A stretch of 53,509 bases of DNA, taken from contig CALQRA010000005.1 in the NCBI GenBank assembly GCA_943332855.1, forward strand, positions 1-53,509. The letters are read 5' to 3'. The stretch comes from Candidatus Kuenenia stuttgartensis (GTDB taxonomy: Bacteria; Planctomycetota; Planctomycetia; Pirellulales; UBA1268). The notes below the pieces were generated by a model that worked only from the letters and a program-made list of their open reading frames with translations, did not search any database and had not been told where the DNA came from. Each line of letters begins with the position of its first letter. Within the stretch, counting starts at the first letter, position 1. The position numbers and the translations under genes are program-made. Below are positions 1-53,509 of the stretch, one piece after another.

Positions 1-200
1 AGATCTCCTCGACGGGGGACTACAACGGCTGGTCAAACTCTGCCGGAAGTATTCCCGCCTCCGAGGGCGCAGGTCAGGGAATCGAGAGAAAAGATTCCGG
101 CTGGGAAGACTCTTCCGCCGGGACGACCGTCATCCCCCGCGTCATCCGCACCACCCCCCCGACCCGCCAGCGGGCGCCGACCGTTCGGGTGCGATGGCCG
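1..200. other. left edge without an assignable gene
   Basis: All three plus-strand frames are nearly open here because of base composition, but none gives a recognisable product or a start with a ribosome-binding site. On the minus strand, below the stop of the FHA gene, only very short reading frames are seen before stops. I see no RNA gene or strong hairpin. It is probably the spacer after the FHA gene plus the edge of something cut off by the window. Confidence 0.4.
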
Positions 201-944
201 TCACCGGTTGCCGAAGAACTTCTTCAGCGCCTCGGCGGCGGCATCACGCGAGTTGACCGTCCCCTTCGGCGCGGAAGGGGGGAGCGAGCCGGGCTTGGAA
301 TGCGATTGCTTGACGGCATCGATCGCCACAGAACTGTCCGACTTCGTCTCCTCAACGCTCTGGCCGACCTTCGTGGAACTGCCGCTGTTCTTGGCGGTCG
401 CCGATCCGGAGACGGTCGTCGAGTGGGCATCCCCGGAAATCCCGGAGATCGTCGAACCGTGCACGTTGTCAGACGCCGACGCGGCGGCATGGATGCTGCT
501 CGAATCGGCATCGGTCGTTGGCACCGTCGTGCCGACAGGACCGTCGGTCGTGGCACGCAACGAACGGGTGGTGTCGAACATGCCGGCGGGGGCATCGTCC
601 GCCATCAGCCACTTCGATACGTCTTGATCCCCTCCCCCGGGGGCGACCGGATCGGAACAGGAGACCGTGAGTTCGAGCGCCCCGACCCTGATCAGATCCC
701 CCGACACGACCTTTGTCTTCGCGGTGATCTTGGCGCCGTTGACGAACGTGCCGTTGCGGCTCCCCAGATCCTCGACCCAGACGTCGGCGGGGCCAACATG
801 GACCGCCGCATGACGGCGGCTGACATCCTCGCTCAACGGGCGGACATCGCACTCCTCGGCGCGGCCGATGAGAAGCGTGTTCTTTTTGATTGCGATCGAA
901 CGGCCGGCACTCTTGCCGGAAGCGACGATCAACTTCGTGATCAT
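201..944 (-). CDS. FHA-domain protein
   Basis: This 247-residue protein has an N-terminal forkhead-associated domain (about residues 1-95) and a long Ser/Thr/Ala-rich tail. FHA domains bind phosphothreonine peptides and usually work with Ser/Thr kinases. The FHA signatures are visible in order: GR near residue 24, a SRRH motif near residue 42, and a D-L-G-SRNGTFVNG stretch near residues 58-70. I chose the ATG at 944 because the protein then begins directly with the first FHA beta strand; an ATG seven codons upstream (965) is possible. The tail (about residues 95-247) is low-complexity, rich in Ser, Thr, Asp and Ala, and ends with a short basic helix (ALKKFFGNR). No transmembrane segment is seen. 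No kinase or phosphatase gene lies next to it, so the partner is unknown. Confidence 0.85.
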   Translation of the reverse strand: MITKLIVASGKSAGRSIAIKKNTLLIGRAEECDVRPLSEDVSRRHAAVHVGPADVWVEDLGSRNGTFVNGAKITAKTKVVSGDLIRVGALELTVSCSDPVAPGGGDQDVSKWLMADDAPAGMFDTTRSLRATTDGPVGTTVPTTDADSSSIHAAASASDNVHGSTISGISGDAHSTTVSGSATAKNSGSSTKVGQSVEETKSDSSVAIDAVKQSHSKPGSLPPSAPKGTVNSRDAAAEALKKFFGNR

Positions 945-1092
945 GGTGCGGCTGTCTCCACCCACGCCGACAGACCCCTATCACCCTGCCGGCCCACGTG
1001 GACCGACAGGCCGCCGAGAACAGAAAAAAACTTACTCTTCGAGAGAAAACGTCATCGCTGACTTTCCTCGCGCCTGCAATTTGCGCTTTATC

Positions 1093-1977
1093 TTAGCGAC
1101 GAGCGTTCCAACTGTCTTGCCGAAAACGGACGATCCCCTCCTCGACCCCCGCGAAAGGAGAGGGAACGAAGCATCCTGACGGCTCCTCGAGCCCCCCCCC
1201 GAGGGCTACGGCGAGCCTCGTCAGCCAGCCCCGCACGAGCTCGATCCCGCCCGGTCCCCAGCCGGCACAGGCCCCACCCCCGGCCTGCACGTCGTCGAGC
1301 CCCGGATGGCAGACCGACTCCGGGACGAGCCGGTTGGCCGCCAGGAGGAGACTGCCGTGCTGGAGAACCGCACCGCGCAGGCGCCGCTGGGCGCTGCCGA
1401 GGACCTTCGCATCGGCGTTCCCCCGACCATCCGCCACCGGCACGACGACATCCCCGGTCGCCCGCCGGTCGAAGCAGAGGAACGCCCGATCCCCAGGCTG
1501 CCCGCCGGCCACCGGGGCACCCGCCCTCGGCCGGGTCTCGGTCGATTCCCCCGCCGACAGGCCCGCCGCGATCCCGCGGGCCGCCAGTTCGGCCACGAGC
1601 GCCGTGTGGACGGTGTCGTAGAGTCGCTGCGGCGAGCCTCCGCAAGGGTGGGCCCGGGGCACGGCGACCGAGAGCGTGACATCACTCCCGTGGAGGATGG
1701 CGCCTCCGCCGCTCGGCCTGCGGACGATCGGCAGACCCTCCAGCGCGGCGAGAGCGCGAGCCTCTCCGATCGCCTGGAATGCCCCCAACGACAGCGTCGG
1801 CTCCGACCAGGTGGAGATCCGCACGAGCACCCGATCGAGCCTGATCGCCTCGGAGGCTAGGGCCTCGTCGAGCGCCATGTTCGTGGCCCCATCGGCCGGC
1901 GGATCCCACCACGCCACGATCGGCGCGGCGCCGGTTGCGGAGGCGCCATCGGAGAGGCCTGGCTTCACAGGGAGCAT
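1093..1977 (-). CDS. lipM: octanoyl/lipoyl transferase of the BPL/LplA/LipB family, LipM-like
   Basis: This 294-residue protein belongs to the biotin/lipoate protein ligase family, which attaches octanoate or lipoate to the lysine of lipoyl domains. Visible signatures are RRPSGGGAILHG (residues 86-97), the lysine at 191 in the K-V-LGSAQRR motif, and LQHGSLLL (205-212). Cys168, in LCFD, sits where Bacillus subtilis LipM carries its catalytic cysteine (family knowledge), so an octanoyl-ACP:GcvH transferase is more likely than an ATP-using LplA. The ATG at 1977 shares one base with the TGA of gcvH (TGATG), which suggests translational coupling to its probable substrate. The stretch between residues 141 and 190 is longer and more Gly/Arg-rich than usual. 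LplA-type ligase activity remains the alternative. Confidence 0.8.
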   Translation of the reverse strand: MLPVKPGLSDGASATGAAPIVAWWDPPADGATNMALDEALASEAIRLDRVLVRISTWSEPTLSLGAFQAIGEARALAALEGLPIVRRPSGGGAILHGSDVTLSVAVPRAHPCGGSPQRLYDTVHTALVAELAARGIAAGLSAGESTETRPRAGAPVAGGQPGDRAFLCFDRRATGDVVVPVADGRGNADAKVLGSAQRRLRGAVLQHGSLLLAANRLVPESVCHPGLDDVQAGGGACAGWGPGGIELVRGWLTRLAVALGGGLEEPSGCFVPSPFAGVEEGIVRFRQDSWNARR

Positions 1978-2363
1978 CAGTGAGGCTGGCTGCCGATGAG
2001 CGCCTCGTAGGCGGCCCGGTCGAGGAGGGCGTCGATCTCGGCCGGATCATCCGGACGGATCTTCACGATCCAGCCGGCACCCAACGGATCCTGCCCGAGG
2101 GTCTCGAGGTGATCGGGGAGGGTCGAATTGACCTCGACGATCTCGCCGGACACCGGGGCGTAGAGGTCGCTGACGGCCTTGACGCTCTCGATCTCGCCGA
2201 TCGACTCCCCGGCCTTCACCTTTCGCCCGACCGCCGGGAGTTGCATGAACACCAGATCGGTGAGGGCCTCGACGGCATAGGCCGAGATCCCGACCGTTGC
2301 CACACCCCCGGCCACGGGGCTGATCCATTCGTGGGACTTCGCAAATCGCACGTCCTTCAGCAT
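1977..2363 (-). CDS. gcvH: glycine cleavage system H protein
   Basis: GcvH is the lipoylated shuttle protein of the glycine cleavage system. It carries the aminomethyl group from the P protein to the T protein. The product is 128 residues, the usual length, and has the lipoyl-domain signature around ESVKAVSDLYAPVSG, with the lipoyl lysine at residue 62. I chose the ATG at 2363 because the protein then begins MLKDVRFAKSHEW, as in other H proteins, and a strong GGAGGAG Shine-Dalgarno precedes it. Upstream in-frame ATGs at 2426 and 2402 lack this fit. The gene lies about 70 bases after gcvT and overlaps the lipM-like gene by one base. No gcvP gene lies in the window. Confidence 0.95.
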   Translation of the reverse strand: MLKDVRFAKSHEWISPVAGGVATVGISAYAVEALTDLVFMQLPAVGRKVKAGESIGEIESVKAVSDLYAPVSGEIVEVNSTLPDHLETLGQDPLGAGWIVKIRPDDPAEIDALLDRAAYEALIGSQPH

Positions 2364-2435
2364 CGACGCCTCTCCTCCGGTTTGTCTGTCTGATCGAACC
2401 ATTCGTTTGTCGGTCGGGATCGTCACTCCGGCCCA

Positions 2436-3632
2436 TCATCCCGCGGCCGGCGGTTTTCCACCACCCGGCGGCCGACAATAGAACGGCAAGCCGACCACGC
2501 GGGCCTGCTGGCGGGCATCCCGGATGGCGATCTCCACAACTGTCCCCTCAGAAGCAAACGCCGGGTCGACCAGCGCCATCGCCACGGCATGGCCGATCGT
2601 GGGGGCAAAACTGCCGCTGGTCACGACCCCGATCTCCCCGCCGGCCCCGCCGAGAACGGGGTTTCCCTCGCGGGCCGAGCGCTTCGATCCGAGATCGAGC
2701 CCGATGCGGACGCGTTCCGGTTGCCCGGCCTTGAGCACGGCGAGGGCTCCACGCCCGGGGAACGTCCTCCCTTCGAGGTTCACCGCCAGCGCGAGGCCGA
2801 GGGCAAAAGGATCGCTGTCGGCCCGGAGCTCGTGGCCGTAGAGCGGCATCCCCGCCTCGAGGCGGAGGGTGTCGCGGGCCCCGAGTCCGCACGCGCGGCC
2901 CCCGAGCGGCAGCGCCGCGGCGAGGATCGCCTCCCAGACGGCCACCGCATCGGCCGCCGCCACCGTCACCTCGACGCCGTCTTCGCCGGTGTAACCGGTG
3001 CGGCTGACGGCTGCGGCATGCCCGGCCACCGTGGCCGTCGTCCCCCGGTAGTTCCCCAGGGCCCGGATCCGCGTTCCATCCCCCCCGGACGAGAGCCCGG
3101 CGACGATATCGACCCCCTTTGGCCCCTGAACGGCGATCATCGCGGTGTCGAGGGTGTGGTCGACGAGTTCGACGCCGGTGGCGGGAAGCCGGGACCGCAG
3201 CCATGCCACGACCCGTTCCCGATTGCCGGCGTTGATGACCAACCCCATCCGCGGCGTGCCGTCGGCGGCATCGCTGTCGCGGCTCACCAACGCGTCGTCG
3301 AGGATCACCACAGGGGCGGGGGCATCGGCCGTGACGAGGGTGTAGCGGAACTGCCCCGGCACGATCCCGGCCACCTTCCGCGTCAGCATCGATTCCAGCC
3401 AGTCGAGGGCGCCGGGGCCAGTGACCGACAGCCGACCCATGTGCGAGACGTCGAAGAGGCCGACCGACGACCGGGTGGCGAGGTGCTCGTCGACGATCGA
3501 GGCGTACTGGACCGGCATGTTCCAACCGGCGAAGTCGACCATCCGGCCACCATGCGCCGCATGCCACTGGCATAGCGGGGTCTCGCGGAGGCTGGTGGGT
3601 CGGGGCAGGGGGGGCGTCACCGAATCGCTCAC
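2436..3632 (-). CDS. gcvT: aminomethyltransferase (glycine cleavage T protein)
   Basis: GcvT moves the methylene group from aminomethylated GcvH to tetrahydrofolate and releases ammonia. The protein is 398 residues, slightly longer than typical because of an N-terminal extension (about 12 residues) and a Pro/Gly-rich C-terminus. Recognisable segments include HAAHGGRMVDFAGWNMPVQY near residues 26-45, SHMGRL near 63, the Asp-containing GYTGEDGVEV near 213-222 (folate/glycine site), and LRLEAGMPLYGHEL near 256-269. The start is GTG at 3632, preceded by an AAGGA-type site. It leads a gcvT-gcvH-lipM run. A TACAAT element at 3684-3689 on the same strand may be its promoter. Confidence 0.95.
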   Translation of the reverse strand: MSDSVTPPLPRPTSLRETPLCQWHAAHGGRMVDFAGWNMPVQYASIVDEHLATRSSVGLFDVSHMGRLSVTGPGALDWLESMLTRKVAGIVPGQFRYTLVTADAPAPVVILDDALVSRDSDAADGTPRMGLVINAGNRERVVAWLRSRLPATGVELVDHTLDTAMIAVQGPKGVDIVAGLSSGGDGTRIRALGNYRGTTATVAGHAAAVSRTGYTGEDGVEVTVAAADAVAVWEAILAAALPLGGRACGLGARDTLRLEAGMPLYGHELRADSDPFALGLALAVNLEGRTFPGRGALAVLKAGQPERVRIGLDLGSKRSAREGNPVLGGAGGEIGVVTSGSFAPTIGHAVAMALVDPAFASEGTVVEIAIRDARQQARVVGLPFYCRPPGGGKPPAAG

Positions 3633-3683
3633 AGGCTCGTTCCTTCTCTGGGCTGGGTTGGTGCCCGGTCGCGCGGCCAGCCG

Positions 3684-3689
3684 ATTGTA
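3684..3689 (-). promoter_or_regulatory. putative -10 element (TACAAT) before gcvT
   Basis: On the minus strand TACAAT lies 52 bases upstream of the gcvT GTG, in the short gap after the RNase R gene. A poor -35 (GTGGCG, 17-base spacing) precedes it. The same hexamer or TACATT lies upstream of several other genes in this window, which is the main reason to record it. Confidence 0.3.
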
Positions 3690-3747
3690 GGGGCCCGCGC
3701 CGATCCCGCCACGCGCCGGCCATCCCGGCCGGCGCAGGCGCGTGGCG

Positions 3748-5886
3748 TCAGCGGCCGCGCCGCCCCCCGGCCTTCCGGTCCTTCGCCTTCCCCTCGGGCT
3801 TGCGGGCGTGCCGCGATCCCTTCACGTGCCGGGCGGCACGGAGACCGGGCGGGGCCTTCCCCCGTTCGCCGACAAACCGAAACTCGAGTGAGCGCCGGTC
3901 GAGGTCGACCTTCTTGACCGCCACCCGGACGCGGTCGCCGAGGCGCCACGACTGTCCCGGACGCCGTCCGGCGAGGGAGTGGCTGGCCCGATCGAAGCGG
4001 TAGCTGTCGGTGGGGAGCTCGGCGAGCGTCAGGAGCCCCTCGGCGGGAAGCTCGAGCCCCTGGAGAAAGAGGCCGAACGGCTCGACCCCCGTGACGACCG
4101 CCTCCATCTCGGTGCCGATCCTTGAGGAGAGGAAGAGGAGGAGCTTGAGCTTCACCAACTCCCGCTCAGCGGCCTCGGCACGGCGTTCGAGGGTCGAGCA
4201 GTGGAGCCCGAGTTCGACGAGGCCGTCGTTGGGTGCCCGACGGCCGCGGGCGAGGAGGTCGAGGGCACGGTGGACGACGAGATCGGGATAGCGGCGGATC
4301 GGCGACGTGAAATGGCAGTAGCAGTCGCTGGCCAATGCGTAGTGCCCCTCCGGCTGGGGCCCGTAGACGGCCCGGGCGAGGCTCCGCAGCACGGCGAAGT
4401 GGACGGCATGCTCCTCGGGACGACCGCGCGTCAGACCGAGGAGACGCTGGAGTTCGAACCGGCTCTCGAGAGTGTCGACCTCGAAACCCAACTCCGAGAC
4501 GAACTCCGTCAACTGGCGGAGCTTGCGCGGATCGGGGGGGGCATGGATGCGGCGCAGGAACCCCGCCCCGGCCGCCGACAGGCGCTCGGCGACGGCCTCA
4601 TTCGCCGAGAGCATGAACTCCTCAATGATCTGATGGCTCTCGGTATTGGCGACGACATGGGCGCCGGCCACCCGCCCGTCGCGGTCGAGGTCGACCTTTA
4701 CCTCCGGCATGTCGAGCTCGAGGGCCCCGCGGTTCTTCCGCCGGCGGCGGAGGATGCGGGACAGATCACGCATCCGCTCCAGGAGCGTGCGCACCTCCCC
4801 GGTCATCTCGACCTCGGGCGTGCCCGGGTCAGCGAGGAACTGATCGACCTCTTCGTAGGTGAACCGGCGACAGCTGCGAATCGCCGTCCGCTCGACGTCG
4901 GTGTGGACGGGGATCCCGTCGGCGCTGAACTCGATCCAGCAGGTCCGCGCGTAGCGCACTCGCCCCGGCTGGAGGCTGGCGAGGTTGTTGGAGACGATCT
5001 CCGGAAGCATCGGGATCACCCGGTCGGGGAGATAGACGCTCGTGCCACGGGCGAGCGCCTCCTGGTCGACCGGCGCCCCCGCCGGCACGAAGTGGGCAAC
5101 GTCGGCGATGTGGACCCCAAGGAGCCAGTGATCGCGCTCCAGACGCTCGAGCGAAATCGCGTCGTCGAAGTCGCGGGCATCGACCGGATCGATCGTGATG
5201 ATCGTCCGCGCCGTCAGATCCCGTCGATCGGCCGGGACCGCCTCGGTGAACCGTGCCGCCTCGGCCCGGGCGGCGTCGAGAACCTCGTCGGAGAACGGGC
5301 CGGGGAGACCGAACTCGTGGATGATCGAACGGGTGTCGACCCCCGGCTCCCCAGCCTGCCCGAGGACCTCGATGATCACCCCTTCGCCGTCCCGCAGATG
5401 GGTGGGGAAGCGGACGATCTCGACGACGACCTTGTCATCCTCGCGGACCGACTTGGCCCCGGGATCGCCGACCGACACCGGCCGTGGGAACGACGTGCCG
5501 TCGATCTGCACCCAGCCCGAATTGGCGGCGACGAAAAAACTGCCAACGAACCTGGTCTTCGCCCGGCTCACCACCTCGACGATCTCGCCCGACAGACCGG
5601 GGCGGCGGAAATCACGCCCCCGCGAGATCCGGACCCGGACGGTGTCGCCGTTGACCGCATCGAGACAGGCCGACTGGGCGATATGGACATCCCCCTCCCG
5701 GCTCCCCGCGGCGGCCGTGAGCGGATGGACGAAGCCGTAGCCTCCGGCGGCGCGGCGGAAGACCCCGATGACGTCGTCGCGCCCCCCCTCGGGCTTGCTT
5801 CCGGCCGGTGCCCCGGGGGCCGTCCGGCCCACCGCGCGCCTGCCGCGGCGGCCGTCGGACGATCGTTCCTGCTCATCGCTCGCCAT
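3748..5886 (-). CDS. rnr: ribonuclease R family exoribonuclease
   Basis: This 712-residue protein is a 3'-5' exoribonuclease of the RNB/RNase II superfamily, degrading structured RNA in the cytoplasm. Order of domains: basic N-terminal tail (1-35), cold-shock OB domains (about 38-175), RNB catalytic domain (about 220-560), S1 domain (about 595-680) and a Lys/Arg-rich tail (680-712). The metal-binding motif TIDPVDARDFDDA is at residues 231-243, with Asp236, Asp239, Asp241 and Asp242 all present. FTSPIRRYPDLVVHR follows in the second half. The S1 domain and basic tail favour RNase R over RNase II. The ATG at 5886 has an AGGAGG site six bases upstream. It lies 48 bases after the YhaM-like exonuclease gene, suggesting an RNA-decay operon. 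Confidence 0.93.
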   Translation of the reverse strand: MASDEQERSSDGRRGRRAVGRTAPGAPAGSKPEGGRDDVIGVFRRAAGGYGFVHPLTAAAGSREGDVHIAQSACLDAVNGDTVRVRISRGRDFRRPGLSGEIVEVVSRAKTRFVGSFFVAANSGWVQIDGTSFPRPVSVGDPGAKSVREDDKVVVEIVRFPTHLRDGEGVIIEVLGQAGEPGVDTRSIIHEFGLPGPFSDEVLDAARAEAARFTEAVPADRRDLTARTIITIDPVDARDFDDAISLERLERDHWLLGVHIADVAHFVPAGAPVDQEALARGTSVYLPDRVIPMLPEIVSNNLASLQPGRVRYARTCWIEFSADGIPVHTDVERTAIRSCRRFTYEEVDQFLADPGTPEVEMTGEVRTLLERMRDLSRILRRRRKNRGALELDMPEVKVDLDRDGRVAGAHVVANTESHQIIEEFMLSANEAVAERLSAAGAGFLRRIHAPPDPRKLRQLTEFVSELGFEVDTLESRFELQRLLGLTRGRPEEHAVHFAVLRSLARAVYGPQPEGHYALASDCYCHFTSPIRRYPDLVVHRALDLLARGRRAPNDGLVELGLHCSTLERRAEAAERELVKLKLLLFLSSRIGTEMEAVVTGVEPFGLFLQGLELPAEGLLTLAELPTDSYRFDRASHSLAGRRPGQSWRLGDRVRVAVKKVDLDRRSLEFRFVGERGKAPPGLRAARHVKGSRHARKPEGKAKDRKAGGRRGR

Positions 5887-5934
5887 CGGTGGCCTCCTAG
5901 GTTTGGTCGGGAACCGCGCCCGGGGGCCGGGATA

Positions 5935-6942
5935 TCAGCCGCGCCCGCGGAAGAACTTCCGCCCGAGCGACTGCTGGTACTGGGTCCAACCGCCGTCGAT
6001 CGCCGCTTCGTTCTGGAGGAGCTGGAGCACGCCGGCGAGCCGCGCGTCCATGTGATCGAGGTGATGGAGGGCGAGGGCCTCGAGGGTCATGGGAAGCTTC
6101 GGCGCCCCATATTCGTACTGCCCGTGATGACTCGCCACCATGTGCTTGATCCGCACGGCCAGATCGGTATCGAACGGCTTGCCGGTGCGGGCCTCGACTT
6201 GGGCGATCTTCACCTCGAGCTGCTCCAGCCCGAGGAGGACATGCCCGAGGAGTTGCCCGACGTCGGTGTAGGAGAAGCCGTTCTCGCTCTCTAGTTCGAG
6301 CGTCTTCCCCAGATCGTGGAACAGGACCCCGACGAGGAGGAGATCGCGATCGAGCGCCGGATAGAGCGGGGCGACCCGGTCGGCGAGCCGAAGGAGATTG
6401 ACGACATGCTCGAGGAGCCCGCCAGCGTGGGCATGGTGGTGCTTGACCCCGGCCGGGCAGCGGCAGAAGACCGTCATCAGGGCCCCGTCGGCGAGCACTT
6501 CGTCGGCGAGCTCCCGGAGCTGCCCCGGCGGGATCGTCGCCAGGAGCGTTGCCAGCTCCCCCCGCAGCCGGACAACGTCGGCCGCCGAGAGGACCTGAAA
6601 CTCCGACTCATCGACGACGCGCGGATCGATCCGCCCGATCCCCTGGATGATGAGCTGGAGATTCCCCGAATAGAGTTGCGTCATCCCCTCGACCCGGACG
6701 TAGTCGCCGTCGTCGAAGGCCTCGAACTCGACATCCGAGGCGTTCCACATTCTGCCGGTGATCGCTCCGCTCCGGTCGGCGAGTTCGACCTGGAGATAGA
6801 GCTGGCCGTTGCGGTTCGGCCGGAGCTGCTTGTGGGTGGCGAGGAACACCTGGTCGACCGCGGTCTGCGGTGCCAGTTCCGTGACCCGTCGTCGCTGGGA
6901 CGGGGGTCGGCCCGCACGGTTCGGGGAATCGGCAGGCGACAT
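5935..6942 (-). CDS. YhaM-like 3'-5' exoribonuclease (OB fold plus HD domain)
   Basis: This 335-residue protein has an N-terminal OB-fold nucleic-acid-binding domain (about residues 28-110) and a C-terminal HD metal-dependent phosphohydrolase domain (about 160-320). That is the architecture of Bacillus YhaM, a 3'-5' exoribonuclease. The HD ligands are visible: HHHAHAGGLLEH (residues 168-179), the HD pair at 209-210 in VLFHDLGKT, and a later KHMVASHHGQYEYG segment. Such proteins degrade short RNA or DNA from the 3' end. The ATG at 6942 is followed by a 20-residue basic leader that may not be structured. It sits directly upstream of rnr on the same strand and is divergent from proS. The exact substrate is inferred from family membership. 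Confidence 0.85.
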   Translation of the reverse strand: MSPADSPNRAGRPPSQRRRVTELAPQTAVDQVFLATHKQLRPNRNGQLYLQVELADRSGAITGRMWNASDVEFEAFDDGDYVRVEGMTQLYSGNLQLIIQGIGRIDPRVVDESEFQVLSAADVVRLRGELATLLATIPPGQLRELADEVLADGALMTVFCRCPAGVKHHHAHAGGLLEHVVNLLRLADRVAPLYPALDRDLLLVGVLFHDLGKTLELESENGFSYTDVGQLLGHVLLGLEQLEVKIAQVEARTGKPFDTDLAVRIKHMVASHHGQYEYGAPKLPMTLEALALHHLDHMDARLAGVLQLLQNEAAIDGGWTQYQQSLGRKFFRGRG

Positions 6943-7135
6943 GCGGGATCCGGAGTGGGGTTGGCGGAAGAAGCGGAAAGCAGCACGATTTTATCAGGCG
7001 CCGAGCGGCCGTGCCGCCGGCTCCGCGGAAAAACGTCGCAGCGACTACAATCCCGCCGCCGCGGTTCCCCCCGATGGCCCCGCTTTTCGCCCCCTCACGC
7101 CCGTTCCCCTTCGACAGCCCCGCCCGGAGCCCCCC
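6943..7135. promoter_or_regulatory. divergent intergenic region between the YhaM-like gene and proS
   Basis: This 193-base gap separates divergent genes and must contain both promoters. On the plus strand TACAAT occurs at 7046-7051, 85 bases before the proS ATG, without a good -35. I could not pick a convincing promoter for the minus-strand gene. Confidence 0.35.
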
Positions 7136-8659
7136 ATGGCCGACCACGCAATCTCCCCCACCCGCGCCGAGGACTACCCGGAGTGGTACCAGCAGGTCGT
7201 CAAGGCGGCCGATCTCGCCGAGCAGTCGCCGGTCCGCGGATGCATGGTCATCAAGCCGCTCGGCTACGCGATGTGGGAGCGGATGCAGGCGATCCTCGAT
7301 CGGATGTTCAAGGAGACCGGTCACCAAAACGCCTACTTCCCGCTCTTCATCCCGCTGTCGTATCTCGAGAAGGAGGCGAAGCACGTCGCGGGCTTCGCCA
7401 AGGAATGCGCCGTCGTCACGCACCACCGCCTCGAACTCTCGCCGGAGGGGAAGCTGATCCCGACCGGCAAGCTCGAGGAGCCCCTCATCGTCCGGCCGAC
7501 GAGCGAAACGATCATCGGGGCGATGTTCGCCCGCTGGGTGCAGTCGTGGCGTGATCTGCCGCTGCTGATCAACCAGTGGGCCAACGTCGTCCGCTGGGAG
7601 ATGCGCCCGCGCGTCTTCCTCCGCACGACCGAATTCCTCTGGCAGGAGGGGCACACCGCGCACGCGACGAGCACCGAGGCGGTCGAGGAGACGCTGCGAA
7701 TGCTCGACGTTTACGCCACCTTCGCCGAACGCGATCTCGCCATGCCGGTGATCCGCGGCCCCAAGCCCTCCGCGGAGCGCTTTCCCGGGGCCGTCGACAC
7801 CTACTCGATCGAGGCGATGATGCAGGACGGCAAGGCACTCCAGGCCGGCACGTCGCACTTCCTCGGGCAGAACTTCGCCCACGCCCAGGAGATCAAGTTC
7901 GCCAGTCCGTCTGGTACCGAGGAGTACTGCTGGACGACCTCGTGGGGGGTCTCCACGCGGCTGATCGGCGCGGTGATCATGACCCATTCCGACGACGACG
8001 GCCTCGTGCTCCCGCCGAGAATCGCCCCGACCCACGTCGTCCTCATCCCCATCCACCGCACTCCGGAGGAGAAGGAGGCGGTGCTGGCCGCCTGCCGGCG
8101 GATCGAGTCCGATCTCGCCGAGGCCCGCTACGGCGGGGAACCGATCCGTGTCCGGACCGACGCCCGGGACATCCGCGGCGGCGAGAAGACCTGGCAGCAT
8201 GTCAAACAGGGGGTGCCACTGCGCGTCGAGATCGGCCCGCGCGACCTCGCCGCCGGAACGGTGAGCGTCATGCGGCGCGATCGCGGCCCGAAGGAGCGAT
8301 CGAGCGTGCCTATCGACCGCTTCGCTGCCACGGCGGCAGACTTTCTCGGCGAGATCCAGCAGGGGCTGTTCGATCGGGCACGGGAGTTCCGCGACCGGCG
8401 CAGCGTCCGCCTCGAATCCCTCGAGGCCCTGCAGGAGTTCTTCGGGGCTGACGGGGAGGGGAAGGGGGAAGCCAAAGGGGGCGCGAAGGGGGGCTTTGCC
8501 CACGTCCATGTCGCCGACGACCCGGCGGTCACGGAAGCCCTCGATCCGCTCAAGGTCACCGTCCGCTGTGTGCCGATGGAAGGGGACGATGAACCGGGGA
8601 CCTGCGTGATTACCGGGCAACCGGTGAGCCGCCGCAGCGTGCTCGCGCGGTCGTACTGA
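7136..8659 (+). CDS. proS: prolyl-tRNA synthetase, archaeal/eukaryotic type
   Basis: ProS charges tRNA-Pro with proline. This 507-residue version is the short archaeal/eukaryote-like form without the large bacterial editing insertion. Class II signatures include RPTSETIIGAMFARWVQSWR (about residues 122-141), WEMRPRVFLRTTEFLWQEGH (about 154-173) and TSWGVSTRLIGAVIM near 268-282. An anticodon-binding domain follows (about 300-410). The C-terminal domain ends in ARSY, keeping the terminal Tyr of this type, but of the usual zinc cysteines only one is evident (GTCVITG). A Gly/Lys/Glu-rich linker (about 440-455) precedes it. I chose the ATG at 7136 because MADHAISPTRAEDYPEWYQQ is the typical start of this family. 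Its role is firm; the loss of zinc ligands is unusual. Confidence 0.95.
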   Translation: MADHAISPTRAEDYPEWYQQVVKAADLAEQSPVRGCMVIKPLGYAMWERMQAILDRMFKETGHQNAYFPLFIPLSYLEKEAKHVAGFAKECAVVTHHRLELSPEGKLIPTGKLEEPLIVRPTSETIIGAMFARWVQSWRDLPLLINQWANVVRWEMRPRVFLRTTEFLWQEGHTAHATSTEAVEETLRMLDVYATFAERDLAMPVIRGPKPSAERFPGAVDTYSIEAMMQDGKALQAGTSHFLGQNFAHAQEIKFASPSGTEEYCWTTSWGVSTRLIGAVIMTHSDDDGLVLPPRIAPTHVVLIPIHRTPEEKEAVLAACRRIESDLAEARYGGEPIRVRTDARDIRGGEKTWQHVKQGVPLRVEIGPRDLAAGTVSVMRRDRGPKERSSVPIDRFAATAADFLGEIQQGLFDRAREFRDRRSVRLESLEALQEFFGADGEGKGEAKGGAKGGFAHVHVADDPAVTEALDPLKVTVRCVPMEGDDEPGTCVITGQPVSRRSVLARSY

Positions 8660-8724
8660 CGCCGCCTCGGCGGCCCGAAACGGGTCGTCAGGCTCCTTGC
8701 CTGCGCGAAACCGAGCCTGCTGCG

Positions 8725-8730
8725 TACAAT
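8725..8730 (+). promoter_or_regulatory. putative -10 element (TACAAT) before the DUF1573 gene
   Basis: TACAAT followed by an AT-rich TTATT stretch stands out in the GC-rich gap between proS and the next gene, 84 bases before its start. A TTGCCT lies upstream at 8697 but at 22 bases the spacing is too long for a standard promoter. Confidence 0.3.
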
Positions 8731-8813
8731 TTATTCCAGGGGTCGGCGGTGCGGCAGAACGTCCGTTGCGGCGACCGGCCCCGGGATGGAGGGCGCCGAC
8801 TGGCGGACGAGCG

Positions 8814-10013
8814 ATGGGCGTGCAAGCACCCGGTTCCTGGAGCGTGGTGGCGGTAGCCGTGGCGGTCGGGGGGCTCGTTGGCGTGGGGAACCCACTCGCG
8901 CGGGCCTCGATGCGCCCCTGGCGTCTCGGGGAGTTCGATCCGGCCGGCCTGAAGATGCAGGAAGGGATCGCCGTACCCAAGGTCGATGCCGAGTCGACCC
9001 AGTACGCCTTCGGCACGATGGCCGAAGGGGCCGAGGAGACGCACAAGTTCGTCATCCGCAACGCCGGCGATGCGCCCCTCAAGATCACCCGTGGCGCCAC
9101 CTCGTGCAGCTGCACCGTGAGCGACTTCGAGGCTGTCGAGGGGGGCGAGACCGACGCCGAGAAGCTGCTCCCGCCCGGGGGGGCGGCGGAATTGCGCCTG
9201 AAGTGGCGGGGGAAGACCGGAGGGGCGTTCCGGCAGCAGGCGACCGTTTTTACCAACGATCCCCGCCGCCCCGAGGTCGTCTTCGTCGTCGAGGGGTTCG
9301 TGGTGCCGGTCTGGAAGGCGGAGCCGAAATCGATCGTTCTGACGTCGATTCCGAGCCAGGGGGGCGTCAAGGCATCCGCGCGGATCTACACCTACGGCAA
9401 GGAGCCGCCGACGGTCAAAGAGATCAGCACCCCAGACTCCGAAACCTCCCAGTTTGTGTCGTTTACTACGTCCCCCCTGTCTGCCGAGGAGATCGCCAGG
9501 GAGCGCGGCGCGACGGGGGGCGTTCTGCTCGACGTCGAGATCCTCGCCGGCGTCCCCATCGGACCACTCCGCAAAACCATCCAGATCGATCTCTTCCTCC
9601 CCGAGATCGTGCGGGCGGAGGTGACCGTCGAGGGAACCGTGGCGGGTGACCTTGCCTTGGCGGGCCAGGGATGGGATTCCTCCCGTCAGGTCCTCCAGCT
9701 CGGCACCATTTCCGGGCGCACCGGGACGAACACGCAGGTGTTCATCACGGCCAAGGGGGCCCACCGTGACGCAGTCCACCCGGTGGTCCGTGACGTGGTT
9801 CCTGCCTCGATGCAGGTGGCGGTCGGCGAGGGCAAGCCCGTGGGGAGCGGCGCGGTCATGAGGTTCCCCCTCACGATCACGATCCCCGCCGGGAGTGCCC
9901 CCTGCAACCATCTCGGATCGAGCCAGGCGCCGGCCGGCCGGATCGTGCTCGACACGGGGCATCCCGACTCCCCCACGATGACCATCCCCGTGAGTGTCGC
10001 CGTCGGCCCGTGA
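8814..10013 (+). CDS. DUF1573-domain exported protein
   Basis: This 399-residue protein has a short hydrophobic N-terminal segment (about residues 5-22) that looks like a signal peptide or anchor, then a DUF1573-type immunoglobulin-like domain (about 45-140). The domain shows the usual features: FGTMAEGAEETHKFVIRN, a TSCSCTV motif (two cysteines), and FTNDPRRPEVVFVVEG. The remaining 250 residues form further beta-rich repeats (EVTVEGTVAGDLAL and similar). DUF1573 proteins are very common in Planctomycetes and are thought to act at the cell surface or periplasm, but the function is unknown. I chose the ATG at 8814 because it begins just ahead of the hydrophobic segment; an upstream ATG at 8697 would add 39 atypical residues. 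It directly precedes the cytochrome gene on the same strand. Confidence 0.82.
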   Translation: MGVQAPGSWSVVAVAVAVGGLVGVGNPLARASMRPWRLGEFDPAGLKMQEGIAVPKVDAESTQYAFGTMAEGAEETHKFVIRNAGDAPLKITRGATSCSCTVSDFEAVEGGETDAEKLLPPGGAAELRLKWRGKTGGAFRQQATVFTNDPRRPEVVFVVEGFVVPVWKAEPKSIVLTSIPSQGGVKASARIYTYGKEPPTVKEISTPDSETSQFVSFTTSPLSAEEIARERGATGGVLLDVEILAGVPIGPLRKTIQIDLFLPEIVRAEVTVEGTVAGDLALAGQGWDSSRQVLQLGTISGRTGTNTQVFITAKGAHRDAVHPVVRDVVPASMQVAVGEGKPVGSGAVMRFPLTITIPAGSAPCNHLGSSQAPAGRIVLDTGHPDSPTMTIPVSVAVGP

Positions 10014-10065
10014 CGATCACGGCGCCCGGTGCCCCCGCCCGCCCCCAGCCGCCGGAATCGATGCC

Positions 10066-11733
10066 ATGTCCAGCCCCGTCCGCCCGTGGTGCCGCCGTCC
10101 TCTCCTCTCCCTAGCCCGGATGGCCGCATCGGCCGGTCGGCGCGGAGCCGCCACGATCCTGGCGGTGCTCGTCGGCGGGGGCCTGCTGCCCCTTTGGGCT
10201 CCCCCGGCCTCCGCGAACGAGGCTTCCGCCGCGCCGTCACAGGGGGCGGGGGTCAGCGACGAAACGGCCGCGACGTTCCAGAAGCGCAACGGCGAGGTCT
10301 TCCAGGGCTGGCCGCAGCCGAAGGCCGTCCTCGTGTTCACCGGCGAGCTCGACGGCTACATCGAGCCGTGCGGGTGCACCGGCAAGGAGAACCAGAAGGG
10401 GGGCTTGAGCCGACGGCGCAACTTCCTCGGGGCGTTGGCCGCGGCGGAATGGCCGGTGGTGGCGCTCGATCTCGGTGATCAGGTCAACCGTTTCGGCCGG
10501 CAGACGGAGATCAAGTTCGGCTCGATCGTCGACGGCCTCAAGGCGATGCAGTATGCCGCCGTTGGCTTCGGCCCCAAGGATCTCCGCCTCCCCGCCGAAG
10601 AGGTTGTGGCGGCGGTTTCGGCGGTTGGCGACACGCCGACGCCGTTCGTGTGCGCCAACGTCGGTCTGATCGGATTCGATTCGGGGATCACGCCGCTCTA
10701 CCGGATCGTCGAGGCCGGAGGGCTGAAGATCGGCATCACTGCCGTTCTGGGGGACGCCGAACTGGCCGAGATCCGCAACGACCTGATCGCCACCAAGCCG
10801 GCCGCCGAGGCACTCGTCGAACCGGCCGCGGCCCTCGCCCGGGCGGGCTGCGACCATCAGGTGCTCCTCGCCTTTGCCACGCCGGAGGAAACGAAGAAAC
10901 TCGCGGCCCGCTATCCCCAGTTTGACTTCGTGGTCACCGCGGGAGGGGCCGAGGAGCCCCCCGCCCAACCGGAGAAGCTCCCCCCGCACCGGGCCGCCGG
11001 CAAACCCCCGGTCGACCGCCACCTCCTTGAGCTCGGCCACAAGGGGATGTTCGCCGTCGTCATCGGCCTGTTCGACGATGCCACCCAGCCGATCCGCTCC
11101 CAGCGTGTGCCACTCGATGCCCGCTGGGGAGAGGCCGAGGAGATGATCCGGCTTCTGGCCGGCTACCAAGCGCAGCTGGAGACCCTGGGGCTGACGGGCC
11201 TCGGGCTCACCCCCGGCCGCCACCCGACCGGCCGCCGGTTCGCCGGCAGCGCCACCTGTGCCGAATGCCACACGTCGTCGTTCGAGGTGTGGACCAACTC
11301 GGGGCACGCCGAGGCGCTGACCACCCTGGAAACCCAAACACCACGCCGCGACGGCGACCCCGAGTGCCTCTCCTGCCACGTCGTCGGCTGGGCCCCGCAG
11401 AAGTTCCAGCCCTACGAGGGGGGATTCATGGGGGTCAAGGCCACGCCGCAGCTCGCCCAACAGGGGTGCGAGAACTGCCACGGGCCCGCCGCCGCCCACG
11501 CCTCGGCCGAAAGGGGGCAGGTTCGCGTTCCTGCCGCCGACCGGGAGCGGCTCCGGGCCGAGCTCCATCTCGCCCTCGACACACCGCAGGAAAAGCAGCG
11601 GGTTATGAACAACTGCCTCGAATGCCACGACCTCGACAACAGCCCGCAGTTCGACTTCGACACCTACTGGCCGCAGGTGGAGCACGCCGAGGAGCCGGGG
11701 GCAGCCGCCGCGGCGGCTGCAGCGCTTGAATAA
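10066..11733 (+). CDS. tetrahaem c-type cytochrome with an N-terminal phosphoesterase-like domain
   Basis: This 555-residue exported protein has a signal peptide or anchor (hydrophobic about residues 28-48, then PPASANEA). A UshA/metallophosphoesterase-like domain follows (about 85-350), with a Cys-Gly-Cys at 102-104 and ALDLGDQVNRFG near 133-144. The C-terminal part is a cytochrome c554/NrfA-like region with four CxxCH haem sites at residues 398, 434, 468 and 517. It probably acts in the periplasm in electron transfer; the substrate cannot be told from sequence. The classical metal-binding residues of the 5'-nucleotidase family (GNHD and GHTH motifs) are not visible, so the N-terminal domain may be non-catalytic. 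I chose the ATG at 10066; an ATG at 10061 is out of frame. It lies 52 bases after the DUF1573 gene, suggesting joint expression. Confidence 0.85.
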   Translation: MSSPVRPWCRRPLLSLARMAASAGRRGAATILAVLVGGGLLPLWAPPASANEASAAPSQGAGVSDETAATFQKRNGEVFQGWPQPKAVLVFTGELDGYIEPCGCTGKENQKGGLSRRRNFLGALAAAEWPVVALDLGDQVNRFGRQTEIKFGSIVDGLKAMQYAAVGFGPKDLRLPAEEVVAAVSAVGDTPTPFVCANVGLIGFDSGITPLYRIVEAGGLKIGITAVLGDAELAEIRNDLIATKPAAEALVEPAAALARAGCDHQVLLAFATPEETKKLAARYPQFDFVVTAGGAEEPPAQPEKLPPHRAAGKPPVDRHLLELGHKGMFAVVIGLFDDATQPIRSQRVPLDARWGEAEEMIRLLAGYQAQLETLGLTGLGLTPGRHPTGRRFAGSATCAECHTSSFEVWTNSGHAEALTTLETQTPRRDGDPECLSCHVVGWAPQKFQPYEGGFMGVKATPQLAQQGCENCHGPAAAHASAERGQVRVPAADRERLRAELHLALDTPQEKQRVMNNCLECHDLDNSPQFDFDTYWPQVEHAEEPGAAAAAAAALE

Positions 11734-11747
11734 GGCCCACCGCGGGC

Positions 11748-12497
11748 TCACCCCAGTTGGGCCATCGCCTCGTCGGGGATGTTGAAGTTCGCCGCCACGC
11801 TCTGGACGTCGTCGTGATCGTCGAGACGCTCCATGAGGTGGAGGACACGACGGGCCGTGTCGACATCGTCGACATCGACCGAGTTGGTGGGGATGCGGAC
11901 GATCTCGTTCGACTCGATCGTCATCCCGGCCCCCTGGATCGCCGCGATCACGTCAACCATCGCGGACGGCTCGCAGATCACCTCCCAGCGGTCACCAGCG
12001 GGCTTCACGTCGTCGGCCCCGGCCTCGATCGCCAACTCCATCAATCGATCCTCGGAACACGAGGCCAGCGGCAGACGCACGGCCCCCTTCCGCAGGAAAA
12101 GGTAGGCGACGCACCCAGTAGCCCCGAGTTTGCCACCGCACATCTCGAAGATCTTGCGGATCTCCGGTGCCGTGCGGTTCTTGTTGTCGGTGAGGATCTC
12201 GCAGAGGACCGCGACCCCTCCGGCGGCATATCCCTCGTAGAGCGACTCCTCGAGATCGCCCCCCTTGAACTCACCGGTGCCGGTGCGGATCGCCCGCTGG
12301 ATGTTCTCTTTGGGCATGCTCACCGCCTTCGCGGCATCGATCGCATACCGGAGACGGAGATTGGCGTCGGGATCGGGCCCACCATGCTTGGCAGCCACGA
12401 TGATCGCCTTCGCCAGTTTGCTCCACAGCTTGCCCCGCTTCGCATCAATGAGCGACTTCTTGCGGGAGATGTTTGCCCAGTGGGAATGGCCGGCCAC
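11748..12497 (-). CDS. yebC: YebC/PmpR family regulatory protein
   Basis: YebC-family proteins are DNA-binding regulators, and some members help ribosomes through polyproline stretches. The 249-residue length is normal. The N-terminus is canonical: MAGHSHWANISRKKSLIDAK, followed by a DPDANLRLRYAIDAAKAVSMPKENIQRAI region. GYAAGGVAVLCEILTDNKNR in the middle and the acidic ending DDVQSVAANFNIP are also typical. The start is GTG at 12497, with a GGAG site upstream. The gene converges on the cytochrome gene, with only 14 bases between stops. It lies 103 bases below the endonuclease III-like gene on the same strand and may be read through from it. Confidence 0.95.
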   Translation of the reverse strand: MAGHSHWANISRKKSLIDAKRGKLWSKLAKAIIVAAKHGGPDPDANLRLRYAIDAAKAVSMPKENIQRAIRTGTGEFKGGDLEESLYEGYAAGGVAVLCEILTDNKNRTAPEIRKIFEMCGGKLGATGCVAYLFLRKGAVRLPLASCSEDRLMELAIEAGADDVKPAGDRWEVICEPSAMVDVIAAIQGAGMTIESNEIVRIPTNSVDVDDVDTARRVLHLMERLDDHDDVQSVAANFNIPDEAMAQLG

Positions 12498-12600
12498 GCG
12501 CTGCTCCGTTGGCTGGAGGGGAATCTCGGGGATCGATCCGCGTCTGGTTGTCGGTGAGAGTACGCCGCACCCTGCGGCGGATCACATCATCCACAGCGTG

Positions 12601-13866
12601 CTACCGCGGCTTGCGGCGTGTCAGGTCATCGGAGTGCCGATCCCCGGACGGGGCGCGGTCAGCCGGGGGCTTGGCCGCCTTGCCCTTCGCCGCGGAAGCC
12701 CCCTTGTCGGATGACTTGTGGCTCTCCGCCGACGCCGGCTTGTCGGCCGTCACCGGCTTCTTTGTTGCCCCCTTGTCGGCGGCCCCCTTCGGCGGCACCG
12801 GCAGTTTGCCGGCGGGCTTCTTGGCCACATCAGCCTTCTTGGCCACATCAGCCTTCTTGGCCACATCAGCCTTCTTGACCGCTGGCGGGGCAAGCTCCTC
12901 CGGCTCGGCTGGTTTGACCGTGACCGGTCGTCCGACGTTGGGCTTGACGACAAACGGCTTCGGGCCGGGCTTCGACCCAGCGACGACGCTCCCGTCAGCC
13001 GCCCGTTTCGGACCCGAGCCGGGGGGGGGAAGTGGTGTCTTCCCGGCAGGACGGGCAGCGGCTTGGGGCCCCGCGGGGCGGTGCTCCTCGGCCGCGGTGC
13101 GAGCCGCCTCGGCAGCCTTCTGGGCGTCTTTGCCTTCGGCGGTGGGCGGGGGCACTGGCAGGGGGAGCGGTTCGCCGCGCTTCGGCATCCGCTTGGCTTC
13201 GGGATTGACCGCCTGCAAGATCTTCTTGACCGCAGCGCCGTGGAGGTTCGTCAGGACCTCGACACCGAATTGGTGGAGCAACGATCCGAACTCCAACCCG
13301 GCCTTCTTCGGGATGAAACGGTCGAGCCCGGGGCACTTCGCCCCGTCATACTCCTCCTGCGACATCACACCGGCGAGGAGCAACCCCTGCATCGCCCCCA
13401 GATCGACAGGGATGAAGTGGCCACCGAGGGCCGTCGAACCGATGAACGCCACGACGAACGGCGGGATGCCATGGATGTGCTCGAGCGTCTTCATGCCGTG
13501 CGCGATCGAGTGCTTCTTGGCGTTGTCGAGCGAGAAGCTGTAGGTCGACTCGAACACCCCCTGGAGCACGCGCCGGAGGGCGAGAGCGGCCCGGGCTGGA
13601 TCGGGCAGATCGTGGAGGGTCTCGGCGAGCTCGGCCACCGTCGTGACGCGGACTTCGTTGAGGTCGAAGTAGGTCTCGCCGAGCCGCTTGTAGGCACGCT
13701 CCGCCACGTCATACGGGGTATTCTCGAGGCAGCAGGCGTAGAGCACCTGGTCGAGAAGCGGGGATTGGATGTCCGGATCGACCGGCTTGTAGGTAGCGCG
13801 CAGCGCCTTGTGGAGCTTGGCAACGAGTTGCTGACGATTGGGCTGCTGCCGGTTCGGTGTGGTCAT
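12601..13866 (-). CDS. endonuclease III-like helix-hairpin-helix fold protein with a Lys/Ala/Pro-rich tail
   Basis: The N-terminal half (about residues 14-215 of 421) resembles the endonuclease III fold by pattern: SPLLDQVLYACCLENT and YDVAERAYKRL at the start, then MKTLEHIHGIPPFVVAFIGS where the HhH motif would lie, then PVD at 153-155 where the family has its conserved VDTH. The catalytic lysine normally in GVGRKTA is not present, and only one cysteine (178) is left of the iron-sulfur loop. So it is probably not an active glycosylase; this is inference. The C-terminal half (about 225-421) is low complexity, rich in Lys, Pro and Ala, with KKADVA repeated three times. Its ATG at 13866 overlaps the rbfA stop by four bases. 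The function is unknown. Confidence 0.7.
   Translation of the reverse strand: MTTPNRQQPNRQQLVAKLHKALRATYKPVDPDIQSPLLDQVLYACCLENTPYDVAERAYKRLGETYFDLNEVRVTTVAELAETLHDLPDPARAALALRRVLQGVFESTYSFSLDNAKKHSIAHGMKTLEHIHGIPPFVVAFIGSTALGGHFIPVDLGAMQGLLLAGVMSQEEYDGAKCPGLDRFIPKKAGLEFGSLLHQFGVEVLTNLHGAAVKKILQAVNPEAKRMPKRGEPLPLPVPPPTAEGKDAQKAAEAARTAAEEHRPAGPQAAARPAGKTPLPPPGSGPKRAADGSVVAGSKPGPKPFVVKPNVGRPVTVKPAEPEELAPPAVKKADVAKKADVAKKADVAKKPAGKLPVPPKGAADKGATKKPVTADKPASAESHKSSDKGASAAKGKAAKPPADRAPSGDRHSDDLTRRKPR
12817..12870 (-). repeat. three perfect 18-base tandem repeats inside the endonuclease III-like gene
   Basis: The 18-base unit CTTCTTGGCCACATCAGC (plus strand) occurs three times head to tail at 12817-12834, 12835-12852 and 12853-12870. 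A partial fourth copy (CTTCTTGACC) begins at 12871. Read on the minus strand it encodes a repeated six-residue unit, KKADVA in some phase, in the low-complexity tail. As the unit is a multiple of three, copy-number change would not shift the frame. Confidence 0.95.
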
Positions 13867-14321
13867 GCCTGTTCCTGTGGATCCTCGCCCGGCACCTCTT
13901 CAGCCGGGGCACGTTGCCGGAGTTCCGGCGATTCCGTACCCGCATCCGCCGGGGGAACGGCGGCGCCGTCCCCGGACGAAGGCCCGAGCACCTCCGCCAA
14001 AATACGGGCGATCTCGAGCGATTTCTTGACGCCCCCGTCGATTTCGAAGCTGAGCCGGGGCGTGTAGCGGGTCTCGATCCGATCGGCGATCCGTGACTGG
14101 AGGAAGCCGGCGGAGTTCGCCAGGCCCCGCAGCGCCAATTTCTGCTTGGCTTCGTCCCCCATCACCGACACATGGACGATGGCCGATCGCATGTCGGCAT
14201 CCATCTCCACCCCGGTGACGGTGACGTCACGGACGCGCGGATCGCGCACCTCGGTGAGGATGGCCATGCTGACCACTTCGCGCACCGCCTCGGCGGCCTT
14301 GAGTTGGCGACGAGTGCTCAC
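13863..14321 (-). CDS. rbfA: ribosome-binding factor A
   Basis: RbfA binds the 30S subunit and is needed for 16S rRNA 5'-end maturation. The product is 152 residues. The core (about 1-110) shows AAEAVREVVSMAILTEVRDPRV and VTGVEMDADMRSAIVHVSV, then the KH-like ending TPRLSFEIDGGVKKSLEIARIL. A 40-residue acidic, Pro-rich tail follows. I chose GTG at 14321: it starts [13 protein letters not shown] and overlaps the infB stop by four bases (GTGA), so it is probably coupled. An ATG farther upstream at 14411 would run deep into infB. The stop overlaps the next gene by four bases (ATGA). Confidence 0.93.
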   Translation of the reverse strand: MSTRRQLKAAEAVREVVSMAILTEVRDPRVRDVTVTGVEMDADMRSAIVHVSVMGDEAKQKLALRGLANSAGFLQSRIADRIETRYTPRLSFEIDGGVKKSLEIARILAEVLGPSSGDGAAVPPADAGTESPELRQRAPAEEVPGEDPQEQA

Positions 14322-17245
14322 GACAGCGTCCGCGCGACTTCCTCGATCCGGTAGCACTCGAGGACGTCGCCCTCCTTGAGGTCGTTGAAATTGGTCACCT
14401 TGATGCCGCACTCCAGCCCGTCGCGGACCTCACGGGCATCGTCTTTCTCGCGCTTGAGCGATTCGACGCCGTAGTCGCCGAGCACCCGGTTGTCGCGGAT
14501 CACGCGGAGCCGGCCGTTGCGGGCGATCACGCCGGAGATCACGCGGCAACCGGCGATGACGCCGAGCCGGCTGATCGAGTAGGTCCGCTGGACAAGGGCC
14601 CTGCCGAGTTCGGTCTCGCGCTTTTCCGGGGCGAGCATCCCCTCGAGGGCGTTCCGCAGGTCATCGGTGACCTGGTAGATGATCTCGTAACGCCGCACCT
14701 CAACGCCGAGATCCTCGGCGAGCGAGCGGGCCCGTTCGTCGGGCACGACATTGAACGCGATGATGATCGCATCGGAGGCGTCGGCGAGTTGGACGTCGGC
14801 TTCCGTCACCCCGCCGACCGTCGACTGGAGAATCCGGATCTTGACCTCGGGATGATCGAGCTTCGTCAGTTCCTTCAGAATCGCTTCAATCGAGCCACGG
14901 ACATCCGCCCGGACGATGAGATTGAGCGTCGGGGTCTTTTGCGTGCCGAGACGGTCGAGGAGGTTCTCGAGCGTGACATGCACCGGAGCGCTCGCGAGAC
15001 TGCTGTGGCGACGGATGCCGCTCCGCTTGAGGGCCACCTCGCGGGCCATGGCGATCGAGGTCACCACTTGGAAGCGGTCGCCGGCACCGGGAGCGATGTC
15101 GAGACCGCTGACGAGCACCGGCTGGGAAGGCCCGGCCGCAGTGATCCGCTTCTTCCCGAGGGTGTCGTGCATCGCTTTGACCGTGCCGCTAGCCTCACCG
15201 CAGACGAGCGAATCACCGACCCGCAGCGTCCCCTTCTGCACGATGAGGCAGGCGGAAACACCGCGCCCATCGTGGATCGAGGCATCGAGGCACACCCCCG
15301 CCGCTGCACGGGACGAATTGACCCGGAGATCATTGAGCTCCGCGATCGTCAGAAGCATGTCGAGGAGATGATCGACCCCTTCGCCCGTCAGGGCACTCGT
15401 CTTGACGACCTCGGTCTCGCCACCCCACTCGGTGGGAAGAAGGTTGCTGGCGGCGAGTTGCTGGTAGATGCGCTGGATGTCGATCCCGGGGAGATCGATC
15501 TTATTGATGCAGACGACGATCGGCACGCCGGCCGCCTTGGCATGGCTGATCGCTTCCTCGGTCTGCGGCATGATGCCGTCGTCAGCGGCGACGATGAGGA
15601 CGGCGCAATCGGTGACATTGGCCCCGCGGGCCCGCATCTGCGTGAAGGCCTCGTGGCCGGGGGTGTCGACGAAGGTGATCGACTTGTCGTTGTGCTTGAC
15701 GGTGTAGGCACGGATGTGCTGAGTGATGCCACCGCTCTCGCGGGCGGCGACATTCATCCCCAGGATCCGGTCGAGGAGGGAGGTCTTCCCGTGATCGACA
15801 TGGCCGAGGAACGTCACGATCGGCGGGCGGGGATCGCGGAGGGTCGGATCCTCGTCGATGGCATCGAAGCCGGCGAGGAGTTCCTTCTCGAGATCTTCGG
15901 CCGTCTTCAGATCGAGCTGGACGCCGAGTTCAGCAGCGAGGAGTTCGACGGTGTCACGATCGAGCATCGAGCCCATGCTCGGCATCGACGCCATCCCAAA
16001 CGTCAGCAGTTTCTTCAGGACGTCGCTCGCCGACAAGCCGATCGCCTCGGAAAATGCGCGCACCGTGCAGGGGACCTGAATGGAAACATTCGTTTTCCGC
16101 GGAGCGGCGGTCGAGATCGTGATTCCCTTGCGGTGCCGCGAGGACCGACGGCGACGGCCACCGCCATCGTCATCGTCACCCCCCCCGCGATCGAACCGCC
16201 GCCGGCCGATCTGCTTCGTATCGCGGCCGGGCGTCTCCTCGGGCCCACCGGGCCCCTTGGACGGCGTCCGTCGGGGACGGACACCAGACTCCATCAACGG
16301 CGGCACAGGCGCCGGGCCGGGCCCACTACGCCCTCCTGTGCGGACCGGACCTGCCGGACCCCCCAGACGCGGACGCCCCTCAGCGGCCTGCCGCTGCTCA
16401 TGCTTCCGCATGTGGTCGGCGAGGGGCTTGGCACCCCCAGCCTTCGCGCTGCGGATCGCATCAAGAGGAAGCTTCACGTCGGGCTTTTGGGCCGCCGGTT
16501 CCTGGGAGACCCGCGGTGCCGCCGGACGACCGGCAGCAGGGAGGGGGGCAAGCTTAAACGCCGGGCGGGGAAGGGGCTTAGGGCCATCCCCACCGGGGCG
16601 GAGGCCAGCTGGGCGCGGCCGCGGTTCCGTGGTTTTACTACCGATCTCCGGCGGCTTAGCCCGGGCCGCGACGCCGCCTGGAGCGATGTAATCCTCACGG
16701 CGGAGCGGACCGGACGACCGAGAAAGAGGCGGAGCAGGAGTTGGAGCAGGAGCAGGACGCGGGGGGGGAGGGGGCAAGGGAGCGATCGGCGCCTGCGGCG
16801 CGGGCTCCACAGCAACCGGGTCGGGGCGCTGGGGCTCGGGTGAGCGGCGCAGTCCTGGCCCATCGGCCGTGCGGCCGGCGCTGAGCGGACCGGAAAGGGG
16901 GCGCATCACGACGGCCGGCTTCGGCTCTGGTGACTGCGTTGGAGCCGGCTTTGCAGCGGGCGTCGACGGGCCCTTGGCAGCGATCACCGGAGGCTTGCCA
17001 CTGACGACCGGTCGGACCGGCACCGCGGGCCGAACGAGCGACGCCCCGCCGGGAGTGGGCCGGTCAGCAGGCTTCGCAGCCTTGCCGGCCATGAACTCCT
17101 TCAAGCGGGCGACTTCCTCGTCGGTCATGCTGGCGAGCGCCGAGCCTTTGTCCTGGATACCGGCGCGGGAACAGATCTCGACGAGCTCTTTGCTGTCGAG
17201 TTTCAATTCCTTCGCCAGGGTGTAGATACGAACTGCCACGCTCAC
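14318..17245 (-). CDS. infB: translation initiation factor IF-2
   Basis: IF-2 is the GTPase that delivers initiator tRNA to the 30S subunit and promotes subunit joining. This one is 975 residues. It has an IF-2N domain (about 1-55), a very long Pro/Ala/Arg-rich linker (about 56-375), a second IF-2N-like domain (about 385-450), then the GTPase domain with GHVDHGKTS (481-489), DTPGHEAF and NKIDLPG, and finally domains II-IV. The long linker is low-complexity, with a Gly/Asp/Arg-rich block near 350-370. The start may be GTG at 17245 or GTG at 17239, the latter with a GAGGTG site close upstream. It lies about 200 bases after nusA and overlaps rbfA by four bases. Confidence 0.97.
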
Positions 17246-17446
17246 CTCGTCGGGCCACCGCCCACGTGATCACACCAGCGGGAGGGCCATCAGACCCGAA
17301 TCCCGATCCATTCAACCTACCCGGAACACCGTCCCTTGCAAAACCGAGCCAACCGTCATGATCGTTCCAACCACCGCGGCTAATCCGCCCCACGGCGGCT
17401 GAAGCTGCCTCTTTTCCAGCACGAAAAACCACTTCCAGCCTGTCCA

Positions 17447-18820
17447 TCACTCCCGCCCACCCGCCGGCGAGGCCCCTTCGGCGGCCGCTTCCGAACCTCC
17501 TGCGGAGGTCGCCTCGACGCCGTGCTCGGACAGGCCACCGTCCGCCGCCACCACCGGTTCCTGCGCTTCGCGCGCCGCGGTGATCGCCTGCTCAGCGGCG
17601 TCGGCCTCGGCCGTTGCCCGGTCGATGCGGTCCTGCTCGCGTTGCTTGCGGCGCTCGTCGGCCGCAGCCGACTCGGCCTGCGCGGCCCGCGCCTCGGCCT
17701 CGGCGACGATCAGGTCGACCGCCTCGGCCGTCAGCCCCCCCATCTCCATGAGGTCGTCGGGCTCGATCACCGACAGATCGTCGTAGGAGAGGAACCCCTC
17801 CCCGACGAGCTTCTCAGCCAACGACTCGTCGAGCCCTGGAATCGAGGAGAACCCGGTGACGGCGCGCTCGATCTGCTGGTCGAGTTCCTCGCGCGTCATG
17901 ATCTCGATGTCCCAGCCGCAGAGCTTGCTGGCGAGACGGACGTTCTGCCCGCGGCGACCGATCGCTAGCGACAATTGATCCTCGCGGACCAAGACGATCC
18001 CTCGCCCGAGCATCTGGCAGAGGATCACCTCGTCGACCTCGGCTGGCTGCAGCGCGTTGGGGACGAGGACCTGAAGATCGTCGCTCCAACGGACGATGTC
18101 GATCCGCTCGCCGCCGAGTTCCTCGACGATGTTCTTGATCCGACTCCCCCGGACACCGACACAGGCACCGACACAGTCGACGCGGGCATCAGAACTGATG
18201 ACCGCAACCTTACTGCGGTATCCGGGCTCACGTGAGATCGCCCGGATCTCGATCACGCCATCGGCGATCTCGGGGATCTCCTGCTCGAAGAGCCGCTGTA
18301 CGAGTTGCGGGCGGATCCGGGAGAGGATGATTTTGACCCGGCTACCGACCTTCCGGACCTCGAAGATCGTTGCCCGGATGCGCTCGTTGGGGTGGAAAGT
18401 CTCTCCGGGGATTTGCTCGCTCCGCGGCAGGATCGCCTCGGTGGCCCCGAGCGTCACGGTGGCCGTGGCCCCCTCGAAGCGGCTTACGACCCCCGACACC
18501 ATCAGTCCGATCTGCTCCTCGAACTCGTCGTGGATCGCATCCCGCTCCGCTTCGCGGATCTTTTGGATGATGACCTGCTTGGCCGTCTGAGCGCCGATCC
18601 GGCCCGATAGCTCCGCGGTGTCGATCTCGACGCCGTCGCGGGTGCCATGAACGCGGCCGTCGGCCCGATCGATGGCCACCTGCACATCCGAGGTTTCGCC
18701 ATACTGACGCGTCAGGGCGGTGACGAGCGCTGCCTCGATCGCCTGGAAGACGATCTCCTTGTCGATTTTCTTGTCGCGATGGATCGCATCGACGATGCGG
18801 AGGATTTCTTCAGGCTTCAT
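17447..18820 (-). CDS. nusA: transcription termination/antitermination protein NusA
   Basis: NusA binds RNA polymerase and nascent RNA and modulates pausing, termination and antitermination. The 457-residue protein has the N-terminal RNAP-binding domain (about 1-125), an S1 domain (about 130-200), KH1 and KH2 domains (about 200-345), and a C-terminal helical HhH-like region ([20 protein letters not shown]). The tail is an Ala/Glu-rich helix ending in a Gly/Ala-rich stretch. Diagnostic segments are [20 protein letters not shown] and [21 protein letters not shown] chose ATG at 18820, giving [20 protein letters not shown], typical for the family. It heads the nusA-infB-rbfA run. No rimP lies upstream, where it is commonly found. 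Confidence 0.96.
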
Positions 18821-19298
18821 GAGTGTCTCGGACGGCGATCTCGGCGAACTGGATCGTGCTCGGTCGTGGTCGGTCTTCCGCCGCACCACCCTCGGGAGGG
18901 ATGGCACCTGGCGTTGACCCTGCGAATGACGGCACTGGCACGGGACAGACCGCCAACCGGCCCGCACCCCCCCGGAGGCATGAGCCACCAGCGGCACGTT
19001 GACCCGACGTTGGCAGCGAAAAACCCGGACCGACAGCATCGCAGGCACCATGACCCGCGGAATGCAGCCAGACGGCCGACGCCACACACGAACTGGTCGC
19101 CCGCCGAGCGACACGACCCACCAGGGAAACCTTCCCTGCGGACCGCACCACCCAACGGCGCTCCGGACTCCAGCAGCCACCTCCACGAGGCACAACCCGG
19201 AAGGGTAGGGGGAGGGGAGACGACTGTCAAGGAGCCTCCGTCCGCCCCGGGGGGGAGGGAGGGGGCGACAGCCCCTGCCGGTGCCACCACCGGGGCCG
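18821..19298. other. 478-base gap upstream of nusA without a gene
   Basis: Between nusA and the stop of the degenerate ketoacyl synthase gene I find no recognisable gene on either strand. Minus-strand open frames here are Gly/Ser/Cys/Arg-rich and resemble nothing known; RimP, the usual neighbour of NusA, is not among them. The region is G-rich on the minus strand and probably contains the nusA promoter and a long untranslated leader, but I could not identify a promoter, a terminator or a riboswitch. Confidence 0.6.
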
Positions 19299-20621
19299 TT
19301 ACGCACCGAGATTCCAACCGCCGATCACCACCGCACCAGCCTGCCCCTGGGGGGTGACCGACGAAGAAAGGAAGGAGGCCCCCGCCGGATCGCCGCTGAC
19401 CGCGGCCCGGATCGGACAGGCCGGATCGGGCGTCGTATGGTTGAGCAGCGGGAAAAGGGTGCCATGACGCAGCGCCCACAGGCTGGCGATGCACTCCACG
19501 ATCCCGCTGCCGGCGCCGAGGTTGCCGAAGTTGGCCTTGGCGGCCACCGTCGGGATCGCAGTCGCATCCGCGCCGAGGAGATCACCGAGGGCCTCGGCCT
19601 CACTCCGATCACCCCCCACCGTGCTCAAGCCGTGGGCATGGAGATGACCGGGGCGTCCCCCGGGCAGTTGCGCCATCCCGAGGGCCCGCGCCATCGCCAA
19701 GCCGAGGGCCTTCCGCCGCAGCCCGATGTTGAGTCGATCGGCGGCGTGGCGCGACGCATGCCCGAGGACCTCGCCGAGAATCGTCGCCCCGCGGCGCCGG
19801 GCGTGTTCGAGCTCCTCGAGGACGAGCACCGCTGCCCCCTCGCCCAGCACCATCCCGCTCCGGTGGCGGTCGAAGGGTCGGCTCCAGGTGGTCGGATCGT
19901 CGGGGCCGAAGGCCACCTGCTCGCTCTGCAGAGCGTGGACGGTCTTCATGGGGTGGATGCGCGTGCCGGTCGCCCCGGCAAGCATCACGTCGGCGGCGTT
20001 GCGCTGGATCGTCATCGTCGCCTCCCCGATGGCGACATGCCCACTGGCCTCGCGGAGGGTCAGCGAGTTGCTCGGGCCCCGGAGATCGTTGTAGATCGCG
20101 ATGTGGCTGGCGGGCATGTTGGGGAGATACTTGAGCAACCAGAGCGGATTGAGCAGCGGCATCCCGTCGACCGCCCAACGATCGAACTCGAAGGCCCCGT
20201 CGGGGCCCCGGCAGTTGGCGACCCCGGAAGTGAAGTCCTCCGGAAGCGTGAGCATGTAGTCCGACCCGAACACGCACCCGACCCGCTCCGGGACACGGTC
20301 CGCCCCCGACAGGCCGCAATCATGGAGCGCGCGCTGGGCCGCGGCGACGGCCATCTGGCTCTCCCGGCACATCACTTTGAGCCCCTTGCGGATCGCCTTC
20401 TTCGTCTCGGCCTCGAGCGGACCGAAGTTGTCGATCTCACCAGTGAAGCCGCGGGCTTCGGCGCCGTGGTGGAGCGGGAGGCCGGCGGTGGGGAACTGCT
20501 CGATCGGCCCGACGGCGCTGCGTCCGGCCACCAAGCCCCCCCACAGATCGTCAGGCGCCAGGCCGAGCGGTGAGACGAGCCCCACTCCGGTGACAACGAC
20601 ACGGCGGACGGAAGCGGTCAT
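19299..20621 (-). CDS. beta-ketoacyl synthase-like protein lacking catalytic residues (chain-length-factor-like)
   Basis: This 440-residue protein aligns by eye along its length with KAS II (FabF) enzymes, including [15 protein letters not shown] at the start and [20 protein letters not shown] in the middle. Two of three catalytic positions are changed. The active-site cysteine of TACAS is Glu191 (LREAS), the first histidine is kept (His330 in HAHGLST), and the second histidine is Asn367 (AKANFGN). The C-terminal FGFGG motif is also absent. Such loss is known in the chain-length factor (KS-beta) subunits of type II polyketide synthases, where Cys is usually Gln. It may therefore be a non-condensing partner of FabF; this is inference. 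The ATG at 20621 is 79 bases after the preceding gene's stop, and the gene is last in the fatty-acid run. Confidence 0.85.
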
Positions 20622-20700
20622 GCGAGGTTCCTCGGGGCGATGGCGTCCTCCCCATGCCGTCGGCACGGACATGCGGCGATCAGCAGGGCAGCCGGATTCA

Positions 20701-21699
20701 TCAGGGCGACCCGCGGAGCCTGGGCTCCACAAAGACCACCACATCGGTTCGCTTGGCATCGGCCAGCAGTGCCGCCGAACCGGCGGTATTGTTGCCCGGC
20801 ACCGGCCACGGCACCAACCCCAGCCCGACGACGAGGACCTGCGTCGTCGGCCAGCGGAACCGCTCGCCGATGCGGACGGCCGAGACCTGCGGGACCTCAA
20901 TCTGGGAACGCTGCCGGTCGGGCGTGGGGAGCGTGACCGGCACGATCGCCATCCGCTCGATCTGGTCGATACGGCAGCGGAGGACCGCCTCGACGGCGCT
21001 GCCATCCCGGGTGAGGAGCGGCTGGACGTCGAGCGTGATCCCCTCGTCGCAGGCCGCCGGCAAGGTCTGCCACCCTGGGGCCACCGATGACGGCTGGATT
21101 TCCTGGACATACGGCCGTTTCCGCCCGCCGGCGAGGACCGCGGGGAGGCCGTTGGCCGCCTGAACCGCGCCGGTGGGGAGCTCAGCACAGTCGCCGCGGC
21201 GACGGAACATCGCCAGGAGTGTGGCCGCCTCCTCGCGCGACATGATCCAGGCCTGGACGCCGGGCGTGGCCGCTGGAATCCCGTGGAGGAGCGCGCGGGC
21301 GTCGTTCCGCCACGACGGAGTGCCCACCCCCATCACCCTGACGGAGAAGCGATGGGGCGTGTCGGCCGCGGTGGTGAAGCGGGCGACAATCTCCCCGACG
21401 CGCTCCTGCATCTGAGCTTGATGGAACACCACCAGCCGGTTCTCGTCGGCCGAGAGCGATGCCGGCACGACGCCGTGCCAGGCGGCATAGCCCGTCTCCT
21501 GGAGCACCCAGTCGACGATGTACTTCTGGCTCCCCGGCCCGGCCTGTCTGACCCACGGTGAGATGTCGTGGGATGCGAGGGTCTGGCCCGCCTCGGCCGG
21601 CAGTTGGGCCAGTGACTCGCTCACCCGGAGCCCGAGCAGGATCGAGAGCAGGATCGAGATCCAAGCCGTGACGCGGATGGGAGGAGAGCGATGAGCCAT
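20701..21699 (-). CDS. exported protein with a secretin-like C-terminal region
   Basis: This 332-residue protein has an N-terminal signal peptide (hydrophobic about residues 11-27, then VSESLAQ). The C-terminal part resembles the beta-barrel signature region of secretins: an EGITLDVQPLLTRDGSAVE segment, a series of short beta strands, then TTQVLVVGLGLVP, which recalls the TxVxVxDGQTxxxGGL motif. It lacks the length of a full secretin, so an accessory protein is more likely; this is a weak similarity by eye. The ATG at 21699 follows an in-frame extension (from 21843) that contains no good signal. It lies between fabF and the degenerate ketoacyl synthase on the same strand, with 148 and 79 bases on either side. 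I can assign no function. Confidence 0.6.
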   Translation of the reverse strand: MAHRSPPIRVTAWISILLSILLGLRVSESLAQLPAEAGQTLASHDISPWVRQAGPGSQKYIVDWVLQETGYAAWHGVVPASLSADENRLVVFHQAQMQERVGEIVARFTTAADTPHRFSVRVMGVGTPSWRNDARALLHGIPAATPGVQAWIMSREEAATLLAMFRRRGDCAELPTGAVQAANGLPAVLAGGRKRPYVQEIQPSSVAPGWQTLPAACDEGITLDVQPLLTRDGSAVEAVLRCRIDQIERMAIVPVTLPTPDRQRSQIEVPQVSAVRIGERFRWPTTQVLVVGLGLVPWPVPGNNTAGSAALLADAKRTDVVVFVEPRLRGSP

Positions 21700-21847
21700 C
21701 AAAAGGCCCCCGGGGGAGCGAGCCGCACGCGTCCGGGCGAAACCGCCCGGGCCGCAGCCAAGCAGACCATCAACGGAGGGGGAGGGTAGGGGGCCCGTGG
21801 TGCCCGCAGCAAGCCGAATCGCCGCCGTCACCGGGCGGATCACGAGG

Positions 21848-23089
21848 CTATTTCAGCCGCGCGAGCACGAGCGAGGCGTTGTGGCCGCCGAACCCGAAGC
21901 TGTTGCTCATGGCCACGTCGACATGGGCCTGCCGGGCAAACCGCGGGACATAATCGAGATCGCAGTCAGGATCGGGGGTCTCGAGATTGATCGTCGGGGC
22001 GATGACCCCGCGGGCGATCGTCAGCGCGCAGACCACCAACTCGATGCCACCGCTGGCACCGAGCGTGTGCCCCAACTGGCTCTTCGTGCTCGAGACCGCC
22101 AAGCGGAAGGCGTGCGCGCCGAAGACCCGCTTCATCGCCACCGTCTCCGCCTTGTCACCCAGCGGGGTGCTCGTGCCGTGGGCGTTGACATATTCGATCC
22201 GATCGGGCCCGAGACCGGCGTCCTCCAGCGCCATCGACATGGCCCGTGCCGCGCCACGCCCCTCTTCGTCGGGCTGGGTGATGTGACCGGCATCGCCGCT
22301 CGCCCCGTAGCCCATCAATTCGCCGTAGATCCTCGCGCCGCGCCGGCGGGCGTGCTCGAACTCTTCGAGAACCACAACGCCGGCCCCCTCGGCGAGCACG
22401 AAGCCGTCTCGGTCGGCATCGAACGGACGGCTCGCCCGCTGCGGATCGTCAGTCCGGAACGAGAGGGCGCGCATGTTTTGGAAGCCGGCCAGCCCCATGG
22501 GCGTCAGCGCCGCCTCGCTCCCCCCCGTCAACATCACGTCGGCATCGCCGCTTTGAATCGACCGGAGAGCGCAGCCGATTGAGTTGCCAGCGCTGGCGCA
22601 GGCCGTGGCAACGGCGAAATTCGGACCCTTGAGCCCGTACATGCTCGACACATGACCGCTGCCAGAGTTGACCATCAGCTTGGGGATCGTGAACGGCGAG
22701 ACCTTGTCGATGCCCTTCGTGAGCAGCCGCTCGTGCTGCGTCTCGAATTCCGACAGTCCGCCGATCCCCGACCCGATGACGACCCCGCAGCGGTAGGGAT
22801 CCTCGCGCGAAAAGTCGATCCCCGAGTCGGTCACGGCGTCGGCTGCCGACGCCATGGCGAACTGCGTGAACCGGTCGAGGCGCCGCAGATCCTTCGGGCT
22901 CGCGATCCCTTGCTCCTCGGCCTTCCAGGGAACCTCGCCGGCGAACTGGATCTTGAATCCGCTCACGTCAAAGAGCGTGATCGGACCGACCCCACTGTCC
23001 CCACGGACGAGGCGTTCCCAGAAGATTTCCATCGGCCGGCCAAGGGATGTGACGACTCCCAAGCCGGTAACGACCGCGCGGCGTTTCAT
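21848..23089 (-). CDS. fabF: beta-ketoacyl-ACP synthase II
   Basis: FabF condenses malonyl-ACP with acyl-ACP in fatty acid elongation. The 413-residue protein is full length. Catalytic residues are all present: Cys164 (TACASAGNS), His304 (VNAHGTSTPLGD) and His341 (KSQLGHTLGASGG). The C-terminal SFGFGGHNAS motif is intact. The ATG at 23089 gives MKRRAVVTGLGVVTSLG. It begins 11 bases after the acpP stop, so the two are probably co-translated. Its intact active site is the direct contrast to the degenerate homologue two genes downstream. Confidence 0.97.
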   Translation of the reverse strand: MKRRAVVTGLGVVTSLGRPMEIFWERLVRGDSGVGPITLFDVSGFKIQFAGEVPWKAEEQGIASPKDLRRLDRFTQFAMASAADAVTDSGIDFSREDPYRCGVVIGSGIGGLSEFETQHERLLTKGIDKVSPFTIPKLMVNSGSGHVSSMYGLKGPNFAVATACASAGNSIGCALRSIQSGDADVMLTGGSEAALTPMGLAGFQNMRALSFRTDDPQRASRPFDADRDGFVLAEGAGVVVLEEFEHARRRGARIYGELMGYGASGDAGHITQPDEEGRGAARAMSMALEDAGLGPDRIEYVNAHGTSTPLGDKAETVAMKRVFGAHAFRLAVSSTKSQLGHTLGASGGIELVVCALTIARGVIAPTINLETPDPDCDLDYVPRFARQAHVDVAMSNSFGFGGHNASLVLARLK

Positions 23090-23100
23090 GGAACGCCCCG

Positions 23101-23337
23101 TCAGGACTGGTGCTTCTCGATGAACTCAACCGCCTGACCCACCGTCTGGATCTTTTCGGCAGCGTCATCGGGAATGTTGATCTCGAACTCTTCCTCGAGT
23201 TCCATCACCAACTCGACGGTGTCGAGAGAGTCGGCACCGAGGTCGCTGATAAACGACGTCTCGGCGGTGATGTTCTCCTTGCTGACCCCCAGTTGAGACG
23301 AGACGATCTCGATCACGCGGTCTTGGACGGAAGCCAC
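23101..23337 (-). CDS. acpP: acyl carrier protein
   Basis: ACP carries growing acyl chains on a 4'-phosphopantetheine arm. The product is 78 residues, acidic, with the attachment serine in [14 protein letters not shown] and the family ending [21 protein letters not shown] chose GTG at 23337 because it gives the expected short N-terminus ([18 protein letters not shown]), and a GGGAGGA site lies eight bases upstream. An in-frame ATG at 23382 would add 15 residues not seen in ACPs. fabF follows 11 bases later. A promoter candidate lies 260 bases upstream. Confidence 0.97.
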
Positions 23338-23714
23338 CTTATGAATCCTCCCGGCGCGACACCCCAGAGGGAGCCGGCCCAACGGAACGGGTCAAAACGG
23401 ATGAATACGCGAGTTTGTGAAGAAGCAGTGTCCTGGGGCGACGCGTGCGATCCCAGGAAGTGTCGGACCGTGACGCCCGATCACTGAAATTGTGTCGCGG
23501 GGGCCATTTCCCCACAACCTTTCGGGAGTGTTTTCGGAGCCGGCCAACCCGCACCGAGCGAGCACCGTCTCGAATATCGGCCGAGTTCGGCACGGTCGCC
23601 GAAGATATACCTGCTCCGCCCCCAGAATGTCCAGACCGAACGAACGCACTTGTCCCCCCAGCCTACCAGCAGATCCTGCGGGCCCCCCAAGGGAGGTTGG
23701 AGAGGACGCCGCGA
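23338..23714. other. 377-base fabG-acpP gap, probable acpP promoter and leader
   Basis: No gene is seen on either strand between the fabG stop and the acpP start. A plausible minus-strand promoter lies at 23604-23633 (see separate entry), leaving a leader of roughly 260 bases. This is long for a housekeeping gene, and I see no strong terminator-like hairpin in it. This gap splits the fatty-acid genes into rpmF-fabD-fabG and acpP-fabF units. Confidence 0.5.
23604..23633 (-). promoter_or_regulatory. putative sigma-70-type promoter for acpP-fabF
   Basis: On the minus strand, TGGACA (23633-23628, five of six to TTGACA) and TATATC (23609-23604) are separated by 18 bases. The element faces acpP. 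This is motif recognition only. Confidence 0.4.
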
Positions 23715-24503
23715 TCAACCGATCATCCCCCCGTCGACGGTCAGAACCTGGGCCGTCACGTAGGCCGAAGACGGGGCCGCGAGGAACAGCACCGCCTCGG
23801 CCACCTCCCACGGCTCGCCGATCCGCTTGGCGGGGACCCGCTTCTTCACCTCCTCAAGCACCAGTGGGCCGAGCGCCGCGGTCATCTCGCTGGCGATGAA
23901 GCCCGGCGCCACGGCGTTGACGGTCACCTTCCGGCCGGCGAGCTCCTTGGCCACCGTCCGCGTCATGCCGATCAGCCCGGCCTTCGACGCGGAGTAGTTG
24001 GCCTGCCCCGGATTGCCGATCTGGCCGACGACACTCGCCACATTGATGATCCTCCCGTAGCGCTGCTGCATCATCGGCCGGCTCACGGCCCGCATGAAGA
24101 GGAACGGCCCGCGGAGATTCGTGGCAATGACCTCGTCCCACTCCTCGTCGCTCATCCGCGGGAGGAGCGTGTCGCGGGTGACGCCGGCGTTGTTGACGAG
24201 GATGTCGACGCGGCCGAACTTGGCGACTGTCGAATCGACCACGGCAGCGACGCTGTCCGCCTTGGAGACGTCGCAGGAAAACTCCTCTGCGGCGCCACCG
24301 GCCGCGCGGATGGCGGCCGCCACGGCGGCGATCTTGCTGGCATTACGGGCCACGAGGGCGACGGTCGCCCCGTTGGCGGCGAGCGTCTCGGCGATCGCTC
24401 GGCCGATCCCCTGCGAGGCACCGGTGACGATCGCCACCTGCCCCGACAGATCGACCTTCAACCGTGCCGCGACCGCGTCTTTGGCTTCCGTGCTCCTACC
24501 CAT
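23715..24503 (-). CDS. fabG: 3-oxoacyl-ACP reductase
   Basis: FabG reduces 3-oxoacyl-ACP with NADPH. The 262-residue SDR protein has the nucleotide-binding TGASQGIG (residues 27-34), NNAG (104-107), and the catalytic Ser157, Tyr170 and Lys174 in the YSASK motif. The ending VTAQVLTVDGGMIG is typical. I chose ATG at 24503, which has a GAGGAGG site about seven bases upstream and gives an N-terminal extension of only about 18 residues before the SDR fold. It follows fabD by 59 bases. Confidence 0.97.
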   Translation of the reverse strand: MGRSTEAKDAVAARLKVDLSGQVAIVTGASQGIGRAIAETLAANGATVALVARNASKIAAVAAAIRAAGGAAEEFSCDVSKADSVAAVVDSTVAKFGRVDILVNNAGVTRDTLLPRMSDEEWDEVIATNLRGPFLFMRAVSRPMMQQRYGRIINVASVVGQIGNPGQANYSASKAGLIGMTRTVAKELAGRKVTVNAVAPGFIASEMTAALGPLVLEEVKKRVPAKRIGEPWEVAEAVLFLAAPSSAYVTAQVLTVDGGMIG

Positions 24504-24562
24504 GGCAATCCTCCTCAGTGAGTGGTGTGGTGTGGGCCCGGCGGGCTGGCAGTCCCCGCCGA

Positions 24563-25552
24563 TCAGTCGATCACTCCGGAGCAGGGGACACTCCGATCGA
24601 TCCGCTTGGCGAGTCCCCGCAGCACGCGCCCCGGCCCGACCTCCCAGAGGGCACGGACGCCGAATCCGCCGATATCGCCAGCCGCCAGAAGGCATTCCAT
24701 CGAGCCCTGCCATTCGACGACCCCGACGACCTGGCGGGCCAGGAGGCGGCGGATCTCCTCTGGATCGGTATGCGGCCGCGCATCGACATTGCTCACGACG
24801 GGGATCCGCGGCGGGCGGATCGGCGTCCGCCCCAGGGCCGCGGCGAGTTCCGCCACCGCCGGTTGCATGAGCTTGGTGTGGAACGCGCCGGCGACGCCGA
24901 GCGTGACACACTTCATCGCCCCGGCGGCGGTCGCGACATCGCGGAGCCGTTCGCAGGCGGCGGTGCTCCCAGAAGCGACGACGTTCCCGGGGCAGAGCAC
25001 GTTGGCGATCTCGAGGACATCCTCCCCGCGGACCTCGTCGCAGAGCCCTGCGATCCGCTCCCGGTCGAGCCCGAGGACGGCGACCATCGATCCCGGGCGT
25101 GCCTCTGCACAGGCCTGCATCGCCCGGCCGCGGACAGCGACGAGGCGGACGGCATCTTCGAAGTCGATCGCGCCGGCAAACACCAGCGCCGTGTACTCCC
25201 CGAGCGACAACCCGGCCGTGACAACCGCCGCATCGACCGGGCACCCCCCGGAAGAGTCGGCGTGACGGGCCCGCAGCACCTCGAGCAGCGCCAGGCTCGT
25301 GACAAGGATCGCCGGTTGGCTGACCGCGGTGGTGTCGAGGGAGGGGGCAGGGCCTGTTCGGCAGATCTCTGCCAGATCGTAGCCGAGGAGGTCGGCGGCG
25401 CGCTCGAAGAGCCGGGCGGCCGACGGATGACCGTCGATCCAGTCCCCGAGCATCCCAACTGCCTGCGCACCTTGGCCTGGAAAAAGGACGGCGACCGCCG
25501 GTCCACCGCCGCCGGGCTTTACGGCATCGCCACCATCAACGGGGCGGGCCAA
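24563..25552 (-). CDS. fabD: malonyl-CoA:ACP transacylase
   Basis: FabD loads malonyl groups onto ACP. The 329-residue protein shows LFPGQGAQAVGM near residues 23-34, the nucleophile serine in AGLSLGEYTAL, and the histidine in GAFHTKLM. The start appears to be TTG at 25552, three bases after the rpmF stop (TGA GCG TTG). An in-frame stop lies just upstream, and no ATG or GTG occurs before the PGQG motif, so this unusual start is close to forced. The tight spacing suggests translational coupling to rpmF. Confidence 0.94.
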   Translation of the reverse strand: MARPVDGGDAVKPGGGGPAVAVLFPGQGAQAVGMLGDWIDGHPSAARLFERAADLLGYDLAEICRTGPAPSLDTTAVSQPAILVTSLALLEVLRARHADSSGGCPVDAAVVTAGLSLGEYTALVFAGAIDFEDAVRLVAVRGRAMQACAEARPGSMVAVLGLDRERIAGLCDEVRGEDVLEIANVLCPGNVVASGSTAACERLRDVATAAGAMKCVTLGVAGAFHTKLMQPAVAELAAALGRTPIRPPRIPVVSNVDARPHTDPEEIRRLLARQVVGVVEWQGSMECLLAAGDIGGFGVRALWEVGPGRVLRGLAKRIDRSVPCSGVID

Positions 25553-25555
25553 CGC

Positions 25556-25735
25556 TCATTCCTCGGTCTTGAGAACCGGGCGGCCCATGTAATGGCCACA
25601 CGTTCCACAGACGTGGTGGGTCGGCACGGCCTTTCCGCAGTTCGAACAGAAAGTCAGTTGACGGGGCGTCAGAAAGTCGTGCGCCCGCCGGGAGCGGGTC
25701 TTTTGGTTTGATTGGCGGCGTTTAGGGACGGCCAT
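25556..25735 (-). CDS. rpmF: 50S ribosomal protein L32
   Basis: L32 is a small ribosomal protein of the large subunit. This 59-residue form begins MAVPKRRQSNQKTRSRRAHD and carries two Cys pairs, CSNC and CGTC, a zinc-ribbon version. The ATG is at 25735 and the TGA at 25558-25556, directly before the fabD TTG. A promoter with TTGACC and TACATT lies 30-60 bases upstream. It is short enough to be missed by length-filtered gene finding. In many bacteria rpmF precedes plsX and fabH, which are absent here. Confidence 0.96.
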   Translation of the reverse strand: MAVPKRRQSNQKTRSRRAHDFLTPRQLTFCSNCGKAVPTHHVCGTCGHYMGRPVLKTEE

Positions 25736-25772
25736 GAAATCACCTTGGGGACCGGGTCGAGTCGAGCCCGAA

Positions 25773-25802
25773 AATGTAGCCGCACCGGGGGTTGTGGGTC
25801 AA
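25773..25802 (-). promoter_or_regulatory. putative sigma-70-type promoter for rpmF-fabD-fabG
   Basis: On the minus strand TTGACC (25802-25797) and TACATT (25778-25773) are separated by 18 bases. Transcription would start about 30 bases before the rpmF ATG. This is the best promoter match I found in the window. Confidence 0.55.
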
Positions 25803-25935
25803 TCGCCCCTTCGCAGCCCCGACGCCCCTCGGGCTGGCGGCCGCCGCCGAGAGCCCGGTCCGCCCGGGGAGCGGCGACTCCGCCGAGATTCTCCCGGCCT
25901 CCGGCCCCCCGCTCGACCGCAACTTTTCCCCGGCT

Positions 25936-26961
25936 TTAGAACAACCGCGTCTGGCTGCCTCCCGCCGGGAACCCCCCCAAGTGCTCCTCCCCACGGGGGG
26001 TGAGCTTGCGCCCCCGCGGAGTGCGGACGACGAGCTCGCAGCGGAGGAGGAACGGCTCGACGTCGTCCTCGAGCGTGTCGGTGGCGCTGCTCATCGTGTG
26101 GGCGATGGCCTCGATCCCCACCGGCCCGCCGCCGAACACCCGCAGGATCGTCTCCAGGTAGCGGCGGTCGAACCCGTCGAGTCCGAGCCCGTCAATCCCC
26201 TGCATACCGAGGGCGGTGCGGGCGATGGCCAGATCGAGCGTCCCCTCGGCCCGGCTCGTGGAATAGTCGCGGATCCAGCGGAGCCGATTGTTTGCCAGAC
26301 GCGGCGTTCCCCGGCTGCGCTGCGCGATCTCGTCGGCCGTCGCGTCATCCATCGGCATCGAGAGTTTCGCGGCTGAACGACGGACGATCTCCGCGAGATC
26401 CTCCGGGGGATAGAAATCGAGGTGCTCGCGCATCTGGAAGCGATCGCGCAACGGTGCCGAGAGAAGGCCGGGGCGGGTCGTCGCGCCGACGAGGGTGAAG
26501 GGACGCAGCGGCATGTTGATCGTCCGCGCCGCCACGCCATCGCCGAGGGTGATGTCGATGCGGAAGTCCTCCATTGCCGGATAGAGGAACTCCTCGACGG
26601 CGATCGGGAGGCGGTGGATTTCGTCGATGAACAGCACCGACCCCTCGGCGGCGTTGCTCAAATAGGGGAGGAGATCCTTCGGGGCGGCCAGCGCCGCGCC
26701 GCTGGCGATCTGGAGCGTCGTCCCCAGTTCGCGGGGAATGCAGGTGGCAAACGTCGTCTTCCCCAGCCCCGGAGGGCCGTCGAGGAGGATGTGGCCGAGC
26801 ACCTCCCCGCGCTTCTGGGAGGCATCGACGGCGATCATCAGGCGCTCGTAGACATCCCGCTGCCCGACCATGTCGGCCATGCGTGTCGGCCGCAGGGCGC
26901 GATCCTCACCGCTGGGCGGTTCTTCGTCACCTCGGATCGTCGGCTCGCGGTAACTGCTCAT
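25936..26961 (-). CDS. ruvB: Holliday junction branch-migration helicase RuvB
   Basis: RuvB is the hexameric AAA+ motor that drives branch migration with RuvA. The 341-residue protein has Walker A GPPGLGKTTF (about residues 63-72), Walker B LFIDEIHRL (about 110-118), sensor 1 LVGATTRPG and the C-terminal winged-helix region ending in GFPAGGSQTRLF. The ATG at 26961 has a GGGAGGA site eight bases upstream. It lies 100 bases after ruvA, in the order ruvC-ruvA-ruvB, and has no LexA-like operator that I can recognise. Confidence 0.97.
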   Translation of the reverse strand: MSSYREPTIRGDEEPPSGEDRALRPTRMADMVGQRDVYERLMIAVDASQKRGEVLGHILLDGPPGLGKTTFATCIPRELGTTLQIASGAALAAPKDLLPYLSNAAEGSVLFIDEIHRLPIAVEEFLYPAMEDFRIDITLGDGVAARTINMPLRPFTLVGATTRPGLLSAPLRDRFQMREHLDFYPPEDLAEIVRRSAAKLSMPMDDATADEIAQRSRGTPRLANNRLRWIRDYSTSRAEGTLDLAIARTALGMQGIDGLGLDGFDRRYLETILRVFGGGPVGIEAIAHTMSSATDTLEDDVEPFLLRCELVVRTPRGRKLTPRGEEHLGGFPAGGSQTRLF

Positions 26962-27061
26962 CCGTCCAGTCCTCCCGGGAAGCCGTCAGCCTACCACGCG
27001 GCCCCGGGTTGTGCGGCATCGGCGGCGGGGATCGCCTCCGACCACCAGTTCCCCCGGAACG

Positions 27062-27688
27062 TCAGCGTGGCTTGTGCATCGATCGGTAGATGACCTCGAG
27101 GGCTTCCTGCACATCCTTGACCTTCTTCTTCTCGCCCCGGAGCGCGTCGCAGAGCCGGCGGGCATCGGTCTCGGAATGCCCGAGCGAGCGGAGCACTTCG
27201 AAGGTCTCGGCAAGGACATCCCCTGCGGCGGCGGCCGTGGGCGTTTCGCGGCCCACCAGGAGGGCGAACTTGGGCATCCGTCGGCGGAGCTTGGCGATCA
27301 TCCGTTCGGCCGTGGCCGCGCCAATTCCGGGGAGCGTGGAGAGGGCAGCGGCATCTTGCTCCTCGATCGCCCGGGCGATCTCGCCGACCGGGCGGACCAT
27401 CGCGCGGAGGGCCTTGCGCACGCCGACCCCGTCGACTTCGCAGATGAGGTCGAAGAATTCCCGCTCCACCTCGGAGAGGAATCCGACCAGCCTGGGGACG
27501 AGGTTGCCGCGGCCGGGGGTCCCTTCGAGGAACTCGAGGGTGTGGAGGGTGACCGTCTGCCCCCCCTTCGTCTGCAGGTCGCGGCGGACCAGTTCCGGGA
27601 CGAGGACTTCATGCACGACCGGCCCGATCGTCAGTTCGAGCGAGCCGATTTCGACCGCCCCGAGCGTTCCTGTGAGCCGCTTGATCAT
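27062..27688 (-). CDS. ruvA: Holliday junction DNA-binding protein RuvA
   Basis: RuvA binds four-way junctions and loads RuvB. The 208-residue protein has the N-terminal OB domain (about 1-65), the paired HhH region (LPGIGAATAERMIAKLRRRM) and a C-terminal domain III (SLGHSETDARRLCDAL). The ATG at 27688 overlaps the ruvC stop by four bases (ATGA), so the two are probably translated together. Confidence 0.95.
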   Translation of the reverse strand: MIKRLTGTLGAVEIGSLELTIGPVVHEVLVPELVRRDLQTKGGQTVTLHTLEFLEGTPGRGNLVPRLVGFLSEVEREFFDLICEVDGVGVRKALRAMVRPVGEIARAIEEQDAAALSTLPGIGAATAERMIAKLRRRMPKFALLVGRETPTAAAAGDVLAETFEVLRSLGHSETDARRLCDALRGEKKKVKDVQEALEVIYRSMHKPR

Positions 27689-28362
27689 CCGTCATCCTCC
27701 GGGAAACCTTCGTCACCGCCATCTTTTCCGCTCCCCTCGGGGGGCGGTGCCGCACGCCGCGCCGGCCGGCGCGGGGCCGGCTTGGCGCCCGAGCCGAGCG
27801 CCAATCCCCGCTGGCGGATCCGCAGGTGCCAGTCGGCCAGTGCCACGGCGAGGGCATCGGCGACGTCGGCCGGTTCCGGGCGGGCGGCGAGGGCCAATTC
27901 CCGCTGGACGGCCGCCTGCATCTGTTCCTTCCCCGCCTGGCCACTCCCGGTGAGGAGGCTTTTGACCCGCGCCGGGGGATAGTTGTTGACCGTCAAACCG
28001 GCTTGGGCCGCCGCCAGACAGATCACCCCCCGGGCGTGCCCCATGAGGATCGCCGTGCGGGGAAACTTCGCATGGACGAACACCTGCTCGATCGCCATCA
28101 CGGCGGGGGAGAGGGCCCCGAGGACGTCGCGGACGCCTTCGTGGATCGTCGCCAGTCGGGTCTCGAGCGTCTCGCCACGGGAGCGGATCGTGCCCGCCTC
28201 GACAAGCCTGACGATCCCGCCACGGCAATCGATGACGCCGTACCCGGTGATATTCAGCCCGGGATCGAAGCCGACGACCCGCTGCCAGGGGATCGCTCCA
28301 TCGGCTGGGCCGCCGGCAGACGGGCGGGGGGCAGGGGCCGAGAATGGGGACGGCGGCGGCAT
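27685..28362 (-). CDS. ruvC: Holliday junction resolvase RuvC
   Basis: RuvC cleaves Holliday junctions symmetrically. The 225-residue protein shows GFDPGLNITGYGVI (first catalytic Asp), AIEQVFVHAKFP (catalytic Glu) and PADVADALAVALADWH (C-terminal acidic residues). It carries an N-terminal extension of about 30 residues and a Lys/Arg/Pro-rich tail of about 50 residues not needed for the core fold; the start could be internal, but no better-supported start is seen. ruvA overlaps its stop. Confidence 0.94.
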   Translation of the reverse strand: MPPPSPFSAPAPRPSAGGPADGAIPWQRVVGFDPGLNITGYGVIDCRGGIVRLVEAGTIRSRGETLETRLATIHEGVRDVLGALSPAVMAIEQVFVHAKFPRTAILMGHARGVICLAAAQAGLTVNNYPPARVKSLLTGSGQAGKEQMQAAVQRELALAARPEPADVADALAVALADWHLRIRQRGLALGSGAKPAPRRPARRAAPPPEGSGKDGGDEGFPEDDG

Positions 28363-28459
28363 CTGGCCAGACTACCTGCCAGCCATCGCGCCCCCCAAGG
28401 GCAGTTCCCCGTCGCGGGACTGGCTTCGAACTGCGGCCAGCCGCCGCACACCAAAAAAA

Positions 28460-28533
<74 letters not shown>

Positions 28534-28574
28534 CCGTGCCTGGCACAGGTCAAAGGATACTCCATCGGGGGCCA

Positions 28575-31544
28575 TCAACCAAGATTGCTCTTCGGGAGCT
28601 CGGTTTTCCTCGGCGCATGCCGCTGGTTCACCGCGCCGGCATCCATCCCCGGGCTTTCTGAGCCGGGGGGGAAGAGAAAACCCTCTTCGTCGACGAGGTA
28701 CCCCGGGGAGAGGAGAAACGACGGGGGATCGTCGGGCTGATCGCTCCCCCGCCGGACGCCGCCGGCTGCCACGACGAGCGTCGCGTCGGCCGGCGCTGCC
28801 TCGCCGCCGAGCGGTGCGAGCCCGAGGCGGGCGCGGAGGGAAGCCTCTGGCCAGACGACCACCCCGGTGACCACGCGCCCCAGCGACTCCGGACGGCAGG
28901 TGACCATCTCGTCAGACGCCATCCGGGAGGGGGGGGTGTTCATCGACACCAGCCCGCCGACAGCTTCCGGTGCGAACGCCACCACCGGCTCGATGCCATG
29001 GGCCTCGCGAAACGCCTCCGCCGCCGCTCGGGCAGCCGCGAGGTCGGCCGGGGCGCCGATCGGGAGGACGATCACTTCGGGGGGACGGCCGACGGCCGAG
29101 CTGGGCAACGCCGCCAGGCCTGCCACCTGATTGGCCCGGGCGAGCCAGATCGTGGCCCGCCAAGCGTGCAGTTCGTCGGCCGTCTGTTGCGGCGAAAGAT
29201 CGGCCCGGATCGTCGTCGCCGCAATCCCCAACAGCGCCCCACCGCAAACGCCGAGCGACCGCTCGAGCGGATCGTCGGGCGCCAACGACGACGCCATTCG
29301 GTCGTCGCGGCGCACGAGGCAGCAGCCGTCAAACGCCTCGGCGCTGGCCGCCAGCGCTCCCCAGTCGAGGCTCTCTCCACCGCTCCCGATCCCCCCTGCG
29401 CTCTGCACCGCATCGAGCGCCGCGCGGAGCGGTTCGGCGGCCCGGCGATGCCGGCGCAGCCAGGCGGCGATCTCGCGCTGAGCGTTGCGCGTCGCCAGCA
29501 TCCGCTGACGGAGACCATGGGCAGCGAGCTCCTGGAGGGCAAAGCGGGCGTCGCGGGGGGAGGTGCCGACCGGGAGTGGCCGGCCGAAGCGGACCGTCAG
29601 CGGCCGCCGCCAGCCCCCGCCTACGAGCCGGGGCCACTTCCGGAAAAACCGCCCCTCGGAGAAGGAGAGGACGCTCCCCCACATGCCGTCGATGTGCACC
29701 GGCACGATCGGCGCCCCGACCCGGCCGAGGACCCAATCGAGCCCGCGCCGAAAGCCGAGAATCTGTCCCGTCCGGGAGATCGCCCCCTCGGAGAAGATCC
29801 CGACCGCATCGCCGGCGGCGAGCCCCTCCTGCACCGACCGCAGCGCCTGGGCAATCGACTTCGGCCGGGGCTCGAAGAGGATGAAACGCCACTGGTCGGA
29901 GAGCATCCGCAGGAACCGGCCGCGGATGTTCGGCCCATAGCCGAGCATCCGCAGGGGGCGGGGCGAGGAAAGGACGAGGACGAAGCCGTCGAGCCAAGAG
30001 AGGTGGTTGGCCACCACGATGGCCGGTCCGGTGGCCGGCAGCCGATCGGCGTGACGGACGCGGTACCGCCAGCCGGCATGGACGATCGAGGCCACAAACA
30101 GACGCAGCGTCGCGCGCGGCGCGCACCACACCGCTGCCGCCACCGCGGCGAGCGAGAGAAGCGCGAAGATCGCGAAGATCGCCCGGGCGGAAAGCATCGG
30201 TGGGCCTCCCTCCACGAGCGGTGCCCGCAGCCCGCCATAGGCCAGCGACGCCAGGAACATGCCGCTGAAGAGGAGGAGATTTGTCGCCCCGAGCACCCCA
30301 CCCAGCCGATCGGGGGGGCTGTTCGCCTGGAGGTACGTTTCAAGCGGCACGTCGAACATCCCCGCCCCGAAGCCGAGCACCACCAGCCACACCAGCGGGA
30401 TCCACGCGGCCGCCCCGCCGGCCTCGACGAACCGGCCGCCGATGCAGGCCAGGGCCACAAAGGCGACGCTCATGATCAGGCCACCGAGCGGCACGAACCC
30501 GAGATCGACCCGCGGATCGGCCCCTTCCGGTCGGGCGGCGAGCTTGCCGGTCACGACGCTCCCCGCCCCGATGCCGGCGACGAGGGCCACGAGGAGGGGC
30601 ACGACCTGCGCCTGGGACTTTGCGCCCGCCTCGGTGGCGAACTGATCGACATTGGCCTGGGCCACGGCGCCGATCGCCCAGAAAAACACGATCCCCGCGG
30701 CGGCGGCGGCGAGCTCGGGCTGGCGGACGAGGAGGCTTAAGTCGGTCCAGGTCCGCGCCAAGGCGTTCCAAGCGGGGGGAGCGTCGGGGGCCGCGGGGGC
30801 CAAGCGCGGCAGACACATCGCCGCGACGACGCCCAACAGCGCCGTCCCACCGAGGAGCATGCCCGTGGGAGCGGCACGCATCCACGCCGAGGCCGCCGTC
30901 AGGTCGGTGCCGTCGGCCACCCAGTTGCCGGCGGCCGTCCCGCCAAGGACGGCAACGAGCGACACGAGTGAGAAGAGCCCGTTGGCCGACGAGAGGCGCG
31001 ACGGCGGAACGAGCTCAGGAATGACGCCAACGATCGATGGTGTCATCAATGCCGCCTGCATCCCGATCGCCATCACCGCCCCGAGGAGCAGCCAGAGGCC
31101 CGTCGGCAGCCCCCACCATTCCTCCGTTCCTCCCATGCCAAAGCCGAGCACGGCCGTCGCCGCTGCGGCGATGACCACCTCAACGCCTTTGCACCAACGG
31201 ATGACCGAGGTTTTCGACTCTCGGTCGGCGAGCGATCCGGCCAGCCAGGAGAACAGGACGTAGGGAAGCGACAGCCCGACCAGCCCGATCGTCAGCACGA
31301 GGCTGACTCGCCCCTCGTCGACAAGTTTCTTCCCCAGCCCGATCGCCAGCCACTTGATGGCGTGATCGTTGACGAGCGTCAGCGCCCGAACGACCAGCAG
31401 CGCGGCGAATCGGTCGCGCCACAGCGATTTCCCCGCCTCCGGAGCCGAGAGAGGAGGGGGGTATGGGCGGGGGGTTGGGCTATCCACAGGGGAGGCTCGC
31501 AGAGGGGATAGGGGGGCCAAACGACCCGGAGTGGACGTTTCCAA
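28575..31544 (-). CDS. MFS transporter / PlsC acyltransferase / degenerate AMP-binding fusion (LplT-Aas-like)
   Basis: This 989-residue protein combines three parts. Residues about 40-475 form an MFS transporter with about 12 hydrophobic segments, like the lysophospholipid flippase LplT. Residues about 485-680 are a PlsC acyltransferase with the HX4D motif (N-HLSWLD, His514 and Asp519) and FSEG (584-587). Residues about 700-965 align weakly with an AMP-binding (acyl-ACP synthetase) domain: VVAFAPEAVGGLVSMNTP (854-871) sits where a YGxTE motif belongs, and PGYLVDEEGFLFPPG (947-961) where the TGD(L)..DEDGFL segment belongs. The key AMP-binding motifs are lost. Established knowledge: in E. coli LplT and Aas recycle lysophospholipids. 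The acyl activation step may thus be supplied by another protein; that is inference. The ATG is at 31544. Confidence 0.85.
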   Translation of the reverse strand: METSTPGRLAPLSPLRASPVDSPTPRPYPPPLSAPEAGKSLWRDRFAALLVVRALTLVNDHAIKWLAIGLGKKLVDEGRVSLVLTIGLVGLSLPYVLFSWLAGSLADRESKTSVIRWCKGVEVVIAAAATAVLGFGMGGTEEWWGLPTGLWLLLGAVMAIGMQAALMTPSIVGVIPELVPPSRLSSANGLFSLVSLVAVLGGTAAGNWVADGTDLTAASAWMRAAPTGMLLGGTALLGVVAAMCLPRLAPAAPDAPPAWNALARTWTDLSLLVRQPELAAAAAGIVFFWAIGAVAQANVDQFATEAGAKSQAQVVPLLVALVAGIGAGSVVTGKLAARPEGADPRVDLGFVPLGGLIMSVAFVALACIGGRFVEAGGAAAWIPLVWLVVLGFGAGMFDVPLETYLQANSPPDRLGGVLGATNLLLFSGMFLASLAYGGLRAPLVEGGPPMLSARAIFAIFALLSLAAVAAAVWCAPRATLRLFVASIVHAGWRYRVRHADRLPATGPAIVVANHLSWLDGFVLVLSSPRPLRMLGYGPNIRGRFLRMLSDQWRFILFEPRPKSIAQALRSVQEGLAAGDAVGIFSEGAISRTGQILGFRRGLDWVLGRVGAPIVPVHIDGMWGSVLSFSEGRFFRKWPRLVGGGWRRPLTVRFGRPLPVGTSPRDARFALQELAAHGLRQRMLATRNAQREIAAWLRRHRRAAEPLRAALDAVQSAGGIGSGGESLDWGALAASAEAFDGCCLVRRDDRMASSLAPDDPLERSLGVCGGALLGIAATTIRADLSPQQTADELHAWRATIWLARANQVAGLAALPSSAVGRPPEVIVLPIGAPADLAAARAAAEAFREAHGIEPVVAFAPEAVGGLVSMNTPPSRMASDEMVTCRPESLGRVVTGVVVWPEASLRARLGLAPLGGEAAPADATLVVAAGGVRRGSDQPDDPPSFLLSPGYLVDEEGFLFPPGSESPGMDAGAVNQRHAPRKTELPKSNLG

Positions 31545-31788
31545 CTCCCATCAAGGCGACGATCGCAACGAGGTGTCACTGCCAACCGTTCCCGGGGCCG
31601 GCGTGCGGCCGGGCCGGCTTGTCCCCCACCCCACAATCGGTTTTCCCCCTCCGATCGCACCGGGGGTCCGAGGGAAGACCGGCCGCGAACGGGCGGAAGA
31701 CTACCAAAGGTTTGCAAACGCCGTGGCTGGCGACGTATCTTCCAAGGGAAGGCTTGAGGCCTTTCCGCCCTCCTCGAGGATCCCTCCG

Positions 31789-32412
31789 ATGACCCGCTCG
31801 CACACCGCATCCGCTTCGTTTTCAGGCCGTTTCGGCAGGGTGCTTCTCGCGTCCGTGGTCGTCCTGCTCGGCACCGGGTGGGGGGGGTTCGGAGCCGCCG
31901 ACGCCGTCGCCCAGACGATCGTCTACCGCCCCATCGTGACCGGATTCGCCCCTGCGGCCGGCCCGTATGTCGCCAATTACAATCCTTCGGGGAACTACGC
32001 CGCCGTTTCCGCCTTCTCCCCCCCGGTGGTGAGCACCGTCCCGATGGCGACGATCTCGATGCCGCTGACCTCGGTTGTTCCCGGCAGTTCGATGGCCGTG
32101 ATGAGCTACGCCGTCCCCGCGATGACCACGGTCGCCCGCCCCGTCACCGCCTATTACGCCCCCTCCTACGCCGCCGCGGCCCCCACCGTGGCAGCCTACG
32201 CCCCCAACGCCGAGTTCTTCTCCCCCGTGTCGGGCCCGGTCGCGGTGACCTCGTATTACGCCCCTTCCTACGCCCCAACCGCGGTCATGGCACCGGTGGC
32301 CATGGCCCCGACGGTGCAGATGGTGCCCACCGCCGTCGCCGTCCCGCTCTATCGCCGCGGCCCGTTCGGTGGCCTGCGGCCAGTCCGCGGCGCTTACTGG
32401 CCGGCCTACTGA
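31789..32412 (+). CDS. exported low-complexity Tyr/Pro/Ala-rich protein
   Basis: This 207-residue protein has a signal peptide (hydrophobic about residues 17-30, cleavage near DAVAQ) and a mature part made of Ala, Pro, Val, Tyr and Ser repeats such as TAYYAPSYAAAAP and TSYYAPSYAPTA. It ends in a basic stretch (PLYRRGPFGGLRPVRGAYW). The ATG at 31789 has a GAGGA site about nine bases upstream. The composition suggests a surface or matrix protein; planctomycetes have many such short secreted proteins without known function. It stands alone, divergent from the MFS/PlsC fusion gene and 218 bases before the carotenoid genes. Confidence 0.75.
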   Translation: MTRSHTASASFSGRFGRVLLASVVVLLGTGWGGFGAADAVAQTIVYRPIVTGFAPAAGPYVANYNPSGNYAAVSAFSPPVVSTVPMATISMPLTSVVPGSSMAVMSYAVPAMTTVARPVTAYYAPSYAAAAPTVAAYAPNAEFFSPVSGPVAVTSYYAPSYAPTAVMAPVAMAPTVQMVPTAVAVPLYRRGPFGGLRPVRGAYWPAY

Positions 32413-32630
32413 CGTTCCCTGCTGGCCCGATCGTTGCCGGCACCCCCCCGACCTGCTCCCGCTGCGGCGCGGTGCTATAGTACCGACGCTCCGGGGCCTC
32501 GAAGCCCCGCGCGGATGCGGCCTGGATGCCATGTCCCCGCGATGATCCGCGCCCTCCGGCAGGGTGGCCGGGTGTGGCATGGTCGTCTTTTTCGTCTTTT
32601 TCGTCATGGTCGTCATTGGACAACGGTGGG
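32413..32630 (+). promoter_or_regulatory. region upstream of the carotenoid genes
   Basis: The gap before the crtN-like gene contains TATAGT at 32476-32481, a possible -10 element without a clear -35. Close to the start codon is a short tandem repeat: CGTCTTTTT occurs at 32584-32592 and 32593-32601, with a partial third copy. This T-rich patch is unusual in such GC-rich DNA. Confidence 0.35.
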
Positions 32631-34181
32631 ATGGCAAAGGAAAAGACGGTCAACATCATTGGGGCCGGGCCGGGTGGACTTGGCTGCGCCATGCTGCTGG
32701 CCGCCGCCGGCGTCCGCGTGCGGATCCTCGAACGTCTGCCGTTTCCCGGCGGACGGACGAGCACCATCAACACCCCCGAGGGCTTCCGTTTCGATCTCGG
32801 GCCGACCTTCTTTCTCTACCCGAGGGTCCTCGACGACATCTTCACTGCCTGCGGCCGTGATCTGCGGCGCGAGGTCGACCTCGTCCCACTCGATCCCCAG
32901 TACCGACTCGTCTTCGGTGCCGGTGGAGAACTCCTCGCCACCCCCGACATCGCCCGGATGGAGGCCGAGGTCGCCCGGCTGTCGCCGGTCGATGCCGGTG
33001 CCTTCACCCGGTTCATGAATGTGACCCGGGAGAAGTTCGTCCGTTTTGCGCCGTTCCTCGAGCAGCCCTTCGAGAGCTGGCGCGATCTGGTCAATCCCGA
33101 TCTCATCAAGCTCATGCCGCTCCTGAAGCCATGGCGGAGCCTGAACGACGAGCTGGGGAGCTTTTTCCGCGACGAACGGATCCGCCTGGCGTTCACGTTC
33201 CAGTCGAAATACCTGGGGATGTCACCGTTCCGCTGCCCCAGCCTGTTCTCGATCCTGTCGTTCCTCGAATACGAGCACGGCGTCTTCCATCCGATCGGTG
33301 GATGCGGCGCGGTGTCGAGCGCGATGGCACGGATCGCCCGTGAGATGGGGGTGGAGATCCACTACTCCGAAGCGGTCGAATCGCTCCGCTTCGACGGCCG
33401 CAGGATAGCCGCGGTGCAGACGCAGGAGGGGGAGTACGAGGCCGATGCCACGGTTATCAATGCCGACTTCGCCCGCTCGATGACGCGCTTGGTTCCCGAC
33501 CGGCTGCGGCGCCGCTGGAGCGACCGGCGGATCGCTTCGAAGCGGTTCTCCTGCTCGACGTTCATGCTCTACCTCGGGATCGAGGGGCAGTATGAAGTGC
33601 CCCATCACACCATCTATCTGTCGGCCAACTACCGCGACAACCTCGCCGACATCGAGACGCGTCATGCCCTCGGTCCCGATCCGTCGATGTACGTGCAAAA
33701 CGCCTGCATCACCGATCCCTCCCTCGCCCCCGCCGGCCACAGCACGCTCTACCTGCTGATCCCGGTCACCCACCGCCACCCCAACGTCGACTGGCGCCGC
33801 GAGGCCCCGCGCTACCGCGAGGTGGCCCTCGACCAACTCCAGCGGATGGGGATCGACGGCGTCCGGGAGCGGATCCGCTTCGAGAAGATGATCACGCCGG
33901 ACGACTGGCAGGATGACTACGAGATCTACCGCGGGGCGACGTTCAACCTCTCCCACGATCTCGGACAGATGCTCCACCTCCGTCCGCACAACCGCTTCGA
34001 GGACCTTGAAGGGGTGTATCTCGTCGGGGGTGGCACCCATCCCGGCAGCGGCTTGCCCGTGATCTACTCCTCTGCCCGGATCACGACCGATCTGCTCCTC
34101 GACGACCTCGGTCTCGAGGGCCTTCCCCAACCCTCCCCATCGACGACGGCCGGTCGCCCGCGGGCTCCCGCCACCGTCTAG
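32631..34181 (+). CDS. CrtN-like FAD-dependent C30 carotenoid desaturase
   Basis: This 516-residue flavoprotein belongs to the CrtI/CrtN/CrtP phytoene desaturase family. The FAD-binding GAGPGGLG is at residues 10-17, followed by FPGGRTSTI, and the C-terminal HPGSGLPVIYSSARIT is typical. Two segments recall Staphylococcus CrtN more than CrtI: FTACGR near residue 72 and FSCSTFMLYLGI near 305. CrtN desaturates dehydrosqualene or squalene to diaponeurosporene. I chose ATG at 32631, just before the first beta strand. It is the first of four plus-strand genes ending at 37859. The exact substrate cannot be told from sequence. I leave the symbol blank. Confidence 0.82.
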   Translation: MAKEKTVNIIGAGPGGLGCAMLLAAAGVRVRILERLPFPGGRTSTINTPEGFRFDLGPTFFLYPRVLDDIFTACGRDLRREVDLVPLDPQYRLVFGAGGELLATPDIARMEAEVARLSPVDAGAFTRFMNVTREKFVRFAPFLEQPFESWRDLVNPDLIKLMPLLKPWRSLNDELGSFFRDERIRLAFTFQSKYLGMSPFRCPSLFSILSFLEYEHGVFHPIGGCGAVSSAMARIAREMGVEIHYSEAVESLRFDGRRIAAVQTQEGEYEADATVINADFARSMTRLVPDRLRRRWSDRRIASKRFSCSTFMLYLGIEGQYEVPHHTIYLSANYRDNLADIETRHALGPDPSMYVQNACITDPSLAPAGHSTLYLLIPVTHRHPNVDWRREAPRYREVALDQLQRMGIDGVRERIRFEKMITPDDWQDDYEIYRGATFNLSHDLGQMLHLRPHNRFEDLEGVYLVGGGTHPGSGLPVIYSSARITTDLLLDDLGLEGLPQPSPSTTAGRPRAPATV

Positions 34182-34281
34182 TCCGCCGGCACCGAAGCCC
34201 CCGGCCGATCGATCGCCACCGAACCCCGAACACCGAGACCGTCAAGAGCCAAGCGCCGGCGAGAGCCGAGCCGAGGAAGGG

Positions 34282-35850
34282 ATGATGCAAACCGTCAACG
34301 AATCAAATCGGGTCGTCGTCATCGGGGCCGGACTCGGTGGCTTGGCCGCCGCCTGCACGCTGGCGGCGCGCGGTTACGCGGTGACGCTGTGCGACAAGAA
34401 TCCGTGGGTCGGGGGGAAGGCGGCGATCCTCTCGGAGCAGGGCTACCGCTTCGACATGGGGCCGACGATCCTCACGATCCCGGGAGTCTTGAGGCGGATC
34501 TTCGCCGAGGCCGGGCGCGACCTCGACCAAGCCCTCGACCTGATCCGGCTCGACCCACAGTGGCGGAGCTTCTTCACCGACGGTTCGACGCTCGATCTGT
34601 GCGCTGATGTGCCGCAGATGCAGGCCGCGCTCGACCGTCACGCGCCGGGGAGCGGGGCGGGGGAGGGGTACGGGCGCTTCATGGAGCTTTCGAAGCGGCT
34701 CCACCGGATCTCCGACGAGTTTTTCTTCTGGCGCCCGGTGGGCGGGCTCACCGACATGTTCGACCCGCGCCGCAGTTTCAACGTGGGGATGCTCCGCGAG
34801 ATCATGGGGATGCGACCGGGGCACAGCGTTGCCGGCACCGTCCGGGCCTATGTGCCCGACGCCCGGGCGGCGCAGATGTTCGATCATTTCACGCAGTACG
34901 TGGGGAGCTGCCCCGAATCTTCGCCGGCGGTCCTCTGCGGCATCGCCAACATGCAGTCGCGCGACGGGGTCTGGTATCCGCGCGGAGGAACCGGCGCCGT
35001 GCCACGGGCCCTGGCCACCCTCGCGGTCGATCTCGGAGTCGACATCCGCACCCGCACCCCCGTCAGCCGGATCCTCGTCGAGAAGGGGAAGGTGCGCGGC
35101 GTGGTAACGGAGCAGGGGGAGACGATCCCGGCGGCCGTGGTGGTGAGCAACTCCGACAGTGTCCGCACCCACCGCGAGCTCGTCGACGGTGCGCCCGCCG
35201 CGCGATTCCTTGGGCGGCGGAAGTACGAGCCGGCCTGTTCCGGCGTCGTCCTCTACCTCGGCCTCAACCGCCGCTACGAACAACTCCTCCACCACAACTT
35301 CGTCTTCTCGGCCGACCCGCACGAGGAGTTCGACTTCATCTACCGCAAGGGGGAGCCGGCCCCCGATCCGACCTGCTACCTCTGCGCCCCGGCCGTCACC
35401 GAACCGGAGGTGGCGCCGCCCGGAGGGGAGGCCCTCTACGTGCTCGTTCATACCCCCTACCTCCGGCCCCACCACGACTGGTCGAAGATGTTCGCCCCCT
35501 ACCGGAAGCGGATCATCGAGAAGCTTGTCTCCACGGCCGGACTTGAGGACCTCGAAAAGCACATCGTCGTCGAGCGGTTCCTCACGCCGCAGGACATCAA
35601 CGACCGCTACCACGTCCTCGACGGCGCGATCTACGGCCTAGCGAGCCACGGCAGATTCTTCGGCGCCTTCAAGCCTTCGAACCGTTCCCCAGACATCGAA
35701 GGGCTGTACCTCGCCGGTGGCTCTGCCCACCCGGGACCGGGCATGCCGATGGTGCTGATGTCGGGCTGGATCGCGGCCGACACCGTTGACAAGGATCGGC
35801 TCGTCGAGCCCTCCGGCCCGGTGTCGACGCCGGCCTCCTGCGCGGTCTGA
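34282..35850 (+). CDS. CrtP-like carotenoid oxidase/desaturase
   Basis: This 522-residue flavoprotein is a paralogue of the upstream gene, with GAGLGGLA (residues 15-22) and PWVGGKAAI. Several segments resemble Staphylococcus CrtP (4,4'-diaponeurosporene oxygenase) rather than CrtN: QWRSFFTDGSTLDL near 93-106, YVGS followed by PAVLCGIANMQ, HHNFVFSADP, and the ending GGSAHPGPGMPMVLMSG. CrtP oxidises a terminal methyl group to an aldehyde and onward. Both start codons ATG ATG at 34282 lie after a GAGGAAGG site. It follows the crtN-like gene by 100 bases. Function beyond family level is inferred. Confidence 0.82.
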   Translation: MMQTVNESNRVVVIGAGLGGLAAACTLAARGYAVTLCDKNPWVGGKAAILSEQGYRFDMGPTILTIPGVLRRIFAEAGRDLDQALDLIRLDPQWRSFFTDGSTLDLCADVPQMQAALDRHAPGSGAGEGYGRFMELSKRLHRISDEFFFWRPVGGLTDMFDPRRSFNVGMLREIMGMRPGHSVAGTVRAYVPDARAAQMFDHFTQYVGSCPESSPAVLCGIANMQSRDGVWYPRGGTGAVPRALATLAVDLGVDIRTRTPVSRILVEKGKVRGVVTEQGETIPAAVVVSNSDSVRTHRELVDGAPAARFLGRRKYEPACSGVVLYLGLNRRYEQLLHHNFVFSADPHEEFDFIYRKGEPAPDPTCYLCAPAVTEPEVAPPGGEALYVLVHTPYLRPHHDWSKMFAPYRKRIIEKLVSTAGLEDLEKHIVVERFLTPQDINDRYHVLDGAIYGLASHGRFFGAFKPSNRSPDIEGLYLAGGSAHPGPGMPMVLMSGWIAADTVDKDRLVEPSGPVSTPASCAV

Positions 35851-35871
35851 CGGCGCCCGGGAGGAGAGCCC

Positions 35872-36717
35872 TTGAAGCGCGACGGCACGGACGGTGAGGG
35901 GGGGGACCAACTTCCCCCCTTCTCGCGAACCCTTTACCACTGGTTCATGGTCTCTGTCCGGCGTTCGATGCGCCGGCACTTCCGCAGCTTGCGGTTGCTC
36001 GGCGGCGCGGGGGGAGGGCCTGATCATCCCGATCTCGGGGGTCAACCGGTGCTCATCTACACGAACCATCCCAGCTGGTGGGATCCGCTCGTGTTCTTCA
36101 CCGTCGCCCAGGAGCTCTGGCCCGATCGGCTCAACTACGGTCCGATCGACGCCGCGGCGCTCGGCAAGTACCGGTTCCTCGAACGGATCGGATTGGTCGG
36201 CATCGAGCCAGGGACGCGCCGCGGCGCGGCCCGTTTCCTCCGCATCGCCCGGGCCGCCGGCCGTCGCCCCGACGTCATCTTCTGGGTCACGGCACAGGGA
36301 CAGTTCTCCGATCCGCGCGAGCGTCCGATGGTGATCCGCCCGGGGGTTGGGCACGCCGCGGGGGCGAACGAACAAGGGGTGATCGTGCCGATGGCGGTCG
36401 AATACCCGTTCTGGAATGAGCGCTTGCCCGAAGCGCTCGTGGCCTTCGGCGACCCAATCCCGATGGGGCGGGGCGGCGGCCTCGACGCCCATGACTGGAC
36501 CCCGCTCCTCGCGGAGCGACTCGAGGCGACCCAGGACCGGTTGGCCCGGGCCGCCCGGGGGCGCGACCCGGCCCCGTTCCGCACGCTCCTTGCCGGGGAT
36601 GTCGGGGTGGGGGGGGTCTACGATCTCGGCCGCCGGCTCCGTGCCTGGCTCGCGGGGCAACCGTTCGATCCCTCTCACGGCAGCCGTCCGCCCCCCTCCC
36701 TGGAGCAGCGGCGATGA
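35872..36717 (+). CDS. PlsC-family acyltransferase in the carotenoid cluster
   Basis: This 281-residue protein is a glycerolipid-type acyltransferase. The HX4D motif is TNHPSWWDP (His66, Asp71), followed by a second conserved block GIEPGTRRGAARFL and a VPMAVEYPFWNE region. The start appears to be TTG at 35872, with a GGAGGAG site four bases upstream; the next ATG (35947) lacks one and would still keep the HX4D motif. It overlaps the crtQ-like gene by four bases (ATGA). In Staphylococcus the last acylation of staphyloxanthin is done by CrtO, a different family, so a PlsC-type protein here may take that role; that is inference from position. Confidence 0.75.
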   Translation: MKRDGTDGEGGDQLPPFSRTLYHWFMVSVRRSMRRHFRSLRLLGGAGGGPDHPDLGGQPVLIYTNHPSWWDPLVFFTVAQELWPDRLNYGPIDAAALGKYRFLERIGLVGIEPGTRRGAARFLRIARAAGRRPDVIFWVTAQGQFSDPRERPMVIRPGVGHAAGANEQGVIVPMAVEYPFWNERLPEALVAFGDPIPMGRGGGLDAHDWTPLLAERLEATQDRLARAARGRDPAPFRTLLAGDVGVGGVYDLGRRLRAWLAGQPFDPSHGSRPPPSLEQRR

Positions 36718-37859
36718 TCCTGGCCTGGTGGACCCTGCCGGGCTTGGCGCTCGCCAGCTTGCCGGCGCTGCTGACACTCGCCAATCTGCGGTTCTTCACC
36801 CGCGCCCCGCGACCGGCGCTGGGCGCGTGCCCGGCCGGGGTCTCCGTCCTCGTGCCGGCCCGCGACGAGGCCCGGGTGATCGGCCGGCTCGCCGCCGCCG
36901 TTCTTGCCAACCGCGATGTCGACCTCGAACTGGTGATCCTCGACGACGACAGCCAGGATGAGACCGCGGCGATCGTCTCGGCCCTTGCCGTCACCGATCC
37001 GCGCGTCCGGCTGCTTCGCGGTCAGCCGCTTCCCCCCGGCTGGTGCGGCAAACAGCACGCCTGCTGGCAGCTCGCCCAAGCGGCGCGCCACGACCTCCTC
37101 GTGTTCCTCGACGCCGACGTCACCCTCGAGCCCGATGCCCTGGCACGGACGGTCGCCTTCCTCGAGACGCGAGGCGTTGATCTGGCGAGCGGATTCCCCC
37201 ACCAAGAGACCGGCTGCCTCCTCGATTGGCTCCTCCTCCCGCTCATCCACTTCGTGCTCCTCGGCTACCTCCCGCTGGCGATCGCCCGTATCGACAACCG
37301 CCCCGGACTCGCCGCCGGATGCGGCCAATTATTCATCACCCGGCGGGAGGCCTACCGGGCTTGCGGGGGCCATGCCGCCATTCAGGCCTCCCTCCACGAC
37401 GGCATCAAGCTCCCCCGCGCCTATCGGGCCGCGGGCCTGTCGAGCGACCTGTTCGATGCCGGTGACATCGCCCGCTGCCGGATGTACGGCACCAATCGGG
37501 AGGTGCTGCGGGGCCTCGGGAAGAACGCTACCGAGGGGATCGCCGCGCCGGGGAGCATCCTCCCCTTCACCCTCCTCCTCGCCGGCGGCCAGATCCTCCC
37601 GGCCCTCCTCCTCGGCTCCGGCCTCGCCGCTGGATGGGAGGGCTGGCCGACCTGGGGCGTGGCCATGGCACTGGCGGCCGCGGCCGCCGCGTGGGCCCCC
37701 AGACTCCTGGCGGTTTACCGCTTCGGCCACAGCCTCACCAGCGCCCTGGTCCATCCGCTCGGCGTGGCGGTGTTCCTCGGCATCCAGTGGACCGCCCTGA
37801 TCCGCCGGTCGCTCGGCCTGAAGACGAGCTGGCGGGGCCGAGCGCTGTCGCCCCAGTAG
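36714..37859 (+). CDS. CrtQ-like family 2 glycosyltransferase
   Basis: This 381-residue protein has one N-terminal transmembrane segment (about 2-22), a GT-A glycosyltransferase domain (about 40-250) and three hydrophobic segments at the C-terminus. Motifs include VSVLVPARDEARVIGRL, DDDSQDET (about 79-86), GWCGKQHACW (near 108-117) and the metal-binding FLDADVTLEPDA. The WxGKxHAC segment resembles Staphylococcus CrtQ, which glycosylates diaponeurosporenoate. The ATG overlaps the PlsC-like gene by four bases, so the two are probably co-translated. It converges on purK with only 24 bases between stops. Confidence 0.78.
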   Translation: MILAWWTLPGLALASLPALLTLANLRFFTRAPRPALGACPAGVSVLVPARDEARVIGRLAAAVLANRDVDLELVILDDDSQDETAAIVSALAVTDPRVRLLRGQPLPPGWCGKQHACWQLAQAARHDLLVFLDADVTLEPDALARTVAFLETRGVDLASGFPHQETGCLLDWLLLPLIHFVLLGYLPLAIARIDNRPGLAAGCGQLFITRREAYRACGGHAAIQASLHDGIKLPRAYRAAGLSSDLFDAGDIARCRMYGTNREVLRGLGKNATEGIAAPGSILPFTLLLAGGQILPALLLGSGLAAGWEGWPTWGVAMALAAAAAAWAPRLLAVYRFGHSLTSALVHPLGVAVFLGIQWTALIRRSLGLKTSWRGRALSPQ

Positions 37860-37883
37860 AGCTGGACGCAGGGCGCTGGCCGC

Positions 37884-39065
37884 TCACTCCACCGCCCCCC
37901 GCGAGAGGGCCCGACGTGCCGCGCGGGCCGCCGCTTCAGCCGCGGCCAGACTGTCGGCGACGGCCGTCAGATGCCCCATCTTCCGCCCCGGCCGCGGGGC
38001 TGATTTGCCGTAAAGATGGAGGCTCACCCCCGCCACCGCCAGGGCCGCGTTCCAGTCGGGCTCCCCCAGCTCCCAACAGTCGCCGAGGAGATTCACCATC
38101 GCCGCCGGGGAGCGGAGCCGGGGGGATCCGAGCGGAAGGCCACAGACGGCCCGTACCTGCTGCTCGAATTGGCTCGTCACGGCCGCTTCGATCGTGAGGT
38201 GACCGGAGTTGTGGGGCCGCGGGGCGATCTCGTTGACCAGCAGCCCCCCGGCGGAGGTGACGAAGAACTCGACACAGGCGACGCCGACGACGTCGAGTGC
38301 CTCGAGAACCCGCTCCGCCATCCGCCGCGCGGCGCTGACGGTGGCCTCCGGCAGCCCCGAAGGGGCGAGCGAACAGTCGAGGATGTGGTGGCGATGGTGG
38401 TTGAGCGAGGGCTCCCAGGTGCAGATCTCCCCCTGGAGACCGCGGGCGGCGACGACCGACAACTCGGAGGCGAACGGAATCCATCCCTCCAAAACCAGTT
38501 CCGCCGGTCCCAAGCTTTCCCAGGCGGCATCGACGTCCGCCGGGCTGTCGATGCGGCGCTGCCCCTTCCCGTCATAGCCCGAGCCACACGTCTTCAGGAC
38601 GGCCGGCAGCCCCGTCCGCGCCACGGCGGCCAGAAGATCGTCCCGCGAACGGACCATGCTGTGCGGGGCGCAGGGGATCGCTTGGGCGACGAGGAACGCC
38701 TTCTCCCGCCCCCGATCCTGGGTCGTAAACAGCACCTCCGGCCCCGGGCGGACCGGCACCACGGCGTCGAGGGCCCGGGCCGCGACCACCGGTACGTTCT
38801 CGAACTCGTACGTCACCGCCGCGAATCGGCCCCCCAGCGCCACCAACCTGGCCGGGTCGTCGAGGAGCCCGACATGGACCCGGTCGCAGTGCCGGGCGGC
38901 GGGGCAATCGGCATGGTCGACGACCGCCTCGACGCGATAGCCCATCCGCCGGGCGGCAGAGGCGAACATGGCGCCGAGTTGGCCACCACCGAGGACGCCG
39001 AGGGTAGCGCCGGGGAGGATGGGGGACCGACCGGCGCGGGGAGGGGAGAGAGTGGGATGGCTCAC
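37884..39065 (-). CDS. purK: N5-carboxyaminoimidazole ribonucleotide synthase
   Basis: PurK uses ATP and bicarbonate to convert AIR to N5-CAIR in purine synthesis. The 393-residue ATP-grasp protein shows LGVLGGGQLGAMFASAARRM near residues 22-41, FENVPV near 92, the ATP-grasp loop KTCGSGYDGKGQ (about 159-170), and NEIAPRPHNSGHLTIEA. The start is GTG at 39065. It follows purE by six bases, so PurE and PurK form a coupled pair. Confidence 0.96.
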   Translation of the reverse strand: MSHPTLSPPRAGRSPILPGATLGVLGGGQLGAMFASAARRMGYRVEAVVDHADCPAARHCDRVHVGLLDDPARLVALGGRFAAVTYEFENVPVVAARALDAVVPVRPGPEVLFTTQDRGREKAFLVAQAIPCAPHSMVRSRDDLLAAVARTGLPAVLKTCGSGYDGKGQRRIDSPADVDAAWESLGPAELVLEGWIPFASELSVVAARGLQGEICTWEPSLNHHRHHILDCSLAPSGLPEATVSAARRMAERVLEALDVVGVACVEFFVTSAGGLLVNEIAPRPHNSGHLTIEAAVTSQFEQQVRAVCGLPLGSPRLRSPAAMVNLLGDCWELGEPDWNAALAVAGVSLHLYGKSAPRPGRKMGHLTAVADSLAAAEAAARAARRALSRGAVE

Positions 39066-39071
39066 GAGATG

Positions 39072-39617
39072 TCACGCTTGACGGGGGCAGTCGAGATCGT
39101 CGGCAAGCACCCGCGCCGTCTGCTCCTCGCGGTAGACCCGGAGGGCTTCGGCGAGACGGTCGTCGTGGAGGGCGAGGACCGCCACCGCCAGGAGGGCCGC
39201 ATTCGTGGCCCCTGCCGGACCGATCGCCAGGGTGCCGACCGGGATCCCGGCCGGCATCTGCACGATCGAGAGGAGCGAATCGACCCCCCGGAGCAGCGCC
39301 GATTCGACCGGCACGCCAAACACCGGCAGGGCCGTCTGAGCCGCCATCATGCCAGGAAGATGGGCCGCCCCTCCGGCCCCGGCAATGATCAACTGGAGGC
39401 CGCGGCGGGCCGCGTGGGTGGCATATTCGGCAAGTTTCCCCGGGGTGCGGTGAGCCGAGACGATCTCGCACTCGTGCGCGACACCGAACTGCGTCAGCAC
39501 CTGCGAGGCGCGCTCGAGCGTCGCCCAGTCGGAGCGGCTCCCCATCACGATCCCCACCAGCGCCACGGGGGTGCGATCAGGGGAGGGGAGAGCCGACGCG
39601 GGGGGAGCAGCAGTCAT
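39072..39617 (-). CDS. purE: 5-(carboxyamino)imidazole ribonucleotide mutase
   Basis: PurE rearranges N5-CAIR to CAIR. The 181-residue protein has the class I motifs [15 protein letters not shown] (about 22-36), SAHRTPGKL near 54, [14 protein letters not shown] near 80-93 and [21 protein letters not shown] chose ATG at 39617, which gives a short Ala/Pro-rich N-terminus of about 20 residues. It is divergent from the tsaC gene and leads the purE-purK pair. Confidence 0.96.
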
Positions 39618-39906
39618 GAAGAAGCCTCGACTGGCGATGGCGGCACGGTCGACAGAGCCTGACAGGGCGTGGCCACGACGGCCGCGTTTCGCGGAGGCCC
39701 CGCTCCGCCGCCGTCGTTGAGCGACGCCATCATCCGTTGCCGCCGCGGGGCTTGCAACGGAGCCCCCGTGCGTGGCCGGCCGGGGCGGCAAAGCCCCGCT
39801 GCGCCCAGCACGGTCGGCGATTGACGCGCCTCCCCGACGATTCGACAACAGGGGGAGAGCGGACGGCCCGCCCCCGGAGCATCAACCACCAGCGCGGAGC
39901 ACTCCC

Positions 39907-41004
39907 ATGCCGATGGACCACGCCCTCCCCGACACCCTCCCGGTCCACTGGCCAGCCGGATCGACCTCCCCCCCGACCGCCACCGACGCGGCACTCGACC
40001 GGGCCGCGGCGGTGCTCCGCGCGGGGGGGCTCGTGGCAATCCCGACCGAGACGGTCTACGGGCTCGCCGCCCTGGCGCTGTCGGAGAGCGCCGTCGAGCG
40101 GATCTTCATCGCCAAGGGGCGGTCATCGACCAATCCGCTCATCGTCCATGTCGATGGCATCGGGATGGCGCGGACACTGGCCGCGGAGTGGCCAGCCTCC
40201 GCCGAACGGATCGCCCGGGCCTGCTGGCCCGGCCCGGTGACGGTTGTCGTCCCCAAGGCGGCGCACGTCCCCGACCGGGTCACCGCCGGCGGGCCGACGG
40301 TGGCGCTGCGTTGCCCCGACCAGCCGATCGCCCGCGAACTGATCACCCGCCTCGGCGAACCGCTGGCAGCCCCGAGCGCGAACCGTTCGCTCCGCCTCTC
40401 GCCGACGACGGCGGCCCATGTCCTCGAGAGCCTCGGCGCGAGGGTCGACCTGATCCTCGACGCCGGTCCGTGTGGACGGGGGATCGAATCGACCGTCGTC
40501 GACTGCACCGTGTCGCCGCCGGCGATCCTCCGCCCCGGCCCACTCACCGCCGCGGCGCTCGCTGCGGCGCTCGGCGAGACGATCGCCGCCGGACCGACCA
40601 GCGCCCCCTCCGGACCGGCCCGCTCCCCCGGCCAGTTGTCCCGCCACTACGCCCCGCGCACCCCCCTCGAGACGAGCCCCCGCGCCGCCGAGCGGGTGAC
40701 CGAATTGCTCCGCGCCGGGAAGCGCGTCGGCTGGCTGACAACCCGGGCCACCGACGCGCGGACCAGACGGATCGCTACCAGCGCCGAGGTGGTCGTCGTG
40801 CCGATGCCGGAAGATCCGGCCGCGCACGCTGCCATGCTCTACGCCGTGCTCCACGCCGTCGACAAGCGGTCACTCGACTGGATCATCGTCGACGAACCAC
40901 CCCCCGGCGATGCCTGGCAGGCGATCCACGACCGCCTCGCGCGGGCCGCGGCCCCCGCTGACGGCGGGCCTGACGGCACAGACGACCCCGCCCCGGCGGG
41001 TTGA
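39907..41004 (+). CDS. tsaC: threonylcarbamoyl-AMP synthase, Sua5 type
   Basis: This enzyme makes threonylcarbamoyl-AMP for the t6A37 modification of ANN-decoding tRNAs. The 365-residue protein has the YrdC domain (about residues 25-215) with GGLVAIPTETVYGLAALAL, KGRSSTNPLIVH and SANRSLRLSPTTA, and a C-terminal Sua5 domain (about 240-350) including SPGQLSRHYAPRTPL. The start ATG is at 39907; a second ATG two codons later is possible. It is alone, divergent from purE. Confidence 0.93.
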   Translation: MPMDHALPDTLPVHWPAGSTSPPTATDAALDRAAAVLRAGGLVAIPTETVYGLAALALSESAVERIFIAKGRSSTNPLIVHVDGIGMARTLAAEWPASAERIARACWPGPVTVVVPKAAHVPDRVTAGGPTVALRCPDQPIARELITRLGEPLAAPSANRSLRLSPTTAAHVLESLGARVDLILDAGPCGRGIESTVVDCTVSPPAILRPGPLTAAALAAALGETIAAGPTSAPSGPARSPGQLSRHYAPRTPLETSPRAAERVTELLRAGKRVGWLTTRATDARTRRIATSAEVVVVPMPEDPAAHAAMLYAVLHAVDKRSLDWIIVDEPPPGDAWQAIHDRLARAAAPADGGPDGTDDPAPAG

Positions 41005-41020
41005 GCCCGCGCCGGCTCCG

Positions 41021-41932
41021 TTACGCGGCCGGCGCGATGATCTCCCGCAGTGCTGCCGTGATGTCGGGATACTGAAACGTGAAACCGCGCTCGAGCGCCA
41101 CCCGGGGGATCACTCTCTGCGAGGCGAAGAGCACCTCGGCGAACTCCCCGAACGCGAGCCGGAGACCGAAATAGGGGGCGGGGAGGAAGGCGGGGCGGTG
41201 GAGTTGCCGGGCGAGGGCACGGGTGAATTCTGCGTTCCGCACCGGGTTCGGGGCAACGGAGTTCATCGGGCCGTCGATCGGGGCAGTCTCGGCGGCATGG
41301 TGGTACAGCCGCGCCAGGTCGGTGACGTGGATCCAGGGCATCCACTGCTTTCCACTCCCCAGCGGGCCCCCGGCCCCCAATTTGAACGGGAGGAGCATCT
41401 TTCCCAAGGCGCCGCCTCCAGCGCCGAGCACGATCCCGGTCCGGGCCGTGACCACCCGGACCCCCAGTTCGCGGGCGGCCAGAGCCTCTTCTTCCCAGGC
41501 GACGCAGACCTCCGCGAGGAAGTCGCGCCCCGCGGGCGCCGACTCCGTGAGCTCGTCGTCCCCCCGGTTGCCGTAGTAGCCGACGGCCGAAGCCGATACG
41601 AGCACGGCGGGCCGAGCTGATGCCTGACGGATCCCCTGCACGAGATGCCGCGTGCCGATCACCCGGCTGTCCCTAATCCGTTGCTTTTGGGCCGGCGTCC
41701 ACCGCCCTTCGGCCACCGATTCACCGGCGAGATGGAAGACGGTGTCGATCCCCTCCAGGGCGCTGGCGGGGGGAGGGCCCTGACGTGAATCCCAGCCGAC
41801 GATCCGGCCGGCGAGATGACCGATCGTGGCCCGGGCCCGCTCCGGATCGCGCGTCAGCACCACCGGTCGATCGAGCATCCGCAACAACCGCGGACCCACG
41901 AACCCGGTCGCCCCGGTGACCAATGCTTGCAT
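41021..41932 (-). CDS. YfcH-like NAD-dependent epimerase (TIGR01777 type)
   Basis: This 303-residue protein is an atypical SDR. It shows TGATGFVGPRLLRML (residues 6-20), HLAGESVAEGRWTPAQK (about 67-83), SASAVGYYGNRGDDELTES (about 112-130) and the C-terminal DUF1731 region (ALERGFTFQYPDITAALREI). Members are thought to act on sugar nucleotides but most are uncharacterised. The ATG at 41932 has a GGAGGA site seven bases upstream. Its stop is 16 bases from the tsaC stop on the other strand. Confidence 0.9.
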   Translation of the reverse strand: MQALVTGATGFVGPRLLRMLDRPVVLTRDPERARATIGHLAGRIVGWDSRQGPPPASALEGIDTVFHLAGESVAEGRWTPAQKQRIRDSRVIGTRHLVQGIRQASARPAVLVSASAVGYYGNRGDDELTESAPAGRDFLAEVCVAWEEEALAARELGVRVVTARTGIVLGAGGGALGKMLLPFKLGAGGPLGSGKQWMPWIHVTDLARLYHHAAETAPIDGPMNSVAPNPVRNAEFTRALARQLHRPAFLPAPYFGLRLAFGEFAEVLFASQRVIPRVALERGFTFQYPDITAALREIIAPAA

Positions 41933-42016
41933 AGCTTCCTCCCTGTCGCGAACAAAAGTCGCGGTCGCGGCGCCGGCACGGTGTCGCGGAGCGGAAGCCC
42001 CGGAAAAAAACGACTC

Positions 42017-42044
42017 TCGTCACATCGGCCTGGGGGAGTATAAA
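42017..42044 (+). promoter_or_regulatory. putative promoter for the MFS gene
   Basis: TCGTCA (42017-42022, four of six to TTGACA) and TATAAA (42039-42044) are separated by 16 bases. The TATAAA is striking in such GC-rich DNA and lies about 50 bases before the likely start. Confidence 0.4.
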
Positions 42045-42095
42045 CAGCGCCCCTCCTTCTGGCCTGCCCACCCCGCGCCCCGGACCTTCTCCCCC

Positions 42096-43607
42096 TTGTC
42101 CTCCCGCCCGCCGAGGCTCCGCGCCAAGGTTGTGGAACTGCTCGCCCGAGGCCTCCCGCCGCGGTCGGGGCTCCGCCGCGATCTCTGGATCTCCACCGCC
42201 GACGCTTCCGCCTACAGCGTGATGGTCGGCTGCGGGGAGCACTACATCCCGGCGTTCAGCCTGGCGCTCGGCTTCGGCCCGGTGGCAACTGGGCTGACCG
42301 CATCGGCACCGCTGTTCGTGGGGGCGGTCCTCCAACTGGTGACGCCGCTGGCGGTGCGCCGGCTGGGGACGAACCGGGGCTGGGTGGTGGCCACGACGGC
42401 GGTGCAGGCCATCAGTTTTCTGCCGCTCATCTGGTGGGCACTGCGCGGGCATGCCCAACCGTGGGAGCTGTTCGTCGCCGTGAGCATCTATTGGTCGGCC
42501 GGCATGGCCGGGGCCCCGGCCTGGAACGCCTGGATGGGCACCCTGATTCCGGAGCGGATGCGCACCCCCTACTTTGCCCACCGCAGTCGTCTCGGTCAGT
42601 TCGCAGTCCTCGGCGGTTTCGTCGCCGGGGGCCTGCTCCTGGAATGGGGGAAGCGCCACGACGTTCTCCTCCCCACGTTCGCGGTCCTGTTCGCGCTCGC
42701 CGCGGGCTGCCGTGTCGTCTCGACCCTCTGCCTGGCCGCCTGCCGCGAGCTCAAGCCCCCGCGGCACGACATGCCGGTGGTCAGGGATCGCCCCCCCGGC
42801 GATGCGGCCCCGCCCCGGTCCGGTCTCAGCGAGGCGTGGCAGCGCCTTCGCGCCCTCGCTTCGGGGCCGGCAGGGACCCTCGTCACGTACCTCTGGGCGA
42901 TCACCTTTGCCTGCCAGTTCTCCGGCGCTTACTTCGCCCCCTACATGCTCAAAGACCGGCAGTTCTCCTACCTCTCGTACATGCTCGTCGTGGCCGTCAG
43001 CTTCCTTGCGCGGGCTCTGGTGCTCCCGACCCTGGGGCGGCTGGGAGGCCGGATCGGCTCCCTCGGCCTGCTCTGGGTGGGGGGGCTCGCGATCGCTCCA
43101 CTGACGCTCTTCTGGCTCGTGTCGGCGAACATCCCCTACCTCGTCGGCGTGCAGGTCGTCGCCGGCGCGTCGTGGGCGGCCTACGAACTGGCCGTCGTGC
43201 TTCTGTTTTTCGAGACGGCCTCGCACCGGGAGCGGACCGGCGTGGTGACCGCCTACAACCTCGGCCACGCCGTGGCCTGGGTCAGCGGTGCTGCCTGCGG
43301 CGGCCTCCTCCTCCGCACCCTCGGCGAAGACCGCAGCGCCTACTACGCCGTGTTCGGCGTCTCGGCACTCCTCCGCGTGGCGGCGATCCCGCTTCTCCTC
43401 CGGGTCCACCTGCCCCCTTCAGCGAGCGCCATGCCCCCGGTACGGCGGGCCCCCCCGGCACAGCGGGGAAAAGAGGGCGGCACGAGGATCGACGATATCG
43501 ATCTTCTCCTCGCGGGCGACAGCATCCTCCCCGGCGACAGGGCGATTCCGACCGACACGATTGCCGCCGGCGACGCCCCGACCCGATCGGAAGCAGCGCC
43601 CCCCTGA
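42096..43607 (+). CDS. MFS transporter
   Basis: This protein (503 residues from the TTG at 42096) has about 11-12 hydrophobic segments from roughly residue 40 to 450 and then a hydrophilic Asp/Pro-rich tail (about 455-503). Only charged loops, such as VRRLGTNRG, give MFS character; no substrate-specific motif is recognised. The start is uncertain: no ATG lies near the first membrane segment, and TTG (42096) or GTG (42132) are the options. A TATAAA-containing promoter lies about 50 bases upstream. The upstream gene on the other strand is the YfcH-like epimerase. The substrate is unknown. Confidence 0.8.
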   Translation: MSSRPPRLRAKVVELLARGLPPRSGLRRDLWISTADASAYSVMVGCGEHYIPAFSLALGFGPVATGLTASAPLFVGAVLQLVTPLAVRRLGTNRGWVVATTAVQAISFLPLIWWALRGHAQPWELFVAVSIYWSAGMAGAPAWNAWMGTLIPERMRTPYFAHRSRLGQFAVLGGFVAGGLLLEWGKRHDVLLPTFAVLFALAAGCRVVSTLCLAACRELKPPRHDMPVVRDRPPGDAAPPRSGLSEAWQRLRALASGPAGTLVTYLWAITFACQFSGAYFAPYMLKDRQFSYLSYMLVVAVSFLARALVLPTLGRLGGRIGSLGLLWVGGLAIAPLTLFWLVSANIPYLVGVQVVAGASWAAYELAVVLLFFETASHRERTGVVTAYNLGHAVAWVSGAACGGLLLRTLGEDRSAYYAVFGVSALLRVAAIPLLLRVHLPPSASAMPPVRRAPPAQRGKEGGTRIDDIDLLLAGDSILPGDRAIPTDTIAAGDAPTRSEAAPP

Positions 43608-43635
43608 CGCCAGTCGTCCGGCCACCAGCCGGCGA

Positions 43636-44400
43636 TCAGCCCGCCGGGAAGCGGGGCTCGTTGGCGAGGCTGTCGAGGAATGTCCGGGCGCGGCCATAGT
43701 CGCCGGCCGGGTAGCGGCTGACATTCGTCTTCAGGGCATCGATGAACTTCGAGACGGTCCCGCGGATCTTCTCGAACTCCTCAAACTGAAGGCTGCCGCC
43801 GCTCGATGCCCGATCGGCGAACAGTTTGTCGAGGTCGGTGCGGTAGGGGTTGTAGTCCTTGTCGGTGAGGAGGAGCGGATACTCGATGTGGCCCGTGACC
43901 GGATCGAGCTGCGCCGACGTCAGCCGCGGCGGGGCCGCCGCCTTGGCAAAGCGGATCGCCTGATCATGCGTCACGGCCGGCCCGTTTTCAGCCTGGCGCG
44001 CCTCTTTGTTCGTTCGCCGCATATCGAAGTAGGTGTTCGTCCACTTTTGGCGGTTGTCAATCTCCTTCGTCTTGGCATCCTCCCAGTTCTTTGCCGCCTC
44101 GGAGTTCTGGAGGTTGGCATAGCCCTCGGAGCGGATCACATCGGAGAGCCCATAGGCAGCGGCCTGGCCGGCCGTCGAGGCGTAGCCGCCCCCCATGCCC
44201 CCCATCCCGCCATAGCCCCATCCCCCCCACTGGGCTGAAGCGGTGTGCGACGCCCCGGCCCCCATCAGACCGAGCACGGCGGCAAGACCGGCCCGGGCGA
44301 GGAAACCGGCCGAGCGGCGGCCGGGAAGGGACCGGGCGACGGAAGACAGGCCCGGGGAAACACGAACCGACGCGGCGATGGTGGGAGCACAGCGACGCAT
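43636..44400 (-). CDS. exported protein with a Gly/Trp/Tyr-rich N-terminal segment
   Basis: This 254-residue protein has a long signal peptide (hydrophobic about 32-52, ending ASAQ) followed by a Gly/Trp/Met-rich stretch (WGGWGYGGMGGMGGGY). The rest is alpha-helical and charged, with NSEAAKNWEDAKTKEIDNR and DKDYNPYRTDLDKLFADR. It resembles the short conserved exported proteins common in planctomycetes; I recognise no enzyme motif. The ATG is at 44400. The stop lies 28 bases from the MFS stop on the other strand. Confidence 0.72.
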   Translation of the reverse strand: MRRCAPTIAASVRVSPGLSSVARSLPGRRSAGFLARAGLAAVLGLMGAGASHTASAQWGGWGYGGMGGMGGGYASTAGQAAAYGLSDVIRSEGYANLQNSEAAKNWEDAKTKEIDNRQKWTNTYFDMRRTNKEARQAENGPAVTHDQAIRFAKAAAPPRLTSAQLDPVTGHIEYPLLLTDKDYNPYRTDLDKLFADRASSGGSLQFEEFEKIRGTVSKFIDALKTNVSRYPAGDYGRARTFLDSLANEPRFPAG

Positions 44401-44825
44401 GACCTGCCTCTTGGTGGCCCGCTAGGGGCGCGATGGAAGGGTGGGGGACCCGGCCAAGGACCGGTCGGTCCCCGGCAATAGAACAATCTCCGCGACCGGA
44501 AAACTCCGATGGGAGAAACGGCACACCAGAGTATACAATCCGTTCGCTGGAGGGGCGACACCGCTTTCGCGCCCAGCAGGCTGGAAAACTGCATCCGATG
44601 CGTCCGCCGGGGCGCTCCAGGGCAGGGCTCCGGCCGGCTGACGCGACCGACGGTGCAAGATGTCGCGATCCTGACGGTCGTGCCGTCTCCAGTCGGGAAT
44701 CTGTCGCGGAGGTTTTGTCCACCGCTGTCGGTTCCACGGGCTGGCCATGCTATGGCTTTCGAGAGTGGAATTGTGTCGAGCGCTGCTCCGGGCTTTTCCC
44801 GAAGCACACCCTGGAGTGCATCGAG
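44401..44825. other. 425-base divergent gap between the exported-protein gene and the HEAT-repeat gene
   Basis: No convincing gene is seen here. TATACAAT at 44532-44539 stands out and may serve as a -10 element for the plus-strand gene 287 bases downstream; the minus-strand reading TATACT at the same place could equally serve the other gene. No good -35 is seen for either. Confidence 0.4.
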
Positions 44826-46895
44826 ATGAGGTTCAAGGGAACGATCGTGATCGTGGGTGTCGTCGGCTTGCTGGCGACGCTCGGGTGCACCGGAACCAAG
44901 AAGCCGGCGTCCGACCAGAAACCGCCGGATGTCACATTCGGCGATCAGAAGAAGGGCGATGAGCCGTCGGCCCAGCCAAAGGCTGAGGCCGTGCCGAAGC
45001 GGCCCGCGGCCGAGACGCCGGCCGAGCCCACCGACGACAAGGCAGGCAAGGCTGACAAGGCCGCCAGCGACACCCTCGAACTCCCCGGCGCCACGTCCGC
45101 CGCCGTTCCCGCCCCCCCGGCAACGGCCCCTGCCGATCGCAGCGCCCCCGGCGCGGCAACGATCGGCGACCTCCGCAAGACGCTGGCGGAGGCGACCGAC
45201 GAGAATGGCCGCGTTCTAGCGGTCGATGCGATCGCCGACCTCGGACCCAACGCCCTCCCGGCTCTCGACGATCTCGTCAAGGCGCTCGGGGATGACAACA
45301 TCCGCCTCCGCTGGCATGCGGCCCGCGCCATTGGCCGCATCGGTGACGATGCCTTCCCCGTCCTCCCCAAACTCGTCGCCCTTCTGAAGGATGCCGACCC
45401 GATCGTCGTCACCCAGGCCGCCGCCGCGATCCGCGAGATCCGGGCCGACGAAGGAAAATCCCCCCTCGCCGACGACCATGCCCAAGCCTATGCCGAAGCG
45501 GTCGATGCCCTTGCCGCCACGCTCGTTCATGCCGATCCCCGGGTTCGTCGGGGGAGCCTCAAGACGATCGCGGCCCTCAGCCCGGAGCCGGTCAAACTGG
45601 CCAACCTCCTCAATGACAAACTCTCCGATGCCGATCCCTCGGTCGTCATGCCGGCCATGGAATCGCTCGCCGATCTCGGCGCCGACGCCGTGCCGATGCT
45701 CGTGGAATCGCTCAAAAACCCGAAGTCTCGCTATTGGGCGACGGTGGCGCTGACGGAGATCGGACCGGCCGCCGCCCCGGCTGCCGGTGCGCTCACCGCC
45801 GCGGCCCTCAACGGCGAGCCGGAGGAGCGGATGCAGGCGATGCTGGCGCTGGCCGCGATCGGCGAACCGGCAGCCGAAGCCGCCGATGAGCTCTCCGCCG
45901 CCCTCGACTCCCCCGACACCGCCGTGAGGTCATCGGCGGCCTACGCCCTCGGGCGGATGCGGGTCGCCTCGGCCGACGCCGCGCTCGAGAAGGCCTCGGC
46001 TGACGGCGATCCGTTCCTCGCCGGGGTCGCCTCGTGGGCCCGCGCTCGGATCCACCCCGAAGACAAAACGCTCGTCTCGGCAGCGCTGGCCACCCTCTCC
46101 ACCGCCCTCGGCTCCGATCGTGCCAACGCGCGGATCGTGGCGATGTCGGCGCTCTCCGATCTCACCGGCAGCCTTGACGACGCCGACGAGGCCGCCCTCG
46201 CGGACCGGTTCGTCGGGCTCCTCGAGGATGACCACCCGGCGGTCCGCGTCGCGGCGGCCACATCGCTTGTGCGCTTCGGGCCGACGGCCATCACCGCGAT
46301 CGAAAAGGCCCTCGACAAGCCCGCGCTGCGGACCCTTGCGATAGAGCTCCTCGCCGCCGCCGGCTCCAAAGCCAAGCCGGCCGTCGACAATCTCGTCGCG
46401 GCGCTTTCTGATGCCGACTCGGCCACGCGTGGCGACGCTGCCGTCGCCCTGGCGGCAATCGGCCCCGATGCGGCCGAGGCTGTCCCGGCCCTTTCAAAGC
46501 TCCTCGCCGGCGACGAGAAGGAAGCCGCCCTGCGCTATGCCGCCGCCTACGCCCTCGGCCGGATCGGCCCGGCTGCGGCCCCGGTCGCGGAGACGCTCCG
46601 TGGGCTTTCGAAATCGGAGGATGAACTGATGGCCTCCGTCGCCGTCTGGGCGCTCCTCAAGATCGAGCCGGAAAACAAGGCCCAGGTGGCCGCCGCCGTG
46701 CCGGTCCTCCGCAAGGCCCTCCGTGGCGAGCGTGATCTGGCCCGCCTCGAGGCAGCGACGGCGCTCGGCGAGCTGGGGGGGGCGGCCGCGAGTGCCATCC
46801 CGATCCTCGAGCTCGTCAGCGAGGACGACCCGCTCGCGGCGGTCCGCAGCGCCGCCGCCGCGGCGCTGGGGAAAATCAAAGCGGCCGGAAACTGA
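44826..46895 (+). CDS. HEAT-repeat protein, probable lipoprotein or membrane-anchored
   Basis: This 689-residue protein has an N-terminal hydrophobic segment (residues 5-21) ending in TLGC, a poor match to the lipobox, so it may be a lipoprotein or an anchored protein. An acidic, Pro-rich linker (about 22-110) follows. From about residue 115 to the end are many HEAT/PBS-type alpha-helical repeats of about 30-37 residues (for example PALDDLVKALGDDNIRLRWH and AARAIGRIGDDAFPVLPKL), with no enzyme motif. Such solenoids usually bind other proteins. The ATG at 44826 has a GGAG site upstream. A strong terminator follows about 50 bases after the stop. Confidence 0.85.
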   Translation: MRFKGTIVIVGVVGLLATLGCTGTKKPASDQKPPDVTFGDQKKGDEPSAQPKAEAVPKRPAAETPAEPTDDKAGKADKAASDTLELPGATSAAVPAPPATAPADRSAPGAATIGDLRKTLAEATDENGRVLAVDAIADLGPNALPALDDLVKALGDDNIRLRWHAARAIGRIGDDAFPVLPKLVALLKDADPIVVTQAAAAIREIRADEGKSPLADDHAQAYAEAVDALAATLVHADPRVRRGSLKTIAALSPEPVKLANLLNDKLSDADPSVVMPAMESLADLGADAVPMLVESLKNPKSRYWATVALTEIGPAAAPAAGALTAAALNGEPEERMQAMLALAAIGEPAAEAADELSAALDSPDTAVRSSAAYALGRMRVASADAALEKASADGDPFLAGVASWARARIHPEDKTLVSAALATLSTALGSDRANARIVAMSALSDLTGSLDDADEAALADRFVGLLEDDHPAVRVAAATSLVRFGPTAITAIEKALDKPALRTLAIELLAAAGSKAKPAVDNLVAALSDADSATRGDAAVALAAIGPDAAEAVPALSKLLAGDEKEAALRYAAAYALGRIGPAAAPVAETLRGLSKSEDELMASVAVWALLKIEPENKAQVAAAVPVLRKALRGERDLARLEAATALGELGGAAASAIPILELVSEDDPLAAVRSAAAAALGKIKAAGN

Positions 46896-46946
46896 AATCC
46901 CGGGGCTCGGCCCCTGCCCGGCCCTTGAAGCGTTCCGTCCCGGAAG

Positions 46947-46980
46947 AGCACCCACACCCCCACAAAAGGGGTGCTTTTTT
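46947..46980 (+). terminator. intrinsic terminator after the HEAT-repeat gene
   Basis: AGCACCC (46947-46953) pairs exactly with GGGTGCT (46969-46975), and a run of T to 46980 follows. This is a classic rho-independent terminator about 50 bases after the HEAT-repeat stop codon. Confidence 0.85.
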
Positions 46981-47105
46981 GGGAGGGATAGGGTCTGGCA
47001 AGGTCTGCGGTTCGCCCGACCCCGGCTCCAGCGGTCTGCACCACCGACCGATAGAGAGATTGGCCTGATGTTCCGGGCCCTCTCCCTGCATATCGGTGTG
47101 GTGCC

Positions 47106-47648
47106 ATGGCTCTCCCTAGGTGGTTCGGCTCGCTGTGGTTAACCCGCTTCTCCCGCCCGGCAGGGGAGAGGCCGATCTGGCAACATCTCCTCCGCACGCC
47201 GCCGAAGCGGATCCTCGAGATTGGGCTGGGGACGCTCGCCCGGACCGAACGGATGCTGTCGCTGGTGGGGGCGGCCACGGACGGCACACCGATCCAGTAT
47301 GTCGGCATCGACCGCTTTGAGAGCCGGACTCCCGTCGACCCACCCGGCGTGACCCTCAAGCAGGCCCATCAGCGTCTTACGTCGCTTGCGAAGGTCCAAC
47401 TCGTGCCCGGCAACGCCGACTCCGCTCTCGCCCGGGTGAGCAATCATCTCGGCGTCTTCGATCTCGTGCTGGTGTCAGCCGACGATGAGCCGAAGCATCT
47501 CGAGCGGAGTTGGTTCTTCGTCCAACGGCTCGTCCGGCCGACCTCCACGATCCTCGTCGAACCCTCCCTTGGCCGTTCCTGGGAGCCCCTCCACGCGGCG
47601 GGGCTGGACGCTTTGGCGTCGCGGACCGTGCAGCGCCGCGCGGCCTGA
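47106..47648 (+). CDS. small class I SAM-methyltransferase-like protein
   Basis: This 180-residue protein has a Rossmann-like core: [16 protein letters not shown] (about 35-50) resembles SAM motif I, and [10 protein letters not shown] (about 65-74) resembles motif II with its acidic residue. The rest ([17 protein letters not shown] and a C-terminal strand [11 protein letters not shown]) is compatible with a short methyltransferase fold. Key catalytic motifs of named methyltransferases are not seen, so the substrate is unknown. The ATG is at 47106. It stands alone between a terminator and leuC. Confidence 0.6.
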
Positions 47649-47796
47649 ACGGCGGATTGTTCCTCCAGCTGAGCGGCTGGACGGCACCACCCCGTGGCCC
47701 TGTCCGTCACCGGCGGCTACATTGCGGGTGCGGGCGCCCGGCTCCCGGTCCATCGGGGCCGACGGAGCGCCCACCAGCCCCGCCATCGACCCCTCC

Positions 47797-49203
47797 ATGC
47801 CCGCTCCGCGCACGCTTCTCGACAAGATCTGGGACGACCATCTCGTCTGCAGCCCTGACGGCGAACAACCGCTGATCTACATCGATCGGCACCTCGTTCA
47901 CGAGGTCACCAGCGCCCAGGCCTTCGAGGGGCTGCGGGTCGCCGGCCGGCGCGTGCGGCGCCCCGAGGCGACGTTCGCGACGCCCGATCACAACATCCCC
48001 ACCACCGATCGCAGCCTCCCGATCGCCGACCCGATCTCGAAGCAACAGATCGACACGCTCCGGGCGAATTGCCGGGAGTTCGGGATTCGCCTGTTCGACC
48101 TTGGCGACGCCGACCAAGGGATCGTCCATGTCATCGGCCCCGAACTGGGGATCACGCAACCGGGGATGACGATCGTCTGCGGTGACAGCCACACCGCCAC
48201 CCACGGTGCCCTCGGAGCGCTGGCGTTCGGGATCGGCACGAGCGAGGTCGAGCATGTCCTCGCCGCGCAGACGCTCCGGCAGTCGAAGCCGAAGTCGTTC
48301 GAGGTCCGCGTCGAAGGAGAGCTCTATCCCGGCGTGACCGCCAAGGACCTCGTCCTCTACATCATCGGCCGCCTCACGACCGAAGGGGGTGCCGGCTACG
48401 TCATCGAATACACCGGCCCCTGCATCCGCCGCCTCGGGATGGAGGAGCGGATGACGGTCTGCAACATGTCGATCGAAGCCGGTGCCAGGGCCGGCATGAT
48501 CGCCCCCGACCGGATCACCTTCGACTACTTGCGGGGCCGCGACCTCGTCCCGAAGGATTTCGACCGGGCCGTGGCCCGTTGGGAAACCCTCCCCAGCGAT
48601 GCCGGCGCCCGCTACGACCGCAGCGAGACGTTCTCCGGCGGCGACGTCGTTCCGCAGGTGACCTGGGGAACGAACCCTGCGCAGGTTGTTGGGGTCGACG
48701 CCACCGTCCCCGATCCGGCCTCAATGACCGATCCGAGCGACCGTTCGAGCGCCGCACGGGCGCTTGAGTACATGGGTCTCCAAGCAGGGACGCCGATCGC
48801 GGCGATCCCGATCGACCGCGTGTTCATCGGCTCGTGCACCAACAGCCGGATCGAGGATCTGCGGGCGGCGGCCGGAGTCGTCCGCGGCCATCAGGTGGCG
48901 TCGCGGGTCAGGGCGATGGTCGTTCCCGGGAGCGGCCGTGTGAAGCGCCAGGCCGAGGCGGAGGGGCTCGACCGGGTGTTCACCGCCGCCGGCTTCGAAT
49001 GGCGCGAGGCGGGCTGCAGCATGTGTCTGGGGATGAACCCCGACACGCTCGCGCCCGGCGAGCGCTGCGCCTCGACAAGCAACCGCAACTTCGAGGGGCG
49101 CCAGGGGAAGGGAGGCCGCACCCACCTCGTCTCCCCGGCGATGGCCGCGGCCGCCGCCGTGACGGGGCACTTCACCGACATCCGCCAGTGGCGCTATCAC
49201 TGA
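47797..49203 (+). CDS. leuC: 3-isopropylmalate dehydratase large subunit
   Basis: LeuC and LeuD isomerise isopropylmalate in leucine synthesis. The 468-residue protein shows [10 protein letters not shown] near residue 64, [20 protein letters not shown] (about 128-147) and the Fe-S ligands in GSCTNSR and SMCLGMN. I chose ATG at 47797, giving the typical [24 protein letters not shown] at 47718-47723 may be the -10 element. leuD follows closely. Confidence 0.97.
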
Positions 49204-49281
49204 TCGGTGACTGCGTCTCCCGCCTCCATTCCTATCTCCTCGCGACCGATCTCCCCACCGCCCCCGACGGAGTCTTCCCCC

Positions 49282-49908
49282 GTGCAGCCGTTCACGACCC
49301 TCACCGGGAACGTCGCCCCGCTCGACCGTGCCAACGTCGACACCGACCAGATCATCCCCAAGCAGTTCCTCAAGCGGATCGAGCGGACCGGCTTCGGGCA
49401 ATTCCTCTTCTTCGACTGGCGGTTCCTGCCGGACGGTTCGCCAGACCCGGCCTTCGAACTTAACCAGCCGATCCGTCAGGGGGCCAGCATCCTTCTGGCC
49501 CGCCGCAACTTCGGCTGTGGCTCCAGCCGAGAACACGCCCCATGGGCCCTCGCCGACTACGGCTTCCGCTCGGTGATCGCCCCGACCTTCGCCGACATCT
49601 TCTTCAACAACTGCTTCCAGAACGGCATGGTCCCGGTGAAACTCGACGAGTCCGACGTCGAGGAACTCTTCCGCCGCGCTGCCGCCGCGGAGGCCGCGGG
49701 TCAGGCCTACCGGCTGACGGTCGACCTGCAGACCTGTTTGGTCCACGACGACGGCGGGTTCTCGCGGTCGTTCACGGTCGATCCCTTCCGCCGGCACTGC
49801 CTCCTCGAGGGACTCGACAACATCGGCCTCTCCCTCAAGCACGTCGATCAGATCACCGCGTGGGAGAACGCCCACGACCTCGCCCCTCTTCAGGGCGGCG
49901 CGACATGA
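49282..49908 (+). CDS. leuD: 3-isopropylmalate dehydratase small subunit
   Basis: LeuD carries the swivelling domain of the isomerase. The protein (208 residues from GTG 49282) shows [40 protein letters not shown] and [11 protein letters not shown], all typical. I prefer GTG at 49282 with a GGAG site about 9 bases upstream; an in-frame GTG at 49207 would add 25 Pro/Ser-rich residues. The stop overlaps the next ATG by four bases (ATGA). Confidence 0.96.
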
Positions 49909-50918
49909 CCAACTCGATCGCAGCGCTCCTTCTGGCGGCGTGTCTGGGGAGCGCCAACGGTGCCTGGGGGCAAGCGATCGCGGCCAGCCCGCCGTTGGCT
50001 GCCGAGAATGGTGGGATGGAAGGGACGATCGTCGTCAACGATCTCGCCGGGGCCGTCGGCCTCGCGGCTTCCCCCACCGGTCAGACGCTCTTCGTTCTGC
50101 GGCTCCGAGACCGCGACGTGCTCGGCGTCGATCTCCAGGATCCAACCAAACGGTGGACCGCCGTCCCTGCCGCGCCGGAGGTCGAGCCGCGAGCCTTGGG
50201 GATCATCGATTCGAGCACGCTCGCCCTCCTCGTCAGCGAGGAAGAGACCTGGTCGATCCGGGTCCACCGCCTCCCCGCACCGGGAACCCCCGCAGCGGCG
50301 GATCCGGTCCAGACGATCAAACTCGGCGCGGCGACCGAAGCCGGCGAGAGCTCTCCGGCGATCCTCGTCAGTCCGTCTCGCGACTGGCTTGCCGTCACCG
50401 GCCTGCCGGGAGCGTTGCCCAGGATCGTCCGCCTGACCATCACCGGAGCGAGGCTGGGAACCCCGTCGGAACGCCGCTGCCCGGCGCTTGCCGACAGGCC
50501 GTCGGCGGTGACCGTCGGCAGCGGCGGAGAGTGGGGGCTGTTCCTGCCTCCCTCCCCCGCTGCGGCCGGCCGGGGCACGCTCCTCGCCTGGGTCTCCCCG
50601 AGCGGAGCCCAGCGGTTGCTCCAACTCGACTCCGGCCTGGAGCGGGTCACGGCCGCGGCGAGTTGTCGTGAGACCGGCCTGCTGTGGGCTTTGGCCGGGG
50701 GCGTCTCCGGCGGAGGGGAGGAGGGGCTGTGGCGGGTCGACGCCGCCTACGTGGAGGGGCGGCAGGTGGCCCGGGCGGTGGGCATCGCCGCGCTCCCCGC
50801 TCCGACCGGCCTGGTCTGTCTCCCCAACGGGGAAGTCGCCGTCTCCCACGGCACGGAGTCGTCACGAATCATCCGTTTCTCGCCGCGGGTCGGCGGCCCC
50901 AAGGAACCAACCCGATGA
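49905..50918 (+). CDS. exported beta-propeller-like protein of unknown function
   Basis: This 337-residue protein has a signal peptide (hydrophobic about 4-17, then GAWGQA) and then repeated four-strand-like segments with small hydrophobic and Gly/Ser motifs ([36 protein letters not shown] and [14 protein letters not shown]) that fit a beta propeller. No catalytic motif is recognised. The ATG overlaps the leuD stop by four bases, so translation is probably coupled to leuD, although an exported propeller has no obvious role in leucine synthesis. Confidence 0.72.
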
Positions 50919-51244
50919 CCACCCCCCGTCGACAGAAGATCGAGGCGATGCTGGCGGACGACCCGGACGACATCTTCCTCCGCTACAGCCTGGCTTTGGA
51001 GCTCGAGAACGAAGGGGAGTGGGAAGCGGGCCTCGATATCCTCGAGACGCTTGCCCGCGGCACGCCCCCCTACGTGCCAGCTTTCCAAATGTCGGCCCAG
51101 CACCTGGTCAAGCACGAGCGCCCCGACGAGGCCCGCGCCTGCCTTCGCGAGGGAATCGAGGCAGCGCGGGGTCAGGGGCTTTCGCATGCGGCCGCCGAGA
51201 TGGCGGAGTTGCTGATGAGCCTCGGGGCAGGCGGCGAGGGTTGA
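50915..51244 (+). CDS. small TPR-like protein
   Basis: This 109-residue protein is helical with TPR-like periodicity: DPDDIFLRYSLALELENEGE and VPAFQMSAQHLVKHERPDEARACLREGIE look like two repeats. The ATG overlaps the preceding stop by four bases (ATGA). No signal peptide is visible, so it should be cytoplasmic. It may bind a partner protein. Function unknown; it is the last gene of the leuC run. Confidence 0.75.
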   Translation: MTTPRRQKIEAMLADDPDDIFLRYSLALELENEGEWEAGLDILETLARGTPPYVPAFQMSAQHLVKHERPDEARACLREGIEAARGQGLSHAAAEMAELLMSLGAGGEG

Positions 51245-51303
51245 CCGCCGTCCACTCCCCGCCACAAGCCACGAGCCCGTGAACGAGGCGGGCGCTGCCT
51301 GGC

Positions 51304-52386
51304 TCAACCGGCCACGGTCTCACAGGGGGGTTCGGCGGCCTCGGCCCCGCGCGTGATGACGAAGCCCATCTCCTCGATCATCCGGTAATCCGATTCGGGG
51401 AGCTGCCCCTTCGTCGTCAGATAGTCCCCCACGAACATCGAGTTGGCGGCGTAGAGCCCCAGCGGCTGAAGCGACCCGAGATGGATCTCCCGCCCACCGG
51501 CGATGCGGATCTCCGCCGACGGGTTGACCAGACGCATCATCGCCAGCCCGCGGAGGCAGTCGCGGGGCGTCAGCCGCGCGGTCCCCTCCAGCGGCGTGCC
51601 GTCGATCGCGTTGAGGAAGTTGAGCGGAATCGATTCGACGCGCAGCGACCGCAGTTCCATCGCCATGTCGACCAGATCGGCTCGCGTCTCCCCCATCCCC
51701 ATGATCCCGCCGCTGCACAACTGGAGGCCGGCGGAACGGCAGGCGGCGAGCGTCGCCACCCGGTCAGCGTGCGTGTGGGTCGTGCAAACCTCGGGGTAGA
51801 AACGTTCGCTCGTATTCAGATTGTGATTCACTTTGTCGACGCCCGCGGCGGCGAGGGCCCGAGCCTGATCGGGGGTGAGAAGGCCGAGGCAGGCACAGAT
51901 GTTGAGGTCGTAGCGGGCCTTGATCTCCGGGACGATGCGGCAGACCGCGTCGATCTCCCCCTGCGTGGGACCGCGTGCCGAGATCACGATGCAGAACGTT
52001 TTCGACTGCCGCTCGGCGGCAAGCCGGGCCCCCTCGAGGAGCTTCGGCGCGGAGAGGAGGTTGTAGCGGGGGATCTCCGCGTCGGAGACCTTCGACTGGG
52101 AACAGTAGCCGCAGTCCTCCGGGCAGAGGCCGCTCTTGGCATTCATGAGGAAGAACAGCTGCACGGTGTTGCCGAAGTGACGGTAGCGGACGCGCCACGC
52201 GGCGGAGAGCACGTCGAGAATCTCGATGTCGGCCGAGTCGAGCACGGCGAGCGCTTCAGCGGGACTGATCTCCCCCCCAGCGAGAACCCGGTCGGCAAGC
52301 GCCCCCCAGGTTCCGGCGGGGCGCGCCGCTTCGGCGGCCGCCCGATGGGACGAGGAGGGGGAGTCGACCGACGGGGTGACTGGCAT
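51304..52386 (-). CDS. bioB: biotin synthase
   Basis: BioB inserts sulfur into dethiobiotin using radical SAM chemistry. The 360-residue protein has the radical-SAM cluster motif CPEDCGYCSQS (Cys88, Cys92, Cys95), the second-cluster residues in a CIVISARGP-type region, YNLNTS-like KVNHNLNTSERFYPEV and GGIMGMGETRADL. The ATG is at 52386. It stands alone; no other bio gene is seen in this window. Confidence 0.96.
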   Translation of the reverse strand: MPVTPSVDSPSSSHRAAAEAARPAGTWGALADRVLAGGEISPAEALAVLDSADIEILDVLSAAWRVRYRHFGNTVQLFFLMNAKSGLCPEDCGYCSQSKVSDAEIPRYNLLSAPKLLEGARLAAERQSKTFCIVISARGPTQGEIDAVCRIVPEIKARYDLNICACLGLLTPDQARALAAAGVDKVNHNLNTSERFYPEVCTTHTHADRVATLAACRSAGLQLCSGGIMGMGETRADLVDMAMELRSLRVESIPLNFLNAIDGTPLEGTARLTPRDCLRGLAMMRLVNPSAEIRIAGGREIHLGSLQPLGLYAANSMFVGDYLTTKGQLPESDYRMIEEMGFVITRGAEAAEPPCETVAG

Positions 52387-52669
52387 GGAAACGGTCTCTG
52401 GGGGGGCGCGGGGACGGGGTGTCGCTTCCGGACGCAGCCACCGTCATGACGGGGAATGTATGCGAAGCGGCCCCGCCCCGCCAAACGCCCCGGCCGCTCT
52501 CCCCCGCGTTCCCTCCAATATCTCCAGGATGCCCCCGCAGCGACGGGATCGGCGTGGACAGGGGGGGATGTGACGGCACCACCCCGGTTTGTGGAAATCT
52601 TTCGCCCCATCACCTCCGATAGATCTCGGACGACTGTCAACCGCAGCGCATCCAGAGGAAGCGTCAAAC
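52387..52669. promoter_or_regulatory. divergent intergenic region before bioB and the last gene
   Basis: This 283-base gap holds the promoters of two divergent genes. I see no clear BirA-type operator or other recognisable element. Confidence 0.3.
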
Positions 52670-53509
52670 ATGGTCCGGACACGAATCCCCGAAGCGTCAC
52701 TCGTCGGGCTGCTCGCGGCGCTTGCCACGTTCTGTGCACTCGAGGCCCGCGGGGAACAGCCCTATTCGATCGTCGGCCAATCGGGGCCCGCTACGGCCGC
52801 GACCGGTCGGAGGCCGCTCGCCGAACGGATCAAGGCTGCCAACCGTCCGATCCGCATCGCCTCGGAGGAGGAGCTCGCCCCCGACGAGGGATTGATCCCG
52901 GCGCTCCAGGATCCGGCGGCTCAGGTTCGGGAGTGGACGCCCGGCCCCGTCGTCGTGGAGTTTCCGACCGGAGGGCCCGCCGCCATCGCCGTCGATGAGC
53001 TGGCGGAAATGAACGAACCGGGAGTGATGCCGCCACCGGAATCGACCGCCGTCGCCGCCCACCCGACGACCGCCGAGGACGCCGGGCTCGTCGGCGAGGT
53101 CTCGACGATCGACGCCGAGGAGCCTGCGGACGCCACCATTCCGGAAAAGACGGCGGAGGAATCGCCCTCGTCCGCGGGGGCCTCCGTCACCCCGCCCGGC
53201 CCGCTCCCGCAGGTTTCGGGGCAGGCCGAGCGTGTGGCTCCCCCGCGGCGCTCCGCGGCTCGGGTGACGCCGCAGCGGCGCGAAGCGCTCCTCGATCGGC
53301 TGCGGACGGCACTCGCCGAGGTGCCCCGTCCCCTCGGCCTCATTCCGGCTCGGCCCCAATCGAAGGCCTCGGCGCGTCACCATACTCCCGCGCCCCGTTC
53401 CGCAATCGTCCGACATTCCGTCCCCGCGACGAGCCTGCCGGAACCGCTCACCGCCCAGCCGGCCACCAGCCCGACGGAGGCTTCGCTCGAAGGAGACGCA
53501 TTGGCCAAT
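52670..53509 (+). CDS. exported low-complexity protein, cut by the window edge
   Basis: This frame is open from the ATG at 52670 to the end of the window (280 codons, no stop). It begins with a signal peptide (hydrophobic residues about 8-24, then ARGEQPY), followed by an acidic, Pro/Ala/Thr-rich region (about residues 30-190) and a basic, Arg/Pro-rich stretch (about 190-240). An AGAGGAAG site lies just upstream of the ATG. No domain is recognised in the visible part. The long minus-strand frame across the same place is its shadow. Confidence 0.7.
   Translation, partial: MVRTRIPEASLVGLLAALATFCALEARGEQPYSIVGQSGPATAATGRRPLAERIKAANRPIRIASEEELAPDEGLIPALQDPAAQVREWTPGPVVVEFPTGGPAAIAVDELAEMNEPGVMPPPESTAVAAHPTTAEDAGLVGEVSTIDAEEPADATIPEKTAEESPSSAGASVTPPGPLPQVSGQAERVAPPRRSAARVTPQRREALLDRLRTALAEVPRPLGLIPARPQSKASARHHTPAPRSAIVRHSVPATSLPEPLTAQPATSPTEASLEGDALAN

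Follow-up and report, generated by a model that had tools for sequence, protein, structure and literature searches.

Chain-length factors (CLFs) are the inactive members of obligate ketosynthase (KS) heterodimers, in which the other subunit is active and the channel runs at the interface of the two (PMC12664062). Planctomycetes are among the phyla in which KS-CLF gene pairs have been counted (PMC10132072), so tandem KS pairs as such are not new in this group. Residue patterns with Glu or with Asp were printed for Rhodopirellula baltica by Rattray et al. 2009 (PMC2649909), where such paralogues are given a speculative role only, and no analysis of conservation, operon or partner. In rhizobia, the acpXL-fabZXL-fabF2XL-fabF1XL cluster produces the very long chain fatty acid found in lipid A (PMC11901934). 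The window examined here (the whole stretch of DNA analysed, 53,509 nucleotides) encodes a FabF-like protein, KS-E, that carries Glu where the nucleophilic Cys is expected. What is new is that the Cys-less KSs of non-anammox planctomycetes form one clade, in which the residue at the Cys position is nearly always acidic.

KS-E and the operon of the window

The features of the locus are listed in Table 1. The frame of KS-E was verified; it opens with an ATG at 20621, preceded by GAGGAA, and closes with a TAA at 19299. Both ketoacyl-synthase domains (PF00109 and PF02801) were matched in a Pfam search and, together with an AF2 model, they place the protein in the KS (thiolase-like) fold. Against TIGR03150 (FabF / KAS II) it scores 237.8 bits, below the curated cut-off of 493.75. 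The Cys-His-His triad of FabF is replaced by Glu-His-Asn (E191, H330 and N367), and SVTPQGQA stands where NSFGFGGHN would be expected. Translation confirmed Glu191, Asn367 and the missing FGFGG, all reported in an earlier note on this DNA, as well as the intact FabF that it had placed two genes upstream, with a single ORF (P0003) in between. As a KS homologue without its nucleophile, KS-E is in this respect like KSbeta, the chain-length factor.

KS-E is the last gene in the order fabD-fabG-acpP-fabF-P0003-KS-E. It also follows fabF in several families of the order, and in a related family of the same class (f18). Among the 73 KS-E loci with enough flank, fabF lies about 5 kb or less upstream on the same strand in 36, and homologues of P0003 are found upstream of KS-E even where fabF is not nearby (19 of 35 such loci).

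Table 1. Features of the KS-E locus, with positions in the window.
Feature	Position	Strand	Basis or remarks
KS-E, FabF-like, 440 aa, Glu at Cys position	19299..20621	(-)	orthologues, dN/dS, Pfam
KS-E codons 159-193, best-conserved segment	20043..20147	(-)	3.99 bits vs mean 2.90; motif scan
Glu191 codon, substitutes nucleophilic Cys	20049..20051	(-)	alignment and translation
P0003, ~380 aa, signal-like N-terminus	20701..21843	(-)	no match in Pfam/NCBIfam searches
fabF, intact: C164, H304, H341, FGFGG	21848..23089	(-)	TIGR03150 597.8 bits, cut-off 493.75
acpP, acyl carrier protein; longest ORF, start uncertain	23101..23382	(-)	read from translated sequence
fabG, ketoreductase; 5' end approximate, within ORF 23715-25244	23715..24490	(-)	read from sequence
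fabD, malonyl transferase	24563..25552	(-)	LFPGQGAQAVGM, GLSLGEYTAL; read from sequence

Descent of the Cys-less ketosynthases and their association with KS-C

The genome of the window carries two further relatives: KS-D (contig C84; 46% identical), which has Asp at the Cys position, and KS-C, a Cys-bearing KS found behind its own acp and fabZ on contig C11 (L168). Contig C139 of this genome (L006) also encodes a type I polyketide synthase whose KS is intact and is followed downstream by an acyltransferase-like stretch. In genome G108, ORF sizes had suggested that KS-D has an acp and a fabZ of its own; clustering of the proteins did not bear this out, and the reading is withdrawn. In six other bins (L068, L081, L082, L085, L086 and L088) KS-E is 69-91% identical to that of the window, so the title 'Candidatus Kuenenia stuttgartiensis' looks wrong for them.

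In a tree built with references, and covering the non-anammox sequences, all 38 Cys-less planctomycete KSs form a single clade (UFBoot 100; 100/99), present in 100% of bootstraps. Among the 37 members other than that of the window, the residue at the Cys position is Glu in 27 and Asp in seven, with Gln, Asn and Ser in one each; the Ser (L177) has an Asp nearby and may reflect an alignment shift. The member with Gln, the residue of classic CLFs, is L156 7650-8978 (G269), and that with Asn is L159 4422-5696 (G070).

Sister to this clade is a KS of family f31, encoded by the leading gene of its tandem pairs; it retains its Cys (TACSAS), and its place in the tree suggests that the tandem pair probably predates the loss of the Cys. 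In L151 and L165 (G052 and G170), both genes of the f31 pair have the Cys. KS-C is in turn the sister of the Cys-less clade and the f31 KS together (92/96), and FabF is separate from all of these. The CLFs of Streptomyces and the ApeC of E. coli fall elsewhere, and forcing them into the planctomycete clade is disfavoured at a cost of 23 log units (p-AU 0.032, a value of modest weight, with long branches); common descent with the Streptomyces CLFs was not recovered. ApeC is a weak Cys-less reference, since the CFT073 protein still shows TACSS.

KS-C adjoins the Cys-less gene in nine families (f91, f86, f62, f48, f64, f73, f80, f102 and f20). Most of these pairs are directly adjacent or overlapping, with at least one small gene between them at some loci. 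An ACP of ~130 aa and FabZ-like hotdog proteins lie ahead of the pair in f91, f86, f62, f48, f64 and f31, and FabG in some. G304 has a further tandem pair, made up of a gene of the KS-E lineage (with Asp) and one of the KS-C lineage. In the class of the window, KS-C stands with acp and fabZ and without KSbeta (L168, L172, L178, L181 and L184). Nine other families show the gene pairing typical of KSbeta; for the KS-E of the window, KS-C lies on a different contig and fabF stands two genes away.

The distribution of the two genes was followed across 294 genomes of the phylum. A degenerate DNA motif for KSbeta, taken from the conserved KS-E segment and also marking f31, where the Cys remains, is present in 40 of them, and a reversed control pattern had no matches in the genomes listed. 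KS-C occurs in 49, at a threshold of at least 500 bits that was set after a gap between 516 and 476 bits had been seen. Both are found together in 38 of the 40 motif genomes (Fisher 2e-35, a value that ignores phylogeny), and the remaining two are incomplete and fragmented. Part of this co-occurrence stems from shared ancestry. KS-C was found and KSbeta was not detected in g41, a genus of f20 (four genomes). FabF, across the phylum, mostly occurs without any KSbeta.

These distributions do not establish the proposal of the earlier note that KS-E could be a dedicated partner of FabF: in other families the tandem KS belongs to a different lineage, KS-C, and fabF is linked at only 36 of the 73 loci. 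An arrangement in which FabF has KS-E as its CLF-like partner, leaving KS-D to serve KS-C, is unlikely but not far-fetched. It would account for the place of KS-E at the end of the fab gene series, in f18 as in several families of the order; yet the linkage is lost at about 36 of the 73 loci while KS-E is still conserved, and both the pairing with KS-C in other families and the presence of FabF across the phylum mostly without a KSbeta argue against it. Judged by ancestry, KS-C would be the likeliest partner of KS-E; FabF, suggested by the present gene order, would come second. The pairing is ambiguous, as each genome has two Cys-less copies (KS-D and KS-E) and one KS-C.

Conservation and predicted structure of KS-E

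All 40 relatives examined, which span 27 genera, have a KS-E orthologue, and dN/dS of the window's KS-E against six species of its genus is 0.08-0.12 (by the simple NG86 method). Across 99 aligned KS-E proteins, all of one order, R190 and E191 are each conserved in 99, K362 in 98 and N367 in 97; the glutamate and the surrounding residue pattern are far beyond chance. The His330 that the earlier note had described as kept is present in the window's KS-E, but varies among the 99 proteins, with His in 85, Gln in 8, Arg in 3, Phe in 2 and Tyr in 1. The most conserved span of 35 residues is 159-193 in KS-E, and begins at 245 in FabF and at 247 in KS-C; conservation in KS-E is shifted away from the catalytic core toward this segment. 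It aligns with a loop and a strand of FabF, which we take to build the KS dimer interface and the acyl pocket of the partner.

The AF2 monomer of KS-E has the full KS fold (pLDDT 89.2, pTM 0.90), and the closest folds are FabF (Z ~56) and the actinorhodin KS. Confidence is lowest at about 155-170, inside the conserved segment, which might fit a segment that requires a partner, other causes being possible. To look for a precedent of such a heterodimer, the PDB was searched with the sequences of a KSbeta and a KS-C from one tandem pair; the best matches were FabF/KS relatives only.

A role for KS-E as a stand-alone homodimer, either a KSQ-like malonyl-ACP decarboxylase that makes acetyl-ACP primers or a regulator that binds acyl-ACP, appears improbable. 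In FabF, as in KSQ domains, exchange of Cys for Gln is linked to decarboxylation; Glu191 could act like the Gln of KSQ, and the fold matches of the model include structures of FabF C163Q and C164Q. KSQ-type decarboxylases combine Gln at the Cys position with both His, a combination that KS-E does not have: the second His is Asn in 97 of the 99 proteins and the first is lost in 14, and both are indispensable for decarboxylation (PMC2649909). In addition, the fabH of this genome scores over its cut-off, so that no primer route is missing, and a KSQ-like primer maker that compensates for missing FabH is ruled out. Decay of a paralogue, which the absence of the Cys, of one His and of the FGFGG loop could suggest, is rejected as exceedingly improbable, given the low dN/dS, the complete set of orthologues, the invariant R190-E191 and an uninterrupted frame; random residues at the key positions and absence from close relatives, the signs of decay named in the earlier note, were both looked for and neither was seen.

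A probable chain-length-factor-like subunit and the known systems

Taken together, KS-E is probably a non-catalytic, chain-length-factor-like KS subunit, with an origin independent of the Streptomyces CLFs. The likeness to KS-beta drawn in the earlier note gains indirect support from the single Cys-less clade, the tandem genes elsewhere, the shifted conservation and purifying selection. KS-E would pair with a Cys-bearing KS, and its loop and strand at 159-193 would contribute to the acyl channel of that partner, fixing the chain that is made. Its ancestor would be one of two catalytic KSs encoded in tandem in early Planctomycetota, the beta copy, in which an acidic residue replaced the Cys. 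This copy would then, in the class to which the window's genome belongs, have been duplicated into KS-D and KS-E and have left the acp-fabZ-KSbeta-KSC cassette, after which KS-E would have settled behind fabF. For KS-E itself, we infer the heterodimer, the partner, the role in chain length and the product.

A wider proposal is a real, if somewhat tentative, possibility: that the Planctomycetota have a KS/CLF-type heterodimer of their own, derived from a catalytic tandem pair, with an acidic residue and not Gln, and with dedicated ACP and FabZ-like enzymes, which would serve a conserved and undescribed acyl pathway, the f31 pair representing the ancestral state. If so, FabF-like enzymes gave rise to chain-length factors on more than one occasion, and a second, conserved fatty-acid-like synthase is present in planctomycetes. 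It would also offer an entry to planctomycete lipids, including the similar-looking anammox pairs proposed for ladderanes. With a Cys-bearing sister pair surviving, the change of a catalytic homologue into a non-catalytic subunit is directly testable.

Among known systems, the KSbeta (chain-length factor) of type II polyketide synthases of the actinorhodin type shares with the KS-E clade a full-length KS fold without the nucleophile and, outside the class of the window, a tandem position with a Cys-bearing KS near an ACP. The KS-E clade differs in arising separately in the tree (AU p 0.032 against a single clade with the Streptomyces CLFs and ApeC), in having Glu or Asp rather than Gln, in a cassette with FabZ-like and sometimes FabG genes and, in the KS-E class, in a gene unlinked from KS-C.

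The anammox genes kuste3605/kuste3606 (PMC4790861) resemble the cassette, with ACP, FabZ, a Cys-bearing KS and a Cys-less KS in one cluster, and the anammox pairs are part of ladderane candidate clusters (PMC4790861). Anammox-type loci (L231-L245; f59 and f90) show several pairs of a KS and a Cys-less KS, with Val or Phe at the Cys position in f59 genomes and Glu in two f90 genomes (L241/L242). A single clade of the anammox and the other planctomycete Cys-less KSs appears unlikely, as the two were separate in a quick tree. Families f59 and f90 are presumed to be anammox from regular, strong HZS_alpha matches of ~810-844 aa, a marker that also matches many other planctomycetes. Many copies of an HZS_alpha-like domain were seen outside these families in G075, G183, G198, G315 and G328.

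The rhizobial acpXL-fabZXL-fabF2XL-fabF1XL cluster has the same gene order as acp-fabZ-KSbeta-KSC (PMC11901934), a likeness in gene order. In R. baltica, NP_866153 (RB4527) has Glu163, His298, Asn333 and Pro392 in the numbering of Rattray et al. 2009 (PMC2649909), which is the pattern of KS-E, and the Asp163 paralogue NP_865682 (RB3714) has that of KS-D; in both cases the likeness is one of residue pattern.
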